Part shown: piece by piece, positions 1 to 64,000 of the stretch
Layout: every line of letters starts with the position of its first letter
Position numbering within the stretch: position 1 is the first letter of the stretch
Assembly: GCF_000421525.1 (NCBI RefSeq)
Contig: NZ_ATXE01000001.1
Location: 1,240,001-1,304,000, forward strand
Source: Aestuariimicrobium kwangyangense DSM 21549
GTDB lineage: Bacteria > Actinomycetota > Actinomycetes > Propionibacteriales > Propionibacteriaceae
DNA length: 64,000 nucleotides
Direction: 5' to 3'
Translations under genes and position numbers: made by a program
Notes under the pieces: generated by a model
What the model saw: only the letters and a program-made list of their open reading frames with translations
What the model was told of the DNA's origin: nothing
The model's database searches: none

Positions 1-1929
1 ATCTCGCTGTTTCGCCCCGGGCCGGTGAAGTCCGACATGGTGGTGCCCTTCCTGAACGCGCGCCAGGGCTGGAAGGACCCGGTGTACCTGCACCCCGACC
101 TGGTGCCGGTGCTCGAGGAGACCGGCGGCGTGGTGGTCTTCCACGAGCAGATCATCCAGATCGTCGCCGTCATGACCGGCTGTTCGCTGGCCCAGGCCGA
201 CGAGGTCCGGCGGGCCTTGGGCGACCCGGCGGGACAGGCCGATGTGCGCGCCTGGTTCATTCCCACCACGATCGACCGTGGTTACGACGAACGGGTGGTC
301 GAGAAGGTCTGGTCGGTGCTGGCCGCCTTCGCCTCGTTCGGTTTCTGCAAGGCGCACGCGGCCGCCTTCGCCCTGCCCACCTATCAGTCGGCCTGGTTGA
401 AGCGGCACCATCCGGCCCATTTCATCGCCGGTGTGCTCACCCACGACCCGGGTATGTACCCCAAGCGGCTGATCCTCGAGGAGGCGCGGCGCATGCAGGT
501 GCCCGTGCTCGGGCTCGACGTGAACGCCTCCAGTGACGTCTATCGGGTGGAGTGTCTGCACGGCCTCGAGTGGGGTGACTGGCGCCCGTCTCGCCGCACT
601 GACCTCGACGAGGAACAGGAACAGGCGGGGTTGGAGCCGGGCAGTGACCCGGCCACCGCCGTTCGTCCGTTGAACCCCCAGGGCCTGCCCCAGGACCCCG
701 AACACGGCATCCGGATGGCCCTCAACGAGGTGAAGGGCATCAGTGCCATCGAGGTCGCCCGGATCGTCGCTGGCCAGCCGTACCACTCCCTCACCGACTT
801 CTGGAACCGGGCGCAGGTCGATGCCCCCGTGGTCGAACGGCTGGTGCTGGCCGGTGCCTTCGACCGGCTCTACGGCATCGGACGAGCGGCCGCGGTGCAC
901 CAGCGAGGGCTGCTCACCCGTCGTGACCTCGTGCTCGCTGTCGCCGACCTGCGTCGGCTCCAGGTGGTGGAGGCGCGGACCGCCTCCCGCGCCAAGGGAC
1001 TGCGACGCACCAAGCCCGTGGCGTCGAACCTCGACGATCCCCGCGATCTGGCCAGGTCCCAGGCACAGGGTGAGGTGGTGAACGCACGCCGCGCGGATGC
1101 CTTCGCGGGGGTGCAGTTGGCCCTCGACTTCACCGACCCGGGGGAGGACGAAGCCCGGTCCGAGGGGTGGGGGTCCTCCCGCCAGGGTCCCGGCGACGTG
1201 GCCGCCACGGGGCTGCCCGAACTCGACGACCGGCAGCGCCTCGAACTCGAACTCGAGATCCTCGGCATGGACGCCAGCCAGCACGTGATGGCCTTCTACC
1301 GCGCCTTCCTGCAGCGGTTGGGCACCACCTGGTCGCCTGACCTGCTGGGCCAGCGCTCGCATGCCGACCTGCTGGTGGCGGGAGTGAAGGTGGCCACCCA
1401 GACACCGCCGGTGCGCAGCGGACGACGAGTCGTCTTCCTGACCCTCGATGATGGTTCCGGACCAGTCGATGCCACCTTCTTCGAGGACGCCCAGGGTCCG
1501 TACGCGGCGACGGTGTTCTCGAGTTGGCTCCTGGTGGTGCGCGGGGAGTTGCGCCGCACCGGGCCCCGTGGGGTCTCACTGCGGGCGACGGGGGCGTGGG
1601 ACCTGCAGGCGCTGTTCGCGACCTACCAGGCCCACCTGACCCGGGACGGCGACGTCGACGCGGCGATGCAGGCCGTGGTCGACGAGATCAACGCCCGTCC
1701 CGAGCAACTGCAGGCGTCGGCGCCCCGTGCGGAGCGGATGACCGATGCCCGTCCCGCCGCCGACGCGCAGACCCACGGACGAGCCGGGGGCATGGGTCCC
1801 CGTCGCGTCCTGGTGCACGCCAGCGGTTTCAAGCAGTCGCCCTATGCCGACGTGAAACCGGCCGGCACCCCGGCTGCGCAGGCACCACGCAAGCTGTGGC
1901 ACTCCAGCCCGGGAAGTTCGGGGTGGTGA
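1..1929 (+). CDS. dnaE2: Error-prone DNA polymerase DnaE2, 3' part (5' end outside window)
   Basis: The frame is open from base 1 (ISLFRPGPVKSDMV) and ends in TGA at 1927-1929, giving the last 642 residues of a C-family DNA polymerase usually about 1,050-1,100 aa long. The SLFRPGPV stretch is a conserved part of the DnaE polymerase core. Next comes a helix-hairpin-helix region (NEVKGISAIEVARI, about residues 237-250), a linker, and a C-terminal OB-fold (VFLTLDDGSGPVDATFF). DnaE2 is the non-replicative alpha-subunit paralogue that copies damaged templates in the actinobacterial mutasome. The linker holds QLALDF, a possible but unproven beta-clamp-binding motif. I call DnaE2 rather than replicative DnaE1 from the neighbouring Y-family polymerase and the C-terminal region. 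The upstream promoter, and so any damage box, is outside the window. Confidence 0.9.
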   Translation: MSLFRPGPVKSDMVVPFLNARQGWKDPVYLHPDLVPVLEETGGVVVFHEQIIQIVAVMTGCSLAQADEVRRALGDPAGQADVRAWFIPTTIDRGYDERVVEKVWSVLAAFASFGFCKAHAAAFALPTYQSAWLKRHHPAHFIAGVLTHDPGMYPKRLILEEARRMQVPVLGLDVNASSDVYRVECLHGLEWGDWRPSRRTDLDEEQEQAGLEPGSDPATAVRPLNPQGLPQDPEHGIRMALNEVKGISAIEVARIVAGQPYHSLTDFWNRAQVDAPVVERLVLAGAFDRLYGIGRAAAVHQRGLLTRRDLVLAVADLRRLQVVEARTASRAKGLRRTKPVASNLDDPRDLARSQAQGEVVNARRADAFAGVQLALDFTDPGEDEARSEGWGSSRQGPGDVAATGLPELDDRQRLELELEILGMDASQHVMAFYRAFLQRLGTTWSPDLLGQRSHADLLVAGVKVATQTPPVRSGRRVVFLTLDDGSGPVDATFFEDAQGPYAATVFSSWLLVVRGELRRTGPRGVSLRATGAWDLQALFATYQAHLTRDGDVDAAMQAVVDEINARPEQLQASAPRAERMTDARPAADAQTHGRAGGMGPRRVLVHASGFKQSPYADVKPAGTPAAQAPRKLWHSSPGSSGW

Positions 1930-1931
1930 CG

Positions 1932-3095
1932 ATGGCGAGCGAGACGGTGATCATGCACGTCGACATGGACGCCTTCTACGCCACCGTCGAACTGGCTCGC
2001 AGACCCGAACTGCGCGGACGACCGATGTGGGTGGGAGGCGCCGAGCGGGGGGTGGTGCTGTCGGCCAGCTACGAGGCACGCGCTGCGGGGGTGAGGTCGG
2101 GCATGCCCAGTTCACGGGCCAGGCGGTTGTGCCCCCAGGGGATTCCGGTGCCGCCCGACCACGACACCTATGCCGCGGTCAGCAAGGGTGTGTTCGCGAT
2201 CTTCGGAGGGGTCACCCCTCGGGTGGAGGCGATCTCGATCGATGAGGCCTTTCTCGACGTGACCGGGTCGGTGCTGCGGCTGGGGGATCCCCGGGTGATC
2301 GCCGAACTGATCCGTGCGCAGGTGGCCGACGAGCAGCAGATCACCTGTTCGGTCGGCATCGCGCCCTCGAAGTTCGTGGCCAAGCTCGCCTCGAACCAGG
2401 CCAAGCCCGACGGGGTGGTGCAGGTACCCCCCAGTCAGGTGGTCGCCTTCCTGCACCCGCTCCCGGTCGAGAAGGTGTGGGGGGTCGGGGAGTCGACCGC
2501 CGCTCGCCTGCACCAGCTGGGACTGACCACCATCGGCGAGGTGGCCCACACGTCCAGACAGACCCTGCAACGGGCGATGGGTACCCATGCGGGGGGGTGG
2601 TTGCACGACCTGTCGTGGGGCAGGGACGACCGCCGGGTGGTCGGGGAGGCGGTGGAGCGCAGCATCGGGGCGCAGGAGACGTTCTCCCGTGACACCGACG
2701 ACCCAGGTCTCGTGACCACCGAACTCCTGCGCATGGCGGCGCGCACCGCCGGACGCATGCGCCAGGCCCAGGTGCTCGGCCGAGGGGTGAGCATCTCGCT
2801 ACGGTTCGCGGACTTCACCACCATCACCCGCACCACGCAGCTGGCCACCCCGACCGATGTCACCGACGAGATCTACGCGGCAGCACTGAGGTGTTGGCGG
2901 GGGCTGAACCTGCAGCGGGCACGGATCCGCCGGGTGGGGGTACGGGTGGAACGGTTGGTCGATGCGGACGAGGCCTACCAGCAGTTCACCCTCGATGCCC
3001 CCGAGAAGGGCATGAGGGAGGTGGAACAGGCGGCTGACGCGGCCATCATGAGGTTCGGGCCCCACGCCGTGCGGCGAGCAAGGCTGACCGGCTGA
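1932..3095 (+). CDS. dinB: DNA polymerase IV (Y family)
   Basis: Translesion DNA polymerase of 387 aa. The catalytic motifs are intact: HVDMDAFYATVE at residues 8-19 and SIDEAFLDVT near residue 104 supply the metal-binding acidic residues. A helix-hairpin-helix thumb (LPVEKVWGVGESTAARL) and the little-finger domain follow. QQFTLD near the C-terminus resembles a beta-clamp-binding motif. ATG 1932 lies 2 nt after the dnaE2 stop; GTG 1926 in the same frame would overlap that stop, so the two genes are almost certainly cotranscribed and translationally coupled. The intact active site makes this a true DinB polymerase rather than ImuB, the catalytically dead partner usually placed beside dnaE2. 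No imuA' gene is visible downstream. Confidence 0.93.
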   Translation: MASETVIMHVDMDAFYATVELARRPELRGRPMWVGGAERGVVLSASYEARAAGVRSGMPSSRARRLCPQGIPVPPDHDTYAAVSKGVFAIFGGVTPRVEAISIDEAFLDVTGSVLRLGDPRVIAELIRAQVADEQQITCSVGIAPSKFVAKLASNQAKPDGVVQVPPSQVVAFLHPLPVEKVWGVGESTAARLHQLGLTTIGEVAHTSRQTLQRAMGTHAGGWLHDLSWGRDDRRVVGEAVERSIGAQETFSRDTDDPGLVTTELLRMAARTAGRMRQAQVLGRGVSISLRFADFTTITRTTQLATPTDVTDEIYAAALRCWRGLNLQRARIRRVGVRVERLVDADEAYQQFTLDAPEKGMREVEQAADAAIMRFGPHAVRRARLTG

Positions 3096-3119
3096 GGCCT
3101 GAACAGTCCGGACGGCGGG

Positions 3120-3509
3120 TCAGCGCCCCTCGTCCTGGCGCTTGCGCCAGCGCTCCTCGAACTTGTCCATCATCGAGCCGGAAGGGGCGGCCTTGGCGGC
3201 GGCCTGCTGCTTTGGCGTGTGGTGGTGCTGGCGCGGACCGCCACGCGAAGGCAACAACCCCAGTCCCGATGCAGCCGAGGCGGCCATCACCACGAAGCCG
3301 GCCACGCTGACCGTCCAATGGGTCTGGATGCCCAGCACCAGCAGGGTGAGCCCGACCAGGAAACCGATGCCCCCGGCCACGAGGTGGCGGGAACCACGGG
3401 TGGGACGAACCCGGCTGCCCCGCATCAGATGGGCAAGTTTCGGGTCGTCCTCGGCGAGGGACTGTTCGAGTTGCGCAAGCAGGCGCTGTTCCTCATCGGA
3501 GAGAGCCAT
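3120..3509 (-). CDS. DUF3040 family membrane protein
   Basis: Small membrane protein of 129 aa. It starts MALSDEEQRLLAQLEQSLAE, the signature opening of the actinobacterial DUF3040 family, and has two hydrophobic segments (about residues 40-60 and 65-85) and a basic, Gln/Ala-rich tail. The family has no established function. Two ATGs sit in tandem (3512 and 3509); AAGGAGG lies 1 nt before the first and 4 nt before the second, and the family alignment begins at the second. The gene is convergent with dinB (24-bp gap) and appears to have its own promoter about 100 bp upstream. In mycobacteria DUF3040 genes often lie near the mraZ/dcw region, as here. Confidence 0.85.
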   Translation of the reverse strand: MALSDEEQRLLAQLEQSLAEDDPKLAHLMRGSRVRPTRGSRHLVAGGIGFLVGLTLLVLGIQTHWTVSVAGFVVMAASAASGLGLLPSRGGPRQHHHTPKQQAAAKAAPSGSMMDKFEERWRKRQDEGR

Positions 3510-3615
3510 CATGCCTCCTTGCCTTGACCCTGGGATGACTGACCGGTGAACGGGGTGGCGGCCGACGATCCTCGGCTGCTGACCCTGGTGACCAGACGGT
3601 CTTGTTGTGTCCTCC

Positions 3616-3644
3616 AGTCTAGGCCGCGGGCGGGGCGGCACAAC
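3616..3644 (-). promoter_or_regulatory. Candidate promoter of the DUF3040 gene
   Basis: On the minus strand there is a -10 hexamer TAGACT (3621-3616) and a weak -35 TGTTGT (3644-3639) with a 17-bp spacer, about 105 nt before the start codon at 3509. This comes from sequence inspection only. Confidence 0.4.
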
Positions 3645-3698
3645 AGACAGCGTCTCGATTCGCGGGCCCGATCCTCTGGGGTGCCGGCCGGTCCGGAA

Positions 3699-5930
3699 TC
3701 ACTGGCGGACCCCGGACAGCCAGCGCCCGAGGTTCACCCACAATGACCTCGGCCACAACGTCGCGGCAAGGCCGCGTAGGCCGGTCTCGTGCTCGCGCAC
3801 CTCGTGGGTGAAGAACCGGATGTCATCGGCCAGGTCGGGTGACAGGTCGTCCATCGTCCTGGCGTACCGCGAGTGCTCCACCGCCAGCGCCAACCGGCTC
3901 AACGCCCCGGCGGCCTCGGTGCCCAATCCGGGGGCCGCTGCAGCGGCACGCCCGCGCGGTGATCCCTCGGGCCAGTCCGTGCCCGAGTCCACCAGCGTGT
4001 CCCGGGCCTCCTCCCACCACCCGGCCACCACGTGGTGGGGGTCCCCGGTGGCGTGCAGTCGTCCACGCCTGATCGACCGGCGCACCAGCAACGGCGTCAC
4101 GGCGAGGAGCGCCACGACCGCGAGCCCGCCGGTGGCCCCGATGACCTGCGCCCACGGCATCACGAAGCCCGTGCCCCCGCTCACGGGCGCGGCCGTGCTC
4201 TGGCTGGCGCTGGGGTCCGAACTGGGGGCGCTGGCGCTCGACGACGAGGTCGGGTCGGACGACGGCTGCTGGGAGGTGCTGGAACTGGGGGTGGGTTGGT
4301 TCAGAGGTGAGGTCACGGTCCACATCGGGGCGTCAGCGACGGCTGCGGTCGGCTCGAAGCGAACCCAGCCGAAGCCGGCGAAGTAGAGCTCGGGCCAGGC
4401 GTGCATGTTGCGTCCGCGAACCCGCCACTGGTCGCCCGTCTTCTCACCGGGCAGGAAGCCGACGGCCACGCGGGAGGGAATGCCCTCGAGCCGCGCCATC
4501 AGCGCCATCGCCGAGGCGAAGTGGATGCAGTACCCGGCCTTGTCCCGCAGCAGGAAGTTGGCGATCACCTCATAGCCGTCGCCGGCCGGGGCCGTGGTCG
4601 AGTAGGTGAACCGGCGGGGGTCGCGCAGGTACTCCTGGATCGCCGCTGCCTTCAGCACGGGGGTCGGTGCGTCCTTCGTGATCGAGGCCGCCAGTTCGGC
4701 GATCTCGGCCGGCACGTCGCTGGGCACCTGGGCGGTGACGGCAGCGTCGGCGGGTGCCCCAGGGATCGCCTCGTTGAACTGCTGCGGGTTGGGATCGGTG
4801 TCGACACTGGTCACCTCGTAGGAGAGGTTGCGCGTCGACTCGGTGCCGTTGGCGGCGGTCGAGACGAGGGTGAGGGTGTTGCGATCCCAGGCCCACTCGC
4901 CCGTGGCCTGGAACGAGTCGGGCGCATAGGGGGCAGGCAGGTACTGGGTCGAGAAGTCACCGACGTTGATCTGCGTGGTGGTCCGGCGCGTCGACGAGAC
5001 CCCCGGGGGCTGGGGGAGCGAGCCGGTGCTCAACTGCATCGGGGTCAGCTTCCACCCCGTGCGGTCGATCTGGCTGAGCGAGGTCAACCGGATGTACTCC
5101 CCGGTGGGGCTGTTACTGGTGTAGGTCATGACGACCCGTTCCGACTGCTGGGCCAGGTTCTTCTGCAGCTCGATGGTGGGGTCGACCAGTTGGATCGGGC
5201 CGTTGCCCCGGGGTCGCCGGGCATCGAGGTCGAGGGTGCCGAAGGTGGGCAGCAGGCTGCCGGCGGCTATGGCCGCGGCCAGCACCGGTATCCCGACCAC
5301 GGCTGCCATGCGCCACACCCCCCAGCGGGAGTGCGTGCGTTCGGCGGAGTCGGTGACCAGGTTCCTCGTCCACGTGCCGAGTCGGTTGGCGGTGTCCGCC
5401 GCGAGGATCACCAGGTAACCCGAGGCCAGCAGGGCGAAGACCCACCACGACACACCACCCGGCAGGGCGAGGGCTGGGATCAGGTAGACCGAGACGAGCG
5501 GTGCCAGCGACCAGGCGGGCGATGAGAGGGTCAGCACCAGCAGGTCCATCAGGATGGTGACCAGACCCAGGATGATCAGGAACAGCCAGCGGACGGCGCC
5601 GTTGGCCTCCATGGGCGCCGACTCGGTGCGGATGGTGAGAACCGCCTCGAGGTAGAGCTGCCCCAGTTGTTGCAGCCAGCTGCCCGACGCGGGTTGGGCG
5701 CTGAGTCCCAGTCCCAGTCCGACGCCGGCCACGACGAGCAACTGCCACAGGTGCACCAGCCAGGAGCCCACGCGCAGGCGTCTGGCCCCGGCCGAGATCA
5801 CCATCAGCACGGCGACCAGTCCGATGCCGAAGGCCAGCAACAGCCGGTCGCTGGTGAGGGCGAGCATCGACACGGTGGCGAGCACCATGGCGCCCATCGT
5901 GGCGAGGGCGAGTCGGTCCGTCGTCCTCAT
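3699..5930 (-). CDS. Transglutaminase-like (TgpA-type) membrane protein
   Basis: Protein of 743 aa. The N-terminal ~220 residues hold about six to seven membrane segments, followed by an external transglutaminase-core domain, a Pro/Ser-rich linker, another membrane segment near residue 615 and a cytoplasmic C-terminal DUF4129-like tail. The core has the catalytic Cys in AGYCIHFASAMALMARLEG and His in NMHAWPELYF. The usual third-residue position reads WVRFEPTA, with Glu where Asp is common. Its ATG overlaps the stop of the upstream DUF58 gene (ATGA), so the MoxR-DUF58-TgpA order is an operon. Such trios are widespread, and MoxR ATPases are thought to act as chaperones for membrane or secreted partners. 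The substrate is unknown. Confidence 0.9.
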   Translation of the reverse strand: MRTTDRLALATMGAMVLATVSMLALTSDRLLLAFGIGLVAVLMVISAGARRLRVGSWLVHLWQLLVVAGVGLGLGLSAQPASGSWLQQLGQLYLEAVLTIRTESAPMEANGAVRWLFLIILGLVTILMDLLVLTLSSPAWSLAPLVSVYLIPALALPGGVSWWVFALLASGYLVILAADTANRLGTWTRNLVTDSAERTHSRWGVWRMAAVVGIPVLAAAIAAGSLLPTFGTLDLDARRPRGNGPIQLVDPTIELQKNLAQQSERVVMTYTSNSPTGEYIRLTSLSQIDRTGWKLTPMQLSTGSLPQPPGVSSTRRTTTQINVGDFSTQYLPAPYAPDSFQATGEWAWDRNTLTLVSTAANGTESTRNLSYEVTSVDTDPNPQQFNEAIPGAPADAAVTAQVPSDVPAEIAELAASITKDAPTPVLKAAAIQEYLRDPRRFTYSTTAPAGDGYEVIANFLLRDKAGYCIHFASAMALMARLEGIPSRVAVGFLPGEKTGDQWRVRGRNMHAWPELYFAGFGWVRFEPTAAVADAPMWTVTSPLNQPTPSSSTSQQPSSDPTSSSSASAPSSDPSASQSTAAPVSGGTGFVMPWAQVIGATGGLAVVALLAVTPLLVRRSIRRGRLHATGDPHHVVAGWWEEARDTLVDSGTDWPEGSPRGRAAAAAPGLGTEAAGALSRLALAVEHSRYARTMDDLSPDLADDIRFFTHEVREHETGLRGLAATLWPRSLWVNLGRWLSGVRQ

Positions 5931-7198
5931 CGGGTGCTCACCCCCACCCGGTCGAGTGACCGCCAGGCCTCGTCGATGGTCGTCGTGCCGGTCACCTCGA
6001 CCACCCGCCAGGCATGACGACGCAGCAGGTCGATCGCCGCCTCGTGCTCACCGGCGAGGGACTCGTCCCCCCGGAAGCGACGAGCGGTGAAGGTGTCGAC
6101 GTCGAGCACCATGGCCAGCCCCTGGGCCCGGTGGGAGCGCATCGCGACCAGGGCGTGCACGTCGTCGCGGCTGAGGCGTCCGGTGATGGCGATCAGCACC
6201 TCGCCGGTCTGGTGGCCTGTGGCGGCGCGCACCATCGTCGCCAGCGACGTGTTGTGGCTGGTCATGGTCACGTCGGTCAGGGTGAGCGCGACCGACTCCC
6301 GCAACTCGTCGGGGGTCAGCCTGTCCGCATCGACCAACGGTCCCTCGGTGTCGAGGATGCTGAGTCGGTAGCCCGACGAGATCATGTGCATCGCGACCGA
6401 GGCGGCGGCCGAGACCGCCCATTCGAAGGAACTGTCCTGACCCATGCCGGCGTGGGCCGAGGAGCGGTTGTCGAGCAGCACGGACACGCTGGGATCCCAG
6501 GCCTGTTCCTCGCGGCGCACCATCAGTTCGTCGCGCCGGGCGGTCGAGCGCCAGTGGATCCGACGCACGTCGTCCCCGGCCCGGTACTCGCGTACCAGCA
6601 CGTCGTCGGCGCCGACCAGCCCGATCCGCTGGGGGGTCGAGTCACCGCTCTGGCCCTGCCCGGTGGCCGACCCCATGCTCGACAACGGCACGATGCGCGG
6701 GGTGATCATGGTCTCTCGGGTGGAGGCGAAGCGACGATCCATCTTGGCCAGCCCGAAGGGGTCGGTGGCCCGGACCAGCAGGGGCCCCACCTGGTAGCGG
6801 CCCCGCTCGAGGCCCTCGAGTGGGTAGTTGACCTGCCGCGACCACTCACCGGCGAAGCGGTGCACGGTGAACCGCGGGCGGCGTCCGAGCTGGCGGGGGA
6901 TCGCCTCCTCGAACTGCAGCAGTCCCAGCGGTAGCGATCCCCGTTTGGTCAGGGTGAGGCTGCCCCGCAGCCGCTCACCCAGGGGGGCGCGGGCGGGGTT
7001 CAGTCGGCGTTCCACCGCCAGCGACATGCGCGATCGTCCGACCATCACCATGGCGACCGCCGGCAGCGCGATCAGCAGCAGTCCCAACCAGAGCAGGTCG
7101 TTCTGGCCGAACAGCATCGCGGCGACGGTGACGATCGCTCCGAGGATGACGAGCGTCCAGCCCCGCGAGGTGAGCATGCGCAGGACGCTCATGGTCAC
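5927..7198 (-). CDS. DUF58 domain protein
   Basis: Protein of 423 aa. Two hydrophobic helices lie near the N-terminus (residues 14-55), then a long soluble region with the DUF58 signature around GDDVRRIHWRSTARRDELMV. A vWA-like segment follows (SVSVLLDNRSS). GTG 7198 overlaps the moxR stop as GTGA; ATG 7192 is the alternative start. DUF58 proteins nearly always accompany MoxR AAA+ ATPases and are presumed partners or substrates of the ATPase. It is the middle gene of a three-gene operon with 4-nt overlaps at both ends, so stoichiometric, coupled translation is likely. Function beyond this association is not established. Confidence 0.9.
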   Translation of the reverse strand: MTMSVLRMLTSRGWTLVILGAIVTVAAMLFGQNDLLWLGLLLIALPAVAMVMVGRSRMSLAVERRLNPARAPLGERLRGSLTLTKRGSLPLGLLQFEEAIPRQLGRRPRFTVHRFAGEWSRQVNYPLEGLERGRYQVGPLLVRATDPFGLAKMDRRFASTRETMITPRIVPLSSMGSATGQGQSGDSTPQRIGLVGADDVLVREYRAGDDVRRIHWRSTARRDELMVRREEQAWDPSVSVLLDNRSSAHAGMGQDSSFEWAVSAAASVAMHMISSGYRLSILDTEGPLVDADRLTPDELRESVALTLTDVTMTSHNTSLATMVRAATGHQTGEVLIAITGRLSRDDVHALVAMRSHRAQGLAMVLDVDTFTARRFRGDESLAGEHEAAIDLLRRHAWRVVEVTGTTTIDEAWRSLDRVGVSTR

Positions 7199-8163
7199 CG
7201 ACGATCGGGGATGACCACCGACGACACGGCGTGCTCGATGATGTCGGCCACCGAGCGCCCGTCGAGCTGGGCGGCCGTGGAGGGCAACACTCGGTGTGAC
7301 AGCACGGGACGAGCCAGGGCCTGCACGTCGTCGGGAATGGCGTAGTCGCGGCTGTGCAGGGCGGCGTGCGCCCGCACGGCCCGCAGCAGGTGGAGACTGG
7401 CCCGTGGCGAAGCTCCCAGACGCAGGTCGTCGGTCCGGCGGGTGGCGGTGACCACGTCGATGATGTAGTCCTTCACCGCCGGTGCGACGTAGACGTCCTT
7501 GATGATCTCGATGAGCCGCACGATCTCGGGTCCGTCGGTGACAGGTTGCAGGTCTGACAGGGGCTGGCGGGCACCGTGGTGCTCCAGCATGGCGAGCTCG
7601 GCACCGCGGGTGGGGTAGCCCATCTCGACCCGTGCCATGAACCGGTCGCGCTGGGCCTCGGGCAGGGGATAGGTGCCCTCCATCTCGATGGGGTTCTGGG
7701 TGGCGACCACCATGAACGGCGAGGCGAGCTCGTGGGTGACACCGTCGGACGAGACCTGGCGCTCCGCCATGGCCTCGAGGAGGGCCGACTGGGTCTTGGG
7801 CGAGGCACGGTTGATCTCGTCGCCGACGACGATGTTGGCGAAGATGGCGCCGGGCTTGAACTCGAAGTCGCGCGTGACCTGGTTGAAGACGCTGACCCCG
7901 GTGATGTCGCTGGGCAACAGGTCGGGGGTGAACTGCAGCCGGCGAACGGTGCAGTCGATGGACTTGGCCAGGGCCCGGGCCAGCATGGTCTTGCCGACGC
8001 CCGGCACGTCCTCCACCAGCAGGTGCCCCTCGGCGAGCAGCACGGTCATCGCGAGGGTGATCTGGTCGCGCTTGCCCTCGATCACCTGCTCGATGGCGCC
8101 TCGAACACGATCGGTGATCTCGATCACCTCGTCGATCGCGACGGCCTGGTTCGTGTCTGCCAC
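7195..8163 (-). CDS. MoxR family AAA+ ATPase
   Basis: Protein of 322 aa and first gene of the operon. It has Walker A GVGKTMLARALAKS (about residues 56-69), a Walker B/sensor region VVGDEINRASPKTQSALLEA, an arginine-finger region near EAQRDRFMARVEMGYP and a C-terminal lid domain, as expected of MoxR (AAA_3) ATPases that remodel partner proteins. The start is GTG 8163 (VADTNQ), preceded by GAGGAG at a 4-5 nt spacing. It is transcribed divergently from mraZ, with a 331-bp gap between the start codons. A candidate minus-strand -10 (TAGGCT, 8264-8259) lies about 100 bp upstream, with no convincing -35. Confidence 0.93.
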   Translation of the reverse strand: MADTNQAVAIDEVIEITDRVRGAIEQVIEGKRDQITLAMTVLLAEGHLLVEDVPGVGKTMLARALAKSIDCTVRRLQFTPDLLPSDITGVSVFNQVTRDFEFKPGAIFANIVVGDEINRASPKTQSALLEAMAERQVSSDGVTHELASPFMVVATQNPIEMEGTYPLPEAQRDRFMARVEMGYPTRGAELAMLEHHGARQPLSDLQPVTDGPEIVRLIEIIKDVYVAPAVKDYIIDVVTATRRTDDLRLGASPRASLHLLRAVRAHAALHSRDYAIPDDVQALARPVLSHRVLPSTAAQLDGRSVADIIEHAVSSVVIPDRR

Positions 8164-8418
8164 GGTTCTCCTCGCTGGTGCGCCGCCGGTGGGCGGCCTG
8201 GTGGGCGACTTCGGATCAGGCGTGGACGTCGGAGCACCACCCCCACGCAGACTGCCTCAGCCTAACCACTGCAGGCAACGGCGGGGAAGAAACCGGGTCG
8301 GGGGCCCGGCCCAGCAGGTGCCCGGGTGGCCTCGGCCCCGCCACGCCTCGAGCGGGCTCGCTCCGAGCCGCGGGAGCTGGTGGGAAGGGGGAGCAACACA
8401 CCGGCGCCTATGGTCTTG

Positions 8419-8475
8419 GTGGGGCGAAGTGGAGTATGGTGGAGCGCAGTGGAGCAGACGGGTGCTTCTGTGGAG
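8419..8475 (+). promoter_or_regulatory. Candidate MraZ operator: GTGGRG boxes at 10-bp spacing
   Basis: GTGGGG at 8419 and GTGGAG at 8429, 8439 and 8449 start exactly 10 bp apart. A further GTGGAG stands at 8470, 20 bp before the mraZ ATG. MraZ of E. coli and several other bacteria binds a row of short TGGG-type repeats separated by 5 nt, that is a 10-bp period on one DNA face, just upstream of its own gene. The rest of the 331-bp moxR-mraZ gap (8164-8418) holds no gene. A TATGGT at 8410-8415 or 8436-8441 could be the -10 element the boxes overlap. Confidence 0.75.
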
Positions 8476-8494
8476 CGACAGGGGAGGGTGCGGG

Positions 8495-8935
8495 ATGTTT
8501 CTCGGTACCTACTCGCCCAAGCTCGACGAGAAGGGCCGGCTGTTCCTGCCAGCGAAGTTCCGGGAGGCGCTCGCGGACGGAGTGGTGGTCACCAGGCAGC
8601 AGGACCGCTGTCTGGCCATCTATCCGCTCGAGACCTTCAGGCAGATGACGGTGGCGAGCATGAAGGCCCCGAGCACCTTCAAGCGAGTGCGGGACTACCA
8701 GCGCATGCTGGCGGCCAGTGCTTCGGACGAGGTGCCCGACAAGCAGGGACGCATCACGATTCCTCCCCGGCTGCGCGACTACGCCGGCCTCGACAAGGAA
8801 TTGGTCCTGGTGGGCTCGATCGATCGCCTCGAGGTCTGGGATCCGGCTGCATGGGATGCCTATTCCGCGCAGAACGAGGACGCCTTCGCAGAGATGAACG
8901 AGGACCCCTTCCTCGGTTTCGACCAGCACGACTGA
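8495..8935 (+). CDS. mraZ: Transcriptional regulator MraZ
   Basis: Protein of 146 aa starting [19 protein letters not shown], the typical MraZ opening. Two SpoVT/AbrB-like swapped-hairpin domains each carry a DxKGR motif: [13 protein letters not shown] near residue 11 and [13 protein letters not shown] near residue 83. MraZ forms a ring and represses its own dcw operon by binding direct repeats upstream. It is the first gene of the dcw cluster, and GGGGAGGG lies 6-13 nt before ATG 8495. The C-terminus extends a little past the second domain with an acidic tail. A 227-bp gap full of repeats separates it from rsmH, unlike the tight spacing later in the cluster. Confidence 0.96.
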
Positions 8936-8946
8936 ACACCCCCCAA

Positions 8947-9011
8947 GTAGGACCACCCGGTAGGACCACCCGGTACGACCAAGCAGTACGACCAAGCAGT
9001 ACGACCAACGA
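8947..9011 (+). repeat. Five tandem 13-bp repeats between mraZ and rsmH
   Basis: Five contiguous 13-bp units start at 8947, 8960, 8973, 8986 and 8999. Units 1-2 are GTAGGACCACCCG, units 3-4 are GTACGACCAAGCA and unit 5 is GTACGACCAACGA, so the array is two identical pairs plus a variant. It starts 11 bp after the mraZ stop. It could be simple slippage or a binding array; no protein is known to me for this unit. Confidence 0.9.
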
Positions 9012-9012
9012 C

Positions 9013-9112
9013 TGTGTCCCGCGGCTTCAGCCCGGTCACCGCAGCCCCCTGGCGCACCTTCCCCGGTGCCAGGTGGCCTTCCCAGCGGCCCGGACTGAAA
9101 CCCCGGAACACA
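9013..9112. repeat. 100-bp element with 23-bp imperfect inverted ends
   Basis: The arms 9013-9035 and 9090-9112 are inverted copies matching at 19 of 23 positions. The 54 bp between them can form a further hairpin (CTGGC-ACC at 9049-9058, with a 2-nt bulge, against GGTGCCAG at 9065-9072). It lies downstream of the 13-bp array and 50 bp before rsmH. It could be a structured RNA leader or attenuator for the rest of the dcw operon, or a small MITE-like element. No target-site duplication is evident. Confidence 0.7.
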
Positions 9113-9162
9113 ACCGTTGCCCCCCGAGCCAGCCACACGAACATCCCGAGAGGGAGGGTCGA

Positions 9163-10158
9163 ATGTCCGAGGTGGACGCCCCGAAGCCACACGCGTCAGC
9201 ACTGCACGAACCGGTCATGGTCGACCGCATCGTGCAGGTCCTGGCGCCGGCACTCCAGGCTCCGGGTTCGGTGCACGTCGACGGCACCCTCGGTATGGGT
9301 GGCCACGCCGAAGCCATCCTCGCCGCCTGCCCCCACGCCAGACTGATCGGGATCGACCGCGACCCGCAGGCGCTGGCCATCGCCGGTGAGCGGCTGGCCC
9401 GCTTCGGTGACCGTGTCCGTCTCGAGCGGGCCGTCTACGACGAACTGCCCCAGGTCCTGGAGCGCACCGGGACGACGAGCATCCAGTCGATGTTGCTCGA
9501 CCTGGGACTGTCCAGCCTGCAGATCGACCGCACCGAGCGGGGGTTCGCCTACTCGGTCGACGCCCCCCTGGACATGCGGATGGGTGATTCGGGCCCCACC
9601 GCGGCCGACGTGGTCAACACCTACGAACTGGACGACCTGGAGCGGATCCTTCGTCGCTTCGGTGAGGAGAAGTTCTCCCGACGCATCGCCCAGCGCATCG
9701 TCGCGGCCCGTCAACAGGAGCCCTTCACCAGCTCGGCCAGGCTCGTCCAGGTCATCTCGGATGCCATCCCGGCCGCCGCCCGCAACACCGGCGGCCACCC
9801 AGCCAAGCGCACCTTCCAGGCCCTGCGCATCGAGGTGAACGCCGAACTCGAGGCCTTGGCGGGGGTGCTCCCGGCCGCCGTGGCCGCACTGGCCGTCGGG
9901 GGCCGTCTCGCCGTGCTGGCCTACCACTCCCTGGAGGACCGACTGGTCAAGCAGGTCTTCCGGGTGGCTACCTCCGACCGCGCCCCTGCCCACCTGCCGA
10001 TGGTGCCCGAGCACCTCCGCGCGGAGTGCAGGTCGCTGACAAGGGGGGCGGAGAAACCCACCCCCGACGAGGTGGCGGCCAACCGGCGTGCCGCCTCGGC
10101 CCGCTTCCGCGCCATCGAACGAGTCCGTGCCATCGAAACAGTGAGAAGTGCAGCATGA
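9163..10158 (+). CDS. rsmH: 16S rRNA (cytosine-1402 N4)-methyltransferase RsmH (MraW)
   Basis: Protein of 331 aa that uses S-adenosylmethionine to methylate N4 of C1402 in the ribosomal decoding site. The N-terminal [13 protein letters not shown], the SAM-binding [16 protein letters not shown] (about residues 35-50), DRDPQAL and the RsmH hallmark [14 protein letters not shown] near residue 130 are all present. ATG 9163 is preceded by GAGGGAGGG. It is the second gene of the dcw cluster. Its stop overlaps the ftsL start (ATGA at 10155-10158), so ftsL is translationally coupled to it. Length is normal for the family. Confidence 0.96.
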
Positions 10159-10847
10159 GTGTGGTCGAGTCCCTGACCTCCTGGGCCAGTCCTCAGCGCG
10201 AACCCGGCGCCCCGGAGTCAACGCGTCCCCACCTGCGGGCGCTGGACGCCCCGGCCAAGGTCGTCCGCATCCCGTTCGTGGCCGTGTTGGGAGCACTGCT
10301 GGCACTCGGGTTGTTGGGGCTGCTGGTGCTCAACACCGCGATCCAGACCCAGGCGAAGCAACTCAACTCGCTGCAGGCCGACGCCACCTCGCTGGGGTAC
10401 CAGAAGGGCGAACTCACCACCCAGGTGGAGCAACTGCGCTCCGCCTCCGCGCTCGAGCAGAGGGCCCATCAGCTGGGGCTTCGTCCGAACCCCTACCCCG
10501 CCTTCATCACGCTGGCCGACGGACGAATCCTGGGCAACCCCGTGCCCGTCACCGGCAACGAACTCCCCGACCAGAAGTGGAGTTCCTGGCAGCAGCAACA
10601 GGACGCCCAGGAGGGCGCTCGCGCCCGGGTGGCGGCCGAGGCCAAGGCCAAGGCCGATGCCGCCAGGAAGAAGGCCGAGGAGTTGAGCAAGAAGCGCGCT
10701 GAGGAGGCCAAGAAGAAGGCCGCGGCAGCCAAGGCCAGCGCCAAGCCAAGTGCGAAGCCCAGCGCCACTTCCAGTACCGCCAACCCGTCTGCCAAGGCGA
10801 ATTCCTCGACCAAGCCCTCGACCGCCCCGACCGCCGGCGGTCGCTGA
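10155..10847 (+). CDS. ftsL: Cell division protein FtsL-like, with long Ala/Lys-rich tail
   Basis: Bitopic membrane protein of 230 aa. It has a cytoplasmic N-terminus of ~40 residues, one membrane helix (about 41-60) and a short coiled coil (about 61-105, [20 protein letters not shown]) of the FtsL/DivIC type that recruits FtsW-FtsI with FtsQ and FtsB. The dcw position between rsmH and ftsI supports FtsL. The extracytoplasmic C-terminus is unusual: residues 150-230 are almost only Ala, Lys, Glu, Ser and Pro ([20 protein letters not shown]), doubling the normal length. The start overlaps rsmH by 4 nt and the stop overlaps ftsI by 1 nt. Identity rests mainly on position and topology. Confidence 0.85.
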
Positions 10848-12889
10848 TGAGCCCCGAGCGTCGTCCCCCCAGCGATCGCCGCGCCCCGTCGGACCGCCCC
10901 CGTTCTGACCGCCCCCGTTCTGACCGTTCCTCCTCGGAGCGTCCCCTGTCCTCCCGCTCCTCGTCCTCCCGCTCCTCGGCGTCGCGCTCCTCGTCGGGAC
11001 CTGCGGGCCAGCGCAGCGCGTCGACCGGACCCGCTCGCACCCCCGGCCGCCGTCCCCACCAGACGGACAGGCCGACCTACGGACGCACCTGGCGCCTCCG
11101 GCTGGCCAACAGCACCACCCGTCTGAACGCGCTGCTGCTGGTGATGCTGTTGACGCTTGCGGCGTGGGCAGGCCGGGCCTTCTACCTGCAGGCCTACGAC
11201 GCCCAGGCGAACGCGGCGATGGCCGCCAACCGGATGACCTACACCAAGACCCTGGTGGCCCAGCGCGGCACCATCAGCGACCGCAACGGCGTGGTGATGG
11301 CTTCCTCGGAGCAGGCGGTCAAGATCGTCGCCGACCCGATCATGATCAGCCGCAACGGCATCGACACCCGGGTGGAGATGACCCCGGGGCAGAAGAAGCG
11401 CGCCGCGACGGCCGCCCGTGACATCTCCGTCGTGCTCGCCAAGTACCTCGGGGGCTCCGAGGCCGATTACCTGCCCATCCTCAGTGACCTCGGTCGCAAG
11501 CACTACGTGGTCGTCAAGTCGCAGGTGCCGGCCTGGACCTATGAGCAGATCCGCCGCGACCTGGCCGCCGCCAACGACGGCATCGGACTGCACGGCTTGG
11601 CCAAGGAGGACGACCCGATCCGCACCTACCCGGCGGGCGATGTGGCCGCCAACGTGATCGGCTTCATGAATTCGGCCGGCGAGGGGGCCGGTGGACTGGA
11701 GTATTCCCTGGAGGCCTCCCTGGCAGGGACCGACGGCAAGGAGTCCTACGCGACCAGCGCCAACGGACGCATCCCGTTGGCCAACACGACCCTGGTCCCG
11801 GCGGTCGATGGCACGAGCTACACCCTCACCCTCGACACCGAGATGCAGTTGATGGCCAACCAGGCACTGGCCGCGGGGGTGACCAGGGCGGGCGCCAAGA
11901 ACGGCACCGCGATCGTCATGAACGTCAAGACCGGCGAGTTGTTGGCCCTGTCGACCACGCCCGGATTCGACTCCAACGACCCGGCCGGAGCCGACCCGGC
12001 CAACCTGGGCAACCGTGCCGTCAGCGCCCCTTACGAGCCCGGGTCGGTCGAGAAGGTGCTGACCATGGCCGCCCTCGCCGACCAAGGTCTGGTCACCGCG
12101 GACACCCGCGTCGAGGTACCCAGTCGTGTGGTCTCGGGCGACGGCAAGATCAAGGATGCGTTCGAGCACGGCACCCTCCACCTCACCGCGCGTGGTGTGA
12201 TCGCCAACTCGTCCAACATCGGCACGGTGTTGCTGACCCGCCAGATGAACAAGCAGAAGCTGCGCCAGTACCTGCTCGACTTCGGCCTGGGGAAGAAGAC
12301 CGGACTCGGCCTGCCCGGCGAGTCGGCGGGTTGGCTGCCCCCCGCGAGCCTGGCCGACTACTCCCGCGACCAGATCAGCTTCGGTCAGGGACTGTCAGTC
12401 ACCGCCGTCCAGGAGGCATCGGCCATCGCAGCGGTGGCCAACGGTGGGCTCTACAACGCGCCCACGCTGGTCAAGGCGACGGTCGACGGTGACGGCAAGG
12501 CGGTTCCCGTCGAGAAGGCGGAGCCACGCCGGGTCATCTCGGCGGCGGCATCGGCGCAGGTGCTCGACATGATGGAGTCGGTGGTGATGCTGAAGAAGTC
12601 CCGCTCGATCCCGAACTACCGCATGGCAGGCAAGACGGGCACCGCCCAGCGTGTCGACCCGCAGTGCTCCTGCTACCGCGGCTACACCGCCAGCTTCGTG
12701 GGCGTCGCCCCGGTCGAGGACCCGCAGCTGCTCGTCTACGTCGTCGTCGACCAGCCCACCCGCGGGACCGACGGTTCGACGCTGGCCCTGCCGGTGGCCC
12801 AGCAGATCATGAGCCTCGCCCTGCCCCGCTACGGTGTGCTCCCGTCGACCACCAAGCCGACCGAGCGTCCGCTTACATATGTACCGTGA
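10847..12889 (+). CDS. ftsI: Septal peptidoglycan transpeptidase FtsI (PBP3/PbpB)
   Basis: Class B penicillin-binding protein of 680 aa that crosslinks septal peptidoglycan with FtsW. The cytoplasmic ~90 residues are an Arg/Ser/Pro-rich low-complexity stretch with DRPRS and SSSRSS repeats, followed by a membrane helix (about 92-112) and a dimerisation domain (RGTISDRNGVVMA). The transpeptidase domain has SVEK (Ser400, Lys403), SSN (455-457) and KTG (596-598). No PASTA domain is present. ATG 10847 overlaps the ftsL stop by one base. The PBP core is full length, so activity is expected. Confidence 0.95.
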   Translation: MSPERRPPSDRRAPSDRPRSDRPRSDRSSSERPLSSRSSSSRSSASRSSSGPAGQRSASTGPARTPGRRPHQTDRPTYGRTWRLRLANSTTRLNALLLVMLLTLAAWAGRAFYLQAYDAQANAAMAANRMTYTKTLVAQRGTISDRNGVVMASSEQAVKIVADPIMISRNGIDTRVEMTPGQKKRAATAARDISVVLAKYLGGSEADYLPILSDLGRKHYVVVKSQVPAWTYEQIRRDLAAANDGIGLHGLAKEDDPIRTYPAGDVAANVIGFMNSAGEGAGGLEYSLEASLAGTDGKESYATSANGRIPLANTTLVPAVDGTSYTLTLDTEMQLMANQALAAGVTRAGAKNGTAIVMNVKTGELLALSTTPGFDSNDPAGADPANLGNRAVSAPYEPGSVEKVLTMAALADQGLVTADTRVEVPSRVVSGDGKIKDAFEHGTLHLTARGVIANSSNIGTVLLTRQMNKQKLRQYLLDFGLGKKTGLGLPGESAGWLPPASLADYSRDQISFGQGLSVTAVQEASAIAAVANGGLYNAPTLVKATVDGDGKAVPVEKAEPRRVISAAASAQVLDMMESVVMLKKSRSIPNYRMAGKTGTAQRVDPQCSCYRGYTASFVGVAPVEDPQLLVYVVVDQPTRGTDGSTLALPVAQQIMSLALPRYGVLPSTTKPTERPLTYVP

Positions 12890-12903
12890 CCGGTGATCCC
12901 TCG

Positions 12904-14439
12904 ATGACGTCCCCACCCCCGATCAGGCTGTCCGTGCTGCTCGCCGACCTCGCGGTGGCGCCGGTCGGAGCCGCTGATGTCGTGGTCACGGGACTGGCTC
13001 TTGACTCACGAACGGTGGCCCCGGGCAATCTGTGGGTGGCACTGCCCGGTCAGAGGGCGCACGGGGCGCAGTTCGTCGACACCGCTGTCACGGCGGGCGC
13101 TGCCGTCGTGCTCACCGACGAGGTGGGTTCGGGCCTGGTGGGCGACCGGTTGCCGGTCGTCGTCGTCGCCGATCCCCGCCTGACCATGGCCGATCTCGCC
13201 GCGCGCTTCCATGGATACCCGAGTCAGCGGCTGACCATGCTGGGAGTCACCGGCACCAACGGCAAGACCACCACCACCTTCCTGCTGGAGGCGGCGCTCG
13301 CGGCGGCGGGTCATCGGGTGGGCACCATCGGCACCATCGGCTTCCGCCTCGCGGGCGAGCCCGTCGAGGTGGCCAGGACCACGGTGACGACCCCCGAATC
13401 GCTCGACCTGCAGGCCCTGCTCGCCCGGTTCGTCGGCCAGGGCGCCGACGCAGTGGTGATGGAGGTCTCGTCCCACGCCCTCGCGCTGGAGCGGGTGCGG
13501 GCGGTCGGCTTCGACGTCGCCGGCTTCACGAACCTCGGCCGCGACCACCTCGACTTCCACCCCACCCTCGAGGACTACTTCGAGACCAAGGCCCGCCTGT
13601 TCGAGCCAGACCGCTGCCGGCACGCCGTGGTGATGACCACCGATGACCACGGACGACTCCTGGCCTCCCGCCTGCGCGCAGCGAAGGCGCCCGCCCTCAC
13701 CACCGTGGGCACGGCAGCGGACGACGACATCCGGCTGCTGTCGAGTGAGCCGACTCCCGAGGGTGGTACCCGGGTTCGCATCGCCGGGGCGCTGGGGGAG
13801 CGAGAGCTCAGCATCGACCTGCCGGGCGCCCACAACGGACGAAATGCCGTGCTCGCCCTGGCCATGGCCGCGGTGGTGGGCGTCGACCCCGACCAGGCGA
13901 TGGCGGGCCTCAGGCACGCCCAGGTGCCGGGACGCATGCAGCGGATCCCACTTGGGCCACCCCGCCAGGGGGAGCAGGCCACCCCGACCGTGTTCGTCGA
14001 CTTCGCCCACACCCCCCAGGCGATCGAGGAGGCGGTGCGGGTCGGGGACCAGTTCTCCCGCACGGCTGTGGTGGTGGGTGCCGGGGGTGATCGTGACAGC
14101 GCCAAACGATCGATGATGGGTGGCGCGGCCGCTCATGCCGATCTCGTGGTCGTCACCGACGACAACCCCCGAACCGAGGACCCCGCCCGGATCCGGCTGG
14201 CCGTCGAGCAGGGAGCCAGGGCCGTCGCCGAGACACGACCGGGGGCGACCGTCGTGCAGTGCGCCGACCGTGCCGCCGCGATCGCACACGCCCTTCGCTG
14301 GGCCGAGCCCGATGACGTCGTGCTGGTGCTGGGCAAGGGTCATGAACAAGGACAGATCGTCGGCGACCGGGTGCTGCCCTTCGATGACGCCGACGTCGTG
14401 GTCGAGGAATGGGCGATGATCGCCCGGGAGCAGTCATGA
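12904..14439 (+). CDS. murE: UDP-MurNAc-tripeptide ligase MurE
   Basis: ATP-dependent Mur ligase of 511 aa that adds the third stem-peptide residue to UDP-MurNAc-L-Ala-D-Glu. The P-loop is [16 protein letters not shown] (about residue 113), and SSHALAL and the central-domain NLGRDHLDFH are present. DDNPRTEDPARIR near residue 420 is the DNPR motif of diaminopimelate-adding enzymes; the sequence does not tell meso- from LL-DAP. I chose ATG 12904; GTG 12886, overlapping the ftsI stop, is in frame and would make translation coupled. Neither start has a strong ribosome-binding site. The stop overlaps a 26-codon mini-ORF that bridges to murF. Confidence 0.95.
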   Translation: MTSPPPIRLSVLLADLAVAPVGAADVVVTGLALDSRTVAPGNLWVALPGQRAHGAQFVDTAVTAGAAVVLTDEVGSGLVGDRLPVVVVADPRLTMADLAARFHGYPSQRLTMLGVTGTNGKTTTTFLLEAALAAAGHRVGTIGTIGFRLAGEPVEVARTTVTTPESLDLQALLARFVGQGADAVVMEVSSHALALERVRAVGFDVAGFTNLGRDHLDFHPTLEDYFETKARLFEPDRCRHAVVMTTDDHGRLLASRLRAAKAPALTTVGTAADDDIRLLSSEPTPEGGTRVRIAGALGERELSIDLPGAHNGRNAVLALAMAAVVGVDPDQAMAGLRHAQVPGRMQRIPLGPPRQGEQATPTVFVDFAHTPQAIEEAVRVGDQFSRTAVVVGAGGDRDSAKRSMMGGAAAHADLVVVTDDNPRTEDPARIRLAVEQGARAVAETRPGATVVQCADRAAAIAHALRWAEPDDVVLVLGKGHEQGQIVGDRVLPFDDADVVVEEWAMIAREQS

Positions 14440-14517
14440 GTGCGATCAGCGGGAGCGGCACCGGCAACAGCCGGATCCGTGCCAGCGCGACCACCGGGAT
14501 CGGGGAGCAGTCATGAG
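14426..14517 (+). repeat. 15-bp direct repeat duplicating the murE/murF start junction
   Basis: GGGAGCAGTCATGAG occurs at 14426-14440, where it carries the end of murE, and again at 14503-14517, where it carries the murF start. The copies are 77 bp apart. Each contains a Shine-Dalgarno-like GGGAG and an ATGA stop/start overlap. Confidence 0.9.
14436..14516 (+). CDS. 26-residue mini-ORF bridging murE and murF
   Basis: ATG 14436 overlaps the murE stop (ATGA) and TGA 14514-14516 overlaps the murF ATG 14513 (ATGA). The resulting 26-residue peptide is Ser/Gly/Thr-rich and ends GEQS, echoing the MurE C-terminus REQS. GGGAG lies 5 nt before the mini-ORF start. It looks like a by-product of a duplication of the murE end, kept in a frame that carries ribosomes from murE to murF. 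No homologue or peptide function is claimed. Translation is inferred, not shown. Confidence 0.45.
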   Translation: MSAISGSGTGNSRIRASATTGIGEQS

Positions 14518-15946
14518 GAGCCATCGTCTGTCAGACCTCGCCGCCTGGACCGACGGCCGCGTCGAGGGCGACCCGACCACCGTGGTCGGCCCCGACGTCG
14601 TGATCGACTCCCGGCTCGCCACAACCGGATGTCTGTTCGTCGCGCTTCCCGGTGAACACGTCGACGGACACGACTTCACCGCCCGCGCCGCCGACGCCGG
14701 AGCAGCCGCGGTGCTGGCCAGTCGTCCCACCGGTGCCCCGGTGCCACACCTGCTGGTTGACGACCCGCTTGCAGGCCTGTCCGGGCTCGCGCGGGCCGTG
14801 GTGGACGAGGCCCGTGCCGCCGGACTCGTCACCTTGGCCATCACGGGTTCTTCGGGCAAGACCAGCACCAAGGACCTGCTGGCCCAGGTGCTCGAGGCCG
14901 AGGGGCCGACGGTGGCGCCGGTCGGGAGTTTCAACAACGAGATCGGGGTACCGCTCACGGCGACCGGGATCGACGAGCAGACCCGCTTCCTGGTCAGCGA
15001 GATGGGTGCGCGAGGGCAGGGGCACATTGCCTGGTTGTGCTCGATGACCCCGCCCTTGGTCTCGATGGTGCTCAATGTGGGTTCGGCCCATCTCGGCGAG
15101 TTCGGCTCGGTCGAGGGCATCGCCCGCGCCAAGGGTGAGATCGTCGAGGCGTTGCCGGCCGAGGGATGGGCGGTGTTGAACGCGGACGACCGCCGGGTTG
15201 CCGCGATGGCCAGCCGCACCATCGGGCAGCTCGCCTGGTTCTCGGCCGCCGACGCTCGACCCGAGGTCGACGGACCGCTGGTCTGGGCCACCCGGATCAG
15301 CCTGGACGACCTGCAACGCCCCACCTTCACGCTGGTGTTCACCGATGCCGCCGGCGAGCACCGCCACCAGGTCAGCCTGGCCCTCCTGGGTCGCCACATG
15401 GTGGCAAACGCCGCCGCCGCAGCAGCCGCTGCCTGGCGGGCCGGAGTGGCGCCCGAGCGGATCGCCGCCTCGTTGACAGCCGCCCGCCACCGTTCCCACT
15501 GGCGGATGCAACTCGAGGTGGCGGCACATGGCGGGGCCGTCATCAACGATTCCTACAACGCCAACCCCGACTCCATGAAGGCCGCCCTGGCAGCCCTCGG
15601 TGCGATCGGCGCGGCGCGCCGGGCCGCGCATCCGGACGCCACGGTGATCGCCGTACTCGGCGACATGCTGGAGTTGGGCCCCGACTCGACCACCCGCCAC
15701 CACGAGGTCGGACGATGGGCCGCCGAGGCCGGCGTCGACCTGTTGCTGGCCATCGGCGACGAGGCTCCCGCCATGGTGGCCGGCGCCGCCGAAGCCGGGC
15801 TCGCCGGTCGGGTCGTCAGCGTCGACGAGGCCGGATCGCTAGATTTGGGCCCGCACGACGTCGTCCTCGTGAAGGCGTCCCGCGGTCTCGCACTCGAACG
15901 AGTGGCTGCGGCCGTGCTCGCCCATGTCGTGGAGGAGAAGTCGTGA
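14513..15946 (+). CDS. murF: UDP-MurNAc-tripeptide:D-Ala-D-Ala ligase MurF
   Basis: Mur ligase of 477 aa that adds D-Ala-D-Ala to complete the UDP-MurNAc-pentapeptide in the cytoplasm. The P-loop region is TLAITGSSGKTSTKDLLAQ (about residue 108). The central-domain FNNEIGVPLT and the late VINDSYNANPDSMKAAL (about residue 342) are MurF hallmarks. ATG 14513 is preceded by GGGGAG at a 5-nt spacing. The C-terminus overlaps mraY (GTGA at 15943-15946). No ddl gene is present in this stretch, so D-Ala-D-Ala must come from elsewhere in the genome. Confidence 0.96.
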   Translation: MRSHRLSDLAAWTDGRVEGDPTTVVGPDVVIDSRLATTGCLFVALPGEHVDGHDFTARAADAGAAAVLASRPTGAPVPHLLVDDPLAGLSGLARAVVDEARAAGLVTLAITGSSGKTSTKDLLAQVLEAEGPTVAPVGSFNNEIGVPLTATGIDEQTRFLVSEMGARGQGHIAWLCSMTPPLVSMVLNVGSAHLGEFGSVEGIARAKGEIVEALPAEGWAVLNADDRRVAAMASRTIGQLAWFSAADARPEVDGPLVWATRISLDDLQRPTFTLVFTDAAGEHRHQVSLALLGRHMVANAAAAAAAAWRAGVAPERIAASLTAARHRSHWRMQLEVAAHGGAVINDSYNANPDSMKAALAALGAIGAARRAAHPDATVIAVLGDMLELGPDSTTRHHEVGRWAAEAGVDLLLAIGDEAPAMVAGAAEAGLAGRVVSVDEAGSLDLGPHDVVLVKASRGLALERVAAAVLAHVVEEKS

Positions 15947-17040
15947 AGAACATCCTGCTCGCCGGTGGACTGTCGATGGTCGGCACTCTGTTCGGTACCC
16001 GCCTGTTGATCCAGTTCCTCGTCAGCAGGGGCTACGGGCAGTTCGTGCGCGATGACGGGCCGACCACCCACCACACCAAACGAGGTACCCCCACCATGGG
16101 TGGCTGGGCCGTGATCGTGTCGGTCATCGTCTCCTACTTCCTGGCCCACCTGCTGACCTGGACACCGATCACCGTGTCGGCCCTGCTGGTGCTCTACCTG
16201 CTGCTGGGCATGGGCTTCATCGGCTTCCTCGACGACTGGACGAAGATCCGCCAGCAGCGTTCCCTGGGGCTGACCCCCCGGGGCAAGCTGTTCGGGCAGG
16301 TCTTCGTCGCCGGTTCGTTCGCGGTGTTGGCACTGCTGCCCTCCGAGGCACCCTGGGCACCGTTCTCGCTGGCGGACGACCGGGGCATCGAACCCGCGAG
16401 CCAGGCCATCTCGTTCCTGCGCGACATCAACTGGTTGTGGTTGCCCTTCCCGCTCGCCGTGCTGTGGCTGATGGTGCTGATCGCGGGTGCGTCCAACGCC
16501 TCCAACCTCACCGACGGCCTCGACGGTCTGCTCGCCGGCTGCTCGACGATGATCTTCGCCGCCTACGCGATCCTCAACATCTGGCAGTTCAACCAGTACT
16601 GCGGGTTCACCTCGACGGCCGGACCCAAGTGCTACGACGTGCGCAACCCACACGACCTGGCTGTGGTCGCGCTGGCCCTGGCGGGAGCCTGTTTCGGATT
16701 CCTGTGGTGGAACGCCAAACCGGCCAAGATCTTCATCGGCGACACCGGCTCCCTGGCGATCGGGGGTGCCTTGGCCGGGCTGGCCATCATGAGCCGCACC
16801 GAGTTCCTGCTGGTGATCATCGCCGGGATCATGGTGATGGAGACGCTGTCGGTGATCCTCCAGGTGGGCTGGTTCAAGGCGACCAAGGGCAAGCGGCTGT
16901 TCAAGATCGCACCCTTCCACCACCACTTCGAGATGGTGGGGTGGCAGGAGGTCACGGTGACGATCCGGTTCTGGATCATCTGTGGACTGTGCGTGGCGGC
17001 CGGCCTCGGCGTCTTCTACGCCGAATGGGTGGTCGGCTGA
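15943..17040 (+). CDS. mraY: Phospho-N-acetylmuramoyl-pentapeptide transferase MraY
   Basis: Polytopic membrane enzyme of 365 aa that transfers phospho-MurNAc-pentapeptide to undecaprenyl phosphate, forming lipid I. The signatures [43 protein letters not shown] and the late [12 protein letters not shown] with its conserved histidines are all intact. About ten membrane segments are expected. The start is GTG 15943 (VKNILLAG), with GGAGGAG 6 nt upstream; it overlaps the murF stop by 4 nt. The stop overlaps the murD ATG by 1 nt. Confidence 0.96.
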
Positions 17041-18512
17041 TGGAGGTCACGCCCCGCCTGCCCTGGCTCGAAGGAGCCGACCGCAGTTCGGCCTGGCATG
17101 AGGCCACCGTCGTGGTCGCCGGGCTCGCCCGCTCGGGTTTCGCAGCGGCCGATGCGCTGCTGGAACGCGGTGCCCGGGTGATCGTGCTCGACGAGGCCGA
17201 CACCGAGGCCAACCAGGAGAAGGCGACCCTGCTGCGGCTGCTCGACGGAGACGTCCGGATCGGGGAGGGCTCAACGGCTACCCTCCCCGACGATGTCGAC
17301 CTGGTGGTCACCTCGCCGGGGTGGCGCCCGGTCGCGCCCCTGATCGCGCAGGCCCTGGCAAGAGGAGTGCCGGTGTGGGGTGAGGTGGAACTCGCCTGGC
17401 GCTTCCAGCGGCCAGACCGGGTGGTGCCCTGGCTGGCGATCACGGGCACCAACGGCAAGACCACCACCACACAGATGCTCGACTCGATCTTGCGGGCCGC
17501 CGGGTTGAAGGTGGCCTGTGTGGGCAACATCGGACGCCCCGTCATGGAGGCCGTGCTCGACGACGTCTCCTATGACGTCTACTGCGTGGAACTGTCGTCC
17601 TTCCAGTTGCACTACGCACCCTCCCTGCAGATGCATTCAGCGGCGGTGCTGAACCTCGATGCCGACCACCTCGAGTGGTACGCCCACGAGGACGACCCCT
17701 ATGCCGCCTACGCGGCGGACAAGGCGCGCATCTTCAACCAGGTCAGCCATTCCTGCGTCTACAACGTCAACGACCCGGCCACCGAGAGGATGGTCGAGGA
17801 GGCCGACGTGATCGAGGGTGCCCGCGCGATCGGGTTCACCCTGGGCATCCCCGGGCCGTCGATGCTGGGGGTGGTCGACGACCTGCTCGTCGACCGCGCC
17901 TTCGTGGCGCAACGTCAGTCGTCCGCCCTTCCCCTGTGCAACCTCGACGACGTCAAGCCCTCTGCGCCGCACAACGTCGAGAACGCCTTGGCCGCCGCCG
18001 CCCTGGCACGCAGCTTCGGGGTGTCGCCGCAAGCCGTGGCCGAAGGGCTTCGCACGCTCGAACTGGGCGGGCACCGCATCCAGAAGGTCGCCGAGATCGG
18101 CGGGGTCACCTACGTGGACGACTCCAAGGCCACGAATCCGCACGCAGCCAACTCCTCGATGAGGGCGTTCGAGTCCATTGTCTGGATCGCCGGGGGACAG
18201 GCCAAGGGGGTCACTTTCGACGACCTCGTGAGCCAGCACGCCGACCGGCTGCGGGGGGCGGTGCTGATCGGTGTCGACGCTCCCGTCATTGCCGCCGCGC
18301 TTTCCCAACACGCGCCCGATGTGCCGGTCATCTCGATCGAGAGGTCGGACACTGGAGCCATGGTCGAAGCCGTCGAGGCGGCGACCGGACTGGCCCAACC
18401 AGGCGACGTGGTGCTGCTCGCTCCCGGATGTGCGAGCAAGGACATGTGGTCCGGCTACGACGCCCGCGGTGACAGCTTCATCGACGCCGTCGGCGGGCTC
18501 GTCCAGGACTGA
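17040..18512 (+). CDS. murD: UDP-MurNAc-L-alanine:D-glutamate ligase MurD
   Basis: Cytoplasmic Mur ligase of 490 aa. An N-terminal Rossmann domain ([19 protein letters not shown], residues 23-41) binds UDP-MurNAc-L-Ala. The P-loop is [19 protein letters not shown] near residue 136, and [10 protein letters not shown] and [12 protein letters not shown] (about residue 358) are family motifs. The C-terminal [12 protein letters not shown] is close to the MurD consensus LSPACASFD. ATG 17040 overlaps the mraY stop by one base. It is somewhat longer than typical MurD (~450 aa), mostly in loops. Confidence 0.95.
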
Positions 18513-18541
18513 CTTCCCCCAGCCCTGCGAAAGGAATCCGA

Positions 18542-19786
18542 ATGGCGACGACCACCCGCGAGCGGACGAAGGCACGCTCGGGTGGGTCCCGGCGCAGGCA
18601 AGGGGCCGTGTCGGCTCTCCTGGCCCAACCGATGTCGTCGTACTACCTGGTGTTGATCCCGGTGGTGCTGCTGGTGAGCATCGGACAGCTGATGAGTCTC
18701 AGTTCGTCCTCGGTCTACGCCCAGGCCATCTCGGGCACCCCCTACTACTTCGCCGTGCGGCAGATGGTCTTCCTCGCCGTCGGCATCCCCGTTGCCTGGT
18801 GGCTGAGTCGGCGCAGTGTCGGTTTCCTGTCGGGCATCGCGTGGCCGGCCATGGTGCTGTCGGTGGTGTTGTTGTTGACCCTGTTCACGCCGCTCGGGAT
18901 CGAGAACAAGGGCAACCGGGCGTGGATCTCGCTGGGCGGGCTGGGCACCCTGCAGCCGGCCGAGTTCGCGAAGCTGGCCTCGGTGGTCTGGGCGGCCGCG
19001 GTGCTGCACAACAAGCAGAAGGTGCTCGACCAGCCCAAGCAGTTGCTGCCCCCGCTGCTGATCGGGTTCGGGGTGCCGATCCTGCTGATCCTGGCCGGCG
19101 GCGACCTCGGTACCGCTCTGGTGCTGGTGGCCATCTTCGCCTCGGTGCTGTGGCTGGTCGGCACACCCATGGTGATCATGGGCGGCTTGGGTACGGCCCT
19201 GGGCGGGGTGGTCGCCGTGTTGGTGCTGGCGAGCCAGAACCGCATGACCCGCATCATGAACTTCCTGGCGGGAACCTCGCACAACGACCCCACCGTCTCG
19301 CAGCAGCCGCTCAGCGCGGTCTACGCCCTCGCCACCGGTGGCTGGTTCGGGGTGGGGCTCGGCGGGTCGCGGCAGAAGTGGGGAGGGCTGGCCGACGCCG
19401 CCCAGAACGACTACGTCTTCGCGGTGCTGGGTGAGGAACTGGGGCTCTTCGGCACCTTGTCGGTGATCGCGGCCTTCGCCGTGCTCTGTTACGGCGGCAT
19501 CCGGATCGCGCAGCGGGCCGACACCTTGTTCGTGCGGGTGGTGGCAGGTGGGATCACCTGCTGGATCATGTTCCAGACCTTGATGAACATCGGGGTGGCC
19601 CTGAACGCACTGCCCGTGGTCGGGGTGCCACTGCCGTTCATCTCGGTGGGGGGTTCCGCCTTGCTGTCGAACCTGCTGGCGGCCGGTGTGCTGCTCGCCT
19701 GCGCGAGGCACGAGCCCGCCGCGCGCAAGTGGATCGAGGCCGCGGCGTCGAAGAAGCGCCGGGTCACCCGCGTCGTCCCCAAGTGA
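18542..19786 (+). CDS. ftsW: Septal peptidoglycan glycosyltransferase FtsW (SEDS)
   Basis: SEDS-family polytopic protein of 414 aa that polymerises lipid II at the septum with FtsI. A basic, Arg-rich cytoplasmic N-terminus (~30 residues) is followed by about ten membrane helices. GIENKGNRAWISLGG, VGLGGSRQKWGGLADAAQND and GVPLPFISVGGSALLSNL are SEDS landmarks, and the Asp in ADAAQNDYVFAVLGEE matches a conserved acidic region. ATG 18542 follows GAAAGGAA and lies 29 nt after the murD stop. It ends with a short basic tail. A 132-bp spacer with a 21-bp repeat separates it from murG. Confidence 0.95.
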   Translation: MATTTRERTKARSGGSRRRQGAVSALLAQPMSSYYLVLIPVVLLVSIGQLMSLSSSSVYAQAISGTPYYFAVRQMVFLAVGIPVAWWLSRRSVGFLSGIAWPAMVLSVVLLLTLFTPLGIENKGNRAWISLGGLGTLQPAEFAKLASVVWAAAVLHNKQKVLDQPKQLLPPLLIGFGVPILLILAGGDLGTALVLVAIFASVLWLVGTPMVIMGGLGTALGGVVAVLVLASQNRMTRIMNFLAGTSHNDPTVSQQPLSAVYALATGGWFGVGLGGSRQKWGGLADAAQNDYVFAVLGEELGLFGTLSVIAAFAVLCYGGIRIAQRADTLFVRVVAGGITCWIMFQTLMNIGVALNALPVVGVPLPFISVGGSALLSNLLAAGVLLACARHEPAARKWIEAAASKKRRVTRVVPK

Positions 19787-19805
19787 GGCGCCCGAGCGCG
19801 ACGAC

Positions 19806-19847
19806 ACCGCCCGTGTCGACGCCGCCACCGCCCGTGTCGACACCGCC
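19806..19847 (+). repeat. Two 21-bp tandem repeats in the ftsW-murG gap
   Basis: ACCGCCCGTGTCGAC followed by GCCGCC, then the same 15 bp followed by ACCGCC, give two 21-bp units differing at one base. The spacing is a multiple of 3 and one frame reads as repeated TARVD, so it could be the remnant of a longer ftsW tail beyond the present stop (19784-19786). That is speculative. Confidence 0.8.
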
Positions 19848-19918
19848 GCGAGGACGAGGATCCGCGTGTCATCGCGCTGGTTTGGAATGATGGGTGAGGA
19901 ACATCCGAGGAGAGGTTG

Positions 19919-21046
19919 GTGGACGACGTGCTGAACGTGGTGCTCGCCGGGGGAGGGACGGCCGGTCACACCTCCCCACTGATCGCGACCTCCGAGGTGC
20001 TTCGCGAACACGGGGTGACGTGCACCGCGATCGGTACGTCTCGGGGCCTGGAGACCAGGGTGATCCCGGCGGCGGGGCTCGAACTCGACCTGGTCACGCC
20101 TGTGCCACTGCCGAGGCGGCCCACCCTTGACCTGGCCAGACTCCCGTGGCGACTCGTCGGTTCCGTGCGCGAGGCGAGGGCGATCCTCAAGCGCAGGCGT
20201 GCCGACGTGCTCGTGGGTTTCGGCGGCTACGTGTCCATGCCTGCCTACCTCGCGGCCAGGGCCATGGGCATCCCCGTGGTCATCCACGAACAGAACGCCG
20301 TCCCGGGTCTGGCGAACCGGGTAGCTGCCCGGTTCGCGACGGTGTGTGCCGTCAGCTTTCCCGAGACCCCCCTGCCGCGCGCCCGCTTCATCGGCCTCCC
20401 GGTTCGCACGGCGATCTCCGACCTGGCCCGCGAGGACGGGGCCGGACGGTCGGCCCGCCGGGCCGAGGCGAGGCGTGACCTGGGTCTCGCCCCCGACCGG
20501 CTCACGGTGTTGGTGAGCGGCGGATCCCAGGGCGCCCGCAGCATCAACACGGCCCTGCTGGGTGCCCGCGACCGACTGTTGGCGCAGGGCTGGCAGGTGC
20601 TGCACGTGTGGGGTCCCAAGAACTTCGCCGAGCACACCGAGGTGGTCACTGCCGAGTCGGGCGCCCGCTACGTCCCCGTGGCCTTCGTCGACCGCATGGA
20701 GCGGGCCTACGCCGCCGCCGACCTGATGATCGGACGATCGGGTGCGGGCACCGTCGTCGAGACGGCCGTGGTCGGACTGCCCGCGATCTTCGCCCCGCTG
20801 CCCCATGGCAACGGTGAGCAGGCCCGCAACGCCGCCAGCCTGGTGGCGGCACACGGAGCGGTGCTCGTCCCCGATCACGAACTCGACGGTGACAGGCTCG
20901 CCCACGAGGTCGAGGCCATCCTCGGCGACCCCGCTCGCCTCCAGCGGATGGCCAAGGCCGGCCCGGCGCTGATGCCGGCCGACTCGGCACGCACCCTGGC
21001 CGAGATCATCGAATCCGTCGCCGGAGGTGACCATGGCACTGCGTGA
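19919..21046 (+). CDS. murG: UDP-GlcNAc:lipid I N-acetylglucosaminyltransferase MurG
   Basis: Peripheral membrane GT28 glycosyltransferase of 375 aa that converts lipid I to lipid II. The N-terminal glycine-rich loop VVLAGGGTAGHTSPLIA, GFGGYVSMPAYLAARAMGIP with HEQNAVPGLANR, and the C-terminal GGSQGARSIN and GRSGAGTVVETAVVGLPAI match the family. I chose GTG 19919 because AGGAG (19908-19912) stands 6 nt upstream; TTG 19916 in the same frame would be only 3 nt from it. Its 3' end overlaps murC by 14 nt. It restarts tight dcw coupling after the ftsW gap. Confidence 0.95.
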   Translation: MDDVLNVVLAGGGTAGHTSPLIATSEVLREHGVTCTAIGTSRGLETRVIPAAGLELDLVTPVPLPRRPTLDLARLPWRLVGSVREARAILKRRRADVLVGFGGYVSMPAYLAARAMGIPVVIHEQNAVPGLANRVAARFATVCAVSFPETPLPRARFIGLPVRTAISDLAREDGAGRSARRAEARRDLGLAPDRLTVLVSGGSQGARSINTALLGARDRLLAQGWQVLHVWGPKNFAEHTEVVTAESGARYVPVAFVDRMERAYAAADLMIGRSGAGTVVETAVVGLPAIFAPLPHGNGEQARNAASLVAAHGAVLVPDHELDGDRLAHEVEAILGDPARLQRMAKAGPALMPADSARTLAEIIESVAGGDHGTA

Positions 21047-22445
21047 ACCGATCGACGTGCAACCGCTCGAGAGTCTGGGACGGGTGCACTTCATCGCCAT
21101 CGGCGGCGCCGGCATGAGCGGCATCGCGCAACTGTTCCACGCCAGGGGGGTGCAGGTCAGCGGTTCCGACCAGACGGATTCGTCCGTGCTCCGCCAACTC
21201 GCGGCCACCGGCATCCCCACCTTCGTCGGCCACGAGGCTGCGCAACTCGGTGAGGCAGACACGGTGGTCGTCTCCTCGGCCATCAGGGAGACGAACCCCG
21301 AACTCGCCGAGGCGAGACGCCGAGGTCTGCGCGTGCTGCACCGGTCCGCCGCGCTGGCCAGCCTGATGCACGGCAAGGTCGGTGTGGCCATCGCTGGCAC
21401 CCACGGCAAGACCACCACCACGGGCATGACCGCCGTGATGCTCGCCGCAGCCGGCCTCGATCCGAGCTATGTGATCGGCTCACCCCTGGCCAGTTCCGGA
21501 ACCAGCGCCCACCTGGGCACCGGTGACGTCTTCGTGGTCGAGGCGGACGAGTCGGACGGCTCCTTCCTGCAGTACCCGACCACGATCGCGGTGGTGACCA
21601 ACGTCGAGGCCGACCATCTCGACAACTGGCAGACCCCGCAGGCCTACATCGACGGGTTCGTCCGGTTCGCCAGCCAGCCCGGCGTGGCCGTGCTGGTCGC
21701 CAACTCCGACGACCCAGGAGCGGCCGAGTTGGCCGATCGGGTGGAGGCGTTGGGCACCACCGTGGTGCGGTACGGCTCGGGGCCCGGGGCCGACGTCCGG
21801 CTCAGCGAGCTGGACTTCGAGGGCACCACCGCCTCGGGGGTGCTCGACCATGGGGGGTCCTCCGGCCGGATCCGGCTGCAGGTGCCGGGACGCTACAACC
21901 TCGAGAATGCCGCTGCCGCCTACGCGGTGGGCCGCCAGCTGGGCTGCAGCCATGAACAGTTGGTGGCCGGGGCCGCGGCCTTCACCGGCACGCTGAGGCG
22001 GTTCCAGCTGGTCGGCGAGAGCGGGGGAGTGCGGGTGTACGACGACTACGCCCATCACCCGACCGAACTGCGTGCCGCGCTCACGGCGGCCCGTCGGGCC
22101 GTCGGTGAGGGACGACTGATCGCCTGCTTCCAGCCCCACCTCTACAGCCGGACCGCTGAGTTCGCCGACGAGTTCGGCGAGGCCCTGACCTTGGCTGACC
22201 TCGCGGTCGTGACTGATGTCTACGGTGCCCGTGAGGACCCGGTACCCGGTGTCAGCGGAGACCTGGTGGTGCAGGCCGGCCAGGCGCACGGAGGCGAGGT
22301 CAGTTACGTGCCCGACAAGCGTGACCTGCCCGGCTGGCTGGCCAGCCACAGTCGTCCGGGAGATCTCGTGATGACCCTGGGTGCGGGTGACGTCACCTTG
22401 GTCGGGCCCCTGCTGGTCGACCTGCTGCGCGAAGGCACCGCCTGA
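21033..22445 (+). CDS. murC: UDP-N-acetylmuramate:L-alanine ligase MurC
   Basis: ATP-dependent ligase of 470 aa that starts the stem peptide. The N-terminal nucleotide-binding loop is HFIAIGGAGMSGIAQLF, the P-loop GTHGKTTTTGMTAVML is near residue 123, and EADESDGSFLQY and YDDYAHHPTELRAAL are MurC-specific. ATG 21033 is favoured by GGAGG (21023-21027) at a 5-nt spacing; in-frame GTG 21027 is the alternative. The 14-nt overlap with murG supports coupled translation. The stop overlaps the ftsQ ATG by one base. Confidence 0.96.
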   Translation: MALREPIDVQPLESLGRVHFIAIGGAGMSGIAQLFHARGVQVSGSDQTDSSVLRQLAATGIPTFVGHEAAQLGEADTVVVSSAIRETNPELAEARRRGLRVLHRSAALASLMHGKVGVAIAGTHGKTTTTGMTAVMLAAAGLDPSYVIGSPLASSGTSAHLGTGDVFVVEADESDGSFLQYPTTIAVVTNVEADHLDNWQTPQAYIDGFVRFASQPGVAVLVANSDDPGAAELADRVEALGTTVVRYGSGPGADVRLSELDFEGTTASGVLDHGGSSGRIRLQVPGRYNLENAAAAYAVGRQLGCSHEQLVAGAAAFTGTLRRFQLVGESGGVRVYDDYAHHPTELRAALTAARRAVGEGRLIACFQPHLYSRTAEFADEFGEALTLADLAVVTDVYGAREDPVPGVSGDLVVQAGQAHGGEVSYVPDKRDLPGWLASHSRPGDLVMTLGAGDVTLVGPLLVDLLREGTA

Positions 22446-23179
22446 TGGCCGATCGCAGCCGCGTGCCAGGTCTGGCCGACGCCAGGCCCGGCCTGCGACG
22501 GCGTCGTCGGCGCGCCCGCTGGCGCAGGGTTCGTCCGGTGGTGCTGGCCGGCGTCGGGTTGGGACTGGCCGTCGTGCTGGCCGTGGTGGTCTGGTTCACC
22601 CCGGTCTTCTCGGTTCGGGAGGTTCGCATCGAGGGCACCCGGTTGCTGACCTCCGCCCAGGTCGAGTCCCAGGCGAGGGTGCCCGTGGGCCAGCCCCTCG
22701 CGCAGGTCAGGCTGCAACAGATCTCCGACCGCGTGGCAACGCTTCCCGAGGTGGAGTCGGTGAGCACAACCCGCCGGTGGCCCTCGGCGGTCCAGGTGGT
22801 CGTCACCGAACGGACCGCCCGGGTGCAGCGCATCAACGGTTCCACCTACCAGTGGGTCGACGGCTCGGGGGTGGTGTTCCACACCCAGACCCAGCGCGAT
22901 CCGCGCCTGGTCGTGGTGAACACCACCGACACCGACCGTCGACTGCTCGGCGACCTGGCCACCGTGGCGCAGTCCCTCACCCCGCGGTTGCGGAGCGAGG
23001 TGACCGGCATGAAGGCCCAGAGCCCCGACACCATCACGGTGGTGCTGAGGGGCGGACGATCGGTGGTCTGGGGCAGCGCCGAGGAGTCGGCGACCAAGGC
23101 CCAGGTGGCGACCGCGCTGCTGCAGGTCAAGGCCACCGTCTACGACGTCTCGTCACCGGCCAATCCGACCAGTCGCTGA
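22445..23179 (+). CDS. ftsQ: Cell division protein FtsQ/DivIB
   Basis: Bitopic membrane protein of 244 aa. An Arg-rich cytoplasmic N-terminus (residues 1-33) precedes one membrane helix (about 34-55, VVLAGVGLGLAVVLAVVVWF), a POTRA domain (VFSVREVRIEGTRLLTSAQV) and the FtsQ C-terminal domain. It bridges early and late divisome proteins together with FtsL and FtsB. ATG 22445 overlaps the murC stop by one base. It is the last gene before the 218-bp ftsZ upstream region, which carries a promoter. Length is normal. Confidence 0.93.
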   Translation: MADRSRVPGLADARPGLRRRRRRARWRRVRPVVLAGVGLGLAVVLAVVVWFTPVFSVREVRIEGTRLLTSAQVESQARVPVGQPLAQVRLQQISDRVATLPEVESVSTTRRWPSAVQVVVTERTARVQRINGSTYQWVDGSGVVFHTQTQRDPRLVVVNTTDTDRRLLGDLATVAQSLTPRLRSEVTGMKAQSPDTITVVLRGGRSVVWGSAEESATKAQVATALLQVKATVYDVSSPANPTSR

Positions 23180-23249
23180 GCCGCTCCCCAGCCCCGTCGG
23201 ATCGACCCTTGACCACCGCTTGAGGGTTCCCCCTCAGCCCAGTGCTGTG

Positions 23250-23280
23250 TTGGACACCGTTTCGAGCGCGCCCCTAGCCT
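23250..23280 (+). promoter_or_regulatory. ftsZ promoter
   Basis: -35 TTGGAC (23250-23255; TGGACA at 23251 also fits) and -10 TAGCCT (23275-23280) are separated by 18-19 bp. Transcription would start near 23287 and give a ~110-nt leader. The leader holds a short GC-rich hairpin (CCTGC/GCAGG around 23330-23350). This would let ftsZ be expressed apart from the long upstream dcw transcript. Confidence 0.6.
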
Positions 23281-23397
23281 GAGAACCGACAACGCTGAGG
23301 GTGACACGTAAGGTCGTGTGAATCCCGGTCCTGCGCCTGCAGGGCAGGCGAACTTCGTGACAAGAGCTCGCAAGGCAACCAAGTGAGGCGGACTTCC

Positions 23398-24591
23398 GTG
23401 GCAAGTGCAGGGCAGAACTACCTGGCTGTGATCAAGGTGGTCGGTGTTGGCGGTGGCGGCGTGAACGCCGTGAACCGCATGATCGATGCCGGCCTGAAGG
23501 GTGTTGAGTTCATCGCGATCAACACCGACGCCCAGGCTCTGCTGATGAGCGACGCCGACGTGAAGCTCGACGTGGGCCGTGAGCTGACGCGCGGTCTCGG
23601 CGCCGGCGCCGATCCCGACAAGGGCAGGCAGGCAGCCGAGGATCATGCCGAGGACATCGAGGAGACCCTCAAGGGGGCCGACATGGTGTTCGTGACCGCC
23701 GGCGAGGGAGGTGGCACCGGAACCGGTGGCGCACCCGTGGTCGCCAAGATCGCCCGCTCGCTCGGTGCGCTGACCATCGGCGTCGTCACCCGCCCGTTCG
23801 GGTTCGAGGGCAAGCGTCGCGCCACCCAGGCCGAGACCGGTATCGCCGCGCTGCGCGAAGAGGTCGACACCCTCATCGTGATCCCCAACGACAAGCTGCT
23901 GCAGATGACCGACCACCAGGTCGCGATCCTTGATGCCTTCAAGCAGGCCGACACGGTGTTGTTGCAGGGCGTCCAGGGCATCACCGACCTGATCACGACC
24001 CCCGGGCTGATCAACCTGGACTTCGCCGACGTGAAGTCGATCATGTCGAATGCGGGGTCGGCCCTGATGGGCATCGGGTCGGCCCGCGGTGAGGACCGCG
24101 CCCGCGCCGCTGCCGAGATGGCCATCAGCTCGCCGCTGCTCGAGGCCAGCATCGACGGTGCCCACGGCGTGCTGCTCTCCATCGCCGGTGGTTCCGACCT
24201 CGGTCTCTTCGAGGTCTCGAATGCCGCCAACCTGATCGAGGCGGCCGCACACGACGAGGCCAACATCATCTTCGGTACCGTGATCGACGACTCGCTCGGC
24301 GACGAGGTGCGGGTGACCGTGATCGCCGCCGGCTTCGACGGCGGGCAGCCCCCCAAGCGGCAGCCCGGAGTGCAACGTCGCGAGCCCCGCCAGCAGCCCG
24401 AGGCCCCGGTCGGTGTGACCCAGACCCTGAACCCGATCACCGGCCAGCCGCTGCAGTCGCGCCCGCAGCAGCAGGCCCCGGTGCAGTCGCAGTTCCAGAC
24501 CCAGCAGGCGCCGGTGGCTCCCCGTCCCGCACCGACCGCACCCCGGCCGGCCGACGACGATGACCTCGACGTTCCCGACTTCATGAAGTGA
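23398..24591 (+). CDS. ftsZ: Cell division GTPase FtsZ
   Basis: Tubulin-like GTPase of 397 aa that forms the Z-ring. The GTP-binding [13 protein letters not shown] and tubulin signature [20 protein letters not shown] are intact, as is the T7-loop [11 protein letters not shown]. After the core there is a ~75-residue Gln/Pro-rich linker, and the conserved C-terminal peptide [10 protein letters not shown] ends the protein. That peptide is the likely docking site for SepF, encoded just downstream; no ftsA gene is present. I chose GTG 23398 ([15 protein letters not shown]) because the actinobacterial family starts there; GTG 23383 would add five residues. Confidence 0.97.
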
Positions 24592-24595
24592 GCCC

Positions 24596-25408
24596 GTGTT
24601 CCGTGTGCTGATCAGCCCCGACGCCAATGCCGGCGTCGGGGCTTGTTTCACCGACCGCCACGGTGGTGTGACGCCCGGCGACCTCGGCTCACTCAACCTC
24701 GGTCGGACCGACGTCGACCAGGTGAGCCACGTCGAGGCCAACTTCGAGCGCGTGCGTCGCGCCATCGGCGGACCCACCCTGGTCACCCTGTCGCAGGTGC
24801 ACTCGTCCGACGTCGTGGTGGTCGACGACTCCTTCCTCTCCGGCTGGGGGCCGCGATCCCACCTCGGATCGCCCGGGGGAGTGGCGCCCTTGTCGTCCGC
24901 TGACGCCATGGTCACGACCCGGGCCGACGTGGCCCTGGTGATCCGGGTGGCGGACTGCGTCCCCGTCCTCCTCGCCGACCCGACGGCCGGGGTGCTGGGT
25001 GCCGTGCACGCCGGGCGGGAGGGCTACCTCGGTGGTGTGGTGACCCACACCGTCGAGGCGATGCGTGACCTGGGCGCCCGCGAGATCGTCGCCTGGGTGG
25101 GGCCGCACATCTGCGGCCGCTGCTACGAGGTCGACGAGGCGATGGCCGACCGGGTGGCATCGTCCCACCCGCAGGTGGTGGTGGCGTCACGCTGGGGTAC
25201 CAGGGCTCTCGACCTGGGCGCGGGGGTGGAGCAGGAACTGGTCGACCAGGGGGTGACCGCCGTCAGACTGGACCCCTGCACGCTGACCACGCCCGAACTG
25301 CACTCGCACCGCCGTGACGGGGCCGACGCCGGGCGGTTCGCCGGCATCATTTGGCGCGTGTCGGGTGTTGCGTCGACCGGCGTGCCGGGGGCAGCAGGTA
25401 CGGTGTAG
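24596..25408 (+). CDS. pgeF: PgeF/YfiH-type multicopper-fold protein
   Basis: Protein of 270 aa of the DUF152/laccase-domain family. E. coli PgeF is reported to remove mis-incorporated L-Ser-type errors in peptidoglycan precursors, and other members have purine nucleoside phosphorylase or adenosine deaminase activity. LSQVHSSDVVVVD, DCVPVLLADP, GAVHAGREG and GPHICGRCYEV carry the family His/Cys metal-site residues. The start is GTG 24596, 4 nt after the ftsZ stop, so coupling is likely. The 5' end of the gene contains a strong terminator-like hairpin. The PLP-binding yggS gene that usually follows is missing; sepF comes next after 66 bp. Confidence 0.9.
   Translation: MFRVLISPDANAGVGACFTDRHGGVTPGDLGSLNLGRTDVDQVSHVEANFERVRRAIGGPTLVTLSQVHSSDVVVVDDSFLSGWGPRSHLGSPGGVAPLSSADAMVTTRADVALVIRVADCVPVLLADPTAGVLGAVHAGREGYLGGVVTHTVEAMRDLGAREIVAWVGPHICGRCYEVDEAMADRVASSHPQVVVASRWGTRALDLGAGVEQELVDQGVTAVRLDPCTLTTPELHSHRRDGADAGRFAGIIWRVSGVASTGVPGAAGTV
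24614..24643 (+). terminator. Terminator-like hairpin inside the 5' end of pgeF
   Basis: AGCCCCGACGCC (24614-24625) and GGCGTCGGGGCT (24632-24643) are perfect 12-bp arms with a 6-nt loop, followed by TGTTTC. It lies 18 nt into pgeF and 22 nt after the ftsZ stop. It resembles an intrinsic terminator or attenuator and could set the ftsZ:pgeF-sepF ratio. Translating ribosomes on pgeF would be expected to disrupt it. Confidence 0.65.
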
Positions 25409-25474
25409 GCGATCCGACTTCCCCGTCCGTCAGGGCTGGAGGTCCAGGGGCGACAACTTGTGGAGGCTGGACGC

Positions 25475-25969
25475 ATGTCTTTTCTGAGGAACACGGCTGA
25501 GTGGCTCGGTCTGGTGCAGACCGACCGGTACGCCGGTACCCACGATGACGACGACTACGCCGAGATCACCCAGGCCGTCGACCACCGTGAGGCCGAGGAC
25601 GAGCTGTCGACCATCACCCCCATCCACCGCAACCCGAGCACCCGGGAGGTCTCCGTGTCCGGTCACGAGTCCGAGCAGAAGATCGCCGACCTGACCCGCA
25701 TCATCACGATCCATCCGCGCACCTACAACGAGGCCCGCACCATCGGCGAGCACTTCCGTGACGGTGTGCCGGTGATCATGAACCTCTCCGACATGGAGGA
25801 CGCCGACGCCAAGCGCCTGGTCGATTTCGCGGCCGGACTGATCTTTGGCCTGCATGGCACGATTGAGCGCGTCACCTCGAAGGTGTTCCTGCTCTCGCCG
25901 AAGAACGTCAACGTTCGCGCCGAGGACAAGGAACGCATCGCCTCGAGTGGCTTCTTCAACCAGAGCTGA
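25475..25969 (+). CDS. sepF: Cell division protein SepF
   Basis: Protein of 164 aa. The N-terminal amphipathic helix (MSFLRNTAEWLGLV) would bind the membrane. An acidic linker follows, and the SepF core runs from about residue 68 to 155 (ITIHPRTYNEARTIGEHFRD, VPVIMNLSDMEDADAKRLVDF). SepF tethers FtsZ to the membrane in Actinomycetota, which lack FtsA. ATG 25475 has GGAGG at an 8-nt spacing; an in-frame GTG at 25460 is less well placed. It lies between pgeF and yggT in the usual order. Confidence 0.95.
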   Translation: MSFLRNTAEWLGLVQTDRYAGTHDDDDYAEITQAVDHREAEDELSTITPIHRNPSTREVSVSGHESEQKIADLTRIITIHPRTYNEARTIGEHFRDGVPVIMNLSDMEDADAKRLVDFAAGLIFGLHGTIERVTSKVFLLSPKNVNVRAEDKERIASSGFFNQS

Positions 25970-26020
25970 CTGCTCGCCCCGCGGGGTCGTTCGGTCGGAT
26001 GATCCGTGGAGGTCTGATTC

Positions 26021-26311
26021 GTGCAGGTCGTCGGAGTGGTGCTCGCGTGGGCACTGCAGATCTACATGTTCCTGTTCTTCGTCCGCATGATCCTGTCGTT
26101 CATTCCCGCGCTCAGTCCCTCGTTCACTCCCCGGGGTGTGATCCTGGTCGTCTTCGAGGTCGTCTACACCCTGACCGACCCACCCATCCGCTTCTTCGAA
26201 CGCTTCCTGCCCCCCTTGCGGGTGGGCCAGGTGGCCTTCTCGTTGGGGTTCATGGCGGCGTGGTTGTCCTTGCTGATCGCACAGCGACTGGTGACCGCGA
26301 TCTTCTTCTGA
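26021..26311 (+). CDS. yggT: YggT family membrane protein
   Basis: Small membrane protein of 96 aa with two hydrophobic segments (about residues 3-25 and 63-88) and the internal FVRMILSFIPALSPSF and TDPPIRFFERFLPPLR typical of the YGGT family. The family is linked to osmotic stress and, in actinobacteria and cyanobacteria, to division or cell shape by its position between sepF and divIVA. GTG 26021 (VQVVGVVLAW) has GTGGAGG 8 nt upstream. Length is normal. Confidence 0.9.
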   Translation: MQVVGVVLAWALQIYMFLFFVRMILSFIPALSPSFTPRGVILVVFEVVYTLTDPPIRFFERFLPPLRVGQVAFSLGFMAAWLSLLIAQRLVTAIFF

Positions 26312-26475
26312 GGGCTGTCTCAACTTCTGCTTGAACGTGTCCGGCGGCCAGTGGTGTGGCGTTCAACCCGTGCAGTAGCCTGATCAGGATCGCTTGTGCG
26401 CGCTCACCCCCGCAGGCCAACCCCTGGGTGTCCCGGCCGGGGTGCGCTGCATCCCCCGAGAGTTTGGAGACAACC

Positions 26476-27513
26476 ATGACGATGACCTTGGACGAGGTCA
26501 ACCAGATTCGGTTCCCCATGGCCCGGCGCCCCAACGAGGGCTACCGCGCGCAGGAGGTGGACGAATTCGTTGATCGGGTGGTCGCCACATTCCAGTCGAT
26601 GCACGAGGAGGCCGATCGGGCCAAGGCCCAGGTCGAGGCGCTCAAGGCCGACCAGGCCGGTGTTGCGCACGAGCCCTCGGGCCAGGTCGACCAGGCCTTG
26701 GTCGAGGAGAACGACCGACTCAAGGCCGAGGTCGCCGAGCTCCGTGCCCGCGCCGAGCGCGCCGAGGCGGCCCTCGCTGCCACCCAGGGATCTGACACCC
26801 ATGACCCGGGCAATGCCGAACTCGAGGTCCTGCGTCAGCGCAACGCCGAGTTGGAGCAGCGCACCAGCGACCTGGATCGTCAGCTCGCCGAGGCCCGCGA
26901 GTCGGCCGAGTCCCGCCAGCCGGCAGAGGCTGCCGCCGAGGGTCAGGTTCAGCACGGCACCGGCAAGCTGGAGCGCCTGGTGGTGACCACCAGCACCGAT
27001 GCGAGCCCCGCGGTCATCCGGTTGGTGCAGCTGGCCACCGAGCAGGCCGAGGGCGTCGTCGCCGACGCCCAGCGCGATGCCGAGGGCATGCGCAACGAGG
27101 CTGCGGCCGACGCCAAGCAGACTCGTGACGAGGCCGACGCCTACGCCGCCGAGACCACCAAGGCCGCGGACGCCAAGGCCGAGCAGATCACCGCGGAGGC
27201 CACGTCGAACGCCGACTCACTGGTGGCCGCCGCCCGCGCGAACGCCGAACAGGTCGAGGTGGACGCCAAGAACCGCCGCACCGAGTTGTTCCAGACGCTG
27301 GAGTCGGAGCGCGACGAGTTCGCCGGCAAGGTCGACCAGCTCAAGGCCTGGGAGTCCGACTACCGCAGCTCCTTGACCCAGCACCTGCGCTCGCAGGCCG
27401 AGGCGCTCGAGTCCGGGCAGTTCCAGCCCGGCGGCAACGCCGCCCTGCTGGGCGACGAGCGGTCGGCTTCCGCCACCCCCCGTTTGGACGCCCTGCTCGC
27501 CCAGAAGCAGTGA
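26476..27513 (+). CDS. DivIVA/Wag31-type polar growth and division protein
   Basis: Coiled-coil scaffold of 345 aa. The N-terminal ~60 residues form a DivIVA domain (LDEVNQIRFPMARRPNEGYR, QEVDEFVDRVVATF). Two long coiled-coil regions follow: about 70-150, rich in Ala/Glu/Leu, and 190-320, with heptads of A, E, K, D such as DEADAYAAETTKAADAKAEQ. DivIVA proteins mark negatively curved membrane and organise apical growth in actinobacteria. ATG 26476 has GGAG at a 6-nt spacing. A -10-like TAGCCT (26376-26381) about 95 nt upstream suggests its own promoter. It ends the dcw cluster and is followed by a strong hairpin. Confidence 0.9.
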   Translation: MTMTLDEVNQIRFPMARRPNEGYRAQEVDEFVDRVVATFQSMHEEADRAKAQVEALKADQAGVAHEPSGQVDQALVEENDRLKAEVAELRARAERAEAALAATQGSDTHDPGNAELEVLRQRNAELEQRTSDLDRQLAEARESAESRQPAEAAAEGQVQHGTGKLERLVVTTSTDASPAVIRLVQLATEQAEGVVADAQRDAEGMRNEAAADAKQTRDEADAYAAETTKAADAKAEQITAEATSNADSLVAAARANAEQVEVDAKNRRTELFQTLESERDEFAGKVDQLKAWESDYRSSLTQHLRSQAEALESGQFQPGGNAALLGDERSASATPRLDALLAQKQ

Positions 27514-27532
27514 CCCCCACCAGGTGACAGAC

Positions 27533-27562
27533 TCGGCCCCGTTCCGCAGGGAACGGGGCCGA
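27533..27562 (+). terminator. Terminator hairpin after divIVA
   Basis: Perfect 13-bp arms TCGGCCCCGTTCC (27533-27545) and GGAACGGGGCCGA (27550-27562) enclose a GCAG tetraloop, 20 nt after the divIVA stop. No U-tract follows, as is common in high-GC actinobacteria. It closes the dcw cluster. Confidence 0.75.
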
Positions 27563-27609
27563 TCACCGTCCGGGTGAAGGGGTGCGTGTCGGTCAGCCGC
27601 CACCTGCCC

Positions 27610-27637
27610 TTGACCTGCGCCGTGGGTGGTGTAGCCT
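27610..27637 (+). promoter_or_regulatory. Promoter of the dksA/traR-type gene
   Basis: -35 TTGACC (27610-27615), 16-bp spacer and -10 TAGCCT (27632-27637). The ~45-nt leader contains a perfect 8-bp hairpin, CCGCGCCC (27645-27652) with GGGCGCGG (27657-27664) and loop CGAC, which could act as an attenuator or stabiliser. Confidence 0.65.
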
Positions 27638-27686
27638 TCACTCTCCGCGCCCCGACGGGCGCGGCTGACTCAGAGAGGATTCGGCC

Positions 27687-28106
27687 ATGACCAGCAAGGC
27701 GAAGTCCACCGCGGTGACTCTTCCCGTCCGTGACGGCGAAGAGCCGTGGACAGAGGCTGAAATCGCGGAGGTGCGCGATGAACTGGTCGCCGAGATCGCG
27801 CAGCTCAACAAGAAGATCCGCCAGCACGAGGAGGAGCTGGCCGACATCCTCAAGGAGGGCAGCGACGGAGCTGGTCGCGATCCCGCCGACGTCGGCTCGT
27901 CCAACTTCGAGCGCGACCAAGAGCTGTCGCTGGCGCAGAACTCTCGCGAGATGCTCGACCAGGCACAGCTGGCCCTGCGCTTGTTCGACTCGGGCGACTA
28001 CGGGCTGTGCGAGAACTGTGGCAACCCGATCGGCAAGGCTCGGTTGCAGGCGTTCCCGCGTGCAACCATGTGCGTCACCTGCAAGCAGCGCTCCGAGCGT
28101 CGCTGA
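27687..28106 (+). CDS. TraR/DksA-type zinc-finger protein
   Basis: Protein of 139 aa. A long N-terminal coiled-coil hairpin (about residues 20-95, with DELVAEIAQLNKKIRQHEEE) is followed by a C4 zinc finger CENCGNPIG...CVTCK (about residues 110-133). This is the shape of DksA/TraR proteins that enter the RNA polymerase secondary channel. In actinobacteria such homologues precede lspA and are poorly characterised; some resemble the RNAP-binding protein class rather than true DksA. The coiled-coil tip lacks an obvious DxxDxA motif, so ppGpp co-regulation cannot be assumed. ATG 27687 has AGAGAGG upstream. Confidence 0.85.
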   Translation: MTSKAKSTAVTLPVRDGEEPWTEAEIAEVRDELVAEIAQLNKKIRQHEEELADILKEGSDGAGRDPADVGSSNFERDQELSLAQNSREMLDQAQLALRLFDSGDYGLCENCGNPIGKARLQAFPRATMCVTCKQRSERR

Positions 28107-28123
28107 GCGCGTGGGCACTGAGC

Positions 28124-28675
28124 TTGTCTGATCCTGAGCTCGTCGACCCCGGTGGATCGCCCAGGGTTCGTCCCCGGGTTCTCCTGGCAGTGATCGCGGT
28201 GCTACTGCTGGTGACCGACCAGATCACCAAGCAGGTGGCGTTGACCCATCTCGACCCGCGTGACCCACCGGAGTTCCTCGGCGGATTCTTCCGCCTGTGG
28301 CTGGTGTTCAACCCCGGAGCAGCCTTCTCCCTGGGCACCTCCTCGACGCTGTTCTTCTCCGTCCTCGCCCTGGTGGTGCTGGCGCTGCTCGTGTTCGTCA
28401 TCGCGCCGCGCGTCAGGAGCGTGGGAATGGCGGTGGTCGTCGGTCTGGGCATCGCGGGGGTGGGTGGCAACTTCATCGACCGGGTGGTGCGCGATCCCTC
28501 CCCCTTCCGTGGGCACGTGATCGATTTCCTCTCCTTCGGTACCTTCCCGGTCTTCAACGTCGCCGACATGTGTCTCACCTCGGCGGCTGGCCTGATGATC
28601 CTGTTGTCGCTGCGCCCCCACCCTCGTGAGCAGGCAGCCAGACCTGTCGACCACGTCTCGTCGGGGCAGCCCTGA
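28124..28675 (+). CDS. lspA: Lipoprotein signal peptidase LspA
   Basis: Aspartyl membrane peptidase that cleaves signal peptides of diacylglyceryl-modified prolipoproteins. Four membrane helices are visible. The catalytic Asp motifs are [11 protein letters not shown] and [10 protein letters not shown], and the upstream FNPGAAFSL is also conserved. The start is uncertain: no ATG or GTG lies before the first helix, and TTG 28124 (giving 183 aa) is the best in-frame candidate, without a clear ribosome-binding site. The stop overlaps rluD by one base. The lipoproteins at 46397 and 61616 would be substrates. Confidence 0.88.
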
Positions 28676-29595
28676 TGGCGGTCATGCTGGTTCCCGACGG
28701 TCTGGCCGGGGAGCGGATCGATGCCGCCGCTGCGCGGATGACCGGACTCTCGCGATCCCGGGTCGCCGACCTGATCACGGCCGGTGGGGTGGTGCTGGCA
28801 GGCATGCCGGTCGAGAAGGCCTCCGTCAAGGTGGTCGGCGGTGAGCTGCTCGAGATCGATCTCGACAGCCCGGCCCGCAGCGCGACGATCACTCCCCAGA
28901 TGGTCGAGGGGGTGCGCATCGTCCACGACGACGCCGACATCGTGGTGGTCGACAAGCCGGTCGGCGTGGCTGCCCATCCCTCCGTGGGGTGGGAGGGTCC
29001 CTCGGTCGTCGAGCACCTCGCCGGGGCCGGGTTCCGCATCTCGACGAGCGGGGCCGCGGAGCGGCAGGGGATCGTCCAACGCCTCGACGTGGGCACGTCG
29101 GGGCTGATGGTGGTGGCCAAGTCGGAGCGGGCCTACACCGTGCTCAAGCAGGCATTCCGTGACCGGACCGTCGACAAGACCTACCACGCCTTGGTGCAGG
29201 GCCACCCCGACCCCTTCGAGGGCACCATCGACGCGCCCATCGGTCGCCACCCGCACCACGACTGGAAGATGGCGGTGATGGAGGGCGGGCGTCGATCCAT
29301 CACCCACTACCAGACGATCGAGGCCTTCCGGTCGGCGACCCTGCTCGAGATCCACCTCGAGACGGGCCGCACCCACCAGATCCGCGTGCACATGAGTGCC
29401 CTGCACCACCCCTGCATCGGGGACCCCCTCTACGGCTCCGACCCCGTGCTGGCCGCCCGGCTGGGACTGGATCGGCAGTGGCTGCATGCCCACAAACTGG
29501 GCTTCGTGCACCCCACCGAGGGCGACTGGGTCGAGTTCGTCTCGCCCTATCCGGACGACCTGCAGAGGGCACTCGACATCATCGCCGCCGGCTGA
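28675..29595 (+). CDS. rluD: RluA/RluD-family 23S rRNA pseudouridine synthase
   Basis: Protein of 306 aa. The N-terminal S4 RNA-binding domain ([20 protein letters not shown]) is followed by the RluA-type catalytic domain, with the active-site Asp in [18 protein letters not shown] (about residue 140) and the substrate motif [13 protein letters not shown]. By family it isomerises uridines in 23S rRNA; the exact target (RluD helix 69 or another) is not certain. ATG 28675 overlaps the lspA stop by one base, so lspA-rluD is an operon, an arrangement common in many bacteria. Confidence 0.9.
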
Positions 29596-29633
29596 CGGCA
29601 GCGCCAACGCTGGGCAGCCATTCGGTGAACCCG

Positions 29634-29663
29634 TTCTTGGGCCCCAGCGGTCTCGGGTAGGTT
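29634..29663 (+). promoter_or_regulatory. pyk promoter, probably leaderless
   Basis: -10 TAGGTT (29658-29663) lies 6 nt before GTG 29670, with a weak -35 TTCTTG (29634-29639) 18 bp upstream. Transcription would start at or beside the start codon. Confidence 0.5.
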
Positions 29664-29669
29664 GTGCCT

Positions 29670-31091
29670 GTGCGTAGAGCAAAGATCGTGTGCACGCTGG
29701 GCCCGGCTGTCGAGTCGCCCGAGCGTATGGAAGAACTGGTCGCCGCGGGGATGAACGTCGCCCGCCTGAACATGAGCCACGGGGATTACTCCGAGCATGA
29801 GAACCGGCTCAATCTCACCCGGGCCGCGGCGAAGGCCGCCGGCAAGCGGGTGGCGGTCCTTGCCGACCTGCAGGGCCCCAAGATCCGCCTGGGCAAGTTC
29901 GAGGGCGGTGAGAAGCACTACCTCGAGGTCGGCCAGAAGTTCACCATCACCACCGACGACATCGAGGGAACGGTCGAGCGTTGCTCCACCACCTTCAAGG
30001 GCCTTCCCGGTGACGTGAAGCCCGGCGACCTGCTGCTGATCGACGACGGCAAGGTCATGCTGAAGGCGATCGAGGTCACCGACACCGACGTCATCTGTGA
30101 GACCGTCGTCCCCGGCCCCGTCAGCAACAACAAGGGAATCAACCTTCCCGGGGTTGCCGTCAGCGTGCCCGCCCTGAGCGACAAGGACGAGGCCGATCTC
30201 CGCTGGGCGCTGGGCAAGGGTGTCGACATGGTCGCGCTGTCCTTCGTCCGCTCTGCCGACGACGTCACCCGGGTGCACGAGATCATGGACGAGGAGGGCC
30301 GCCGAGTCCCCGTCATCGCCAAGCTCGAGAAGCCCCAGGCGGTGCAGAACCTCGACTCCATCGTCGACGCCTTCGACGCCGTCATGGTCGCCCGCGGTGA
30401 CCTCGGCGTGGAGCTGCCCCTCGAAGAGGTGCCCCTGGTGCAGAAGCGCATCGTCAACCAGGCGCGCCGCTGGGCCAAGCCCGTGATCGTTGCCACCCAG
30501 ATGCTCGAGTCGATGATCGACAACCCGCGCCCGACCCGCGCCGAGGCCTCCGACGTGGCCAACGCGGTGCTCGACGGTGCCGACGCGGTCATGCTCTCGG
30601 GTGAGACCTCGGTGGGCAAGTTCCCGATCGTCACCGTGCAGACCATGGCCCGGATCGTCGAGAACACCGAGACCCACGGTCTCGACCAGATCCAGGAACT
30701 CGAGTGGGATCCGCACACCACCGGTGGCGTGGTCGTGATGGCCGCCTACGACGTGGCGAAGCGGCTCGACGCCAAGTTGCTGGTCGCGCTCACCAAGTCG
30801 GGTGACACCGCACGTCGTCTGGCCCGACTCCGCCCCACCATTCCCATGGTGGCCTTCACCCCCGACGAGGACACCTGCCAGCGGATGATGCTGTCGTGGG
30901 GTGTGCAGACAGTGCTCACCCCGTCCTACGACGACAAGGACGAGGCCGTCGCCCACATCAACGACGTGCTGCTGCAGCAGGGCCTCGTGCAGGTCGGGGA
31001 CAGGGTGCTGATCGTCTCCGGTTCACCGATGGGTGTGCCCGGCAAGACCAACGCCCTGCGCGTGCACCGGATCACCGAGCCGCAGGCCTGA
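29670..31091 (+). CDS. pyk: Pyruvate kinase
   Basis: Glycolytic enzyme of 473 aa that makes pyruvate and ATP from phosphoenolpyruvate and ADP. It opens [25 protein letters not shown], the active-site [15 protein letters not shown] and [18 protein letters not shown], and the C-terminal allosteric-type domain are complete. I chose GTG 29670 over GTG 29664 because the family starts at VRRAKIV and a -10 box sits 6 nt upstream, suggesting a leaderless mRNA. It is followed by a terminator and tRNA-Leu, the same order as around mycobacterial pykA. Confidence 0.95.
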
Positions 31092-31162
31092 CACCCACAA
31101 CCACGATGACACGCTGACGACGACCCTGACACAAAGGTCCGTCAGCGGGACGACTGAAGGGC

Positions 31163-31188
31163 GGCGCCCCCACCTCGGTGGGGGCGCC
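31163..31188 (+). terminator. Terminator hairpin after pyk
   Basis: Perfect 11-bp arms GGCGCCCCCAC (31163-31173) and GTGGGGGCGCC (31178-31188) enclose a CTCG loop, followed by a pyrimidine-rich TCCCTCGTC, about 70 nt after the pyk stop. Confidence 0.75.
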
Positions 31189-31252
31189 TCCCTCGTCATG
31201 GGGCCGGAATGCCTCACCCCTCCAGGTGTGGCTACAATCGTCCATGCTGCTC

Positions 31253-31338
31253 GCCCGGGTGGCGGAATGGCATACGCGGACGGCTCAAACCCGTCTGGTC
31301 GAAAGACCGTAGGGGTTCGACTCCCCTCCCGGGCACCA
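31253..31338 (+). tRNA. tRNA-Leu (anticodon CAA), CCA encoded
   Basis: The acceptor stem GCCCGGG (31253-31259) pairs with CCCGGGC (31328-31334); discriminator A and CCA end the gene at 31338. The anticodon stem GACGG/CCGTC encloses loop CTCAAAC, so the anticodon is CAA (31286-31288), reading UUG. A class II long variable arm (GGTC-GAAA-GACC) and the T arm GGGG-TTCGACT-CCCC are present. A -10-like TACAAT (31233-31238) lies 14 nt upstream. A tRNA-Leu in the same place is known in mycobacteria. Confidence 0.97.
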
Positions 31339-31449
31339 CGGATCGTCCGCACTTCAATCGGCGCTCGACCCGGGCGTCGGGCAGTAGTGTCGGGCGCAGC
31401 GCCCCCCTCGCCACACGAGTGGGTGCCAGGAACCAGAGGAGCAAGCATC

Positions 31450-32088
31450 GTGGCTGAGCCGAGCACCACCACCCCGCAGCGTCCCCGTCCCAGGGTGTTG
31501 GTCGCCGAGGACGAGGCCCTGATCCGGATGGACCTGGTGGAACTGCTCACCGACGAGGGATACGACGTCGTCGGTCAGGCCGGCGACGGCCAGCAGGCCC
31601 TTGAGCTGGCCCGTGAACTCGAGCCCGACCTGGTCGTGATGGACGTGAAGATGCCCGTCATGGACGGGATCACCGCTGCCGAGAAGATCGCCGAGGAGCG
31701 CATCGCCCCGGTGGTCATGCTGACCGCCTTCAGCCAGCGTGACCTGGTTGAACGGGCCCGTGAGGCCGGCGCCATGGCCTACGTGGTGAAGCCGTTCGAC
31801 GCCTCCGACGTGGTGCCCGCCATCGAGATCGCGATGGGGCGGTTCCAGGAGATCCGCTCGATCGAGGACGAGGTCGCTGACCTCGAGGACAGACTGGCCT
31901 CCCGCAAGGCCATCGACCAGGCCAAGGGACTGCTGCAGGAGGCTCTCGACCTGTCTGAAGCCGAGGCCTTCCGCTGGATCCAGAAGACCGCCATGGACAT
32001 GCGCAAGTCGATGCGTGAGGTGGCCGAAGGGGTCATCACTCAGTTCTCGAAGTCGAAGGCCAAGGCCAGGACGAAGTCCGACGACTGA
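31450..32088 (+). CDS. pdtaR: PdtaR-type response regulator with ANTAR RNA-binding domain
   Basis: Protein of 212 aa. The receiver domain (about residues 15-130) has acidic residues VLVAEDEALIR, phosphoacceptor Asp65 in LVVMDVKMPVMDG, Thr in VMLTAFSQ and Lys in YVVKPFDA. The ANTAR domain (about 145-205, KAIDQAKGLLQEALDLSEAE) binds dual-hairpin RNAs to antiterminate transcription. M. tuberculosis PdtaR (Rv1626) pairs with histidine kinase PdtaS; no kinase gene is in this window. GTG 31450 has GAGGAG at an 8-nt spacing. It lies just downstream of tRNA-Leu and upstream of polA, the mycobacterial order. The short Pro/Thr-rich N-terminus is usual. Confidence 0.92.
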   Translation: MAEPSTTTPQRPRPRVLVAEDEALIRMDLVELLTDEGYDVVGQAGDGQQALELARELEPDLVVMDVKMPVMDGITAAEKIAEERIAPVVMLTAFSQRDLVERAREAGAMAYVVKPFDASDVVPAIEIAMGRFQEIRSIEDEVADLEDRLASRKAIDQAKGLLQEALDLSEAEAFRWIQKTAMDMRKSMREVAEGVITQFSKSKAKARTKSDD

Positions 32089-32136
32089 GGCCACGGGCAC
32101 CTCACCACGGTCACCGGCCCGGGCCCTCCTGTCGGC

Positions 32137-32544
32137 TCAGCCCATCTGGACGAACTGACAGGTCAATCGGCCGGTGGCAACCCTGCGGTGGTTCTCGTCG
32201 GTGATCACCACTTCCCAACTGGTGGTGGTGCGGCCCACGTGCAGCGGTACTGCGGTGCCCGTCACCCAACCGGACCGGACGGGCCGGTGGTGGGTCACAC
32301 TGAGGTCAACCCCCACCGCTGCCTTCCCCTGTTCCCGCGCGTGGGCGAAGGCCCCCAACGAGGCGAGGGTCTCGACCACCACCGCCGATGCGCCCCCGTG
32401 CCACAGTCCCATCGGTTGGGTGTTGCCGGCGACGGGGTAGCGGGCCACCACCCGCTGCGCGGACAGTTCGACCAGTTCGATCCCCATCCGGTCGTCGAGG
32501 GCGCTGTGGTAGTGGTCGGCCCACTCGGGCAACGTCGGCGTCAT
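32137..32544 (-). CDS. PaaI-type hotdog-fold thioesterase
   Basis: Hotdog protein of 135 aa, probably an acyl-CoA thioesterase. NTQPMGLWHGGASAVVVETLAS is the PaaI/YdiI-type signature, with the HGG loop and the catalytic Glu in the following helix. The substrate cannot be told from sequence. It is convergent with pdtaR and divergent from polA. ATG 32544 is 6 nt downstream of a minus-strand -10 box TAGCCT (32556-32551), so the mRNA is probably leaderless. The mycobacterial counterpart of this region also has a small thioesterase near polA. Confidence 0.85.
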   Translation of the reverse strand: MTPTLPEWADHYHSALDDRMGIELVELSAQRVVARYPVAGNTQPMGLWHGGASAVVVETLASLGAFAHAREQGKAAVGVDLSVTHHRPVRSGWVTGTAVPLHVGRTTTSWEVVITDENHRRVATGRLTCQFVQMG

Positions 32545-32611
32545 GCGCCGAGGCTAGTGGCTGGGCCTCGGGCTGGGGAAAATGTGGGTGTCGCTCGCTA
32601 GAGTCGCGGGT

Positions 32612-35311
32612 GTGAATGAGACCCCACGGCTCCTGCTCATCGACGGTCACTCGATCGCCTATCGGGCGTTCTTCGCGTTGCCGGTCGAGAACTTCTCGAC
32701 CTCGACGGGCCAGCACACCAATGCCGTGTACGGGTTCACGTCCATGCTGATCAACGTGCTGCGCGACGAGCAACCCACCCACGTGGCGGTGGCCTTCGAC
32801 CGCTCCCGGCAGACCTTCCGCACGGAGCAGTACGCGGAGTACAAGGCGAACCGTTCGAAGTCACCCGAGGAGTTCACCGGCCAGGTGCAACTCATCAAGG
32901 AGGTGCTCGACGCCCTCAACATCGTCCACCTCGACCGCGAGGGGTACGAGGCCGACGACCTGATCGCCTCGATGGCCAAACAGTTGGCCGGCAGCGCCGA
33001 TGTCTACATCTGCACCGGTGACCGGGACTCACTGCAGTTGGTCAACGACCACGTGACGGTGCTCTATCCCCGCAAGGGGGTCTCAGATCTGGCCCGCATG
33101 ACCCCAGTGGCGATCGAGGAGAAGTACTTCGTCACCCCGGCGCGCTACGCCGAACTGGCGGCGCTGGTCGGCGAGACCTCCGACAACCTGCCCGGGGTGC
33201 CCGGGGTGGGGCCGAAGACCGCGGCCAAGTGGATCGCCCAGTTCGACGGTCTCGAGAACATCGTGGCCCGCGCTGAACAGATCCCGGGCAAGGCGGGTGA
33301 GTCGTTGCGCGCCCATCTTGACGACGTCGTGCGAAATCGGCGCCTCAACGCGCTGGTGGAAGATCTCGAGTTGCCCTTCGGCCTCGACGAGCTTCGCCGT
33401 CAGGACTGGGACCGTGAGGCCGTGCACACCCTCTTCGACGGGCTGGAGTTCCGCGTGCTTCGCGACCGACTGCTCGAGGCGCTCCCGCAGCACGGCGAGG
33501 AGCCCGAGGCCGAGCAGGGGTTCGAACTCATCGGCGAGGTGCTCCGTCCCGGTGAACTGGCCGCCTGGCTCGATCGTCACGCCCGTGGCGACACGGTCAC
33601 GGGGCTCGACGTGATCGGCCACTGGGGAAGCGGCACGGGCGACGTCAAGGAGCTCTCGTTGGCCAGCGCCGACGGCGAGGCCTGCCACATCGTCACCACC
33701 GACCTCACCCCCGAGGACGACGCTGCCCTGGCCGACTGGTTGGCCGACGAGTCCTGCGGGAAGGCGCTGCACGAGGCCAAGGGACCGATGCTGGCGTGCT
33801 GGGCGCGCGGGTGGGAACTGCGAGGCGTGGTCAATGACACGGTGCTGGCCGCCTACCTCCTACGCCCCGACCAGCGCACGTTCGACCTGGCAGACCTGGC
33901 GCTGCGCCACCTCAGGCGTGAACTGCGCGTCGAGTCGGGGGCGGTCGACGACGACGACCAACTCACCCTGGACTTCGGTGAGGACGACGGTTCCTCGCTG
34001 CAGGCCGCGCGCGAGTCGATGGTGCGGGCCAGGGCGGTGATCGACCTGTCCGACGCGCTGGCCACCGAGTTGGCCAACCAGGACGGTGCGGAACTGTTGG
34101 CCGAGGTGGAGGTCCCACTCGAGCGGATCCTGGCCGGCATGGAGAGGGTGGGGATCGCGGTCGACGTGACCCTGCTCGACCGGCTGCGCTCCGAGTTCGA
34201 CGCCAAGGTGGTTGCCGCCGAGCAGGACGCCTACGCCGTCATCGGGAAACCGATCAACCTCGGTTCACCCAAGCAGTTGCAGGCGGTGCTGTTCGACGAA
34301 CTCAACATGCCCAAGACACGCAAGACCAAGTCGGGCTGGACGACCGACGCCGATGCGCTGGAGGGATTGTTCGCCAAGACCGAGCACCCCTTCCTGGCGC
34401 ACCTGCTGGCGCACCGTGACGCCATCCGCCTGCGCCAGACCGTCGACGGCCTGCTCAAGTCCGTGGCCGACGACGGTCGGATCCACACGACCTATGTGCA
34501 GACCATCGCTGCCACCGGCAGGCTGTCGTCCACCGACCCCAACCTGCAGAACATCCCCATCCGCACCGAAGAGGGACGTCGGATCCGCGAGGGCTTCGTC
34601 GTGGGCCGTGGCTTCGAGTCGCTGATGACGGCCGACTACTCCCAGATCGAGATGCGCATCATGGCTCACGTCAGCGAGGACGACGGCCTGATCGAAGCAT
34701 TCCGTTCGGGGCGGGACTTCCACACCGAGACGGCCTCCAAGGTGTTCCACGTCGAGGCCGACCAGGTCTCGGGCGAGATGCGCGCCAAGATCAAGGCCAT
34801 GAACTACGGCCTCGCCTACGGGTTGAGCGCCTTCGGCCTGTCGAACCAGTTGGGGATCACCACCAGCGAGGCCAAGGGTCTGATGGACGACTACTTCTCC
34901 CGCTTCGGGGAGGTGCGCGACTACCTGCAGTCGGTGGTCGGTGAGGCCCGCAAGACCGGGTTCACCGAGACCCTGCTGGGGCGCCGTCGTTACCTGCCCG
35001 ACCTCACCTCGTCGAACCGGCAGCGCCGCGAGATGGCCGAGCGGATGGCGCTCAACGCGCCCATCCAGGGATCGGCGGCCGATGTCATCAAGGTGGCCAT
35101 GCTGCGCCTGCACGAGAGCCTGGTCGAGCAGGAGTTCTCGTCCCGCATCCTGTTGCAGGTGCACGACGAACTGGTCCTCGAGGTGGCGCCGGGGGAACGC
35201 GACCGGCTGGAAGCCCTCGTCCGACAGACGATGGGTCACGCCATGGACCTCACCGTGCCACTGGACGTCAGCGTCGGGGTCGGGGCTTCCTGGCACGAGG
35301 CCGCCCACTGA
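32612..35311 (+). CDS. polA: DNA polymerase I
   Basis: Protein of 899 aa for Okazaki-fragment processing and repair. The N-terminal 5'-3' exonuclease (about residues 1-300) has LLIDGHSIAYRAFFALP and the H3TH region GVPGVGPKTAAKWI. The middle 3'-5' exonuclease-like domain (about 315-490) lacks clear DXE/DEDD motifs and is probably inactive, as in other actinobacteria. The polymerase domain has motif A ADYSQIEMRIMAHVSED (Asp675), the O-helix MNYGLAYGLSAFGLSNQL and motif C LQVHDELVLEV. The start is GTG 32612, 7 nt after -10 TAGAGT (32599-32604), suggesting a leaderless mRNA. Its 3' end overlaps the convergent FAD-oxidase gene by 44 nt. Confidence 0.96.
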   Translation: MNETPRLLLIDGHSIAYRAFFALPVENFSTSTGQHTNAVYGFTSMLINVLRDEQPTHVAVAFDRSRQTFRTEQYAEYKANRSKSPEEFTGQVQLIKEVLDALNIVHLDREGYEADDLIASMAKQLAGSADVYICTGDRDSLQLVNDHVTVLYPRKGVSDLARMTPVAIEEKYFVTPARYAELAALVGETSDNLPGVPGVGPKTAAKWIAQFDGLENIVARAEQIPGKAGESLRAHLDDVVRNRRLNALVEDLELPFGLDELRRQDWDREAVHTLFDGLEFRVLRDRLLEALPQHGEEPEAEQGFELIGEVLRPGELAAWLDRHARGDTVTGLDVIGHWGSGTGDVKELSLASADGEACHIVTTDLTPEDDAALADWLADESCGKALHEAKGPMLACWARGWELRGVVNDTVLAAYLLRPDQRTFDLADLALRHLRRELRVESGAVDDDDQLTLDFGEDDGSSLQAARESMVRARAVIDLSDALATELANQDGAELLAEVEVPLERILAGMERVGIAVDVTLLDRLRSEFDAKVVAAEQDAYAVIGKPINLGSPKQLQAVLFDELNMPKTRKTKSGWTTDADALEGLFAKTEHPFLAHLLAHRDAIRLRQTVDGLLKSVADDGRIHTTYVQTIAATGRLSSTDPNLQNIPIRTEEGRRIREGFVVGRGFESLMTADYSQIEMRIMAHVSEDDGLIEAFRSGRDFHTETASKVFHVEADQVSGEMRAKIKAMNYGLAYGLSAFGLSNQLGITTSEAKGLMDDYFSRFGEVRDYLQSVVGEARKTGFTETLLGRRRYLPDLTSSNRQRREMAERMALNAPIQGSAADVIKVAMLRLHESLVEQEFSSRILLQVHDELVLEVAPGERDRLEALVRQTMGHAMDLTVPLDVSVGVGASWHEAAH

Positions 35312-38126
35312 GGGCCCGGTCGAGGGCCAGCAACACGTGCTCGTACTCGACCCCCAGGGCTCGTCCCACGCCCAGTTCGCAGGTGCGGTTGGCCGACAGG
35401 TACAGGTCGAAGTCGTGCGCTGACCCGTGCCGGTGACCCTCGTCCTGTCGTCCGATCTCCTCGACCATGTCACGGGTGGCGGCCTGCGTGAGTTCTGGGT
35501 GCAGCAGTCCGCGGTCCCCGGCGAACCCGCAGCACCGCCACGCGTCGGGCACGACCACGTCGTCGGCGACCAATGCGGCCAGGGACCGTAGCTGGACGTC
35601 GAGCCCCACCTGGGTGGTCGCACAGGTGGGGTGCAGCAGGGCACGGGCCACCCGCGGTACCGGGGGCAGCGACGTGGCACGGTCAGCCACGAATTCCACC
35701 ACATCGACGATGGTGAGCCGGGCTCCCAACGCGTTGGCGGCAACCCTCAGCCCCTCGGTGCACGAGGCCGCATCGGAGATCACGACCAGTTCGCCGCCCC
35801 GAGTGGCTCGCTCGAGCACATGGGTCACGCGGTCGTCCATCACCTGCTGCCCACGCCCGTGACCCTTCGACTTCCACGGAGTGGCGCAGCACAAGGACTC
35901 CACCTCGTCGGGTACCAGGACCTGCACGCCGAGCCGTGAGAGCACCGACTCGACGGCCGACTGCAGGGTGGAGCCGTCCCGTTGGCCGAACATGGTCTGC
36001 ACGCACGACGGCAGGTAGACAGCATCAGGGCGGCTGCTCGGTCGTGGTCGGCGGCCGACTCCACCGGGTGGCAACTCCGCCGACAGCTGGGGCACCGCGT
36101 CATCGCCCAGCAGACGCCGCCCCAGGGCCAGCGGCGTGGTCACCACCGGCGTCGGCAGCCGATCGGCCGCCGTCATCCCCATCGACGACAGTCGGGTGAA
36201 GGGTCCCCACGCGTGGGCGGCCACGTGCCACCCGGCCCCGGTGAGCGGGGTCTGCGACTCCCGACGCAGGCGGCGCACCAGGTCGCCGGTGTTGATGCCC
36301 ACGGGGCAGGTGGTGGCACACATGCCGTCGACCGCGCAGGTCTCGGTCACCGGATAGGTCTGGTCGCGGCGGAGCCGGTCGGCCAGCTCGTGGTCGCCCG
36401 CCTCGTCGGCGTCGACGATGGCCCGTTGGGCCACGATCCGCTGGCGCGGGGTGAGGGTGAGGAACTCGCTGGGGCAGACGGGTTCGCAGTACCCACATTC
36501 CACGCAGCGGTCCACCTCGGACTGGACGGTGGGAGTGGTCTTGAAGTCACGCAGGTGCAGTTCTGGATCATCGGTGATGACGGCCCCGGGGTTCATGATG
36601 CCCGCCGGGTCGAGGGCCTGTTTCAGCGAGCGCATCATCGTGTACAGCTCCGGGCCGTACTGCCGCTCCACGAAGGGAGCCATGATGCGTCCCGTGCCGT
36701 GCTCGGCCTTGAGGGTTCCGGCGGCATCCAGCACCAGCTGCACGAGACCCTCGGTGAACTCACGCTGCCGTGACACCGCGTCGGCGGTGCGGAAGTCCTC
36801 CGTCACGAGGAAGTGGAGGTTGCCGTCCTTGGCGTGTCCGAAGATCACCGGAGCCGCTCCCAGTCGGTCGCGGCAGAGCTGGGTCAAGTCGCTGCAGACC
36901 TGTGCCAACGAGGGGACGGGTACGGCGATGTCCTCCAGCAGGGCCGTGGTGCCGCTGGCGCGAGCGCCGGCGACCTTGGCGTACAGCCCCTTGCGAAGCG
37001 CCCACAGCCCCGAGCGGCGCCGTGCGTCGAACGAGAACTCGGCCCTGGCCAGACCGAGCTGGTCGCAGGCGTCGGCCACGTCGGCGTCGAGCCGGTCGGG
37101 GCTCGCGGACTGGAACTCCACCAGGAGCGCGGCTTCGCCATGGCGGGCCCCGGGCAGCACGGCGGCGTGCGCCGGGTCGGTGCGGCACACGGCAAGTGAG
37201 GTCTCGTCCAGCAGTTCGATCACGGCTGGGCCGGTCTGCCGCAGGTGGGGGACGACCGCGGTGGCCTCGTGGAGCGATCCGAAGGTCAACAAGGCCGTCG
37301 AGACATGGGGCAGCAGGGGCACGGTGTTCATCACCACCGATGCGATGAACCCGAGCGTCCCCTCGGAGCCCACCATCAGGTGCTCGAGCGCCTTGGCGGG
37401 GGAGTCGTGGTCGACGAGTGCGTTCAGTCCATAGCCCATGGTGTTCTTGCGGGCGAACTGTCGTCCGATCTCCTCGGCGAGGTCGGCTCGCCGCGCCTGC
37501 GCCGACAGGGACACCAGGAGGGAGTGCAGGGCCGGTTCGTCCGCCGCCAACTGGGCATCTGCGTCGGGGGCACCGGTGTCGAGCACGGTGCCGGAGGCCA
37601 GCACCACCACCATGGAATCCACCGTGCGGTAGGAGTTCTGCTCGACCCCGCAGGTCATGCCGGAGGAATTGTTGGCCACCACCCCGCCGACGGTGCAGGC
37701 CACCTCCGAGGCGGGGTCGGGGCCGAGTTTGCGTCCGTGCCTGGCCAGCCGGGAGTTGACCTCGCGCACGGTCATACCGGGGCCGAGCCGAACCCGGCGG
37801 GCGCCCTCGTCCAACAGTTCCATGGAGCGGAACCCGCGACGCACGTCGACGAGCAGTGCGGACGACTGCGCCTGCCCGGACAGGGACGTGCCCCCGGCCC
37901 GGAAGGTGACCGACGTGCGATGGCGGGTGGCCACCCCCAGGATCGTCGCCACCTGCGAGGCGTCGGCCGCGACCAAGGAGGCCTGGGGGGTGAGCAGGAA
38001 GTGGCTGGCGTCGACGGCGGTGGTGGCCCGGTCGAGCGGCGAGGTGCGCACACGTGCCCGGCCCAACAGCCGCGTCAACTCCTCGGCCAGGTCGGAGGGG
38101 AGGGGGGTCGTGCTGCTGCGCCGCAT
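35268..38126 (-). CDS. FAD-linked oxidase / Fe-S (CCG-domain) oxidoreductase, D-lactate-dehydrogenase type
   Basis: Fusion protein of 952 aa. The N-terminal PCMH-type FAD-binding domain (TFRAGGTSLSGQAQSSALLV, GPDPASEVACTVGGVVANN) and FAD oxidase C-terminal domain (about 280-510) are followed by two Fe-S cluster motifs, CVECGYCEPVCPS and CAVDGMCATTCPVG. A heterodisulfide-reductase-like CCG region comes last (LPSCVQTMF, LCCATPWKSKGH, LHPTCATTQVG, WRCCGFAGDRG). This is the layout of membrane-associated D-lactate/2-hydroxyacid dehydrogenases feeding electrons to quinones. The substrate is unproven, though lactate is plausible for a propionic-acid bacterium. ATG 38126 is 6 nt from -10 TAGAGT (38138-38133). 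The 3' end overlaps polA. Confidence 0.9.
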   Translation of the reverse strand: MRRSSTTPLPSDLAEELTRLLGRARVRTSPLDRATTAVDASHFLLTPQASLVAADASQVATILGVATRHRTSVTFRAGGTSLSGQAQSSALLVDVRRGFRSMELLDEGARRVRLGPGMTVREVNSRLARHGRKLGPDPASEVACTVGGVVANNSSGMTCGVEQNSYRTVDSMVVVLASGTVLDTGAPDADAQLAADEPALHSLLVSLSAQARRADLAEEIGRQFARKNTMGYGLNALVDHDSPAKALEHLMVGSEGTLGFIASVVMNTVPLLPHVSTALLTFGSLHEATAVVPHLRQTGPAVIELLDETSLAVCRTDPAHAAVLPGARHGEAALLVEFQSASPDRLDADVADACDQLGLARAEFSFDARRRSGLWALRKGLYAKVAGARASGTTALLEDIAVPVPSLAQVCSDLTQLCRDRLGAAPVIFGHAKDGNLHFLVTEDFRTADAVSRQREFTEGLVQLVLDAAGTLKAEHGTGRIMAPFVERQYGPELYTMMRSLKQALDPAGIMNPGAVITDDPELHLRDFKTTPTVQSEVDRCVECGYCEPVCPSEFLTLTPRQRIVAQRAIVDADEAGDHELADRLRRDQTYPVTETCAVDGMCATTCPVGINTGDLVRRLRRESQTPLTGAGWHVAAHAWGPFTRLSSMGMTAADRLPTPVVTTPLALGRRLLGDDAVPQLSAELPPGGVGRRPRPSSRPDAVYLPSCVQTMFGQRDGSTLQSAVESVLSRLGVQVLVPDEVESLCCATPWKSKGHGRGQQVMDDRVTHVLERATRGGELVVISDAASCTEGLRVAANALGARLTIVDVVEFVADRATSLPPVPRVARALLHPTCATTQVGLDVQLRSLAALVADDVVVPDAWRCCGFAGDRGLLHPELTQAATRDMVEEIGRQDEGHRHGSAHDFDLYLSANRTCELGVGRALGVEYEHVLLALDRALSGRPRARKPRPRR

Positions 38127-38202
38127 GAGCCCACTCTAGGCAGGCGCGGGGTGGTCGGGCCGGGGCCGCGCAGCTGCGGGGCCGGACAGGTCAGGGCTGG
38201 AG

Positions 38203-39012
38203 TCAGGCGGAAGGGGCGACTGGTGTGAGGTGGAACAGGATGCGCGAGTCCCACGCGGCCGTGGCCCGGTTGAAGTCCCAGCAGATGACGATGATCGCCT
38301 CGGGGGCCCCCGCGTCGTCGTAGAGCACGGTCGAGTTGGGGTCGTAGTCCTTGACCCACACCTTGGTGGAGCGGCTGAAGGTGTAGCAGACGGTGTTCCC
38401 GCGCCCGTCGCTGACCCTCACCAGGGCCCCGGGTCGCAGTCCCGAGTTCGGGTCGGCCAACTCGTTTCCCAGGGCGTTGCCATTGCGGTACGTGTGGATG
38501 GTCAGCACGGCGTGGCCCTGACCCGAACCGAGCTTGGGACCTTGGTCGAACCAGCCGACGGTGCGGGGTTGGTCCTTGGGTGGGGCAGCCGCCGACCCGC
38601 TCTCGTCCAGTCCCAGCGACAGCATGGGGGAGTCGACCTTCATCGACTCGATCGACAGCCGCTGCGGATCGTCCATCGGGGCGGTCGGGCTGCTGCAGCC
38701 GGGCGGCAACGGTGTGGACGAGGAGGCAGTCGGAGTCGGTTGGGCAGGCGTGGTGCCGGAGCTAGTCGGGGACTCCGGTGTCGGGGCAACGATGGTCGCG
38801 GAGGTGCTGGTCTCCGGGCTGGCCGGCGGCGCCGCGACTCCCGGTTGCCGGTTCGTCGCTCGCCAGATCGCGAAGCCAGCCCCCACCAGGATCACCAGGA
38901 CCACCAGCAGCACGACCAGGCGGGAGGGTCCCCGTCCAGGGCTGGACGACCGGCCGCGTCCGGGGACGCCGTCTGGCTGCGGACTGGCTGGCACGGGGGC
39001 CTGGTCGGCCAT
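38203..39012 (-). CDS. Sortase-family protein with divergent active site
   Basis: Protein of 269 aa. A cytoplasmic Pro/Ser/Gly-rich N-terminus precedes one membrane helix (about residues 31-49), a Thr/Ser/Pro-rich linker (55-110) and a sortase domain, closest in layout to class E/F sortases of actinobacteria. The candidate catalytic triad is His173 (LTIHTYRNG), Cys244 (IVICWDF) and Arg257 (DSRILF). The surroundings deviate from the usual GH and TLxTC contexts, so activity and recognition motif are uncertain. Partner genes with LPxTG sorting signals are not seen in the window. ATG 39012 has a GAGAGGA about 10 nt upstream. It is transcribed divergently from rpsA. Confidence 0.8.
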   Translation of the reverse strand: MADQAPVPASPQPDGVPGRGRSSSPGRGPSRLVVLLVVLVILVGAGFAIWRATNRQPGVAAPPASPETSTSATIVAPTPESPTSSGTTPAQPTPTASSSTPLPPGCSSPTAPMDDPQRLSIESMKVDSPMLSLGLDESGSAAAPPKDQPRTVGWFDQGPKLGSGQGHAVLTIHTYRNGNALGNELADPNSGLRPGALVRVSDGRGNTVCYTFSRSTKVWVKDYDPNSTVLYDDAGAPEAIIVICWDFNRATAAWDSRILFHLTPVAPSA

Positions 39013-39180
39013 GGTCGTCGTGGTCCTCTCGGGTGGCTGCGTGGTCGGGGGTGCTGCGGACGGGAGTGTGGTGGATCGCTGCTGTCGTGCTGCCGGACGC
39101 CGTGTGGCACCCGGTTCAAGGGTCTGCGCGGAGCCATGCCTCGCTCGCGCATCAGCGTACCGAGTGCGGGCAAGCCCGGA

Positions 39181-39210
39181 TTGACCCTCGCGGTTGACCG
39201 CGAGTACTCT
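39181..39210 (+). promoter_or_regulatory. rpsA promoter whose spacer is a perfect palindrome
   Basis: -35 TTGACC (39181-39186) and -10 TACTCT (39205-39210). The whole 18-bp spacer is an inverted repeat: CTCGCGGT (39187-39194), TG, ACCGCGAG (39197-39204). The ~120-nt leader to ATG 39337 can fold CTGCGG/CCGCAG. The 324-bp gap between the sortase and rpsA (39013-39336) otherwise contains no gene. Confidence 0.65.
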
Positions 39211-39336
39211 GGACGGGCACTGTGACCTGTCCTGTTCCGTACCGAGTGAGTGGGTCTGCGGTGGGGGGAGACTTCCAAGTAGCCGCAGGGTGATGGTGCG
39301 TCATCAGCATTGTCCAACCATCGGAGCACCTACTAC

Positions 39337-40788
39337 ATGACCTCCTCCACTGAGGCCTCGACCCAGGTCGCCTTTGACGACCTCGGCTCGCCGGAAGCCT
39401 TCCTGGCCGCCGTCGACGCCACCATCAAGTACTTCAATGACGGTGACATCGTCACCGGCACCGTCGTCAAGGTTGACCGCGACGAAGTCCTGCTCGACAT
39501 CGGTTACAAGACCGAGGGCGTCATTCCTTCCAAGGAACTTTCCATCAAGCACGACGTGGACCCCTTCGAGGTCGTCCAGGTCGGCGACGAGATCGAGGCT
39601 CTCGTCCAGCAGAAGGAAGACAAGGAAGGCCGCCTGATCCTGTCGAAGAAGCGGGCTCAGTACGAGCGCGCCTGGGGCACGATCGAGAAGGTCAAGGAGG
39701 AGGACGGCGTCGTCACCGGCACCGTCATCGAGGTGGTCAAGGGTGGTCTGATCGTCGACATCGGTCTGCGCGGCTTCCTGCCCGCATCGCTGGTCGAGAT
39801 GCGTCGCGTCCGTGACCTGCAGCCCTACGTCGGCATGGAGCTCGAGGCCAAGATCATCGAGCTCGACAAGCACCGCAACAATGTCGTGCTGTCTCGCCGT
39901 GCCTGGCTCGAGCAGACCCAGAGCGAGGTTCGCCAGAACTTCCTCACCCAGCTGCAGAAGGGCCAGATCCGCAAGGGCGTCGTCTCCTCGATCGTCAACT
40001 TCGGTGCCTTCGTCGACCTCGGTGGGGTCGACGGTCTGGTGCACGTCTCGGAGTTGTCGTGGAAGCACATCGACCACCCGTCCGAGGTCGTCGAGGTCGG
40101 TACCCCGGTCACCGTCGAGGTGCTGGAGGTCGACATGGACCGCGAGCGTGTCTCGCTGTCGCTGAAGGCCACCCAGGAAGACCCGTGGCAGACCTTCGCA
40201 CGCATCCACGCCATCGGCCAGATCGTGCCCGGCAAGGTCACCAAGCTGGTGCCCTTCGGTGCGTTCGTCCGCGTCGAGGAGGGCATCGAGGGCTTGGTGC
40301 ACGTCTCTGAGCTCGCTGAGCGTCACGTCGAGATCCCCGAGCAGGTCGTCACTGTCAACGACGAGGTCATGGTCAAGATCATCGACATCGACCTCGAGCG
40401 TCGCCGTATCTCGCTGTCGCTCAAGCAGGCCAACGCCGGTGTCGACGTCGCCGCTGACGACTTCGACCCCTCGCTGTACGGCATGACCGCGAGCTACGAC
40501 GACCAGGGCAACTACATCTACCCCGAGGGCTTCGATCCGGAGTCCAACGAGTGGAAGGAAGGCTACGAGGAGCAGCAGCGTGCCTGGGAGTCCCAGTACG
40601 CCGAGGCGCAGTCCCGTTGGGAGGCGCACAAGCGTCAGGTCGAGGAGGCCGAGCAGGCCGACCAGAACGCTGCCACCGAGTCGGCCACCACGACGAGCTT
40701 CGCATCGACCGAGGAGCCGGGCGCTGGTTCGCTCGCTTCGGACGAGGCGCTGCAGGCCCTGCGCGACAAGCTGACCGGCGGCAACTGA
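39337..40788 (+). CDS. rpsA: 30S ribosomal protein S1
   Basis: RNA-binding protein of 483 aa that helps recruit mRNA to the ribosome. Four S1 domains run about 33-105, 122-187, 208-276 and 293-362 (GDIVTGTVVKVDRDEVLLDI, GVVSSIVNFGAFVDLGG, GKVTKLVPFGAFVRVEEG), the actinobacterial four-domain form rather than the six of E. coli. A long acidic, Glu/Ala-rich C-terminal tail (about 380-483) follows. ATG 39337 is preceded by GGAG at an 11-nt spacing. The codons are strongly biased toward C/G-ending ones, as expected for a highly expressed gene. Confidence 0.96.
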   Translation: MTSSTEASTQVAFDDLGSPEAFLAAVDATIKYFNDGDIVTGTVVKVDRDEVLLDIGYKTEGVIPSKELSIKHDVDPFEVVQVGDEIEALVQQKEDKEGRLILSKKRAQYERAWGTIEKVKEEDGVVTGTVIEVVKGGLIVDIGLRGFLPASLVEMRRVRDLQPYVGMELEAKIIELDKHRNNVVLSRRAWLEQTQSEVRQNFLTQLQKGQIRKGVVSSIVNFGAFVDLGGVDGLVHVSELSWKHIDHPSEVVEVGTPVTVEVLEVDMDRERVSLSLKATQEDPWQTFARIHAIGQIVPGKVTKLVPFGAFVRVEEGIEGLVHVSELAERHVEIPEQVVTVNDEVMVKIIDIDLERRRISLSLKQANAGVDVAADDFDPSLYGMTASYDDQGNYIYPEGFDPESNEWKEGYEEQQRAWESQYAEAQSRWEAHKRQVEEAEQADQNAATESATTTSFASTEEPGAGSLASDEALQALRDKLTGGN

Positions 40789-40816
40789 CCGCCCTTCGGC
40801 TGACAGCCACCAGGCA

Positions 40817-40842
40817 GGCCCCCGACCACATGGTCGGGGGCC
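40817..40842 (+). terminator. Terminator hairpin after rpsA
   Basis: Perfect 11-bp arms GGCCCCCGACC (40817-40827) and GGTCGGGGGCC (40832-40842) with loop ACAT are followed by TTCCTCGTTCTGT. It lies 28 nt after the rpsA stop, before the convergent ROK gene (stop at 40868). Confidence 0.85.
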
Positions 40843-40867
40843 TTCCTCGTTCTGTCCTAGTCCTGTG

Positions 40868-42010
40868 TCAGCGCTGCGGAATGAAGGCGGCGCGTGCCAG
40901 GGCCGAACGGGCTTCGTCCAAGGCTCCCAGGCGCACGGCTTCGTCCCCCAGGTCACTGGAGCGCACCATCGGCGGGGGCCAGTGCAGGGTCGTGCGCAGG
41001 ATGGCCTCGAGGGCCGCGCGCAGCGACTCCCCGGCAACGCGCGAGGTCTCCCCGGCCAGGATGACCAGTTCCGGGTCGAGCGTGGTGGCGATGTTGACGA
41101 TGCCGGGTGCGATCCGCTCGGCCAGCGCATCCCAGACCGGTGAGCCCAAGGGCTCGCTGCCGGTGATCTCATCGAGCCACGCATGCCCGGGGCTGTGCTC
41201 GCGCCCGACGGTGTGCGCCAGGTTCCAGGCACCCGCACGGTCCTGGTAGGGCGTCTGGCCGGCTTCGCCCGTGTGCATGAACCCGATCTCGCCGGCCGCG
41301 CCGTGGGCGCCCCGATGAACCCGGCCGCTGAGCACCACGGCAGCGCCTACGCCACTGCCCAAGCTCACCAGCACGTAGTCCTCGGCATCGGCGGCCACCC
41401 CGTGCAACTTTTCGGCGATGGCCCTGAAGTTCACCTCGTTGTCGAAGGCGACGTGGGCTCCCTCGAGGCGCTGCGCGATCCGATGGGCGGTGCCCGCAAC
41501 CCAGCGGGGCTGCTCGGTCGAGAAGAGCACGTCGCCAGTGAGCGGGTCGACGGCGCCCGGCAGGGCGATCGACACGGCGTGGTGCCGGTACGACTCAGGG
41601 GGGATGGTCGCGTTCACCGCCTCGACGATGGCGTCGTCGAGCCTTCGGTCACGATCGAGTTCCACGTCGTGGCCCAGTGCCTGGGTCGAGCCCAGCGGGG
41701 AATGGCTGACGAGGAGCACGTCTCCGTGCACCTCGACGGCCGTGGCCAGTCCGAGGTCGGCCGCCAGGGTGAACTTGGCCGCTTTGGGGCCGGGACGGCT
41801 GGCCTCGTCGAAGCCATCGGCCACCACCAGTCCTTCGGCCTGCAGCCGCTCAATCACATTGAGCGCCGCTGGACTCGAAAGTCCAGCCAATCGGGCAAGT
41901 TGCGGCCGCGTCGATGGACCATGCTGTGCCAGGAGCTCGCAGAAGACACGGTCGTTGACCTGGCGCATCAGGCGCTGCGGAGCGCCTCCGATGCTCGACG
42001 GGTGGGTCAT
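40868..42010 (-). CDS. ROK-family transcriptional regulator without the zinc motif
   Basis: Protein of about 380 aa. The N-terminal winged helix-turn-helix (about residues 20-70, TRPQLARLAGLSSPAALNVI) is followed by a ROK sugar-kinase-like domain with LVSLGSGVGAAVVLSGRVHRG. The usual ROK zinc site CxCGxxGCxE is absent: the equivalent segment reads GEIGFMHTGEAGQTPYQDRAGA. It also lacks a clear DxGxT phosphate motif, so it is a regulator, not a kinase. It is divergent from the ABC importer at 42149, the usual place for a local repressor. The start is unclear: ATG 42010 (AGGA 12 nt upstream), ATG 42019 and GTG 42034 are all in frame. Confidence 0.88.
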   Translation of the reverse strand: MTHPSSIGGAPQRLMRQVNDRVFCELLAQHGPSTRPQLARLAGLSSPAALNVIERLQAEGLVVADGFDEASRPGPKAAKFTLAADLGLATAVEVHGDVLLVSHSPLGSTQALGHDVELDRDRRLDDAIVEAVNATIPPESYRHHAVSIALPGAVDPLTGDVLFSTEQPRWVAGTAHRIAQRLEGAHVAFDNEVNFRAIAEKLHGVAADAEDYVLVSLGSGVGAAVVLSGRVHRGAHGAAGEIGFMHTGEAGQTPYQDRAGAWNLAHTVGREHSPGHAWLDEITGSEPLGSPVWDALAERIAPGIVNIATTLDPELVILAGETSRVAGESLRAALEAILRTTLHWPPPMVRSSDLGDEAVRLGALDEARSALARAAFIPQR

Positions 42011-42075
42011 GGGGCCCATCTTTCCTGAAGCCACCCCGTCACCGCCGTGGTGATCGATGGGTGTCGCTCCCTGTC

Positions 42076-42108
42076 TTGGTTGATTATTTACTTACTTATT
42101 GATTGTGT
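42076..42108. promoter_or_regulatory. AT-rich promoter/operator between the ROK gene and the importer
   Basis: This ~33-bp island is far richer in A/T than anything else here. It contains TTGATT at 42080 and again at 42099 (19 bp apart) around TTACTTACTTA. ROK repressors of the NagC/Mlc type use AT-rich operators, so it is a good candidate operator overlapping the divergent promoters. I cannot fix the -10 and -35 elements with confidence. Confidence 0.55.
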
Positions 42109-42148
42109 GCAAGATGTACCCCGACGAGCAACGAAGCCGGGAGACGAC

Positions 42149-43231
42149 GTGAGCGTGGACGCGAAGACAGACGGGGGGTCCCGGGCTGAGGCTGCGCAGC
42201 GTCCAGGGCCCCGAGGGATGCCCCAGTGGCTGGTCTTCCTGGGTCGCCGACTGGGTATCTACACGGGTACCGCCGTCCTGGCCGTGGTGATGAATTTCAT
42301 GCTTCCCCGGCTGATGCCGGGGGATCCGGTGCAGGACATGTTCCTTCGGATCCAGCAGGCCACGGGTGCGCCGCCACCTCAATACCTGATCGACAACATC
42401 TATGCCCTGTACGGCGATCCCAACCGCCCACTACCCCTGCAGTTCGTCGATTACCTCACCCAATTGGCGCGCGGTGACCTGGGCAGGTCCGTCATGCAGT
42501 ACCCGACTCCCGTTTCAGAACTGCTGGCCCAGACCTTGCCATGGACGCTCGGCCTCGGACTGATCACGCTGGTGCTCGCCTGGCTGATCGGCACCCTGCT
42601 GGGGGCCTGGCTCGGGTGGAAGCCCTCGGGCATGGCCGACAAGGCCTTCACCCCGGTGTTGATGTTCTTCCACTCGATCCCGGCTTTCTGGCTCGCGATC
42701 ATGGCGGCCTGGTTCTTCGCCTACCGCAACTACTACTTCCCGGCCCAGGGTGGATACGACGCCGAGCAGCGCAACCACTCCTGGGCAAACGGCCCCTTCC
42801 TCACCTCGGTGGTCACCCACGGGACGCTGCCAGCGTTGGTGCTTGTCATCGTGGGATTCGCAGGATGGTTGTTCAGCATGCGCAACATGACCATCGCCAC
42901 CACCAGCGAGGACTACGTCACGCTTGCCCGAGCCAAGGGGCTCTCGCGGTGGGTGGTCCTGATGCGCTACGCCGCACGCAACGCCATCCTGCCCAACGTC
43001 ACGGGCCTGGCCCAAGCAGTGGGCGGACTCCTCGGCTCAATCGTGTTGGTCGAGTCTGTCTTCGTCTACCCGGGCATGGGCAACTTGTTGGGCAATGCCA
43101 TCGGTCAGCGTGACTACCCGGTGATGCAGGCGATCCTGCTGATGACGGTGTTCCTCACCTTGGCTGCCAATTTCATCGCCGACTCGATCTACGTGCTGCT
43201 CGATCCCCGCACCCGAGAAGGAGACGCCTGA
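42149..43231 (+). CDS. ABC importer permease 1 (DppB/OppB type)
   Basis: Membrane permease of 360 aa of the binding-protein-dependent transport family 5/DppB type. After a ~40-residue soluble N-terminus there are six membrane helices. The cytoplasmic EAA-like loop is EDYVTLARAKGLSRWVVLMR. RLMPGDPVQDMF near the N-terminus is the conserved post-helix-1 motif of DppB proteins. The start is GTG 42149, with GGGAG 5 nt upstream; GTG 42155 is also in frame. It is the first gene of a five-gene operon whose next three genes overlap their predecessors by 1-4 nt. The ligand may be an oligopeptide or oligosaccharide; the neighbouring ROK regulator favours a sugar. Confidence 0.92.
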   Translation: MSVDAKTDGGSRAEAAQRPGPRGMPQWLVFLGRRLGIYTGTAVLAVVMNFMLPRLMPGDPVQDMFLRIQQATGAPPPQYLIDNIYALYGDPNRPLPLQFVDYLTQLARGDLGRSVMQYPTPVSELLAQTLPWTLGLGLITLVLAWLIGTLLGAWLGWKPSGMADKAFTPVLMFFHSIPAFWLAIMAAWFFAYRNYYFPAQGGYDAEQRNHSWANGPFLTSVVTHGTLPALVLVIVGFAGWLFSMRNMTIATTSEDYVTLARAKGLSRWVVLMRYAARNAILPNVTGLAQAVGGLLGSIVLVESVFVYPGMGNLLGNAIGQRDYPVMQAILLMTVFLTLAANFIADSIYVLLDPRTREGDA

Positions 43232-44163
43232 TGACCAGAAGATTTCTGGGACTGCCGATGGTGCGGGCTGGCATCGCGCTGATGGCCTTCTTCGCATTGA
43301 TGGCGACGGTCGGCCCATGGCTGTGCTCCACCTTCCTCGGCCTCGACCCGCTTGAGCTCGACACCGCAAACGCCGGCATGCCGCCGAGCGCACAACACTG
43401 GCTCGGCACCACCTCGTCCGGTCAGGACGTGCTCGCCCGCATCGTCTGGGGGGCACGTGGCTCCCTGCTCGTCGGTCTCGCCTCGGGAACGATCGCCACG
43501 GCGCTGAGTGTGGTGATCGGCACCTGGGCGGGATTCATCGGGGGCTGGGCCGACAAGGTGCTGAACACCTTCACCAACCTGTTCCTGACCATGCCGAGCT
43601 TCGCCGTCACGCTGATCATCGCCGGCTACGTGCAGAAACTCGACTGGCTGTCGGTCTCCCTGATCATCGGCGCCTTCGAGTGGCCCGGTGGGGCGCGCCG
43701 CATCCGCGCCCAAGCCATGAGCCTGCGCGGACGAGACTTCACCGCGGCCCTGCGGACGACCGGTGAGTCACGCTGGCGGATCATCGCGGTCGAGGTCGCA
43801 CCCCATCTCAACGGCGTGGCGTCCAGCATGTTCCTGACGGCCTTCGTCTACGGCGTCTTCACCCAGGCGTCGATGGCTTTCCTGGGCATCGGCGACCCGG
43901 AAACTGTTTCCTGGGGCACCGAGATCGCCTACGCCGAGGGCCAGAACGCGCTCTTTCGTGGCTACTGGTGGTGGTTCGCCCCGCCCGGCATCGCCATCGC
44001 CCTGCTCGGACTGAGCACCGCCCTCATCAACTTCGGCATCGACGAGATCGTCAATCCGGTCCTCAACTCCAAGCAGGAGGTACTGGTGCGCCAGTTCTTC
44101 AAGCGCACCCGGAAGGGTTCCCACCATGAAGTCCGGCCGGTCACTGGGGCGGTGACCCGATGA
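43231..44163 (+). CDS. ABC importer permease 2 (DppC/OppC type)
   Basis: Second permease, 310 aa, with six membrane helices. The typical DppC periplasmic segment HWLGTTSSGQDVLARIVWGA is present, and the EAA loop is RIRAQAMSLRGRDFTAALRT. ATG 43231 overlaps the permease 1 stop by one base. It would pair with permease 1 to form the membrane channel. A C-terminal basic tail (about 25 residues) extends past the last helix. GYWWWFAPPGIAIALLGLS matches the conserved late part of the family. Both permeases carry an unusually long first extracytoplasmic loop typical of family-5 importers. Confidence 0.92.
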   Translation: MTRRFLGLPMVRAGIALMAFFALMATVGPWLCSTFLGLDPLELDTANAGMPPSAQHWLGTTSSGQDVLARIVWGARGSLLVGLASGTIATALSVVIGTWAGFIGGWADKVLNTFTNLFLTMPSFAVTLIIAGYVQKLDWLSVSLIIGAFEWPGGARRIRAQAMSLRGRDFTAALRTTGESRWRIIAVEVAPHLNGVASSMFLTAFVYGVFTQASMAFLGIGDPETVSWGTEIAYAEGQNALFRGYWWWFAPPGIAIALLGLSTALINFGIDEIVNPVLNSKQEVLVRQFFKRTRKGSHHEVRPVTGAVTR

Positions 44164-45302
44164 CCCCCACCGACCAGACGCTGCCGGCTGAGCGGGATCA
44201 CCACACCGGCCCCCTGCTCGAGATCCGCAACCTCTCGGTGCGCTACCTCACCGAGGCCGGCGAGGTGCCTGCCTGCGACGACGTCACCCTGACCGTGCGC
44301 CGCGGCGAGATCCTGGGCATCGCAGGCGAGTCGGCCTCGGGCAAGTCGACCCTGCTGACCGCTCTGCTGCGCCTGCAACGCACCCCGGCCGTGACCTCGG
44401 GGGGTGAGGTGATCTTCCATCGAGGGGGTGGGAGACCACCCGTCGACCTCGTCCGCCTCGATGAACGGGCGATGTCACCGTTGCGGTGGTCCGACCTGTC
44501 AATCGTGATGCAGTCCGCGATGGCCTGCCTCAATCCCGTGATGCGTCTGCGCGCCCAGTTCGCCGACGTGATCACACTCAAGAACCCGACGATGACCCGC
44601 GGTCAGGTCGACGAGCGCATCACGGAACTCCTGCGCATGGTCGGCATCGCTCCCGACTACGCCACCGCGTATCCCCACCAGCTCTCCGGCGGTATGCGGC
44701 AACGTTCCCTGATCGCCCTGGCGCTGGCGTGCGACCCCGACCTCGTGGTGATGGACGAGCCGACCACTGCGGTCGACGTCGTCATGCAGCGCACGATCCT
44801 CGACCAGGTACTGGCCCTGCAGGAGCGATTGGGTTTTGCCATCATCATGGTGACCCACGACCTCTCGCTGTTGCTCGAGATCTCTGACCGGATCGCCATC
44901 ATGTACGGCGGCCGTGTGGTCGAGGTGGGCGACGCGGCCGAGATCTACGCCCACCCACGGCACCCGTACACCCAGGGCCTGCGCAACGCCTTCCCTCCGC
45001 TGAGCGAACCGGTGCGTCGACTCACCGGCATCCCTGGGACGCCGCCGAACCTGCTGAATCTACCTGTCGGTTGCGCCTTCGCGCCGAGGTGCCCGCACGC
45101 GCAGGACGACTGTCTGGCCCTTCGACCCGAGTTGAGGACGATGCCGACGACCGGGGCCGGCGAGCCCGGCCTGGCCGCCTGCCTGCACCCGCTCGATCGG
45201 GACGAGACCCGGCGGCAGGACGAGGATGCCGCCAGGCCAGATGCCGTCGCGGTCGATTCCGAGGCCCTCCTGGCCTCGACCATGGAAGGAGCGCAGCGAT
45301 GA
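44160..45302 (+). CDS. ABC importer ATPase 1 (DppD/OppD type)
   Basis: ATP-binding subunit of 380 aa. Walker A GESASGKSTLLTALLRL (about residues 59-75), signature LSGGMRQR, Walker B LVVMDEPTTAVDV and the H-loop VTHDLSLLLEISDR are intact. The C-terminal oligopeptide_ABC domain has cysteines typical of the DppD/DppF Fe-S motif (CAFAPRCPHAQDDC and CLHP). ATG 44160 overlaps the permease 2 stop by 4 nt. The C-terminal ~35 residues are acidic and Ala-rich. It heterodimerises with the second ATPase encoded next. Confidence 0.93.
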   Translation: MTPTDQTLPAERDHHTGPLLEIRNLSVRYLTEAGEVPACDDVTLTVRRGEILGIAGESASGKSTLLTALLRLQRTPAVTSGGEVIFHRGGGRPPVDLVRLDERAMSPLRWSDLSIVMQSAMACLNPVMRLRAQFADVITLKNPTMTRGQVDERITELLRMVGIAPDYATAYPHQLSGGMRQRSLIALALACDPDLVVMDEPTTAVDVVMQRTILDQVLALQERLGFAIIMVTHDLSLLLEISDRIAIMYGGRVVEVGDAAEIYAHPRHPYTQGLRNAFPPLSEPVRRLTGIPGTPPNLLNLPVGCAFAPRCPHAQDDCLALRPELRTMPTTGAGEPGLAACLHPLDRDETRRQDEDAARPDAVAVDSEALLASTMEGAQR

Positions 45303-46345
45303 CGGCCACCCTGCCCGCCAACCCGCCGGGCCTGCCGGGTTCCGGCCCGTCGCCTTCCGGAGGGCCGATCGTCAGCGCGAGAAGGCTGACCAGGCACTTC
45401 CAGGGACGGTCACGCGGAGGAGGTCGAACCACGATCCGAGCCGTTGAGGAGGTCGACTTCGACATCGAACCCGGCACCATCGTGGCATTGGTCGGGGAGT
45501 CCGGATCGGGCAAGACCACCTTGGCGCGGATGTTGGCTCTCCTCCACCCGCCCACCTCCGGGGACCTCGTCGTGGCCGGGAAGGAACTCCCGCGCCGCCA
45601 GCGCGACAAGGTGCGTTACTACGGCAACGTGCAGATGATCTATCAGGATCCCTTCGCCTCGCTGAACACCCTCAAACCCTTGCGTCACATCTTGGGCCGC
45701 GCCCTGCGCATCCACGGACGAGCCAAAGGGCGTCGTAACGAGAGGGAGCTCGTCGCAGAACTTCTCGCGAAGGTGAACCTCACCCCGCCCGAACAGTTCG
45801 TGGACGCCTACCCCACCTCCCTGTCGGGTGGGCAACGACAGCGGGTGGCGATCGCTCGGGCGCTGGCCGTGCGGCCTCGGCTCCTGCTCGCCGACGAGCC
45901 CACCTCGATGCTCGATGCCTCCATCCGCCTCGACATCCTGAACCTGTTGCGCGACCTGCGAGATTCCGAGCGGGTGGCCATTCTCTACATCACCCACGAC
46001 ATCGCATCGGCGCGCTACATCTCCGACCGGATCATGGTGATGTACGGCGGCCGGATCGTCGAACAGGGGCCGACCGACGACGTGGTGCAGAACCCCAGGC
46101 ACCCCTACACCCGGCTGCTGGTGGCCTCCGCCCCCGACCCGGCGCACCACAAGGGCAGCGGACTGAACCGGCGGGTCCAGGTCGTCGGGGACGCAGAGCC
46201 GGTCGACGTCTCCCAAGAGGTGACGGGTTGCCGGTTCGCCCCACGCTGCCCCTTCGTGATGGACCGCTGCCGGGAGCAGCGTCCCCCCTTGCTTCAGGTC
46301 GGCGACCAGGCCGCCGCCTGTTGGCTGCTCGAGGACGAGCAGTGA
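45299..46345 (+). CDS. ABC importer ATPase 2 (DppF/OppF type)
   Basis: ATP-binding subunit of 348 aa. Walker A GESGSGKTTLARMLALL, signature LSGGQRQRVAIARAL, Walker B LLLADEPTSMLDASIR and H-loop YITHDIASARYISDR are intact. The C-terminal oligopeptide domain has cysteines CRFAPRCPFVMDRC and CWLL. ATG 45299 overlaps the ATPase 1 stop by 4 nt. A Pro/Gly/Ser-rich segment of about 20 residues precedes the first strand. It is the fourth gene of the importer operon, followed after 51 nt by the solute-binding protein. Confidence 0.93.
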   Translation: MTATLPANPPGLPGSGPSPSGGPIVSARRLTRHFQGRSRGGGRTTIRAVEEVDFDIEPGTIVALVGESGSGKTTLARMLALLHPPTSGDLVVAGKELPRRQRDKVRYYGNVQMIYQDPFASLNTLKPLRHILGRALRIHGRAKGRRNERELVAELLAKVNLTPPEQFVDAYPTSLSGGQRQRVAIARALAVRPRLLLADEPTSMLDASIRLDILNLLRDLRDSERVAILYITHDIASARYISDRIMVMYGGRIVEQGPTDDVVQNPRHPYTRLLVASAPDPAHHKGSGLNRRVQVVGDAEPVDVSQEVTGCRFAPRCPFVMDRCREQRPPLLQVGDQAAACWLLEDEQ

Positions 46346-46396
46346 CCCCCCACCTCCGTCGCGCTGCGACGGCACCCCAACCATGAAGGAACAACG

Positions 46397-48112
46397 ATGT
46401 CTCTGAACCTGTCACGTCGTGCCGTGCTGGCGACGCTGTCCGTCGGCGCGCTCGCAGGCACAGCTGCCTGCGCCGGCCAGGGAGGCGCCAAGCCGGGCGG
46501 TTCCGGAACCAGTGCCACGTCCGGTTCGTCCGCGAGCAAGGTGGCCACCAATGACGGTGTCATCACCCTCGCCTCGGGTGGACCGACGTACCCCAAGAAC
46601 TTCAACTGGTACGGCGCCAACCAGAACGGCACGGCCCCCGGCCTCAACTTGATCTATGAATCGCCGTTCGCGCTCGACTACACCAAGCCCGGCCACTTCA
46701 TCCCCATGCTCGCCGAGAGCTACGAGATGGAGGACGACGGGTCGACCATGGTGTTCCACCTGCGCAAGGGTGTGAAGTGGTCCGACGGCGTCGAGATGAC
46801 CGCGGACGACTTCGCCTACACGCTGGGCTTCATCAACGGCGACGCCTGCCCCGACCCGGAGAAGTGTTGGGCGAAGAAGCCCCCGGAGGCGACCGACAAG
46901 TACACCTGCAAGGTCTACTTCAACGACACCGAGTACCAGCAGATGGCCAGCTACGCCATGTACTACCCGATCATCCCGGCCCACGTGTGGAAGTCGAAGG
47001 ACCGCAAGACCGACACGAATGACAAGCCCGTCGGCACCGGTCCTTGCACCCTGGAGTCGTTCGACCCGCAATTGGTCACCTACACCTGGCGCGAGGACTA
47101 CTGGGGCGGCAAGGGCAACGGAGTGAAGACGGTGAAGTTCAAACCCATGGGGCCCATCGGCGGGGTCGAGAGCCAACTCGACCGTGGCGACCTCGACCTC
47201 GCTGAGGGCACCGCCCCCGGCATCGAGAAGGATTTCGTGGCGAAGAACCCCGAGCTCAACCACTTCTCGGTCTACCCCTCGGGCGGCTCGCAGATCATCA
47301 CCTTCAACTGCCTCAAGGCGCCCTTCAACGACGTCGCCGTGCGCACCGCTCTGCGCGGAAGCCTCGACCTGCAGGCGGCGGCAGACTTGGCGGCGACCGG
47401 CTACACCGTGCCGAGCGTCACCGGCCTCGACCCGCAGGTGTACTCCGACACCTTGCTTCCCGACTACAAGCAGGCGCAGAAGGCCGATGTCGAGGGCGCG
47501 AAGAAGGCTCTCGCAGACGCCGGCTGGACCGTGGTGGACGGTCACCTCAGCAAGGGTGGCAAGGCGCACCCGATCGCGCTGGTGCTCGACAACTCCAACC
47601 AGGTCTGGATGCAGCTGGGCCAGGTGCTGATCGACCAGTGGATGAAGGCGTTGGGGGTCAAGGTTGCCTGGCAACCCACCCCCACCCAGGTCTTCAACGA
47701 CAAGGCGGTCAAGGGCGAGTACGACATGTTCGCCGCAGGAGGCGTCAGTTCGGGCAACTACTACCAGGCCTTCGCGCAGTACTCCAAGAGCAATTGGCAG
47801 CCGATCGGCACCAAGGAGAACGTGTGGGGCAACTACGGTCGTTGGCAGAACAAGGCCATGCAGGACAACGTCAAGAAGATGAGTGACTTCCGCTCCGACG
47901 ACGCAGAGGGGCTGAAGCCGCTGATCGAGGCCATGCAGAAGGCCGTGGCGGACGACGCCCCGTTCATCCCCGTGATGACCAACGCCCAGGGTGTGCTGTG
48001 GAGTTCACGGAAGTGGACGGGCTTCCCCGAGCCCGGTGCGACCGCCTACCTGCCGGGCGTCGGTGGGGTCAATCACTCGATCCTGACCCTGCTGAACCTC
48101 AAGCCCGCCTGA
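46397..48112 (+). CDS. Family 5 extracellular solute-binding lipoprotein
   Basis: Substrate-binding lipoprotein of 571 aa for the importer encoded upstream. The signal peptide has a twin arginine (SRRAVLATLSVGALAGTAAC) and a lipobox with Cys25, so it may use the Tat route and would be processed by LspA. A Gly/Ser/Thr-rich tether follows, then the SBP_bac_5 domain with landmark LAESYEMEDDGSTMVFHLRK and SDGVEMTADDFAYTL. The family binds di/oligopeptides, nickel or, in some cases, cello-oligosaccharides; the ROK neighbour makes a sugar ligand possible but unproven. AAGGAAC lies just before ATG 46397. It ends the operon and is followed by a very strong terminator. Confidence 0.92.
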   Translation: MSLNLSRRAVLATLSVGALAGTAACAGQGGAKPGGSGTSATSGSSASKVATNDGVITLASGGPTYPKNFNWYGANQNGTAPGLNLIYESPFALDYTKPGHFIPMLAESYEMEDDGSTMVFHLRKGVKWSDGVEMTADDFAYTLGFINGDACPDPEKCWAKKPPEATDKYTCKVYFNDTEYQQMASYAMYYPIIPAHVWKSKDRKTDTNDKPVGTGPCTLESFDPQLVTYTWREDYWGGKGNGVKTVKFKPMGPIGGVESQLDRGDLDLAEGTAPGIEKDFVAKNPELNHFSVYPSGGSQIITFNCLKAPFNDVAVRTALRGSLDLQAAADLAATGYTVPSVTGLDPQVYSDTLLPDYKQAQKADVEGAKKALADAGWTVVDGHLSKGGKAHPIALVLDNSNQVWMQLGQVLIDQWMKALGVKVAWQPTPTQVFNDKAVKGEYDMFAAGGVSSGNYYQAFAQYSKSNWQPIGTKENVWGNYGRWQNKAMQDNVKKMSDFRSDDAEGLKPLIEAMQKAVADDAPFIPVMTNAQGVLWSSRKWTGFPEPGATAYLPGVGGVNHSILTLLNLKPA

Positions 48113-48117
48113 ACAAG

Positions 48118-48149
48118 GACGTCCCGGCACCCGAGGGTGCCGGGACGTC
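48118..48149. terminator. Bidirectional terminator between the importer operon and desaturase
   Basis: Perfect 15-bp arms GACGTCCCGGCACCC (48118-48132) and GGGTGCCGGGACGTC (48135-48149) with a 2-nt GA spacer (an effective 4-nt loop). It sits between convergent genes, so it can serve both strands. Confidence 0.85.
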
Positions 48150-48166
48150 GTCGCGTCACGTCGGGG

Positions 48167-49276
48167 TCACACCCGGCGGTACTGCGCGTTCATGGGGCAG
48201 TCGAACGGGTCACGGGCGTGCAGTCCCACCTCGTTGAGGTATCGGACGACGATGCCGTAGGACGCCAGCAGGGTGGTCTCGGTGTAGGGCACGTTGTGCT
48301 TGCGGCAGTAGTCGCGGACGATGGCTCGGGCCTTGCCGAGGTGGGGGCGTGCCATGGTCGGGAAGAGGTGGTGCTCGATCTGGTAGTTGAGGCCGCCCAT
48401 CAGGAGGCTGGCCGCCCAGCCCCCGCGGATGTTGCGGGAGGTCCGCACCTGCTTGGTGAAGAAGTCCAGTCGGGCTCGCTTGTCGATGATCGGCATCCCG
48501 GTGTGGTTCGGCGCGAACGATGCGCCCATGTACACGCCGAACACCGCCACTTGCACGCCGACGAAGGCGAAGGCCATCCCCAGCGGCAGGAGCCAGAACA
48601 CGGGCACGAGAACTGCGGCGAAGCGCACGGCCAGCAGCACGATCTCCGTGGCCCTCTTGTCGACCTTCCCGCGGCCCAGCACGTGACGCACGCTGTGCAG
48701 GTGCAGGTTCAGGCCCTCGAGGGTGAGCAGCGGGAAGAACAGCCAACCCTGCCGCTTGGTGACCCACCGGAGCCAGCCCTTGGCCCGGCTGGCGTCCTCC
48801 TCCAGGAATGAGATGGTGTCGCGTTCGATGTCGGGGTCCTTGCCGACCCGATTGGGGTTGCCGTGGTGCCGCGAGTGCTTGTTCTGCCACCACGACAGCG
48901 ACAGCCCCACCACGCCCGTGGCCAGCAATCTGGCCAGGCGGTTGTTGTTCTCCCCGGATTCGAGGATCTGACGGTGGTCGGCCTCGTGTCCGACGAACGC
49001 GACCTGGGTGAAGATGATGCCCAGCGCCGCTGCGATCAGGAGCTGGAACCAGCTGTGCCCCAGCAGGATGAACCCGGCGATGCAGCCGCCCAGCCCGAGG
49101 GCCAGGATGGTGAGCAACAGGGCGTAGAACCAGCGCGCCCGCTTCATCAGTCCAAGACCCTTGGCGAGGGTCGACACCTCGACGAAGGCACGCAGCTGGG
49201 GTGGGAACGAGGCGGCGTCGACGTATTTCGAGGGGGTGTCCGTCGCGGGCGACGAACGAAGCAGCGTCTCGCTCAT
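48167..49276 (-). CDS. Membrane fatty acid desaturase
   Basis: Di-iron membrane desaturase of 369 aa. The three histidine boxes are intact: HEADH, HSRHH (NKHSRHHGNPN) and QIEHH (NYQIEHHLFPTM). QxxHH in the third box is typical of acyl-lipid front-end and omega-type desaturases of actinobacteria. Four or so membrane helices lie between the boxes. It would insert a double bond in membrane lipid acyl chains, using an electron donor not encoded nearby. I chose ATG 49276 (MSETLLRSS); upstream in-frame codons are not conserved-looking. It is divergent from coaE and its 3' end faces the importer's terminator. Confidence 0.9.
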   Translation of the reverse strand: MSETLLRSSPATDTPSKYVDAASFPPQLRAFVEVSTLAKGLGLMKRARWFYALLLTILALGLGGCIAGFILLGHSWFQLLIAAALGIIFTQVAFVGHEADHRQILESGENNNRLARLLATGVVGLSLSWWQNKHSRHHGNPNRVGKDPDIERDTISFLEEDASRAKGWLRWVTKRQGWLFFPLLTLEGLNLHLHSVRHVLGRGKVDKRATEIVLLAVRFAAVLVPVFWLLPLGMAFAFVGVQVAVFGVYMGASFAPNHTGMPIIDKRARLDFFTKQVRTSRNIRGGWAASLLMGGLNYQIEHHLFPTMARPHLGKARAIVRDYCRKHNVPYTETTLLASYGIVVRYLNEVGLHARDPFDCPMNAQYRRV

Positions 49277-49421
49277 GTCTGCTGCACCTGGCTCTCTGCT
49301 TGGTGGCGTGGGGACGCTTCGGCGTCGGTTCGGCCACGGGCTTGTGCCTACAGCTGATGCCAGTCTACCCGTCGGTGACAACGCCCACTGCGGGCAGCGC
49401 CCGATGCGCAAGACTGGTGGC

Positions 49422-50036
49422 ATGGCCCCTCATCCACCTCGCTCTGCGCAGCCGCGGCGGATCGGGCTGACGGGGGGAATCGCCTCGGGCAAGTCCACCG
49501 TTGCCGAGCGGCTGACCGAGTTGGGGGCCGTGGTGATCGATGCCGACGAGCTCGCCCGGCGCGTCGTTGAGCCCGGCACCGACGGCCTCGCCCAGGTGAT
49601 TGCCAGGTTCGGACCGCAGGTGGTGGGGGAGGGGGGCGGACTTGATCGGGCCCGCCTCGGTCAGATCGTCTTCGCGGACGACACCGCCCGCCGTGACCTC
49701 GAGGCGATCATCCACCCGCGGGTCCGGGCACTCGCGGCGACCCTTCGCTGTTGCCATCCCGGTCGGGTGGTGGTCGAGATGATCCCCCTGCTGGTCGAGA
49801 CAGGGCAGTCCGGCGCATTCGACGAGGTCATCGTCGTCGACCTTCCCGAGGATCTGCAGCGCGAACGTCTCGTCCGTCGTTCTGGTCTCACGCCGGCCGC
49901 GGCTGAGGCTCGGATACGGGCACAGGCGAGCCGCGACCAGCGGTTGACGGCCGCCACCACGGTGTTCGACAACTCCGGCGACAGGGCTGCGCTGATCGCA
50001 CAGGTCGACCAGTGGTGGCGTGAGCTGCACGCCTGA
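49422..50036 (+). CDS. coaE: Dephospho-CoA kinase
   Basis: Protein of 204 aa that phosphorylates the ribose 3'-OH of dephospho-CoA, the last step of CoA synthesis. P-loop GLTGGIASGKSTVAERL (about residues 16-32), VIDADELARRVVEPGTDGL, and the CoaE motif EMIPLLVETG are present. ATG 49422 is chosen because the family N-terminus starts just before RRIGLTGG; ATG 49404 would add six residues. There is no C-terminal UPF0157 extension of the sort fused to CoaE in mycobacteria. It lies downstream of rpsA in the conserved actinobacterial order, though importer and desaturase genes intervene. Confidence 0.94.
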   Translation: MAPHPPRSAQPRRIGLTGGIASGKSTVAERLTELGAVVIDADELARRVVEPGTDGLAQVIARFGPQVVGEGGGLDRARLGQIVFADDTARRDLEAIIHPRVRALAATLRCCHPGRVVVEMIPLLVETGQSGAFDEVIVVDLPEDLQRERLVRRSGLTPAAAEARIRAQASRDQRLTAATTVFDNSGDRAALIAQVDQWWRELHA

Positions 50037-50133
50037 CCCGGTTGTCGTTGAAGGTCAACTAACCCTCCGATGGGATTGACTGGACCCGTCACGCGCCTGC
50101 TCGGCGCAGTCCCCCCACTCCAAGGAGCGACCT

Positions 50134-51366
50134 GTGAGCTGCCCACGCTGCGGCACCGAACTGCCGGAGGCTGGACATTTCTGCCACGCCTGCGGTCACG
50201 ACCTCTCGGCGGGCGACGGCGCCCGTCGCTCCTTCGCGGCCAAACCCGACGAGCCGGTGCGTTCCTTCCGGCTGGTCTCGTCGATCATGCCGAAGGGTGC
50301 CGCCGAACGTCCCCGCACGTACCAGATCGCCTTTGGGGTGTCCTTCGTGGTCGCCGTGGTCGCCGCCCTGCTGGGTGCGCTTCCCGTGGCCATCCTCGTG
50401 GCGGCCCTGGCCATCCCCCTGATCTACATCGTCTACCTCTACGACGTGAACCTCTGGGAGGACGAACCCTTGCCGGTCACCGGTCTGGCGTTCGGACTCA
50501 CGTTCGCGCTGGCGGCCCTGTTCACGGTGGGGTGGACGACGCTGCGAGGTCCCCTGGTGAGTGCGCGCGCGTTCGACGCGGCAGCCACCCCGACGATGGC
50601 GGGGGTGCTGATCACCGCCTTGCTGGTGCCGGTCGTGGGTGAACTCATTCGGCAGGTGGGTCCAGTGGTGCTGGCGGCTCGACCGGAGTTCGACGACCTG
50701 ATGGACGGTCTCACCTTCGGGGTCATCTCGGGCGTGGCGTTCGCCACGGCCGACACCCTGGTCAAGCACTGGGACCTGCTGGGGCAGGGCTTCCACGCGC
50801 CCGGACAGAGCGCAGCCACCTGGGTGGCGCTGCTGGTGCTCGAGGGCTTCATCAAGCCGCTGGTGATCGGGACCGCTTCGGGCATCGCATGCGCAGAGTT
50901 CTCGGGACTGGGGAAGGGCTATGACGGCTTCACGGTGCGCTACCTGTTGGCAGTGCTCGAGGCCGTCGCCTGGAACGCTCTCTACTTCGGTGGCACCTAT
51001 CTGCTGAGCTTCGTGAGCCCTGTCTGGCTCGGTCTGGTTCTGTCCGTGGTGCTCGGGGGCGTGCTGCTCGGCGCACTGCTGATCAGGATCAGGGGAGTGC
51101 TGCAGACCGGTCTGGTCGAGGCAGCGCTCGAGGCCACCGCCCGTCATGGGGCCGGCGGCGTCGGTGTCGAGGGCGACCTCACCCATTGCGCCTCCTGCGA
51201 GATGCCGCTGCTCGGCGGGGCCGCGTTCTGCTCGAACTGTGGACTGGCACAGAAGTCCACGGTCAAGGGACGCCTGCACCCGCAACGCGCCGTGTTGGCA
51301 GGTGCAGGTCCAGCGCCCACCGCCCCCGATGATGCCCGCAACGATGATCTGGAGGCCCGCTCATGA
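50134..51366 (+). CDS. PrsW-like membrane protein flanked by two zinc ribbons
   Basis: Protein of 410 aa. It starts with a zinc ribbon (CPRCGTE...CHACGH, residues 3-21), continues with about eight to nine membrane helices (about 65-335), and ends with a second zinc ribbon (CASCEMP...CSNCGL, from Cys352). The membrane core resembles the PrsW protease family in FDDLMDGLTFGVISGVAFAT, but the catalytic motifs are degraded: GELIRQ stands where EExxK is expected and ATADTL where an E-N pair is usual. It may therefore be a non-peptidase relative. GTG 50134 has AAGGAGC at a 5-6 nt spacing. It overlaps the next gene by 4 nt (ATGA), so the two likely work together. Confidence 0.75.
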   Translation: MSCPRCGTELPEAGHFCHACGHDLSAGDGARRSFAAKPDEPVRSFRLVSSIMPKGAAERPRTYQIAFGVSFVVAVVAALLGALPVAILVAALAIPLIYIVYLYDVNLWEDEPLPVTGLAFGLTFALAALFTVGWTTLRGPLVSARAFDAAATPTMAGVLITALLVPVVGELIRQVGPVVLAARPEFDDLMDGLTFGVISGVAFATADTLVKHWDLLGQGFHAPGQSAATWVALLVLEGFIKPLVIGTASGIACAEFSGLGKGYDGFTVRYLLAVLEAVAWNALYFGGTYLLSFVSPVWLGLVLSVVLGGVLLGALLIRIRGVLQTGLVEAALEATARHGAGGVGVEGDLTHCASCEMPLLGGAAFCSNCGLAQKSTVKGRLHPQRAVLAGAGPAPTAPDDARNDDLEARS

Positions 51367-52256
51367 GCAGCCCGAACCAGCAGGGGCAGTCGCCTCAGTC
51401 GTGGGGCCAGCAGCCCGGTCAGCCCTATGGTCAGCAGCCCGGACAGCCCTACGGTCAGCAGCCCGGACAGCCCTATGGTCAGCAGCCCGGACAGCCCTAC
51501 GGCCAGGGCTTCACCGGATTCGGGGGTGCCCAACCCCCGCGACCAGGGCGTCGTCGTCCCGTGCTGGTGATGGTCGCCATCGGCATCGCGCTGGTCGTGG
51601 TGCTCGGAGTCGTGATCGGGCTGGTGGGGTCCAGGGGCAAGGCGGGGCCTGAACCGACCGCGCCCATCTCGGTGTCGACGCCCACGGCCCCGGAACCGAG
51701 CGACGAGCCCAGCCAGGAACCCTCCTCGAGCGCCTCGGCCGACACCTCCGGCGGCCCCAGCTCCAGCTCATCCGCCGAACCGACCGAAGAGCCGGGGACC
51801 AGCGACGAACTGGCCTTCCGCCACAACATCCGGGCATCCGTCCCCCAGGGATGGAAGGTGGTCAAGCACGACACCAGCAAGGACTTCTACGTGCTGCAGG
51901 CCGCGGACGGGTCGGCGCTGCTGCTGCAGACCTACACCCCGGGCGGGAAGGACGCTGCGGCAGAGGTCAAGGCGTACCTCGACCGTCAGGCGGAGAGCCT
52001 GCAGGACGCCAAGGCGGGCCAGGTCAAGGTGCACGAGGTCGACCCTGCCCTGTCCGTGGCCGAAGGGGCCTTGGCCGGTGTCGACGTCAGTTCGGGCGGG
52101 TCGGACACAGTCGTGATCGACACCGTGGTGTCGGTGCGCAAGGCCGATGACGCGGCCTTCGCCGCAACCCTCGTGGGCGGGAGCGTCGATGACGTCAAGG
52201 CCAACAGCGATGACTTCTCAAAGGTCGTCAACCAGGTCCTCTCGTCCATGGTCTGA
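51363..52256 (+). CDS. Membrane-anchored protein with QQPGQPYG repeats and Pro/Ser-rich linker
   Basis: I do not recognise a family for this 297-aa protein. The cytoplasmic N-terminus has four tandem QQPGQPYG repeats (about residues 16-47), one membrane helix follows (about 61-83, MVAIGIALVVVLGVVIGLVG), then an extracytoplasmic Pro/Ser/Glu/Thr-rich linker (90-150) and a ~145-residue C-terminal domain beginning RHNIRASVPQGWKVV, which recalls DUF1795/LpqN-like domains. ATG 51363 overlaps the upstream PrsW-like gene (ATGA). Pro/Gly/Gln/Tyr-rich cytosolic tails are common in actinobacterial membrane proteins. Confidence 0.75.
   Translation: MSSPNQQGQSPQSWGQQPGQPYGQQPGQPYGQQPGQPYGQQPGQPYGQGFTGFGGAQPPRPGRRRPVLVMVAIGIALVVVLGVVIGLVGSRGKAGPEPTAPISVSTPTAPEPSDEPSQEPSSSASADTSGGPSSSSSAEPTEEPGTSDELAFRHNIRASVPQGWKVVKHDTSKDFYVLQAADGSALLLQTYTPGGKDAAAEVKAYLDRQAESLQDAKAGQVKVHEVDPALSVAEGALAGVDVSSGGSDTVVIDTVVSVRKADDAAFAATLVGGSVDDVKANSDDFSKVVNQVLSSMV
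51408..51503 (+). repeat. Four 24-bp tandem repeats (coding, QQPGQPYG)
   Basis: Units start at 51408, 51432, 51456 and 51480. They are nearly identical at the DNA level, with changes only at a few third-codon positions (T/A and T/C). This is an in-frame coding minisatellite. Confidence 0.95.
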
Positions 52257-52320
52257 GGACGGGGCGTGAGGGGTGTGGACTGGGATGCAGCTCATGATCC
52301 TGTGAGCTCCTGATGGTCAG

Positions 52321-52365
52321 GATGGGCCGGCTTCCGCGGTGAGCGGAGGCCGGCCCATCAGTTTT
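52321..52365 (+). terminator. Strong intrinsic terminator before uvrB
   Basis: 17-bp arms GATGGGCCGGCTTCCGC (52321-52337) and GCGGAGGCCGGCCCATC (52343-52359), pairing throughout with one G-U pair, enclose a GGTGA loop and are followed by AGTTTT. It is about 65 nt after the 51363-52256 gene. The T-tract merges with the uvrB promoter. Confidence 0.9.
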
Positions 52366-52386
52366 GTCAGGGCTGCTGTCTACGCT
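52364..52386 (+). promoter_or_regulatory. uvrB promoter, RecA-independent (PafBC-type) DNA-damage class
   Basis: TTGTCA (52364-52369), 11 bp, then TACGCT (52381-52386), 7 nt before ATG 52394. This fits the actinobacterial RecA-independent damage motif tTGTCRgtg-N8-TAnnnT. The spacing is too short for an ordinary -35/-10 pair, which argues for an activator-dependent promoter. Confidence 0.7.
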
Positions 52387-52393
52387 GGTTCCC

Positions 52394-54487
52394 ATGCGTC
52401 CCAAGGAGAAGTTGCAGCGTCGAGTCGCGCCGTTCACGATGCAGGCCGACTTCGAGCCGTCCGGTGACCAGCCAGCGGCCATCGCCGAACTCGAACGCCG
52501 TATCCGCGCAGGCGAGAACGATGTCGTGCTGCTCGGGGCGACGGGCACGGGCAAGACAGCGACGGTGGCCTGGCTCGCCGAGCGGTTGCAGCGTCCCGTG
52601 CTGGTGATGCAACCCAACAAGACGCTGGCCGCCCAGTTCGCCAATGAACTGAGGCAGTTCTTCCCCGACAATGCGGTGGAGTACTTCGTCTCGTACTACG
52701 ACTACTACCAGCCCGAGGCCTACGTACCCCAGACGGACACCTACATCGAGAAGGACTCCTCGCTCAACGAGGAGGTCGAGAGGCTCCGCCACCAGGCGAC
52801 CCACTCGTTGTTCACCCGACGCGACTGCATCGTGGTCGCCACCGTGTCAGCCATCTACGGTCTGGGCACCCCCGAGGAGTACCTCGACCGGGCCATCCAG
52901 TTGCAGGTGGGCGACGAGTGGGACCGTGACGCCCTGCTGCGGGCGCTGGTGGGCATCCAGTACGCGCGCAACGACCTGGCAGGCACCCGCGGGACGTTCC
53001 GGGTGAAGGGAGACACCCTCGAGGTGTTCCCGATGTGGGAGGAGCTGGCCTGGCGGGTGGAGTTCTTCGGCGACGAGATCGAGGCACTCTCGACGCTCAA
53101 TCCGCTCACCGGAGAGGTGGTGACCGACGACGACGTGCTCGCCATCTTCCCCGCGACCCACTACTCCGCCGGTCCCGAGCGGATGGAGCGGGCCATCTCG
53201 AAGATCGAGGTGGAGCTCGAACAGCGCCTGGCCCAGCTCGAGAAGCAGGACAAGCTGCTCGAGGCCCAGCGGCTGCGCATGCGCACCAGCTACGACATCG
53301 AGATGATGCGCCAGATCGGAACCTGTTCGGGCATCGAGAACTACTCCCGCCACATCGACGGACGCGAGGCAGGCTCGGCCCCCAGCTGCCTGCTCGACTA
53401 CTTCCCCGAGGACTTCCTGCTGGTGGTCGACGAGTCGCACGTCACCGTTCCCCAGATCGGGGGCATGTTCGAGGGCGACATGTCTCGCAAGCGCACCCTG
53501 GTGGAGCACGGCTTCCGGCTGCCGAGCGCCATGGACAACCGTCCCCTCAAGTTCGAGGAGTTCGTCGACCGGATCGGGCAGACGGTCTACCTGTCGGCCA
53601 CCCCGGGCAAGTACGAGTTGGCACGGTCGAACGGTTTCGTCGAGCAGATCATCCGCCCGACCGGACTGGTCGACCCCGAAGTGGTGGTCAAGCCCACCAA
53701 GGGGCAGATCGACGACCTGATGGGCGAGATCCGTGGCCGGGTCGAGAAGAACGAGCGGGTGCTGGTGACCACCCTGACCAAGAAGATGGCCGAGGACCTG
53801 ACCGACTACCTGATGGAGAACGGAGTCCGCACCCGCTACCTGCACTCGGAGGTCGACACGCTGCGACGCATCGAGTTGCTGCGCGAACTGCGCATGGGCG
53901 AGTACGACGTGTTGGTCGGCATCAACCTTCTGCGAGAAGGGCTCGACCTGCCCGAGGTGAGCCTGGTGGCCATCCTCGACGCCGACAAGGAGGGCTTCCT
54001 GCGCTCGGATCGTTCCCTCATCCAGACCATCGGACGAGCCGCCCGCAACGTGGCCGGCCAGGTTCACATGTACGCCGACAAGATCACACCCTCGATGGAG
54101 TCCGCGATCGAGGAGACCAACCGACGACGTGCCATCCAGCAGGCCTACAACGCCGAGCACGGCATCGACCCGCAACCCCTGCGCAAGAAGATCGCCGACA
54201 TCACCGACATGCTCGCCCGGGAGGACGCCGACACCGAGAAGCTCGTCGACCAGGCGAGGGGGGGACGGCCCAACCGGGGACGGTCGCCGGTGCCGGCGGT
54301 CTCGCCCACCCGCCAGCTCGACACCGCGGGCATGGCGGCCAGCGAACTGGCAGACCTGGTGCAGGACCTCACCTCGCAGATGCACACCGCGGCAGCCGAA
54401 CTGCAGTTCGAGGTGGCCGCTCGCCTGCGAGACGAGATCTCGGACCTCAAGAAGGAACTGCGCCAGCTGATCGAGGCCAACCGCTGA
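52394..54487 (+). CDS. uvrB: Excinuclease ABC subunit B
   Basis: DNA-damage-verifying helicase-like subunit of nucleotide excision repair, 697 aa. Walker [17 protein letters not shown] (about residue 53), the beta-hairpin region [19 protein letters not shown]-type box VVDESHVT, and motif VI GRAARN are present, and a UVR domain ([20 protein letters not shown]) ends the protein and binds UvrC. The start is ATG 52394, 7 nt after the -10 box, so the mRNA is probably leaderless. It is a separate transcription unit: a terminator lies upstream and the terC riboswitch leader downstream. Confidence 0.97.
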
Positions 54488-54617
54488 CCCTTGCCAACTG
54501 TTGCGGTGGACACTGCGGCGATGCGTCCGCGCTTGTCATGAGGGCATTGCGTTGGTGCTGCCTCGGCGGGATCGCAGCCGAGCGCTGGTCGGCCACGGTG
54601 AAGGTGACACAATGGTC

Positions 54618-54724
54618 GGCGGAGGGGAGTACTCCATTGCGCAGGGTCGTCAACACGGACGAGATCCCGGTCCTGTCGCCCGCCTGACGCTGCTGGCGCC
54701 ATCGGGTGGAAGAGACCTCCAGCC
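54618..54724 (+). ncRNA. yybP-ykoY (Mn2+) riboswitch upstream of terC
   Basis: The 5' conserved loop GGGGAGTA (54624-54631) and the 3' loop AGAGACC (54711-54717) match the conserved ends of the yybP-ykoY family. The closing stem pairs GGAGG (54621-54625) with CCTCC (54716-54720), extended by GGC/GCC. The family senses Mn2+ and often sits before terC/ykoY genes. The rest of the uvrB-terC gap (54488-54617) holds only a CTCGGC/GCCGAG hairpin and a weak -10-like CACAAT at 54608. Confidence 0.75.
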
Positions 54725-54759
54725 CTGATTCATGCTCAACTCTCCGTGAAGGGTGCTGG

Positions 54760-55758
54760 ATGAACGTCCACATGTACACCTGGGCCATCACCATCGTGGT
54801 GATGGTCGCCGTTCTCGCCATCGACGTGCTGGTCATCGGTCGCCGACCGCACGTCCCGTCCTTCAAGGAATGCCTGCTGGCCGTCCTGCTCTTCGTCGGT
54901 CTGGCGGTGATCTTCGGCATCGGCGTCACTGTGTTCAGCGGGGCAGCCTACGGAAAGCAGTTCTTCGCCGGGTGGTTGACCGAGTACAGCCTGTCGATAG
55001 ACAACCTGTTCATCTTCCTGATCATCATGGCCAAGATGCGGGTGCCCAAGCACCTCCAACAGTTCGCGCTGCTGATCGGCATCATCCTGGCGTTGGTCTT
55101 CCGCGGCATCTTCATCGCAATGGGCGCGGCCATCATCTCCGCCGCAGCATGGGTTTTCTTCATCTTCGGCGCGTTCCTGCTCTACACGGCGGTCGACCTG
55201 GTGAAGGACTTCATCGAGAAGGACACCGAGGAGGAGGCGACCGACAACTTCCTGCTGCGATGGGTCAAGCGTCGTTTCCGTTCCACCGAGGACTTCCACG
55301 GCACCCGCATGACCATCATCGACCGCGGCAAGCGCGTGATGACACCCATGCTGATCGTGATCATCGCGCTGGGTTCCACGGACCTGCTGTTCGCCCTCGA
55401 TTCGATCCCCGCCATCTACGGGCTCACCCAGGAGCCCTACCTGGTGTTCACCGCCAATGTGTTCGCGCTGATGGGCCTGCGCCAGCTGTACTTCCTGTTG
55501 GGCGACGTGCTGCAGAGGCTGGTGTACCTGCCGATCGGCCTGTCGGTGATCCTGGCGTTCATCGGTGTGAAGCTCGTGCTGCACGCCATGCACCACTACC
55601 ACTTCGACGAGAAGCTCGGCTTCTCCCTCGACTTCTCTATCGAGTTGTCGCTCGGGGTGATCGTGGTGACGCTGTTGGTGACCACCGTGGCGAGCCTGCT
55701 CAAGTCGAGGTCGGAGCGGACCGCCGAAGTTCCCGAGTCGGTCGACTCGCCGCTGTGA
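54760..55758 (+). CDS. TerC family integral membrane protein
   Basis: Membrane protein of 332 aa with about nine hydrophobic helices. The TerC signature EYSLSIDNLFIFLIIMAKM, with Asp in helix 3, and later GSTDLLFALDSIPAIYGL are present; the repeated acidic Asp-in-membrane motifs probably bind metal. TerC/YkoY proteins act in Mn2+ export and metalation of exported enzymes, which fits the Mn2+ riboswitch directly upstream. ATG 54760 has AAGGG at a 6-nt spacing. The cytoplasmic loop around residue 160 is charged (EKDTEEEATDNFLLRW). A GACGATCGCCG hairpin follows as terminator. Confidence 0.92.
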   Translation: MNVHMYTWAITIVVMVAVLAIDVLVIGRRPHVPSFKECLLAVLLFVGLAVIFGIGVTVFSGAAYGKQFFAGWLTEYSLSIDNLFIFLIIMAKMRVPKHLQQFALLIGIILALVFRGIFIAMGAAIISAAAWVFFIFGAFLLYTAVDLVKDFIEKDTEEEATDNFLLRWVKRRFRSTEDFHGTRMTIIDRGKRVMTPMLIVIIALGSTDLLFALDSIPAIYGLTQEPYLVFTANVFALMGLRQLYFLLGDVLQRLVYLPIGLSVILAFIGVKLVLHAMHHYHFDEKLGFSLDFSIELSLGVIVVTLLVTTVASLLKSRSERTAEVPESVDSPL

Positions 55759-55780
55759 GCGAGCTCGCACCACAACCACC

Positions 55781-55819
55781 GACGATCGCCGCCACCCCCC
55801 AGGGGTGACGGCGATCGTC
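55781..55819. terminator. Terminator hairpin after terC
   Basis: GACGATCGCCG (55781-55791) with CGGCGATCGTC (55809-55819) and inner CACCCC (55793-55798) with GGGGTG (55802-55807) form a 17-bp stem with one C-A mismatch and a CCA loop. It lies between convergent terC and the aldo/keto reductase gene. Confidence 0.8.
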
Positions 55820-55836
55820 GTGTGTGCCGGGTGGGA

Positions 55837-56814
55837 TCACCAGGCGTAGGCCTCGGGGGCAGTCCCTCCAGGTCCGGGGAAGATCTCGTCGAGGCGAGCC
55901 AGGGCAGCCTCGTCCAGATCGATCGACAGCGAAGCGATGGCACCCTCGAGCTGGTCCATGGTGCGGGGTCCCACGATCGGACCGGTCACCACGGGGTTCG
56001 CCAACAGCCAGGCCAACGCCACCTCTCCGGGCTTCTCGCCGCGGTCGGCGCAGAAGCTCTCCCACTGTTCGAGCTGGGGCCGGAGCTTCTCGATCCGCTT
56101 CTGCATGCCCTCCTCGGTGCGGCGACCCTCAGCCGCGCCGGCGAGCACGCCACCCAACAGACCGCCAGCGAGCGGGGACCACGGGATGACCCCGAGGCCG
56201 TAGTGCTCGGCGGCGGGGATCACCTCAAGCTCGATGGTGCGGTCGGCCAGGTTGTACAGCGACTGCTCGCTGACCAGGCCGAGGGTGTGGCGGGCCTTGG
56301 CTGCCTCGTTCGCCGCGGCGATGTGCCAGCCGGCGAAGTTCGACGAGCCGACGTAGAGGATCTTGCCCTGGGAGACCAAGGTGTCCATCGCCTGCCAGAG
56401 CTCCTCCCACGGAGTGGCGCGGTCGATGTGGTGCATCTGGTAGAGGTCGATGTGGTCGGTCTGCAGGCGGCGCAGTGAGTCGTCCACGTTCTTGCGGATG
56501 CTCGCTGCCGACAGCTTGCCGTGGTTGGGCCACGGGGTCATGTCGCCGTAGACCTTGGTGGCCAGCACCACCTTGTCGCGGTTGCCGGACTTGGTGAGCC
56601 AGTCGCCCACGATCTCTTCGGTGTGGCCGCGGTTGTCGGCGCCGCCGTACACGTTGGCTGAGTCGAAGAAGTTGATGCCGGCGTCAATGGCGCGCGACAT
56701 GATGGCGTGGGAATCGTCGGGAGTGGTGCGGGGGCCGAAGTTCATCGTGCCGAGCACGATGCGGGACACCTTGAGTCCCGTGCGGCCGAGTTGGGTGAAG
56801 GTCATCTCTGACAT
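55837..56814 (-). CDS. Aldo/keto reductase
   Basis: NADPH-dependent (beta/alpha)8-barrel oxidoreductase of 325 aa. The catalytic tetrad is visible as Asp and Tyr in FFDSANVYGGAD, Lys in VVLATKVYGD and His in LYQMHHIDRA. SMPLAGG-type loops (IPWSPLAGGLLGG) and the cofactor region VTGPIVGPRTMDQLEGAI are typical of the subfamily that includes YajO-like and mycothiol-era actinobacterial AKRs. ATG 56814 is 7 nt downstream of a minus-strand -10 TAGGGT (56827-56822), so it is probably leaderless; GTG 56823 in frame is less likely. The substrate is unknown. Confidence 0.9.
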   Translation of the reverse strand: MSEMTFTQLGRTGLKVSRIVLGTMNFGPRTTPDDSHAIMSRAIDAGINFFDSANVYGGADNRGHTEEIVGDWLTKSGNRDKVVLATKVYGDMTPWPNHGKLSAASIRKNVDDSLRRLQTDHIDLYQMHHIDRATPWEELWQAMDTLVSQGKILYVGSSNFAGWHIAAANEAAKARHTLGLVSEQSLYNLADRTIELEVIPAAEHYGLGVIPWSPLAGGLLGGVLAGAAEGRRTEEGMQKRIEKLRPQLEQWESFCADRGEKPGEVALAWLLANPVVTGPIVGPRTMDQLEGAIASLSIDLDEAALARLDEIFPGPGGTAPEAYAW

Positions 56815-56878
56815 GTGTTCCACCCTAGGGAGACTGCCGCGGCCGGTGTGCGCACGGTGATCACATGCTCAGTGGGGT

Positions 56879-57577
56879 TCACCACCCGCGAACACGCCAC
56901 CCCGTCAGGTGCGGTCGCTCCGCACCGAGGGTGGTGGCGTCGCCGTGACCGGGATGGACGACGGTCTCGTCCGGCAGCACGTCGAAGATCTTGGCCTCGA
57001 GGTCGTCCATCAGAGAGCTGAAGTCATCCGGCCTGGCGGTCTTCCCGGGACCTCCGGGGAAGAGGCTGTCGCCGGTGAACAGGCTCGGCGGGCCGTCCTG
57101 GGGCTGCCACAGCAGGGCGATCGAGCCTGGGGTGTGGCCCACCAGTCCGATCACCTCCAGGTGTCCCTCGTGCAGCGCGACGCGGTCACCAGTCCACAAC
57201 CCCCGCTGCTCCACACCCGTGGCCTCGGCGATGGACGCGGCGTCCGGGGTCCCACAGAAGCAGGTGGCACCGGTGTCCTCGACCACCTCTGCGATCGCCT
57301 TGATGTGATCGTGGTGGCGATGGGTGGTGACCAGGTGGTGCAGGGCCCGCTGCCCCAGCGCCGACAGCAGTCGGTGGGCATCGTTCGCCGCGTCGACCAG
57401 GACCACCGACCCCTGCGTCGGCACCAGCAGATAGGCGTTGTTGTCCATCGGGCCCACCGACAACTTGTGGCAGGTGACCCCTCCGCCGAGGTCGAAGCTG
57501 GTGTGCCCGCCGGGTTCGACGTGGTGGGCCCGTTCCGTGCGGTCCGGCTGGTGACCGGGTTCGATGGGTTGGCTCAT
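56879..57577 (-). CDS. Metallo-beta-lactamase-fold hydrolase (glyoxalase II-like)
   Basis: MBL-fold hydrolase of 232 aa. The zinc ligands are THRHHDHIKA (HxHxDH), His in LVGHTPGSIALL, Asp in LFTGDSLFPGG and His in VVHPGHGD, so the site is complete. It resembles the Rv1637c-type protein that neighbours uvrA in mycobacteria, which is a hydroxyacylglutathione-hydrolase-like enzyme; with mycothiol in place of glutathione the natural substrate could be a mycothiol thioester, though this is inference. ATG 57577 has AGAGGA at a 6-nt spacing. It follows the TIGR03083 gene by 24 nt and is probably cotranscribed with it. Confidence 0.88.
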   Translation of the reverse strand: MSQPIEPGHQPDRTERAHHVEPGGHTSFDLGGGVTCHKLSVGPMDNNAYLLVPTQGSVVLVDAANDAHRLLSALGQRALHHLVTTHRHHDHIKAIAEVVEDTGATCFCGTPDAASIAEATGVEQRGLWTGDRVALHEGHLEVIGLVGHTPGSIALLWQPQDGPPSLFTGDSLFPGGPGKTARPDDFSSLMDDLEAKIFDVLPDETVVHPGHGDATTLGAERPHLTGWRVRGW

Positions 57578-57601
57578 GGTGAATCCTCTCCGTAGGGGTG
57601 G

Positions 57602-58348
57602 TCAGCCGAGCAGGGGGAGCATGACGCCCCCGGTGCCTTGGACGGTGTCACCATGGCTGCGGCCGGTCAACCACCCGAGCAGTGCCTGGTCCGAGCCGTG
57701 CACCTCGCTCCGGTCACCGACCCCGCCGAGGGCGGCCTCCAGGCCGGAGGTGGACGACAGGTGCAGCGGGGGCAGGTCATCGCGTCCCTCCAGCCGCAGC
57801 AGGGTCCACTCGACCAGCCAGCGAGCGACGGGTTGGGGAACGTGGTCGGGGGTGAAACCGACGTTCAGGTCGATGTGGTGCAGCACCACCTCGTTGAGTC
57901 GGGCCAGGGGAAGCAGGACCACCGGGATGCGGAACCCCGCACGCAGTTCGATCATGGTGTCGGGGTCGAGCCCCTCGATCTGGTCGAACACCCGGTTGAG
58001 ATTGCCGGCCGAGGTGTCCAGGTCGATCTGCAGGTCGAGGCCCGTACGCTGCGAGCCGCGCTCGATGTCGCTCTGACGGTCAGCCTCGGAGGAGTACATG
58101 CGCTGGGGGCGTCCCTTGATGAGGGCGTCGAGACTGTGCACGAATCCGTCGGCGTTGCGGGCCACGTGGGTGGCCACGTGGGCGCGGGTCCACCCGGGCA
58201 GCAGACTGGGCTCCTGCCATTCCCGGTCGGAGAGCCGGATGGTCTCGCCCAACAGGCGTTGTGTCATCTCCAGCTTGCGGGAGCGCACCTCGTGCAGGCT
58301 GCCACCGATGGACCACCCATGCGGGTGTGGCGCGGTCATCGGGCTCAT
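57602..58348 (-). CDS. TIGR03083 / mycothiol-dependent maleylpyruvate isomerase family protein
   Basis: DinB-like four-helix-bundle protein of 248 aa in the mycothiol-dependent maleylpyruvate isomerase family. The metal-site candidates are His in RAHVATHVARNADGF and the pair in LNEVVLHHIDLNVG. WTRAHVATHVA is the family hallmark. Such proteins use mycothiol as a cofactor in actinobacteria. The neighbouring MBL hydrolase suggests a joint thiol-dependent detoxification step. ATG 58348 lies 6 nt after -10 TAGGTT (58360-58355), so it is probably leaderless. It is divergent from uvrA, and the two -10 boxes lie 55 bp apart. Confidence 0.87.
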   Translation of the reverse strand: MSPMTAPHPHGWSIGGSLHEVRSRKLEMTQRLLGETIRLSDREWQEPSLLPGWTRAHVATHVARNADGFVHSLDALIKGRPQRMYSSEADRQSDIERGSQRTGLDLQIDLDTSAGNLNRVFDQIEGLDPDTMIELRAGFRIPVVLLPLARLNEVVLHHIDLNVGFTPDHVPQPVARWLVEWTLLRLEGRDDLPPLHLSSTSGLEAALGGVGDRSEVHGSDQALLGWLTGRSHGDTVQGTGGVMLPLLG

Positions 58349-58397
58349 GTCGCCAACCTAACGAACCCGGGCGCTGTGCGAAAACGGTGGACGAAAA

Positions 58398-58420
58398 CTG
58401 TCAGGGGCGAGGTCTAGGCT
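58398..58420 (+). promoter_or_regulatory. uvrA promoter, RecA-independent (PafBC-type) DNA-damage class
   Basis: CTGTCA (58398-58403), 11 bp, TAGGCT (58415-58420), 7 nt before GTG 58428. It has the same architecture as the uvrB and uvrC promoters, including the TC just before the -10. Confidence 0.7.
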
Positions 58421-58427
58421 TCCCGAT

Positions 58428-61400
58428 GTGAATGATCGCCTAGTCGTCCGCGGTGCCCGCATGCACAACCTGAGGAACGTGTCGCTCGACCTCCCGCGCG
58501 ACTCCCTCATCGTGTTCACCGGGCTGTCGGGGTCGGGCAAGTCGTCTCTCGCCTTCGACACCATCTTCGCCGAGGGTCAACGCCGCTACGTCGAGAGCCT
58601 GTCGGCCTATGCCCGCCAGTTCCTGGGGCAGATGGACAAGCCCGACGTCGACTTCATCGAGGGTCTGTCCCCAGCGGTCTCGATCGATCAGAAGTCCACC
58701 AGTCGCAATCCGCGTTCGACCGTGGGCACCATCACCGAGGTGTCGGACTACCTGCGCCTGCTCTACGCCCGCATCGGCATCCCCCACTGCCCGGTCTGTG
58801 GCGAGGAGATCAGCCGGCAGAGCCCGCAGCAGATCGTGGACCGGCTCCTCAACCTGGACGAGGGCACCCGCCTGCAGGTGCTGGCACCCGCCGTGCGCGG
58901 ACGCAAGGGCGAGCACGTGGAGTTGTTCAGGCAGTTCTCCACCCAGGGCTTCTCGAGGGTGCGCGTCGACGGCGAGATGCACCAGCTGACCAACCCCCCG
59001 GTCCTCGACAAGCAGAAGAAGCACGACATCGACGTGGTGGTCGACCGCATCGCGATCAAGGCCAGCGCCAAACAGCGCCTCACCGACTCGATCGAGACGG
59101 CGCTGGGGTTGGCGAACGGTGTGGTCGGCATCGACTTCGTCGACCGTTCACCCCACGACCCCGACCGTGAGCGGCGCTACTCCGAGAAGTTGGCCTGCCC
59201 CAACCAGCACGACATCAGCATCGAGGAACTCGAACCCCGTCAGTTCTCGTTCAACGGCCCGTGGGGTGCCTGCCCCACCTGCACCGGACTGGGCACGTCC
59301 ATGGAGGTCGATCCCGAGCTGGTGGTACCCGACAGCAGCCTGAGCCTGGCCGGGGGAGCGATCGCGCCGTGGGCCAACCCCCAGGTCGCCGCGCACTTCG
59401 AGCACGTCTACGAATCCCTCGCGGAGAAGGAGGGTTTCTCGGTCACCACACCGTGGGAGGAGCTCCCGGCGCCCGCCCGGAAGGTACTGCTGCACGGCGT
59501 GGGCGACCCCGTGGTGGTCAGGTACAAGAACCGTTTCGGACGGGTGCGGTCCTTCACCCAGAAGTTCGAGGGGGTGCTCCACTACGTCAAGCGCAGGCAC
59601 GCGGAGTCTGAGACCGACACCGCCCGCGAGCGTTGGGGCGAGTACATGCGCGAGATTCCCTGCTCCACCTGCGGTGGTGCCAGGTTGAAGCCGTCGAGCC
59701 TCGCGGTCACCGTGGGCGGACGCAACATCGCGCAGGTGAGTGAGCTCTCCATCGGTGAGGCCAGCGAGTTCCTCGCCGAGATCCGGTTGAGCGACCGTGA
59801 CCGCCAGATCGCCGAGCGTGTGCTGAAGGAGATCCAGGAGCGGCTGAGGTTCCTGCTCGACGTCGGCCTGGACTACCTGACGTTGTCGCGTTCGTCGGGC
59901 TCCCTGTCCGGCGGCGAGGCTCAGCGCATTCGCCTCGCCACGCAGATCGGCTCCGGTCTGGTCGGGGTGCTCTACGTTCTCGACGAACCGTCGATCGGGT
60001 TGCACCAGCGCGACAACCGCCGGCTGATCGAGACCCTCGTGCGGCTGAGGGATCTGGGCAACACCTTGATCGTGGTGGAGCACGACGAGGACACCATCAG
60101 GGTTGCTGACTGGGCCGTCGACATCGGTCCCGGTGCCGGTGAGCACGGCGGCAAGGTCGTCCACTCCGGTACGGTGGCCGATCTGTTGAGCAACGAGGAG
60201 TCGCTGACCGGCGCCTACCTCTCGGGTCGCCGCGAGATCCCGCTGCCTGCCCAGCGACGTCCGCTCACGGGTCGCACCCTGGTCGTCAACGGCGCCACCG
60301 AGAACAACCTGCGCAACGTCACCGTCGAGTTCCCGTTGGGGCAACTGATCGCGGTCACCGGGGTCTCGGGCTCGGGCAAGTCGTCGTTGGTCAACGGCAT
60401 CCTCTACAAGGCTCTGGCGCGCCGGATCTACGGGGCCAAGGCCGCGCCCGGTCGCCACAAGGGCATCACCGGTATGGATCAGCTCGACAAGGTCATCCAC
60501 GTCGACCAGTCGCCCATCGGACGAACGCCACGCTCCAACCCGGCCACCTACACCGGTGTCTTCGACAAGATCCGCGGACTGTTCGCCCAGACCCCTGAGG
60601 CGAAGGTGCGTGGCTACCAGCAGGGTCGGTTCAGCTTCAACGTGAAGGGTGGACGCTGCGAGAACTGCATGGGCGACGGCACCATCAAGATCGAGATGAA
60701 CTTCCTCCCCGACGTCTACGTCCCCTGCGAGGTCTGCCACGGTGCGCGGTACAACCGCGAGACCCTGGAGGTGCACTACAAGGGGAAGACGATCGCGGAG
60801 GTGCTCGACCTGCCCATCGAGGAGGCCGCCGACTTCTTCGAGGCGATCCCGGCCATCTCCAGGCACCTCAAGACCCTCGTCGAGGTCGGTCTGGGCTATG
60901 TGCGGCTCGGTCAGCCTGCCACCACGTTGTCCGGAGGTGAGGCGCAGCGCGTGAAGTTGTCGGCGGAGCTGCAGAAGCGGTCGACGGGCCGCACCCTCTA
61001 CGTCCTGGATGAACCCACCACGGGCCTGCACTTCGAGGACATCCGCAAGCTGCTGGGTGTGCTCGGCAAGCTGGTGGACGGAGGCAACACGGTGCTCGTG
61101 ATCGAGCACAACCTCGACGTCATCAAGACAGCCGACTGGCTGATCGACATGGGTCCCCAGGGCGGGTCCCGTGGCGGGGAGGTCGTGGTCGAGGGGACCC
61201 CCGAGACGGTCGCCCAGCACGAGACCTCGGCGACCGGTGAGTTCCTGCGGGAGATCCTGCACGGCCGCCACGTGCCGGTGGGGGACGCGGAACCGACGCT
61301 CATCGATGCTGAACCACCGACGGCCAAGACGGCGCGGAAGACTGCGGCTCGCAAGAGTTCGAGCCGCGCCACCAGCAAGCAGCCGGCCCCCGCGAGGGCA

Positions 61401-61526
61401 GCCGCCACCAAGCCAGCCGCCACGAAGGGCACGGCAGCGAGGTCCTCAGGCAGCAAGGCCTCCGCGGGCTCCGGCGGGGCTGCATCCCGGACCTCTGGTC
61501 GGGGAGGCTCAGCAGCAGCGAGCTGA
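58428..61526 (+). CDS. uvrA: Excinuclease ABC subunit A, with basic Ala/Lys-rich tail
   Basis: Damage-recognition ATPase of nucleotide excision repair, 1,032 aa. It has two ABC modules: Walker [14 protein letters not shown] (about residue 30) and [13 protein letters not shown] (about residue 648). Signatures are [14 protein letters not shown] and [13 protein letters not shown]. Zinc sites: CPVCGEE, a CPNQHD segment replacing one CxxC as in other actinobacteria, CPTC, and CENC...CEVC. The last ~70 residues (from about 963) are Ala/Lys/Ser/Thr-rich, basic and low complexity, beyond the usual end. The start is GTG 58428, leaderless by promoter position. Confidence 0.97.
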
Positions 61527-61540
61527 CACGTCGGGAGGAC

Positions 61541-61628
61541 AGTTGGCCCAGTCCCGTTCGGATCGGTCCCGCTCAGCCCCGTCCCGTTCAGCCCAGTTCG
61601 GTTCAGCCAGTCCGTTCAGCCCAGTGTG
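61541..61628 (+). repeat. Imperfect 15-bp tandem repeats at the uvrA/Rieske junction
   Basis: About six imperfect units (starting 61541, 61556, 61571, 61586, 61601, 61614) related to GTTCAGCCCAGTCCC. GTTCAGCC is exact in the last three. The spacing is 15 bp except for one 13-bp unit. The array runs over the stop codon of the Rieske gene on the other strand (61616-61618). Confidence 0.8.
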
Positions 61629-62089
61629 ATCTGGTCGCCGTTGTCGGTGAATGGCTCGCTTGCGAGTGGCTGTGTCGCAGGGCCTCGTACGACGGAGCCA
61701 TCGGTGATGGAGAACCTCGAACCGTGGCAGTTGCACGCGATCTGCCCGCCTTCGACGGCGGTGACGGGGCAGCCCTGATGGGTGCAGATCGAGGTGAACG
61801 CCTTGAAGTCCCCCCGAGTCGGTTGGGTGACGACGATCTGGGCATCGGTGAGGATGATCCCGCCGCCGACCGGAATGCTCGACTTGGGGATGTTCTTGCC
61901 ACCCTGGACCGTGCCCCCCGAACTGGTGGCCAGCGACTTGGTGGGCTCACTCGACGCCCGGGTTGGACGGCCCGAGGCGTCGGTGGAGGAGGCACCCGGG
62001 GTCGGGGCGGCGGTGTCGGTGCCGCACGCGGCGAGACCGCACGCGGTACAGGTGGCTGCGGCGACCAGTCCGCGTCGTGTCAGTTCCAT
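61616..62089 (-). CDS. Rieske [2Fe-2S] lipoprotein
   Basis: Secreted Rieske protein of 157 aa. A twin-arginine signal (MELTRRGLVAAATCTACGL) ends in lipobox LAAC with Cys22, so it is probably exported by Tat and lipidated. A Thr/Ser/Pro-rich spacer is followed by the Rieske domain with CTHQGC and CNCHGS supplying two Cys and two His ligands. It is much smaller than the bc1 complex subunit; similar small Rieske lipoproteins of actinobacteria have no settled partner. ATG 62089 has GGAGG at a 5-nt spacing, which rules out the longer in-frame start. It is convergent with uvrA; its last bases lie in the repeat array. Confidence 0.9.
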   Translation of the reverse strand: MELTRRGLVAAATCTACGLAACGTDTAAPTPGASSTDASGRPTRASSEPTKSLATSSGGTVQGGKNIPKSSIPVGGGIILTDAQIVVTQPTRGDFKAFTSICTHQGCPVTAVEGGQIACNCHGSRFSITDGSVVRGPATQPLASEPFTDNGDQITLG

Positions 62090-62153
62090 CCGAGCCTCCG
62101 GGTTCGTGCGCTGCGGTGCGGGTGCCATCACGCTACACACCCGCCGAAACTGC

Positions 62154-62900
62154 TCAGCCGCTGAACGCGGGAGGGAATCGGTGGTGGGTCCGTGAGACCT
62201 GGTGCTCGAGTCCGGCGAGGTGGTCGATCCGGTTGATCCAGTCCACCTCGACCTGCTCGTCGCCGACGAGTTCGAGCAGGCTCACGGAGGTGTTGTCGAG
62301 ACGGAACCAGAGGGGTAGGTGGGCGGCATCCGCGGCGGGATCCTGGGCCAACTCCCGCACGGGTTCGGGGTGCAACAGCGCACTCATCAGCACGGAGCCG
62401 ATCGCGCCGTGGATCACGAGGGCCACGCATGACTCGTCCGTCGCGCGCAGCCAGTCGACGAGGGCCAGGGCGCGCTGGCAGACCTGCTGCGCCGACTCCA
62501 CCTCGGCCCGGTACCACCCGTCCTCGTCCACTCCCGGCGGCAGCACGACCTCATGGGCGAGGCCGCTCAGCACCGACCCCGGTGACCCCGCGCCTGCCAC
62601 CCTGTCGAGGTAGGCACCCTCGAAGACACCGCCACTCTCGAACAGGTCGCGATGGGGTTCCACGGGTACCCCCAAGGCATGCGCCAGCGGTGCCGCCGTC
62701 TCGATGGTGCGCCTCATCAGAGACGTGTGGATGCGCTCGGGGTGCGGGCCGTGGTCGACGATCCACCTGCCGACGGCCTCCGCCTGTCGTCTGCCCAGGT
62801 CGGTGAGAGCAGGGTCGGCCACGCGGCCGTCCTCCCCCAGAGAGGCCTCCATGGCGACATTGTTGGCGGACTGTCCGTGACGAATGATGAGGAGCTGCAC
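62154..62900 (-). CDS. Histidine phosphatase family protein
   Basis: Phosphoglycerate-mutase-like phosphatase of 248 aa. The catalytic LIIRHGQSANN has the phospho-accepting His8 and Arg7; HTSLMRRTIETAAPLA and LVIHGAIGSVLMSALL supply the second Arg and His. The acid/base Glu is likely in the SGGVFEGAYLD region. The substrate is unknown. The start is GTG 62900 (VQLLIIRHG), 6 nt after -10 TAGGCT (62912-62907), so a leaderless mRNA is likely. It lies downstream of the ABM gene on the same strand, with a 52-bp gap. Confidence 0.88.
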   Translation of the reverse strand: MQLLIIRHGQSANNVAMEASLGEDGRVADPALTDLGRRQAEAVGRWIVDHGPHPERIHTSLMRRTIETAAPLAHALGVPVEPHRDLFESGGVFEGAYLDRVAGAGSPGSVLSGLAHEVVLPPGVDEDGWYRAEVESAQQVCQRALALVDWLRATDESCVALVIHGAIGSVLMSALLHPEPVRELAQDPAADAAHLPLWFRLDNTSVSLLELVGDEQVEVDWINRIDHLAGLEHQVSRTHHRFPPAFSG

Positions 62901-62952
62901 GAACCCAGCCTAGGAGTTCACGGCCCTCGCTCGCCGCGCCGGGTCGGGCAGC

Positions 62953-63273
62953 TCAGTCCACCTGGAGCTCACCCATCGGGCCCCAACCCGAGCCCTCGAC
63001 CTGGCGGCTGATGATGCGGGGAGTGCTGGCGAGTGCCGGGCGCATGTCGTCCATGGCCTGCTTGAAGTGCTCGGAGTTGACGTGCGGAGCTGCGCCGTCG
63101 TCGGTGAATCCCTCCACCAACACGAACGTGTCCGGCTCCTCGGCGCTGCGACTCCACTCGAAGAACAGGTTGCCGGGCTCACGTCGGGTGGCCCGGGTGA
63201 ACGAGTCGACCCGGTCGAGCCAGTCATCGCTGTGCTCGGGCTTGACGGTGAACTTCACCACGATCAGATACAC
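62953..63273 (-). CDS. Antibiotic biosynthesis monooxygenase (ABM) domain protein
   Basis: Small dimeric alpha/beta-barrel-type protein of 106 aa with the ABM/YgiN-like layout: VYLIVVKFTVKPEHSDDWLD, FTRATRREPGNLFFEWSRS, FVLVEGFTDDGAAPHVNSEH. Members oxidise quinols or small aromatics, or have no known activity. I chose GTG 63273 because AGGAG (63283-63279) lies 5 nt upstream and the family starts at this YLIVVKF strand; an ATG at 63306 would add 11 unconserved residues and come within 6 bp of the uvrC promoter. It is divergent from uvrC. Confidence 0.85.
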   Translation of the reverse strand: MYLIVVKFTVKPEHSDDWLDRVDSFTRATRREPGNLFFEWSRSAEEPDTFVLVEGFTDDGAAPHVNSEHFKQAMDDMRPALASTPRIISRQVEGSGWGPMGELQVD

Positions 63274-63311
63274 GACAGCTCCTGGTTCGTCCGGCAGGCA
63301 GGGCATCAGCC

Positions 63312-63334
63312 CTGTCAGAGGGTGCTTCTAGACT
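63312..63334 (+). promoter_or_regulatory. uvrC promoter, RecA-independent (PafBC-type) DNA-damage class
   Basis: CTGTCA (63312-63317), 11 bp, TAGACT (63329-63334), 6 nt before ATG 63341. Same architecture as uvrA and uvrB. Confidence 0.7.
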
Positions 63335-63340
63335 CCCATC

Positions 63341-64000
63341 ATGGCCGACCCCTCGACGTACCGCCCCGCACCGGGCAGCATCCCCACCGATCCAGGGGTC
63401 TATCGGTTCTCGGATGCGAACGGCATCGTCATCTATGTCGGCAAGGCCAAGAACCTTCGCCAGCGCCTGAACTCCTACTTTGCCGACCCGGCCGGGCTGC
63501 ACTTCCGCACCCAGACCATGGTTCGGACGGCGGCGAAGGTGGAGTGGACCGTCGTCCGCAACGAACTCGAGTCCCTGCAACTCGAGTACACGTGGATCAA
63601 GCAGTTCGACCCACGGTTCAACGTCAAGTACCGCGACGACAAGTCCTATCCCTGGCTGTGCATCACCTGGTCGGAGGAGTTCCCGCGCGTCTTCGTGGGA
63701 CGAGGCGCCAAGCGCCCCGGCTACCGGTACTTCGGTCCATTCGGACAGGCCTGGGCCATCCGCGACACCGTCGACTCCCTGTTGCGGGTGTTCCCGATGC
63801 GCTCCTGCTCGTCGGGCACCTTCAAGTCGGCCGCTGCCAGTGGACGACCCTGCCTGCTGGGGTACATCGGCAAGTGCTCGGCCCCCTGCGTGGGCAAGAT
63901 CTCGGCCGAGGACCATCGCGAGATCGTCGGCGACTTCGCTGCCTTCATGAACGGCCAGTCCGCGGCCCTGATCCGCAAGTTGGAGCGGGAGATGAGCCGG
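63341..64000 (+). CDS. uvrC: Excinuclease ABC subunit C, 5' part (3' end outside window)
   Basis: The first 220 codons of UvrC are present; the frame is still open at the window edge. The N-terminal GIY-YIG nuclease domain has [20 protein letters not shown] and catalytic residues in [21 protein letters not shown]. The cysteine cluster region [16 protein letters not shown] and CSAPC (residues about 165-190) is conserved. The UVR domain begins near the end ([12 protein letters not shown]). It makes the 3' incision after UvrB recruitment. The start is ATG 63341, 6 nt after the -10, probably leaderless. In mycobacteria uvrC is not linked to uvrA, so this placement is different. Confidence 0.95.

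Follow-up and report, generated by a model that had tools for sequence, protein, structure and literature searches.

A PrsW-related membrane protein with degenerate catalytic motifs and two zinc ribbons, and its conserved single-pass partner, in Aestuariimicrobium kwangyangense and other actinobacteria

The window considered here is a stretch of 64,000 nucleotides from Aestuariimicrobium kwangyangense DSM 21549, numbered from its first letter. Two reading frames, ORF1 and ORF2, lie in it between coaE and uvrB (Table 1). They had been predicted to overlap by the four letters ATGA, and both the overlap and the coordinates of the genes (50134-51366 and 51363-52256) proved exact. The neighbours scanned with Pfam in the window were coaE, uvrB and the genes for a solute-binding protein, a fatty-acid desaturase and TerC. 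As the original prediction had stated, no sigma or anti-sigma gene is present among these five.

Table 1. Features of the ORF1/ORF2 locus, in positions of the window
Feature	Position	Strand	Description and basis
coaE (dephospho-CoA kinase), upstream neighbour	49404..50036	+	Pfam CoaE 5.7e-53
AAGGAG, likely ribosome-binding site of ORF1	50122..50127	+	6 nt 5' of the GTG; sequence reading
ORF1	50134..51366	+	GTG start, 410 aa; PrsW-fold membrane protein, catalytically dead as judged from its motifs, zinc ribbon at each end
ORF1 N-terminal zinc ribbon	50140..50205	+	residues 3-24, C3 C6 C17 C20; PF13240, Cys 65/65
ORF1 PrsW-fold core	50293..51144	+	residues 54-337, 8 long predicted helices; AlphaFold, hhalign
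Motif 1 (EExxK of PrsW)	50638..50652	+	G169-E170-L-I-R173 here
Motif 2, acidic residue	50752..50754	+	D207 here, E in PrsW
Motif 3	50854..50856	+	Lys241; His in canonical PrsW (22/22)
Motif 4	50974..50976	+	Asn281; His in canonical PrsW (22/22)
ORF1 C-terminal zinc ribbon	51187..51252	+	C352 C355 C366 C369; PF13240, Cys 65/65
ORF2	51363..52256	+	ATG start, 297 aa, single-pass; start overlaps ORF1 stop (ATGA)
QQPGQPYG-coding tandem repeats	51408..51506	+	24-nt unit, 4.1 copies; N-terminal tail of ORF2
ORF2 single predicted membrane helix	51561..51626	+	residues 67-88; basic RPGRRRP before the helix
ORF2 PsbP/Mog1/LpqN-fold domain, presumed extracytoplasmic	51795..52253	+	residues ~145-297; pLDDT ~95
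uvrB, downstream neighbour	52364..54487	+	Pfam

The CxxC pairs noticed earlier at both ends of ORF1 are zinc ribbons. Pfam matches PF13240 in two stretches (E 3.4e-8), and the eight ribbon cysteines are invariant in 65/65 aligned members. This alignment, from which the ORF1 profile was made, comprises the window protein and the sequences of all named loci (66) except two, L072, where the contig ends inside the gene, and L077, where the frame is broken. The named loci come from Propionibacteriaceae, Kribbella, Nocardioides, a Lapillicoccus MAG and other actinobacterial records.

The membrane core between the ribbons is PrsW-like, as had been proposed. ORF1 scores 25.9 bits against PF13367 (PrsW), a borderline value over the gathering cut-off of 23.5, and the homologue at L080 falls just under it with 23.4. 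Comparison of the ORF1-family profile with 22 canonical PrsWs gave an hhalign probability of 96.9 with E 1.3e-10 over 274 columns. Judged by sequence, ORF1 is homologous to the PrsW proteases, and the lack of PrsW similarity that would have spoken against such an origin did not arise. The PrsW equivalog NF033739 of NCBIfam gave no match to the window ORF1 at E <=1, and the homologue at L076 reached 10.8 bits, under the threshold of 225. A canonical PrsW is encoded elsewhere in the window genome (E 2.7e-34). Among PDB sequences, ORF1 found four matches up to E 1, the best at 0.021, all to short terminal stretches or zinc-ribbon-like parts.

In a published model of PrsW, the active site consists of EExxK, HxxxD and another conserved histidine (available text of PMC4602095). 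We compared ORF1 with a canonical set of 22 proteins, kept out of 31 loci for having EE..K and F..[TSA]E in the ORF. These two motifs are therefore present in 22/22 by construction, and the two histidine columns were free of selection. The first Glu of EExxK is Gly in 33 members of the ORF1 family, Ser in 23 and Ala in 9, and Glu in 0/65. The motif-3 His is replaced by Lys in 65/65, and the motif-4 His (HxxxN/D) by Asn in 59, Ser in 3 and Leu in 3, with His again in 0/65. The Asn four residues past the motif-4 position is absent from most members. Three MAFFT modes agreed on this mapping; hhalign placed a gap at motif 3, hence the matching of Lys to His there rests on MAFFT. These losses extend to all 65 members although much of the ORF1 core is strongly conserved, and on this sequence evidence the catalytic site is dead in every one of them.

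The earlier view that catalytic residues had been lost holds for the first Glu and both histidines; the suggestion that the loss falls mainly on acidic residues does not, since the second Glu (E170) is retained in 60/65 and the motif-2 position (FxxxE) is acidic in 64/65 (Asp 32, Glu 32, Gln 1). The Lys of EExxK is Arg in 52 and Lys in 8 of the 65. Retention of these acidic residues could be taken to mean that ORF1 still cuts, through a rearranged site of E170, D/E207 and K241, and that its substrate is ORF2, a role for which a single-pass protein encoded next door is well suited. We consider this improbable. The first Glu and the two histidines, the latter found in 22/22 canonical PrsWs, are missing in 65/65. 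Moreover, 15 distant rows of alignment A3 have lost E170 in 15/15 and the motif-2 acid in 13/15, while both ribbons are kept in 14 of them (L122 has none). The N-terminal ribbon is also missing from L119, which was counted among the nearer rows.

The AlphaFold model of ORF1 (md5e6c03bf02b; 40-row alignment) has a mean pLDDT of 79.3, a pTM of 0.75 and eight long helices. Because this number is even, both ribbons would lie on one side of the membrane, presumably the cytosolic one; the loop charges are not decisive for the orientation. Foldseek searches of the PDB with this model gave nothing below E 0.2, and Z scores were obtained by running VIA-align on the Foldseek candidates. The top candidate was APH-1 of gamma-secretase (5a63 chain C, Z 15.3, 5.1 A over 219 residues; 8oqy chain C, Z 13.7), together with two chains of multipass-translocon/BOS-complex entries, 7tm3_6 (Z 13.9) and 9c7u_C (Z 12.9), which are probably TMEM147 to judge from entry titles and length. 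A CcmABCD chain ranked next with Z 9.3. Rce1 (4cad) was discarded as a fold relative, reaching just Z 4.8. Helical bundles easily attain middling Z scores, so the modelled likeness to APH-1 and TMEM147 is support, not proof.

ORF2 is modelled with an N-terminal tail of low confidence, a helix at residues 67-88 and a confident C-terminal domain (pLDDT ~95). The QQPGQPYG stretch that had been described as a tail is real; its place is the N-terminus, ahead of the helix, at 51408-51506. The external LpqN-like domain was also recognised correctly at the level of the fold. Foldseek relates it to PsbP (E 5.5e-6) and LpqN (E 2.9e-4), and the fold comparison gives Z 13.4 for Mog1, 13.1 for Apa and 11.9 for LpqN. 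The outer domain of ORF2 thus shares its fold with LpqN, MTC28, Mog1 and PsbP, and ORF2 differs from these by its membrane helix and repeat tail. No Pfam family exceeded its cut-off (DUF3499 at 0.025 and INV_N at 0.031 were listed, both under threshold). PDB sequence matches of ORF2 to prion protein, DotF and similar entries were discarded, being confined to the tail, linker or helix.

Two other functional readings were considered. One places ORF2 among the proteins associated with type VII secretion and makes the pair an accessory of that system, on account of a partial match of ORF2 to TIGR03931 (T7SS_Rv3446c, E 5.5e-9). Its 36.6 bits lie below the cut-off of 47.6, the matched stretch includes low-complexity linker, and other scanned partners gave E 0.025 or worse, or no match, which makes this reading highly improbable. 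The other is that the pair is a signalling sensor whose ribbons act on a cytosolic regulator, such as a sigma factor. It would suit an arrangement with ribbons and disordered tail presumably in the cytosol and one domain outside, and the signalling role that Zhang et al. proposed for Zn-ribbon PrsWs (available text of PMC3482391). We give it little weight, as the five scanned window neighbours include no sigma or anti-sigma gene and the catalysis required for site-1 signalling has been lost.

The association of the two genes is highly conserved. Pairing could be examined in 61 of the 66 named loci, since L025, L044, L071, L072 and L079 end within or soon after ORF1; four of these five still show an overlapping start followed by Gln/Pro-rich codons. 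The HMM of the ORF2 C-terminal domain matches downstream of ORF1 in 61/61 loci, where it should be considered that 33 of the 34 partners used to build it came from these loci, so that those 33 are found by construction. In 54/61 the domain is in frame with a start codon that shares bases with the ORF1 stop. Among the exceptions, the start is one base off in L026, and L066 and L073 have another start or a frame change. Tail and domain stand in different frames, by apparent frameshifts, in L075 and L028, and masked runs occur in the tail in L030 and L034. Conservation of the pair in actinobacteria, which had been put forward as a check, is thus borne out, and its absence as a refutation did not arise.

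The two genes are also found fused. In G157, ORF1 and ORF2 form one ORF of 687 aa, the C-terminal part of which matches the ORF2 HMM with E 3.4e-22; in G200, a ribbonless fusion of 537 aa matches with E 7e-17. These fusions occur in two distant genomes. Genus g32 of family f7, probably Mycobacterium to judge from its gene order, has both fused and split forms of ORF1 and a partner. G200 apart, the partner ectodomain there has no detectable relation to that of ORF2 (hhalign probability 5.9; HMM E 0.08-0.32 in the three tested). From these sequence patterns, the best reading is that ORF2 is the dedicated, conserved partner gene of ORF1.

ORF1 is unevenly distributed. It has matches in 19 of 37 relatives and none in the other 18, and therefore seems dispensable in the family. 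In the order, 47 of 117 genomes matched (E 1e-15). The class-level search returned 66 of 394 genomes, most of them through the ribbons alone. By reading of the rows, the core itself is rare in the class (~15/394), the rest being ribbon-only except for one PrsW of canonical type. At the phylum level, 16 of 396 genomes matched at E 1e-8; seven of these matches are weak (G038, G468, G500, G628, G648, G658, G774) and were not accepted as family members.

According to tblastn, 52 of the 66 named loci have coaE upstream of ORF1 and one more, L040, has it directly downstream of the pair; uvrB lies downstream of ORF1 in 47. No M4, S53 or C11 peptidase match was found near these 53 coaE-side loci, and none of the 18 loci with G handles has coaE or uvrB. 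Of the 31 loci without coaE, 27 have a tblastn match to an M4, S53 or C11 peptidase in the neighbourhood of the pair, with queries taken from these same loci; L029, L073, L079 and L122 had no such match. A phmmer search covering 837 ORFs from 85 loci returned 29 matches, every one in loci without coaE.

Ten named loci (L074, L076, L077, L078, L080, L081, L083, L084, L085, L088) carry a divergent gene akin to a lipoprotein that is ~950-1030 aa long and contains thermolysin M4 domains. Pfam was run on five of these genes and tblastn covers all ten, that of L077 ending at a contig edge. A clostripain (C11, E 4.1e-20) is encoded immediately upstream of the fused gene in G157. An S53-related gene is present at 14 loci from eight f7/g32 genomes (tblastn, with Pro-kumamolisin and/or subtilase Pfam matches in those scanned). 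Among the 12 f7/g32 loci with clear ORFs, 8 show an overlap of exactly 4 nt between this gene and ORF1, as do 3/3 of a further set. At two g90 loci, an S53-type gene sits between two ORF1-type copies, matching Pfam subtilase in one and no Pfam family in the other. L224-L226 also have an S53-type gene, that of L224 without a Pfam match. In the peptidases that were read, the HExxH zinc motif of M4 is intact in 5/5, the serine motif of S53 was matched in 6/8, and a lipobox or an N-terminal hydrophobic stretch is visible. Other proteins occur beside ORF1 as well: a Vps10/BNR-repeat protein adjoins it in L222 (same MAG as L079), and a YNCE-type propeller protein is one gene away in L223.

The neighbour type has changed across the tree, and the peptidase loci lie in few clades. 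In a quick tree of 68 cores, the neighbour state (house, M4, S53 or C11) needs 3 changes, which is the minimum. Many independent gains of peptidases are accordingly unsupported, 3 changes being enough. With midpoint rooting, by which the root is not inferred, the coaE-type clades are nested in peptidase-linked ones, which fits relocation. The S53 query found no match in the window genome and matched in 4 of 37 relatives. An unlinked M4 client was likewise sought in the window genome and not found, with only 2 candidates scored there. M4 relatives occur in 125 of 296 class genomes; because they are so common while the ORF1 core is rare, the presence of M4 alone is uninformative.

It is possible that the peptidase neighbours are incidental, and that the pair, still a scaffold complex in the membrane, has its real job elsewhere, in envelope assembly or in lipid or cell-wall handling. 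The 53 of 66 named loci beside coaE without M4, S53 or C11 matches point in this direction, as do the small number of peptidase clades and the similarity of ORF2 to LpqN- and MTC28-like folds, which entry titles assign to envelope or secreted proteins of mycobacteria. It is more difficult to reconcile with three unrelated peptidase families in the same place, and with the exact 4-nt overlap of the S53 gene and ORF1 (8/12 and 3/3 f7/g32 loci). We regard it as a serious but unlikely alternative.

We propose, with moderate confidence, that ORF1 is a pseudoprotease scaffold and ORF2 its dedicated ectodomain partner, and that they form one complex, whose most likely role is to serve proteins that are exported or tethered to the membrane. 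The homology, the dead motifs, the conserved pairing, the gene fusions, the modelled folds and the neighbours are shown by the analysis; from them we infer complex formation, non-catalytic action, the membrane orientation and the client role. ORF1 would be an eight-helix pseudo-intramembrane protease of the PrsW fold that does not cut and acts as a scaffold, with its ribbons on the cytosolic side. Instead of an active site, it may hold a buried polar network of E170, D/E207, the invariant K241 and N281. ORF2 would have its disordered Gln/Pro/Gly tail on the cytosolic side and its PsbP/Mog1/LpqN-fold domain outside, and the two proteins, made together, would assemble into a single complex. This complex may assist exported or tethered proteins in folding, release, activation or control, and in the distant relatives the peptidases encoded beside the pair would be the likely clients. 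For the window lineage, whose genome showed no matching S53 or M4, such a function is putative. A scaffold derived from a site-1-type protease, which had been offered as one option, is likely.

Compared with known systems, the core of ORF1 is homologous over 274 columns to the PrsW site-1 proteases (PF13367), such as that of Bacillus subtilis. Unlike them, it has lost the first Glu and both histidines in 65/65 members, carries a ribbon at each end and has a dedicated partner gene. Zn-ribbon-fused PrsW proteins, which combine the same domains as ORF1, were noted in 2012 by Zhang et al. as likely signalling peptidases; the available text of that work mentions neither catalytic loss nor a partner nor exported-peptidase neighbours (PMC3482391). 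In the open-licence literature, we found no description of the ORF1 family, its clade-wide catalytic loss, its partner, the fusions or the peptidase neighbours. Zn-ribbon PrsW fusions as such were already known.

The layout of the pair, a polytopic non-cutting fold with a single-pass ectodomain protein, resembles that of APH-1/nicastrin and TMEM147/nicalin. The ectodomain itself differs: that of ORF2 has the PsbP/Mog1/LpqN fold and is not of the nicastrin/nicalin type, whose fold is another one. The portions available of the literature hold APH-1, PrsW and the type II CAAX proteases to be homologous, and give motif 1 of APH-1 as QExxR, which also lacks the first Glu; APH-1 has two conserved histidines, and ORF1 has neither (PMC6588880). 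TMEM147-nicalin has been modelled on APH1-nicastrin, as a polytopic subunit with a single-pass partner bearing a luminal domain (available text of PMC7505659). A bolder form of our proposal, which we put forward tentatively as a possibility that may well fail, is a bacterial machine comparable to APH-1:nicastrin or TMEM147:nicalin, in which an inactivated PrsW scaffold and its single-pass partner act on exported, tethered peptidases by escorting, activating or restraining them, and S53, M4 and C11 enzymes replace one another as the client. If true, it would parallel the eukaryotic routes from inactive intramembrane-protease folds to scaffolds. The iRhoms, which escort ADAM17, offer an analogy only, their fold being unrelated to that of ORF1. 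They too are related to an intramembrane protease and have no catalytic activity (available text of PMC6451368). Such inactive relatives (APH-1, the iRhoms and, by fold, TMEM147) are important eukaryotic scaffolds, and a conserved, apparently dead PrsW clade with a partner and recurrent peptidases may offer a bacterial, genetically testable case of the step from protease to scaffold and of its client.

Ordinary neighbours flank the coaE-ORF1-ORF2-uvrB block in the window, as listed in the table together with one fused form discussed below. In Granulicoccus phenolivorans (genome G010; loci L040 / L011 and L022), coaE is itself flanked on both sides by ORF1 copies, which lie ~3 kb apart.

Genes flanking the block in the window, and the fused ORF1-ORF2 gene of locus L122
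Feature	Position	Strand	Remark
Fatty-acid desaturase	window 48170-49423	-	flanks block; ordinary neighbour
TerC-family membrane protein	window 54706-55758	+	flanks block; ordinary neighbour
ORF1-ORF2 fusion	L122 5402-7015		genome G200; without zinc ribbons

Away from coaE, the pair usually lies near genes for exported peptidases. Large lipoproteins with M4 thermolysin domains are encoded divergently from it in loci L074, L076-L078, L080, L081, L083-L085 and L088; they carry an FTP-like propeptide (match above or close to the cut-off) and, in their C-terminal part, beta-propeller-like repeats. L081 and L084 each have two such lipoprotein genes in tandem.

Loci L120 (G129) and L121 (G191) each hold two ORF1-type genes, with ~7 kb between them that includes an S53-type gene and the gene for a membrane protein of ~800 aa (DUF418, weak). 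Within family f7, genus g32 (L123-L136), S53-ORF1-ORF2 modules occur in both split and fused forms, up to three per single genome, and CPPxCG marks the start of the outer domain in 9/9 members aligned (alignment A4).

Three ORF1-type matches are found in a single MAG (G579; L222, L223), near a Vps10/BNR-repeat protein, a lipobox-bearing YNCE-type propeller protein and an RTX-repeat protein. The L122 fusion lies between a patatin-like phospholipase and an nSTAND1-WD40 protein (1431 aa). This neighbourhood in G200 could represent a defence or conflict locus.
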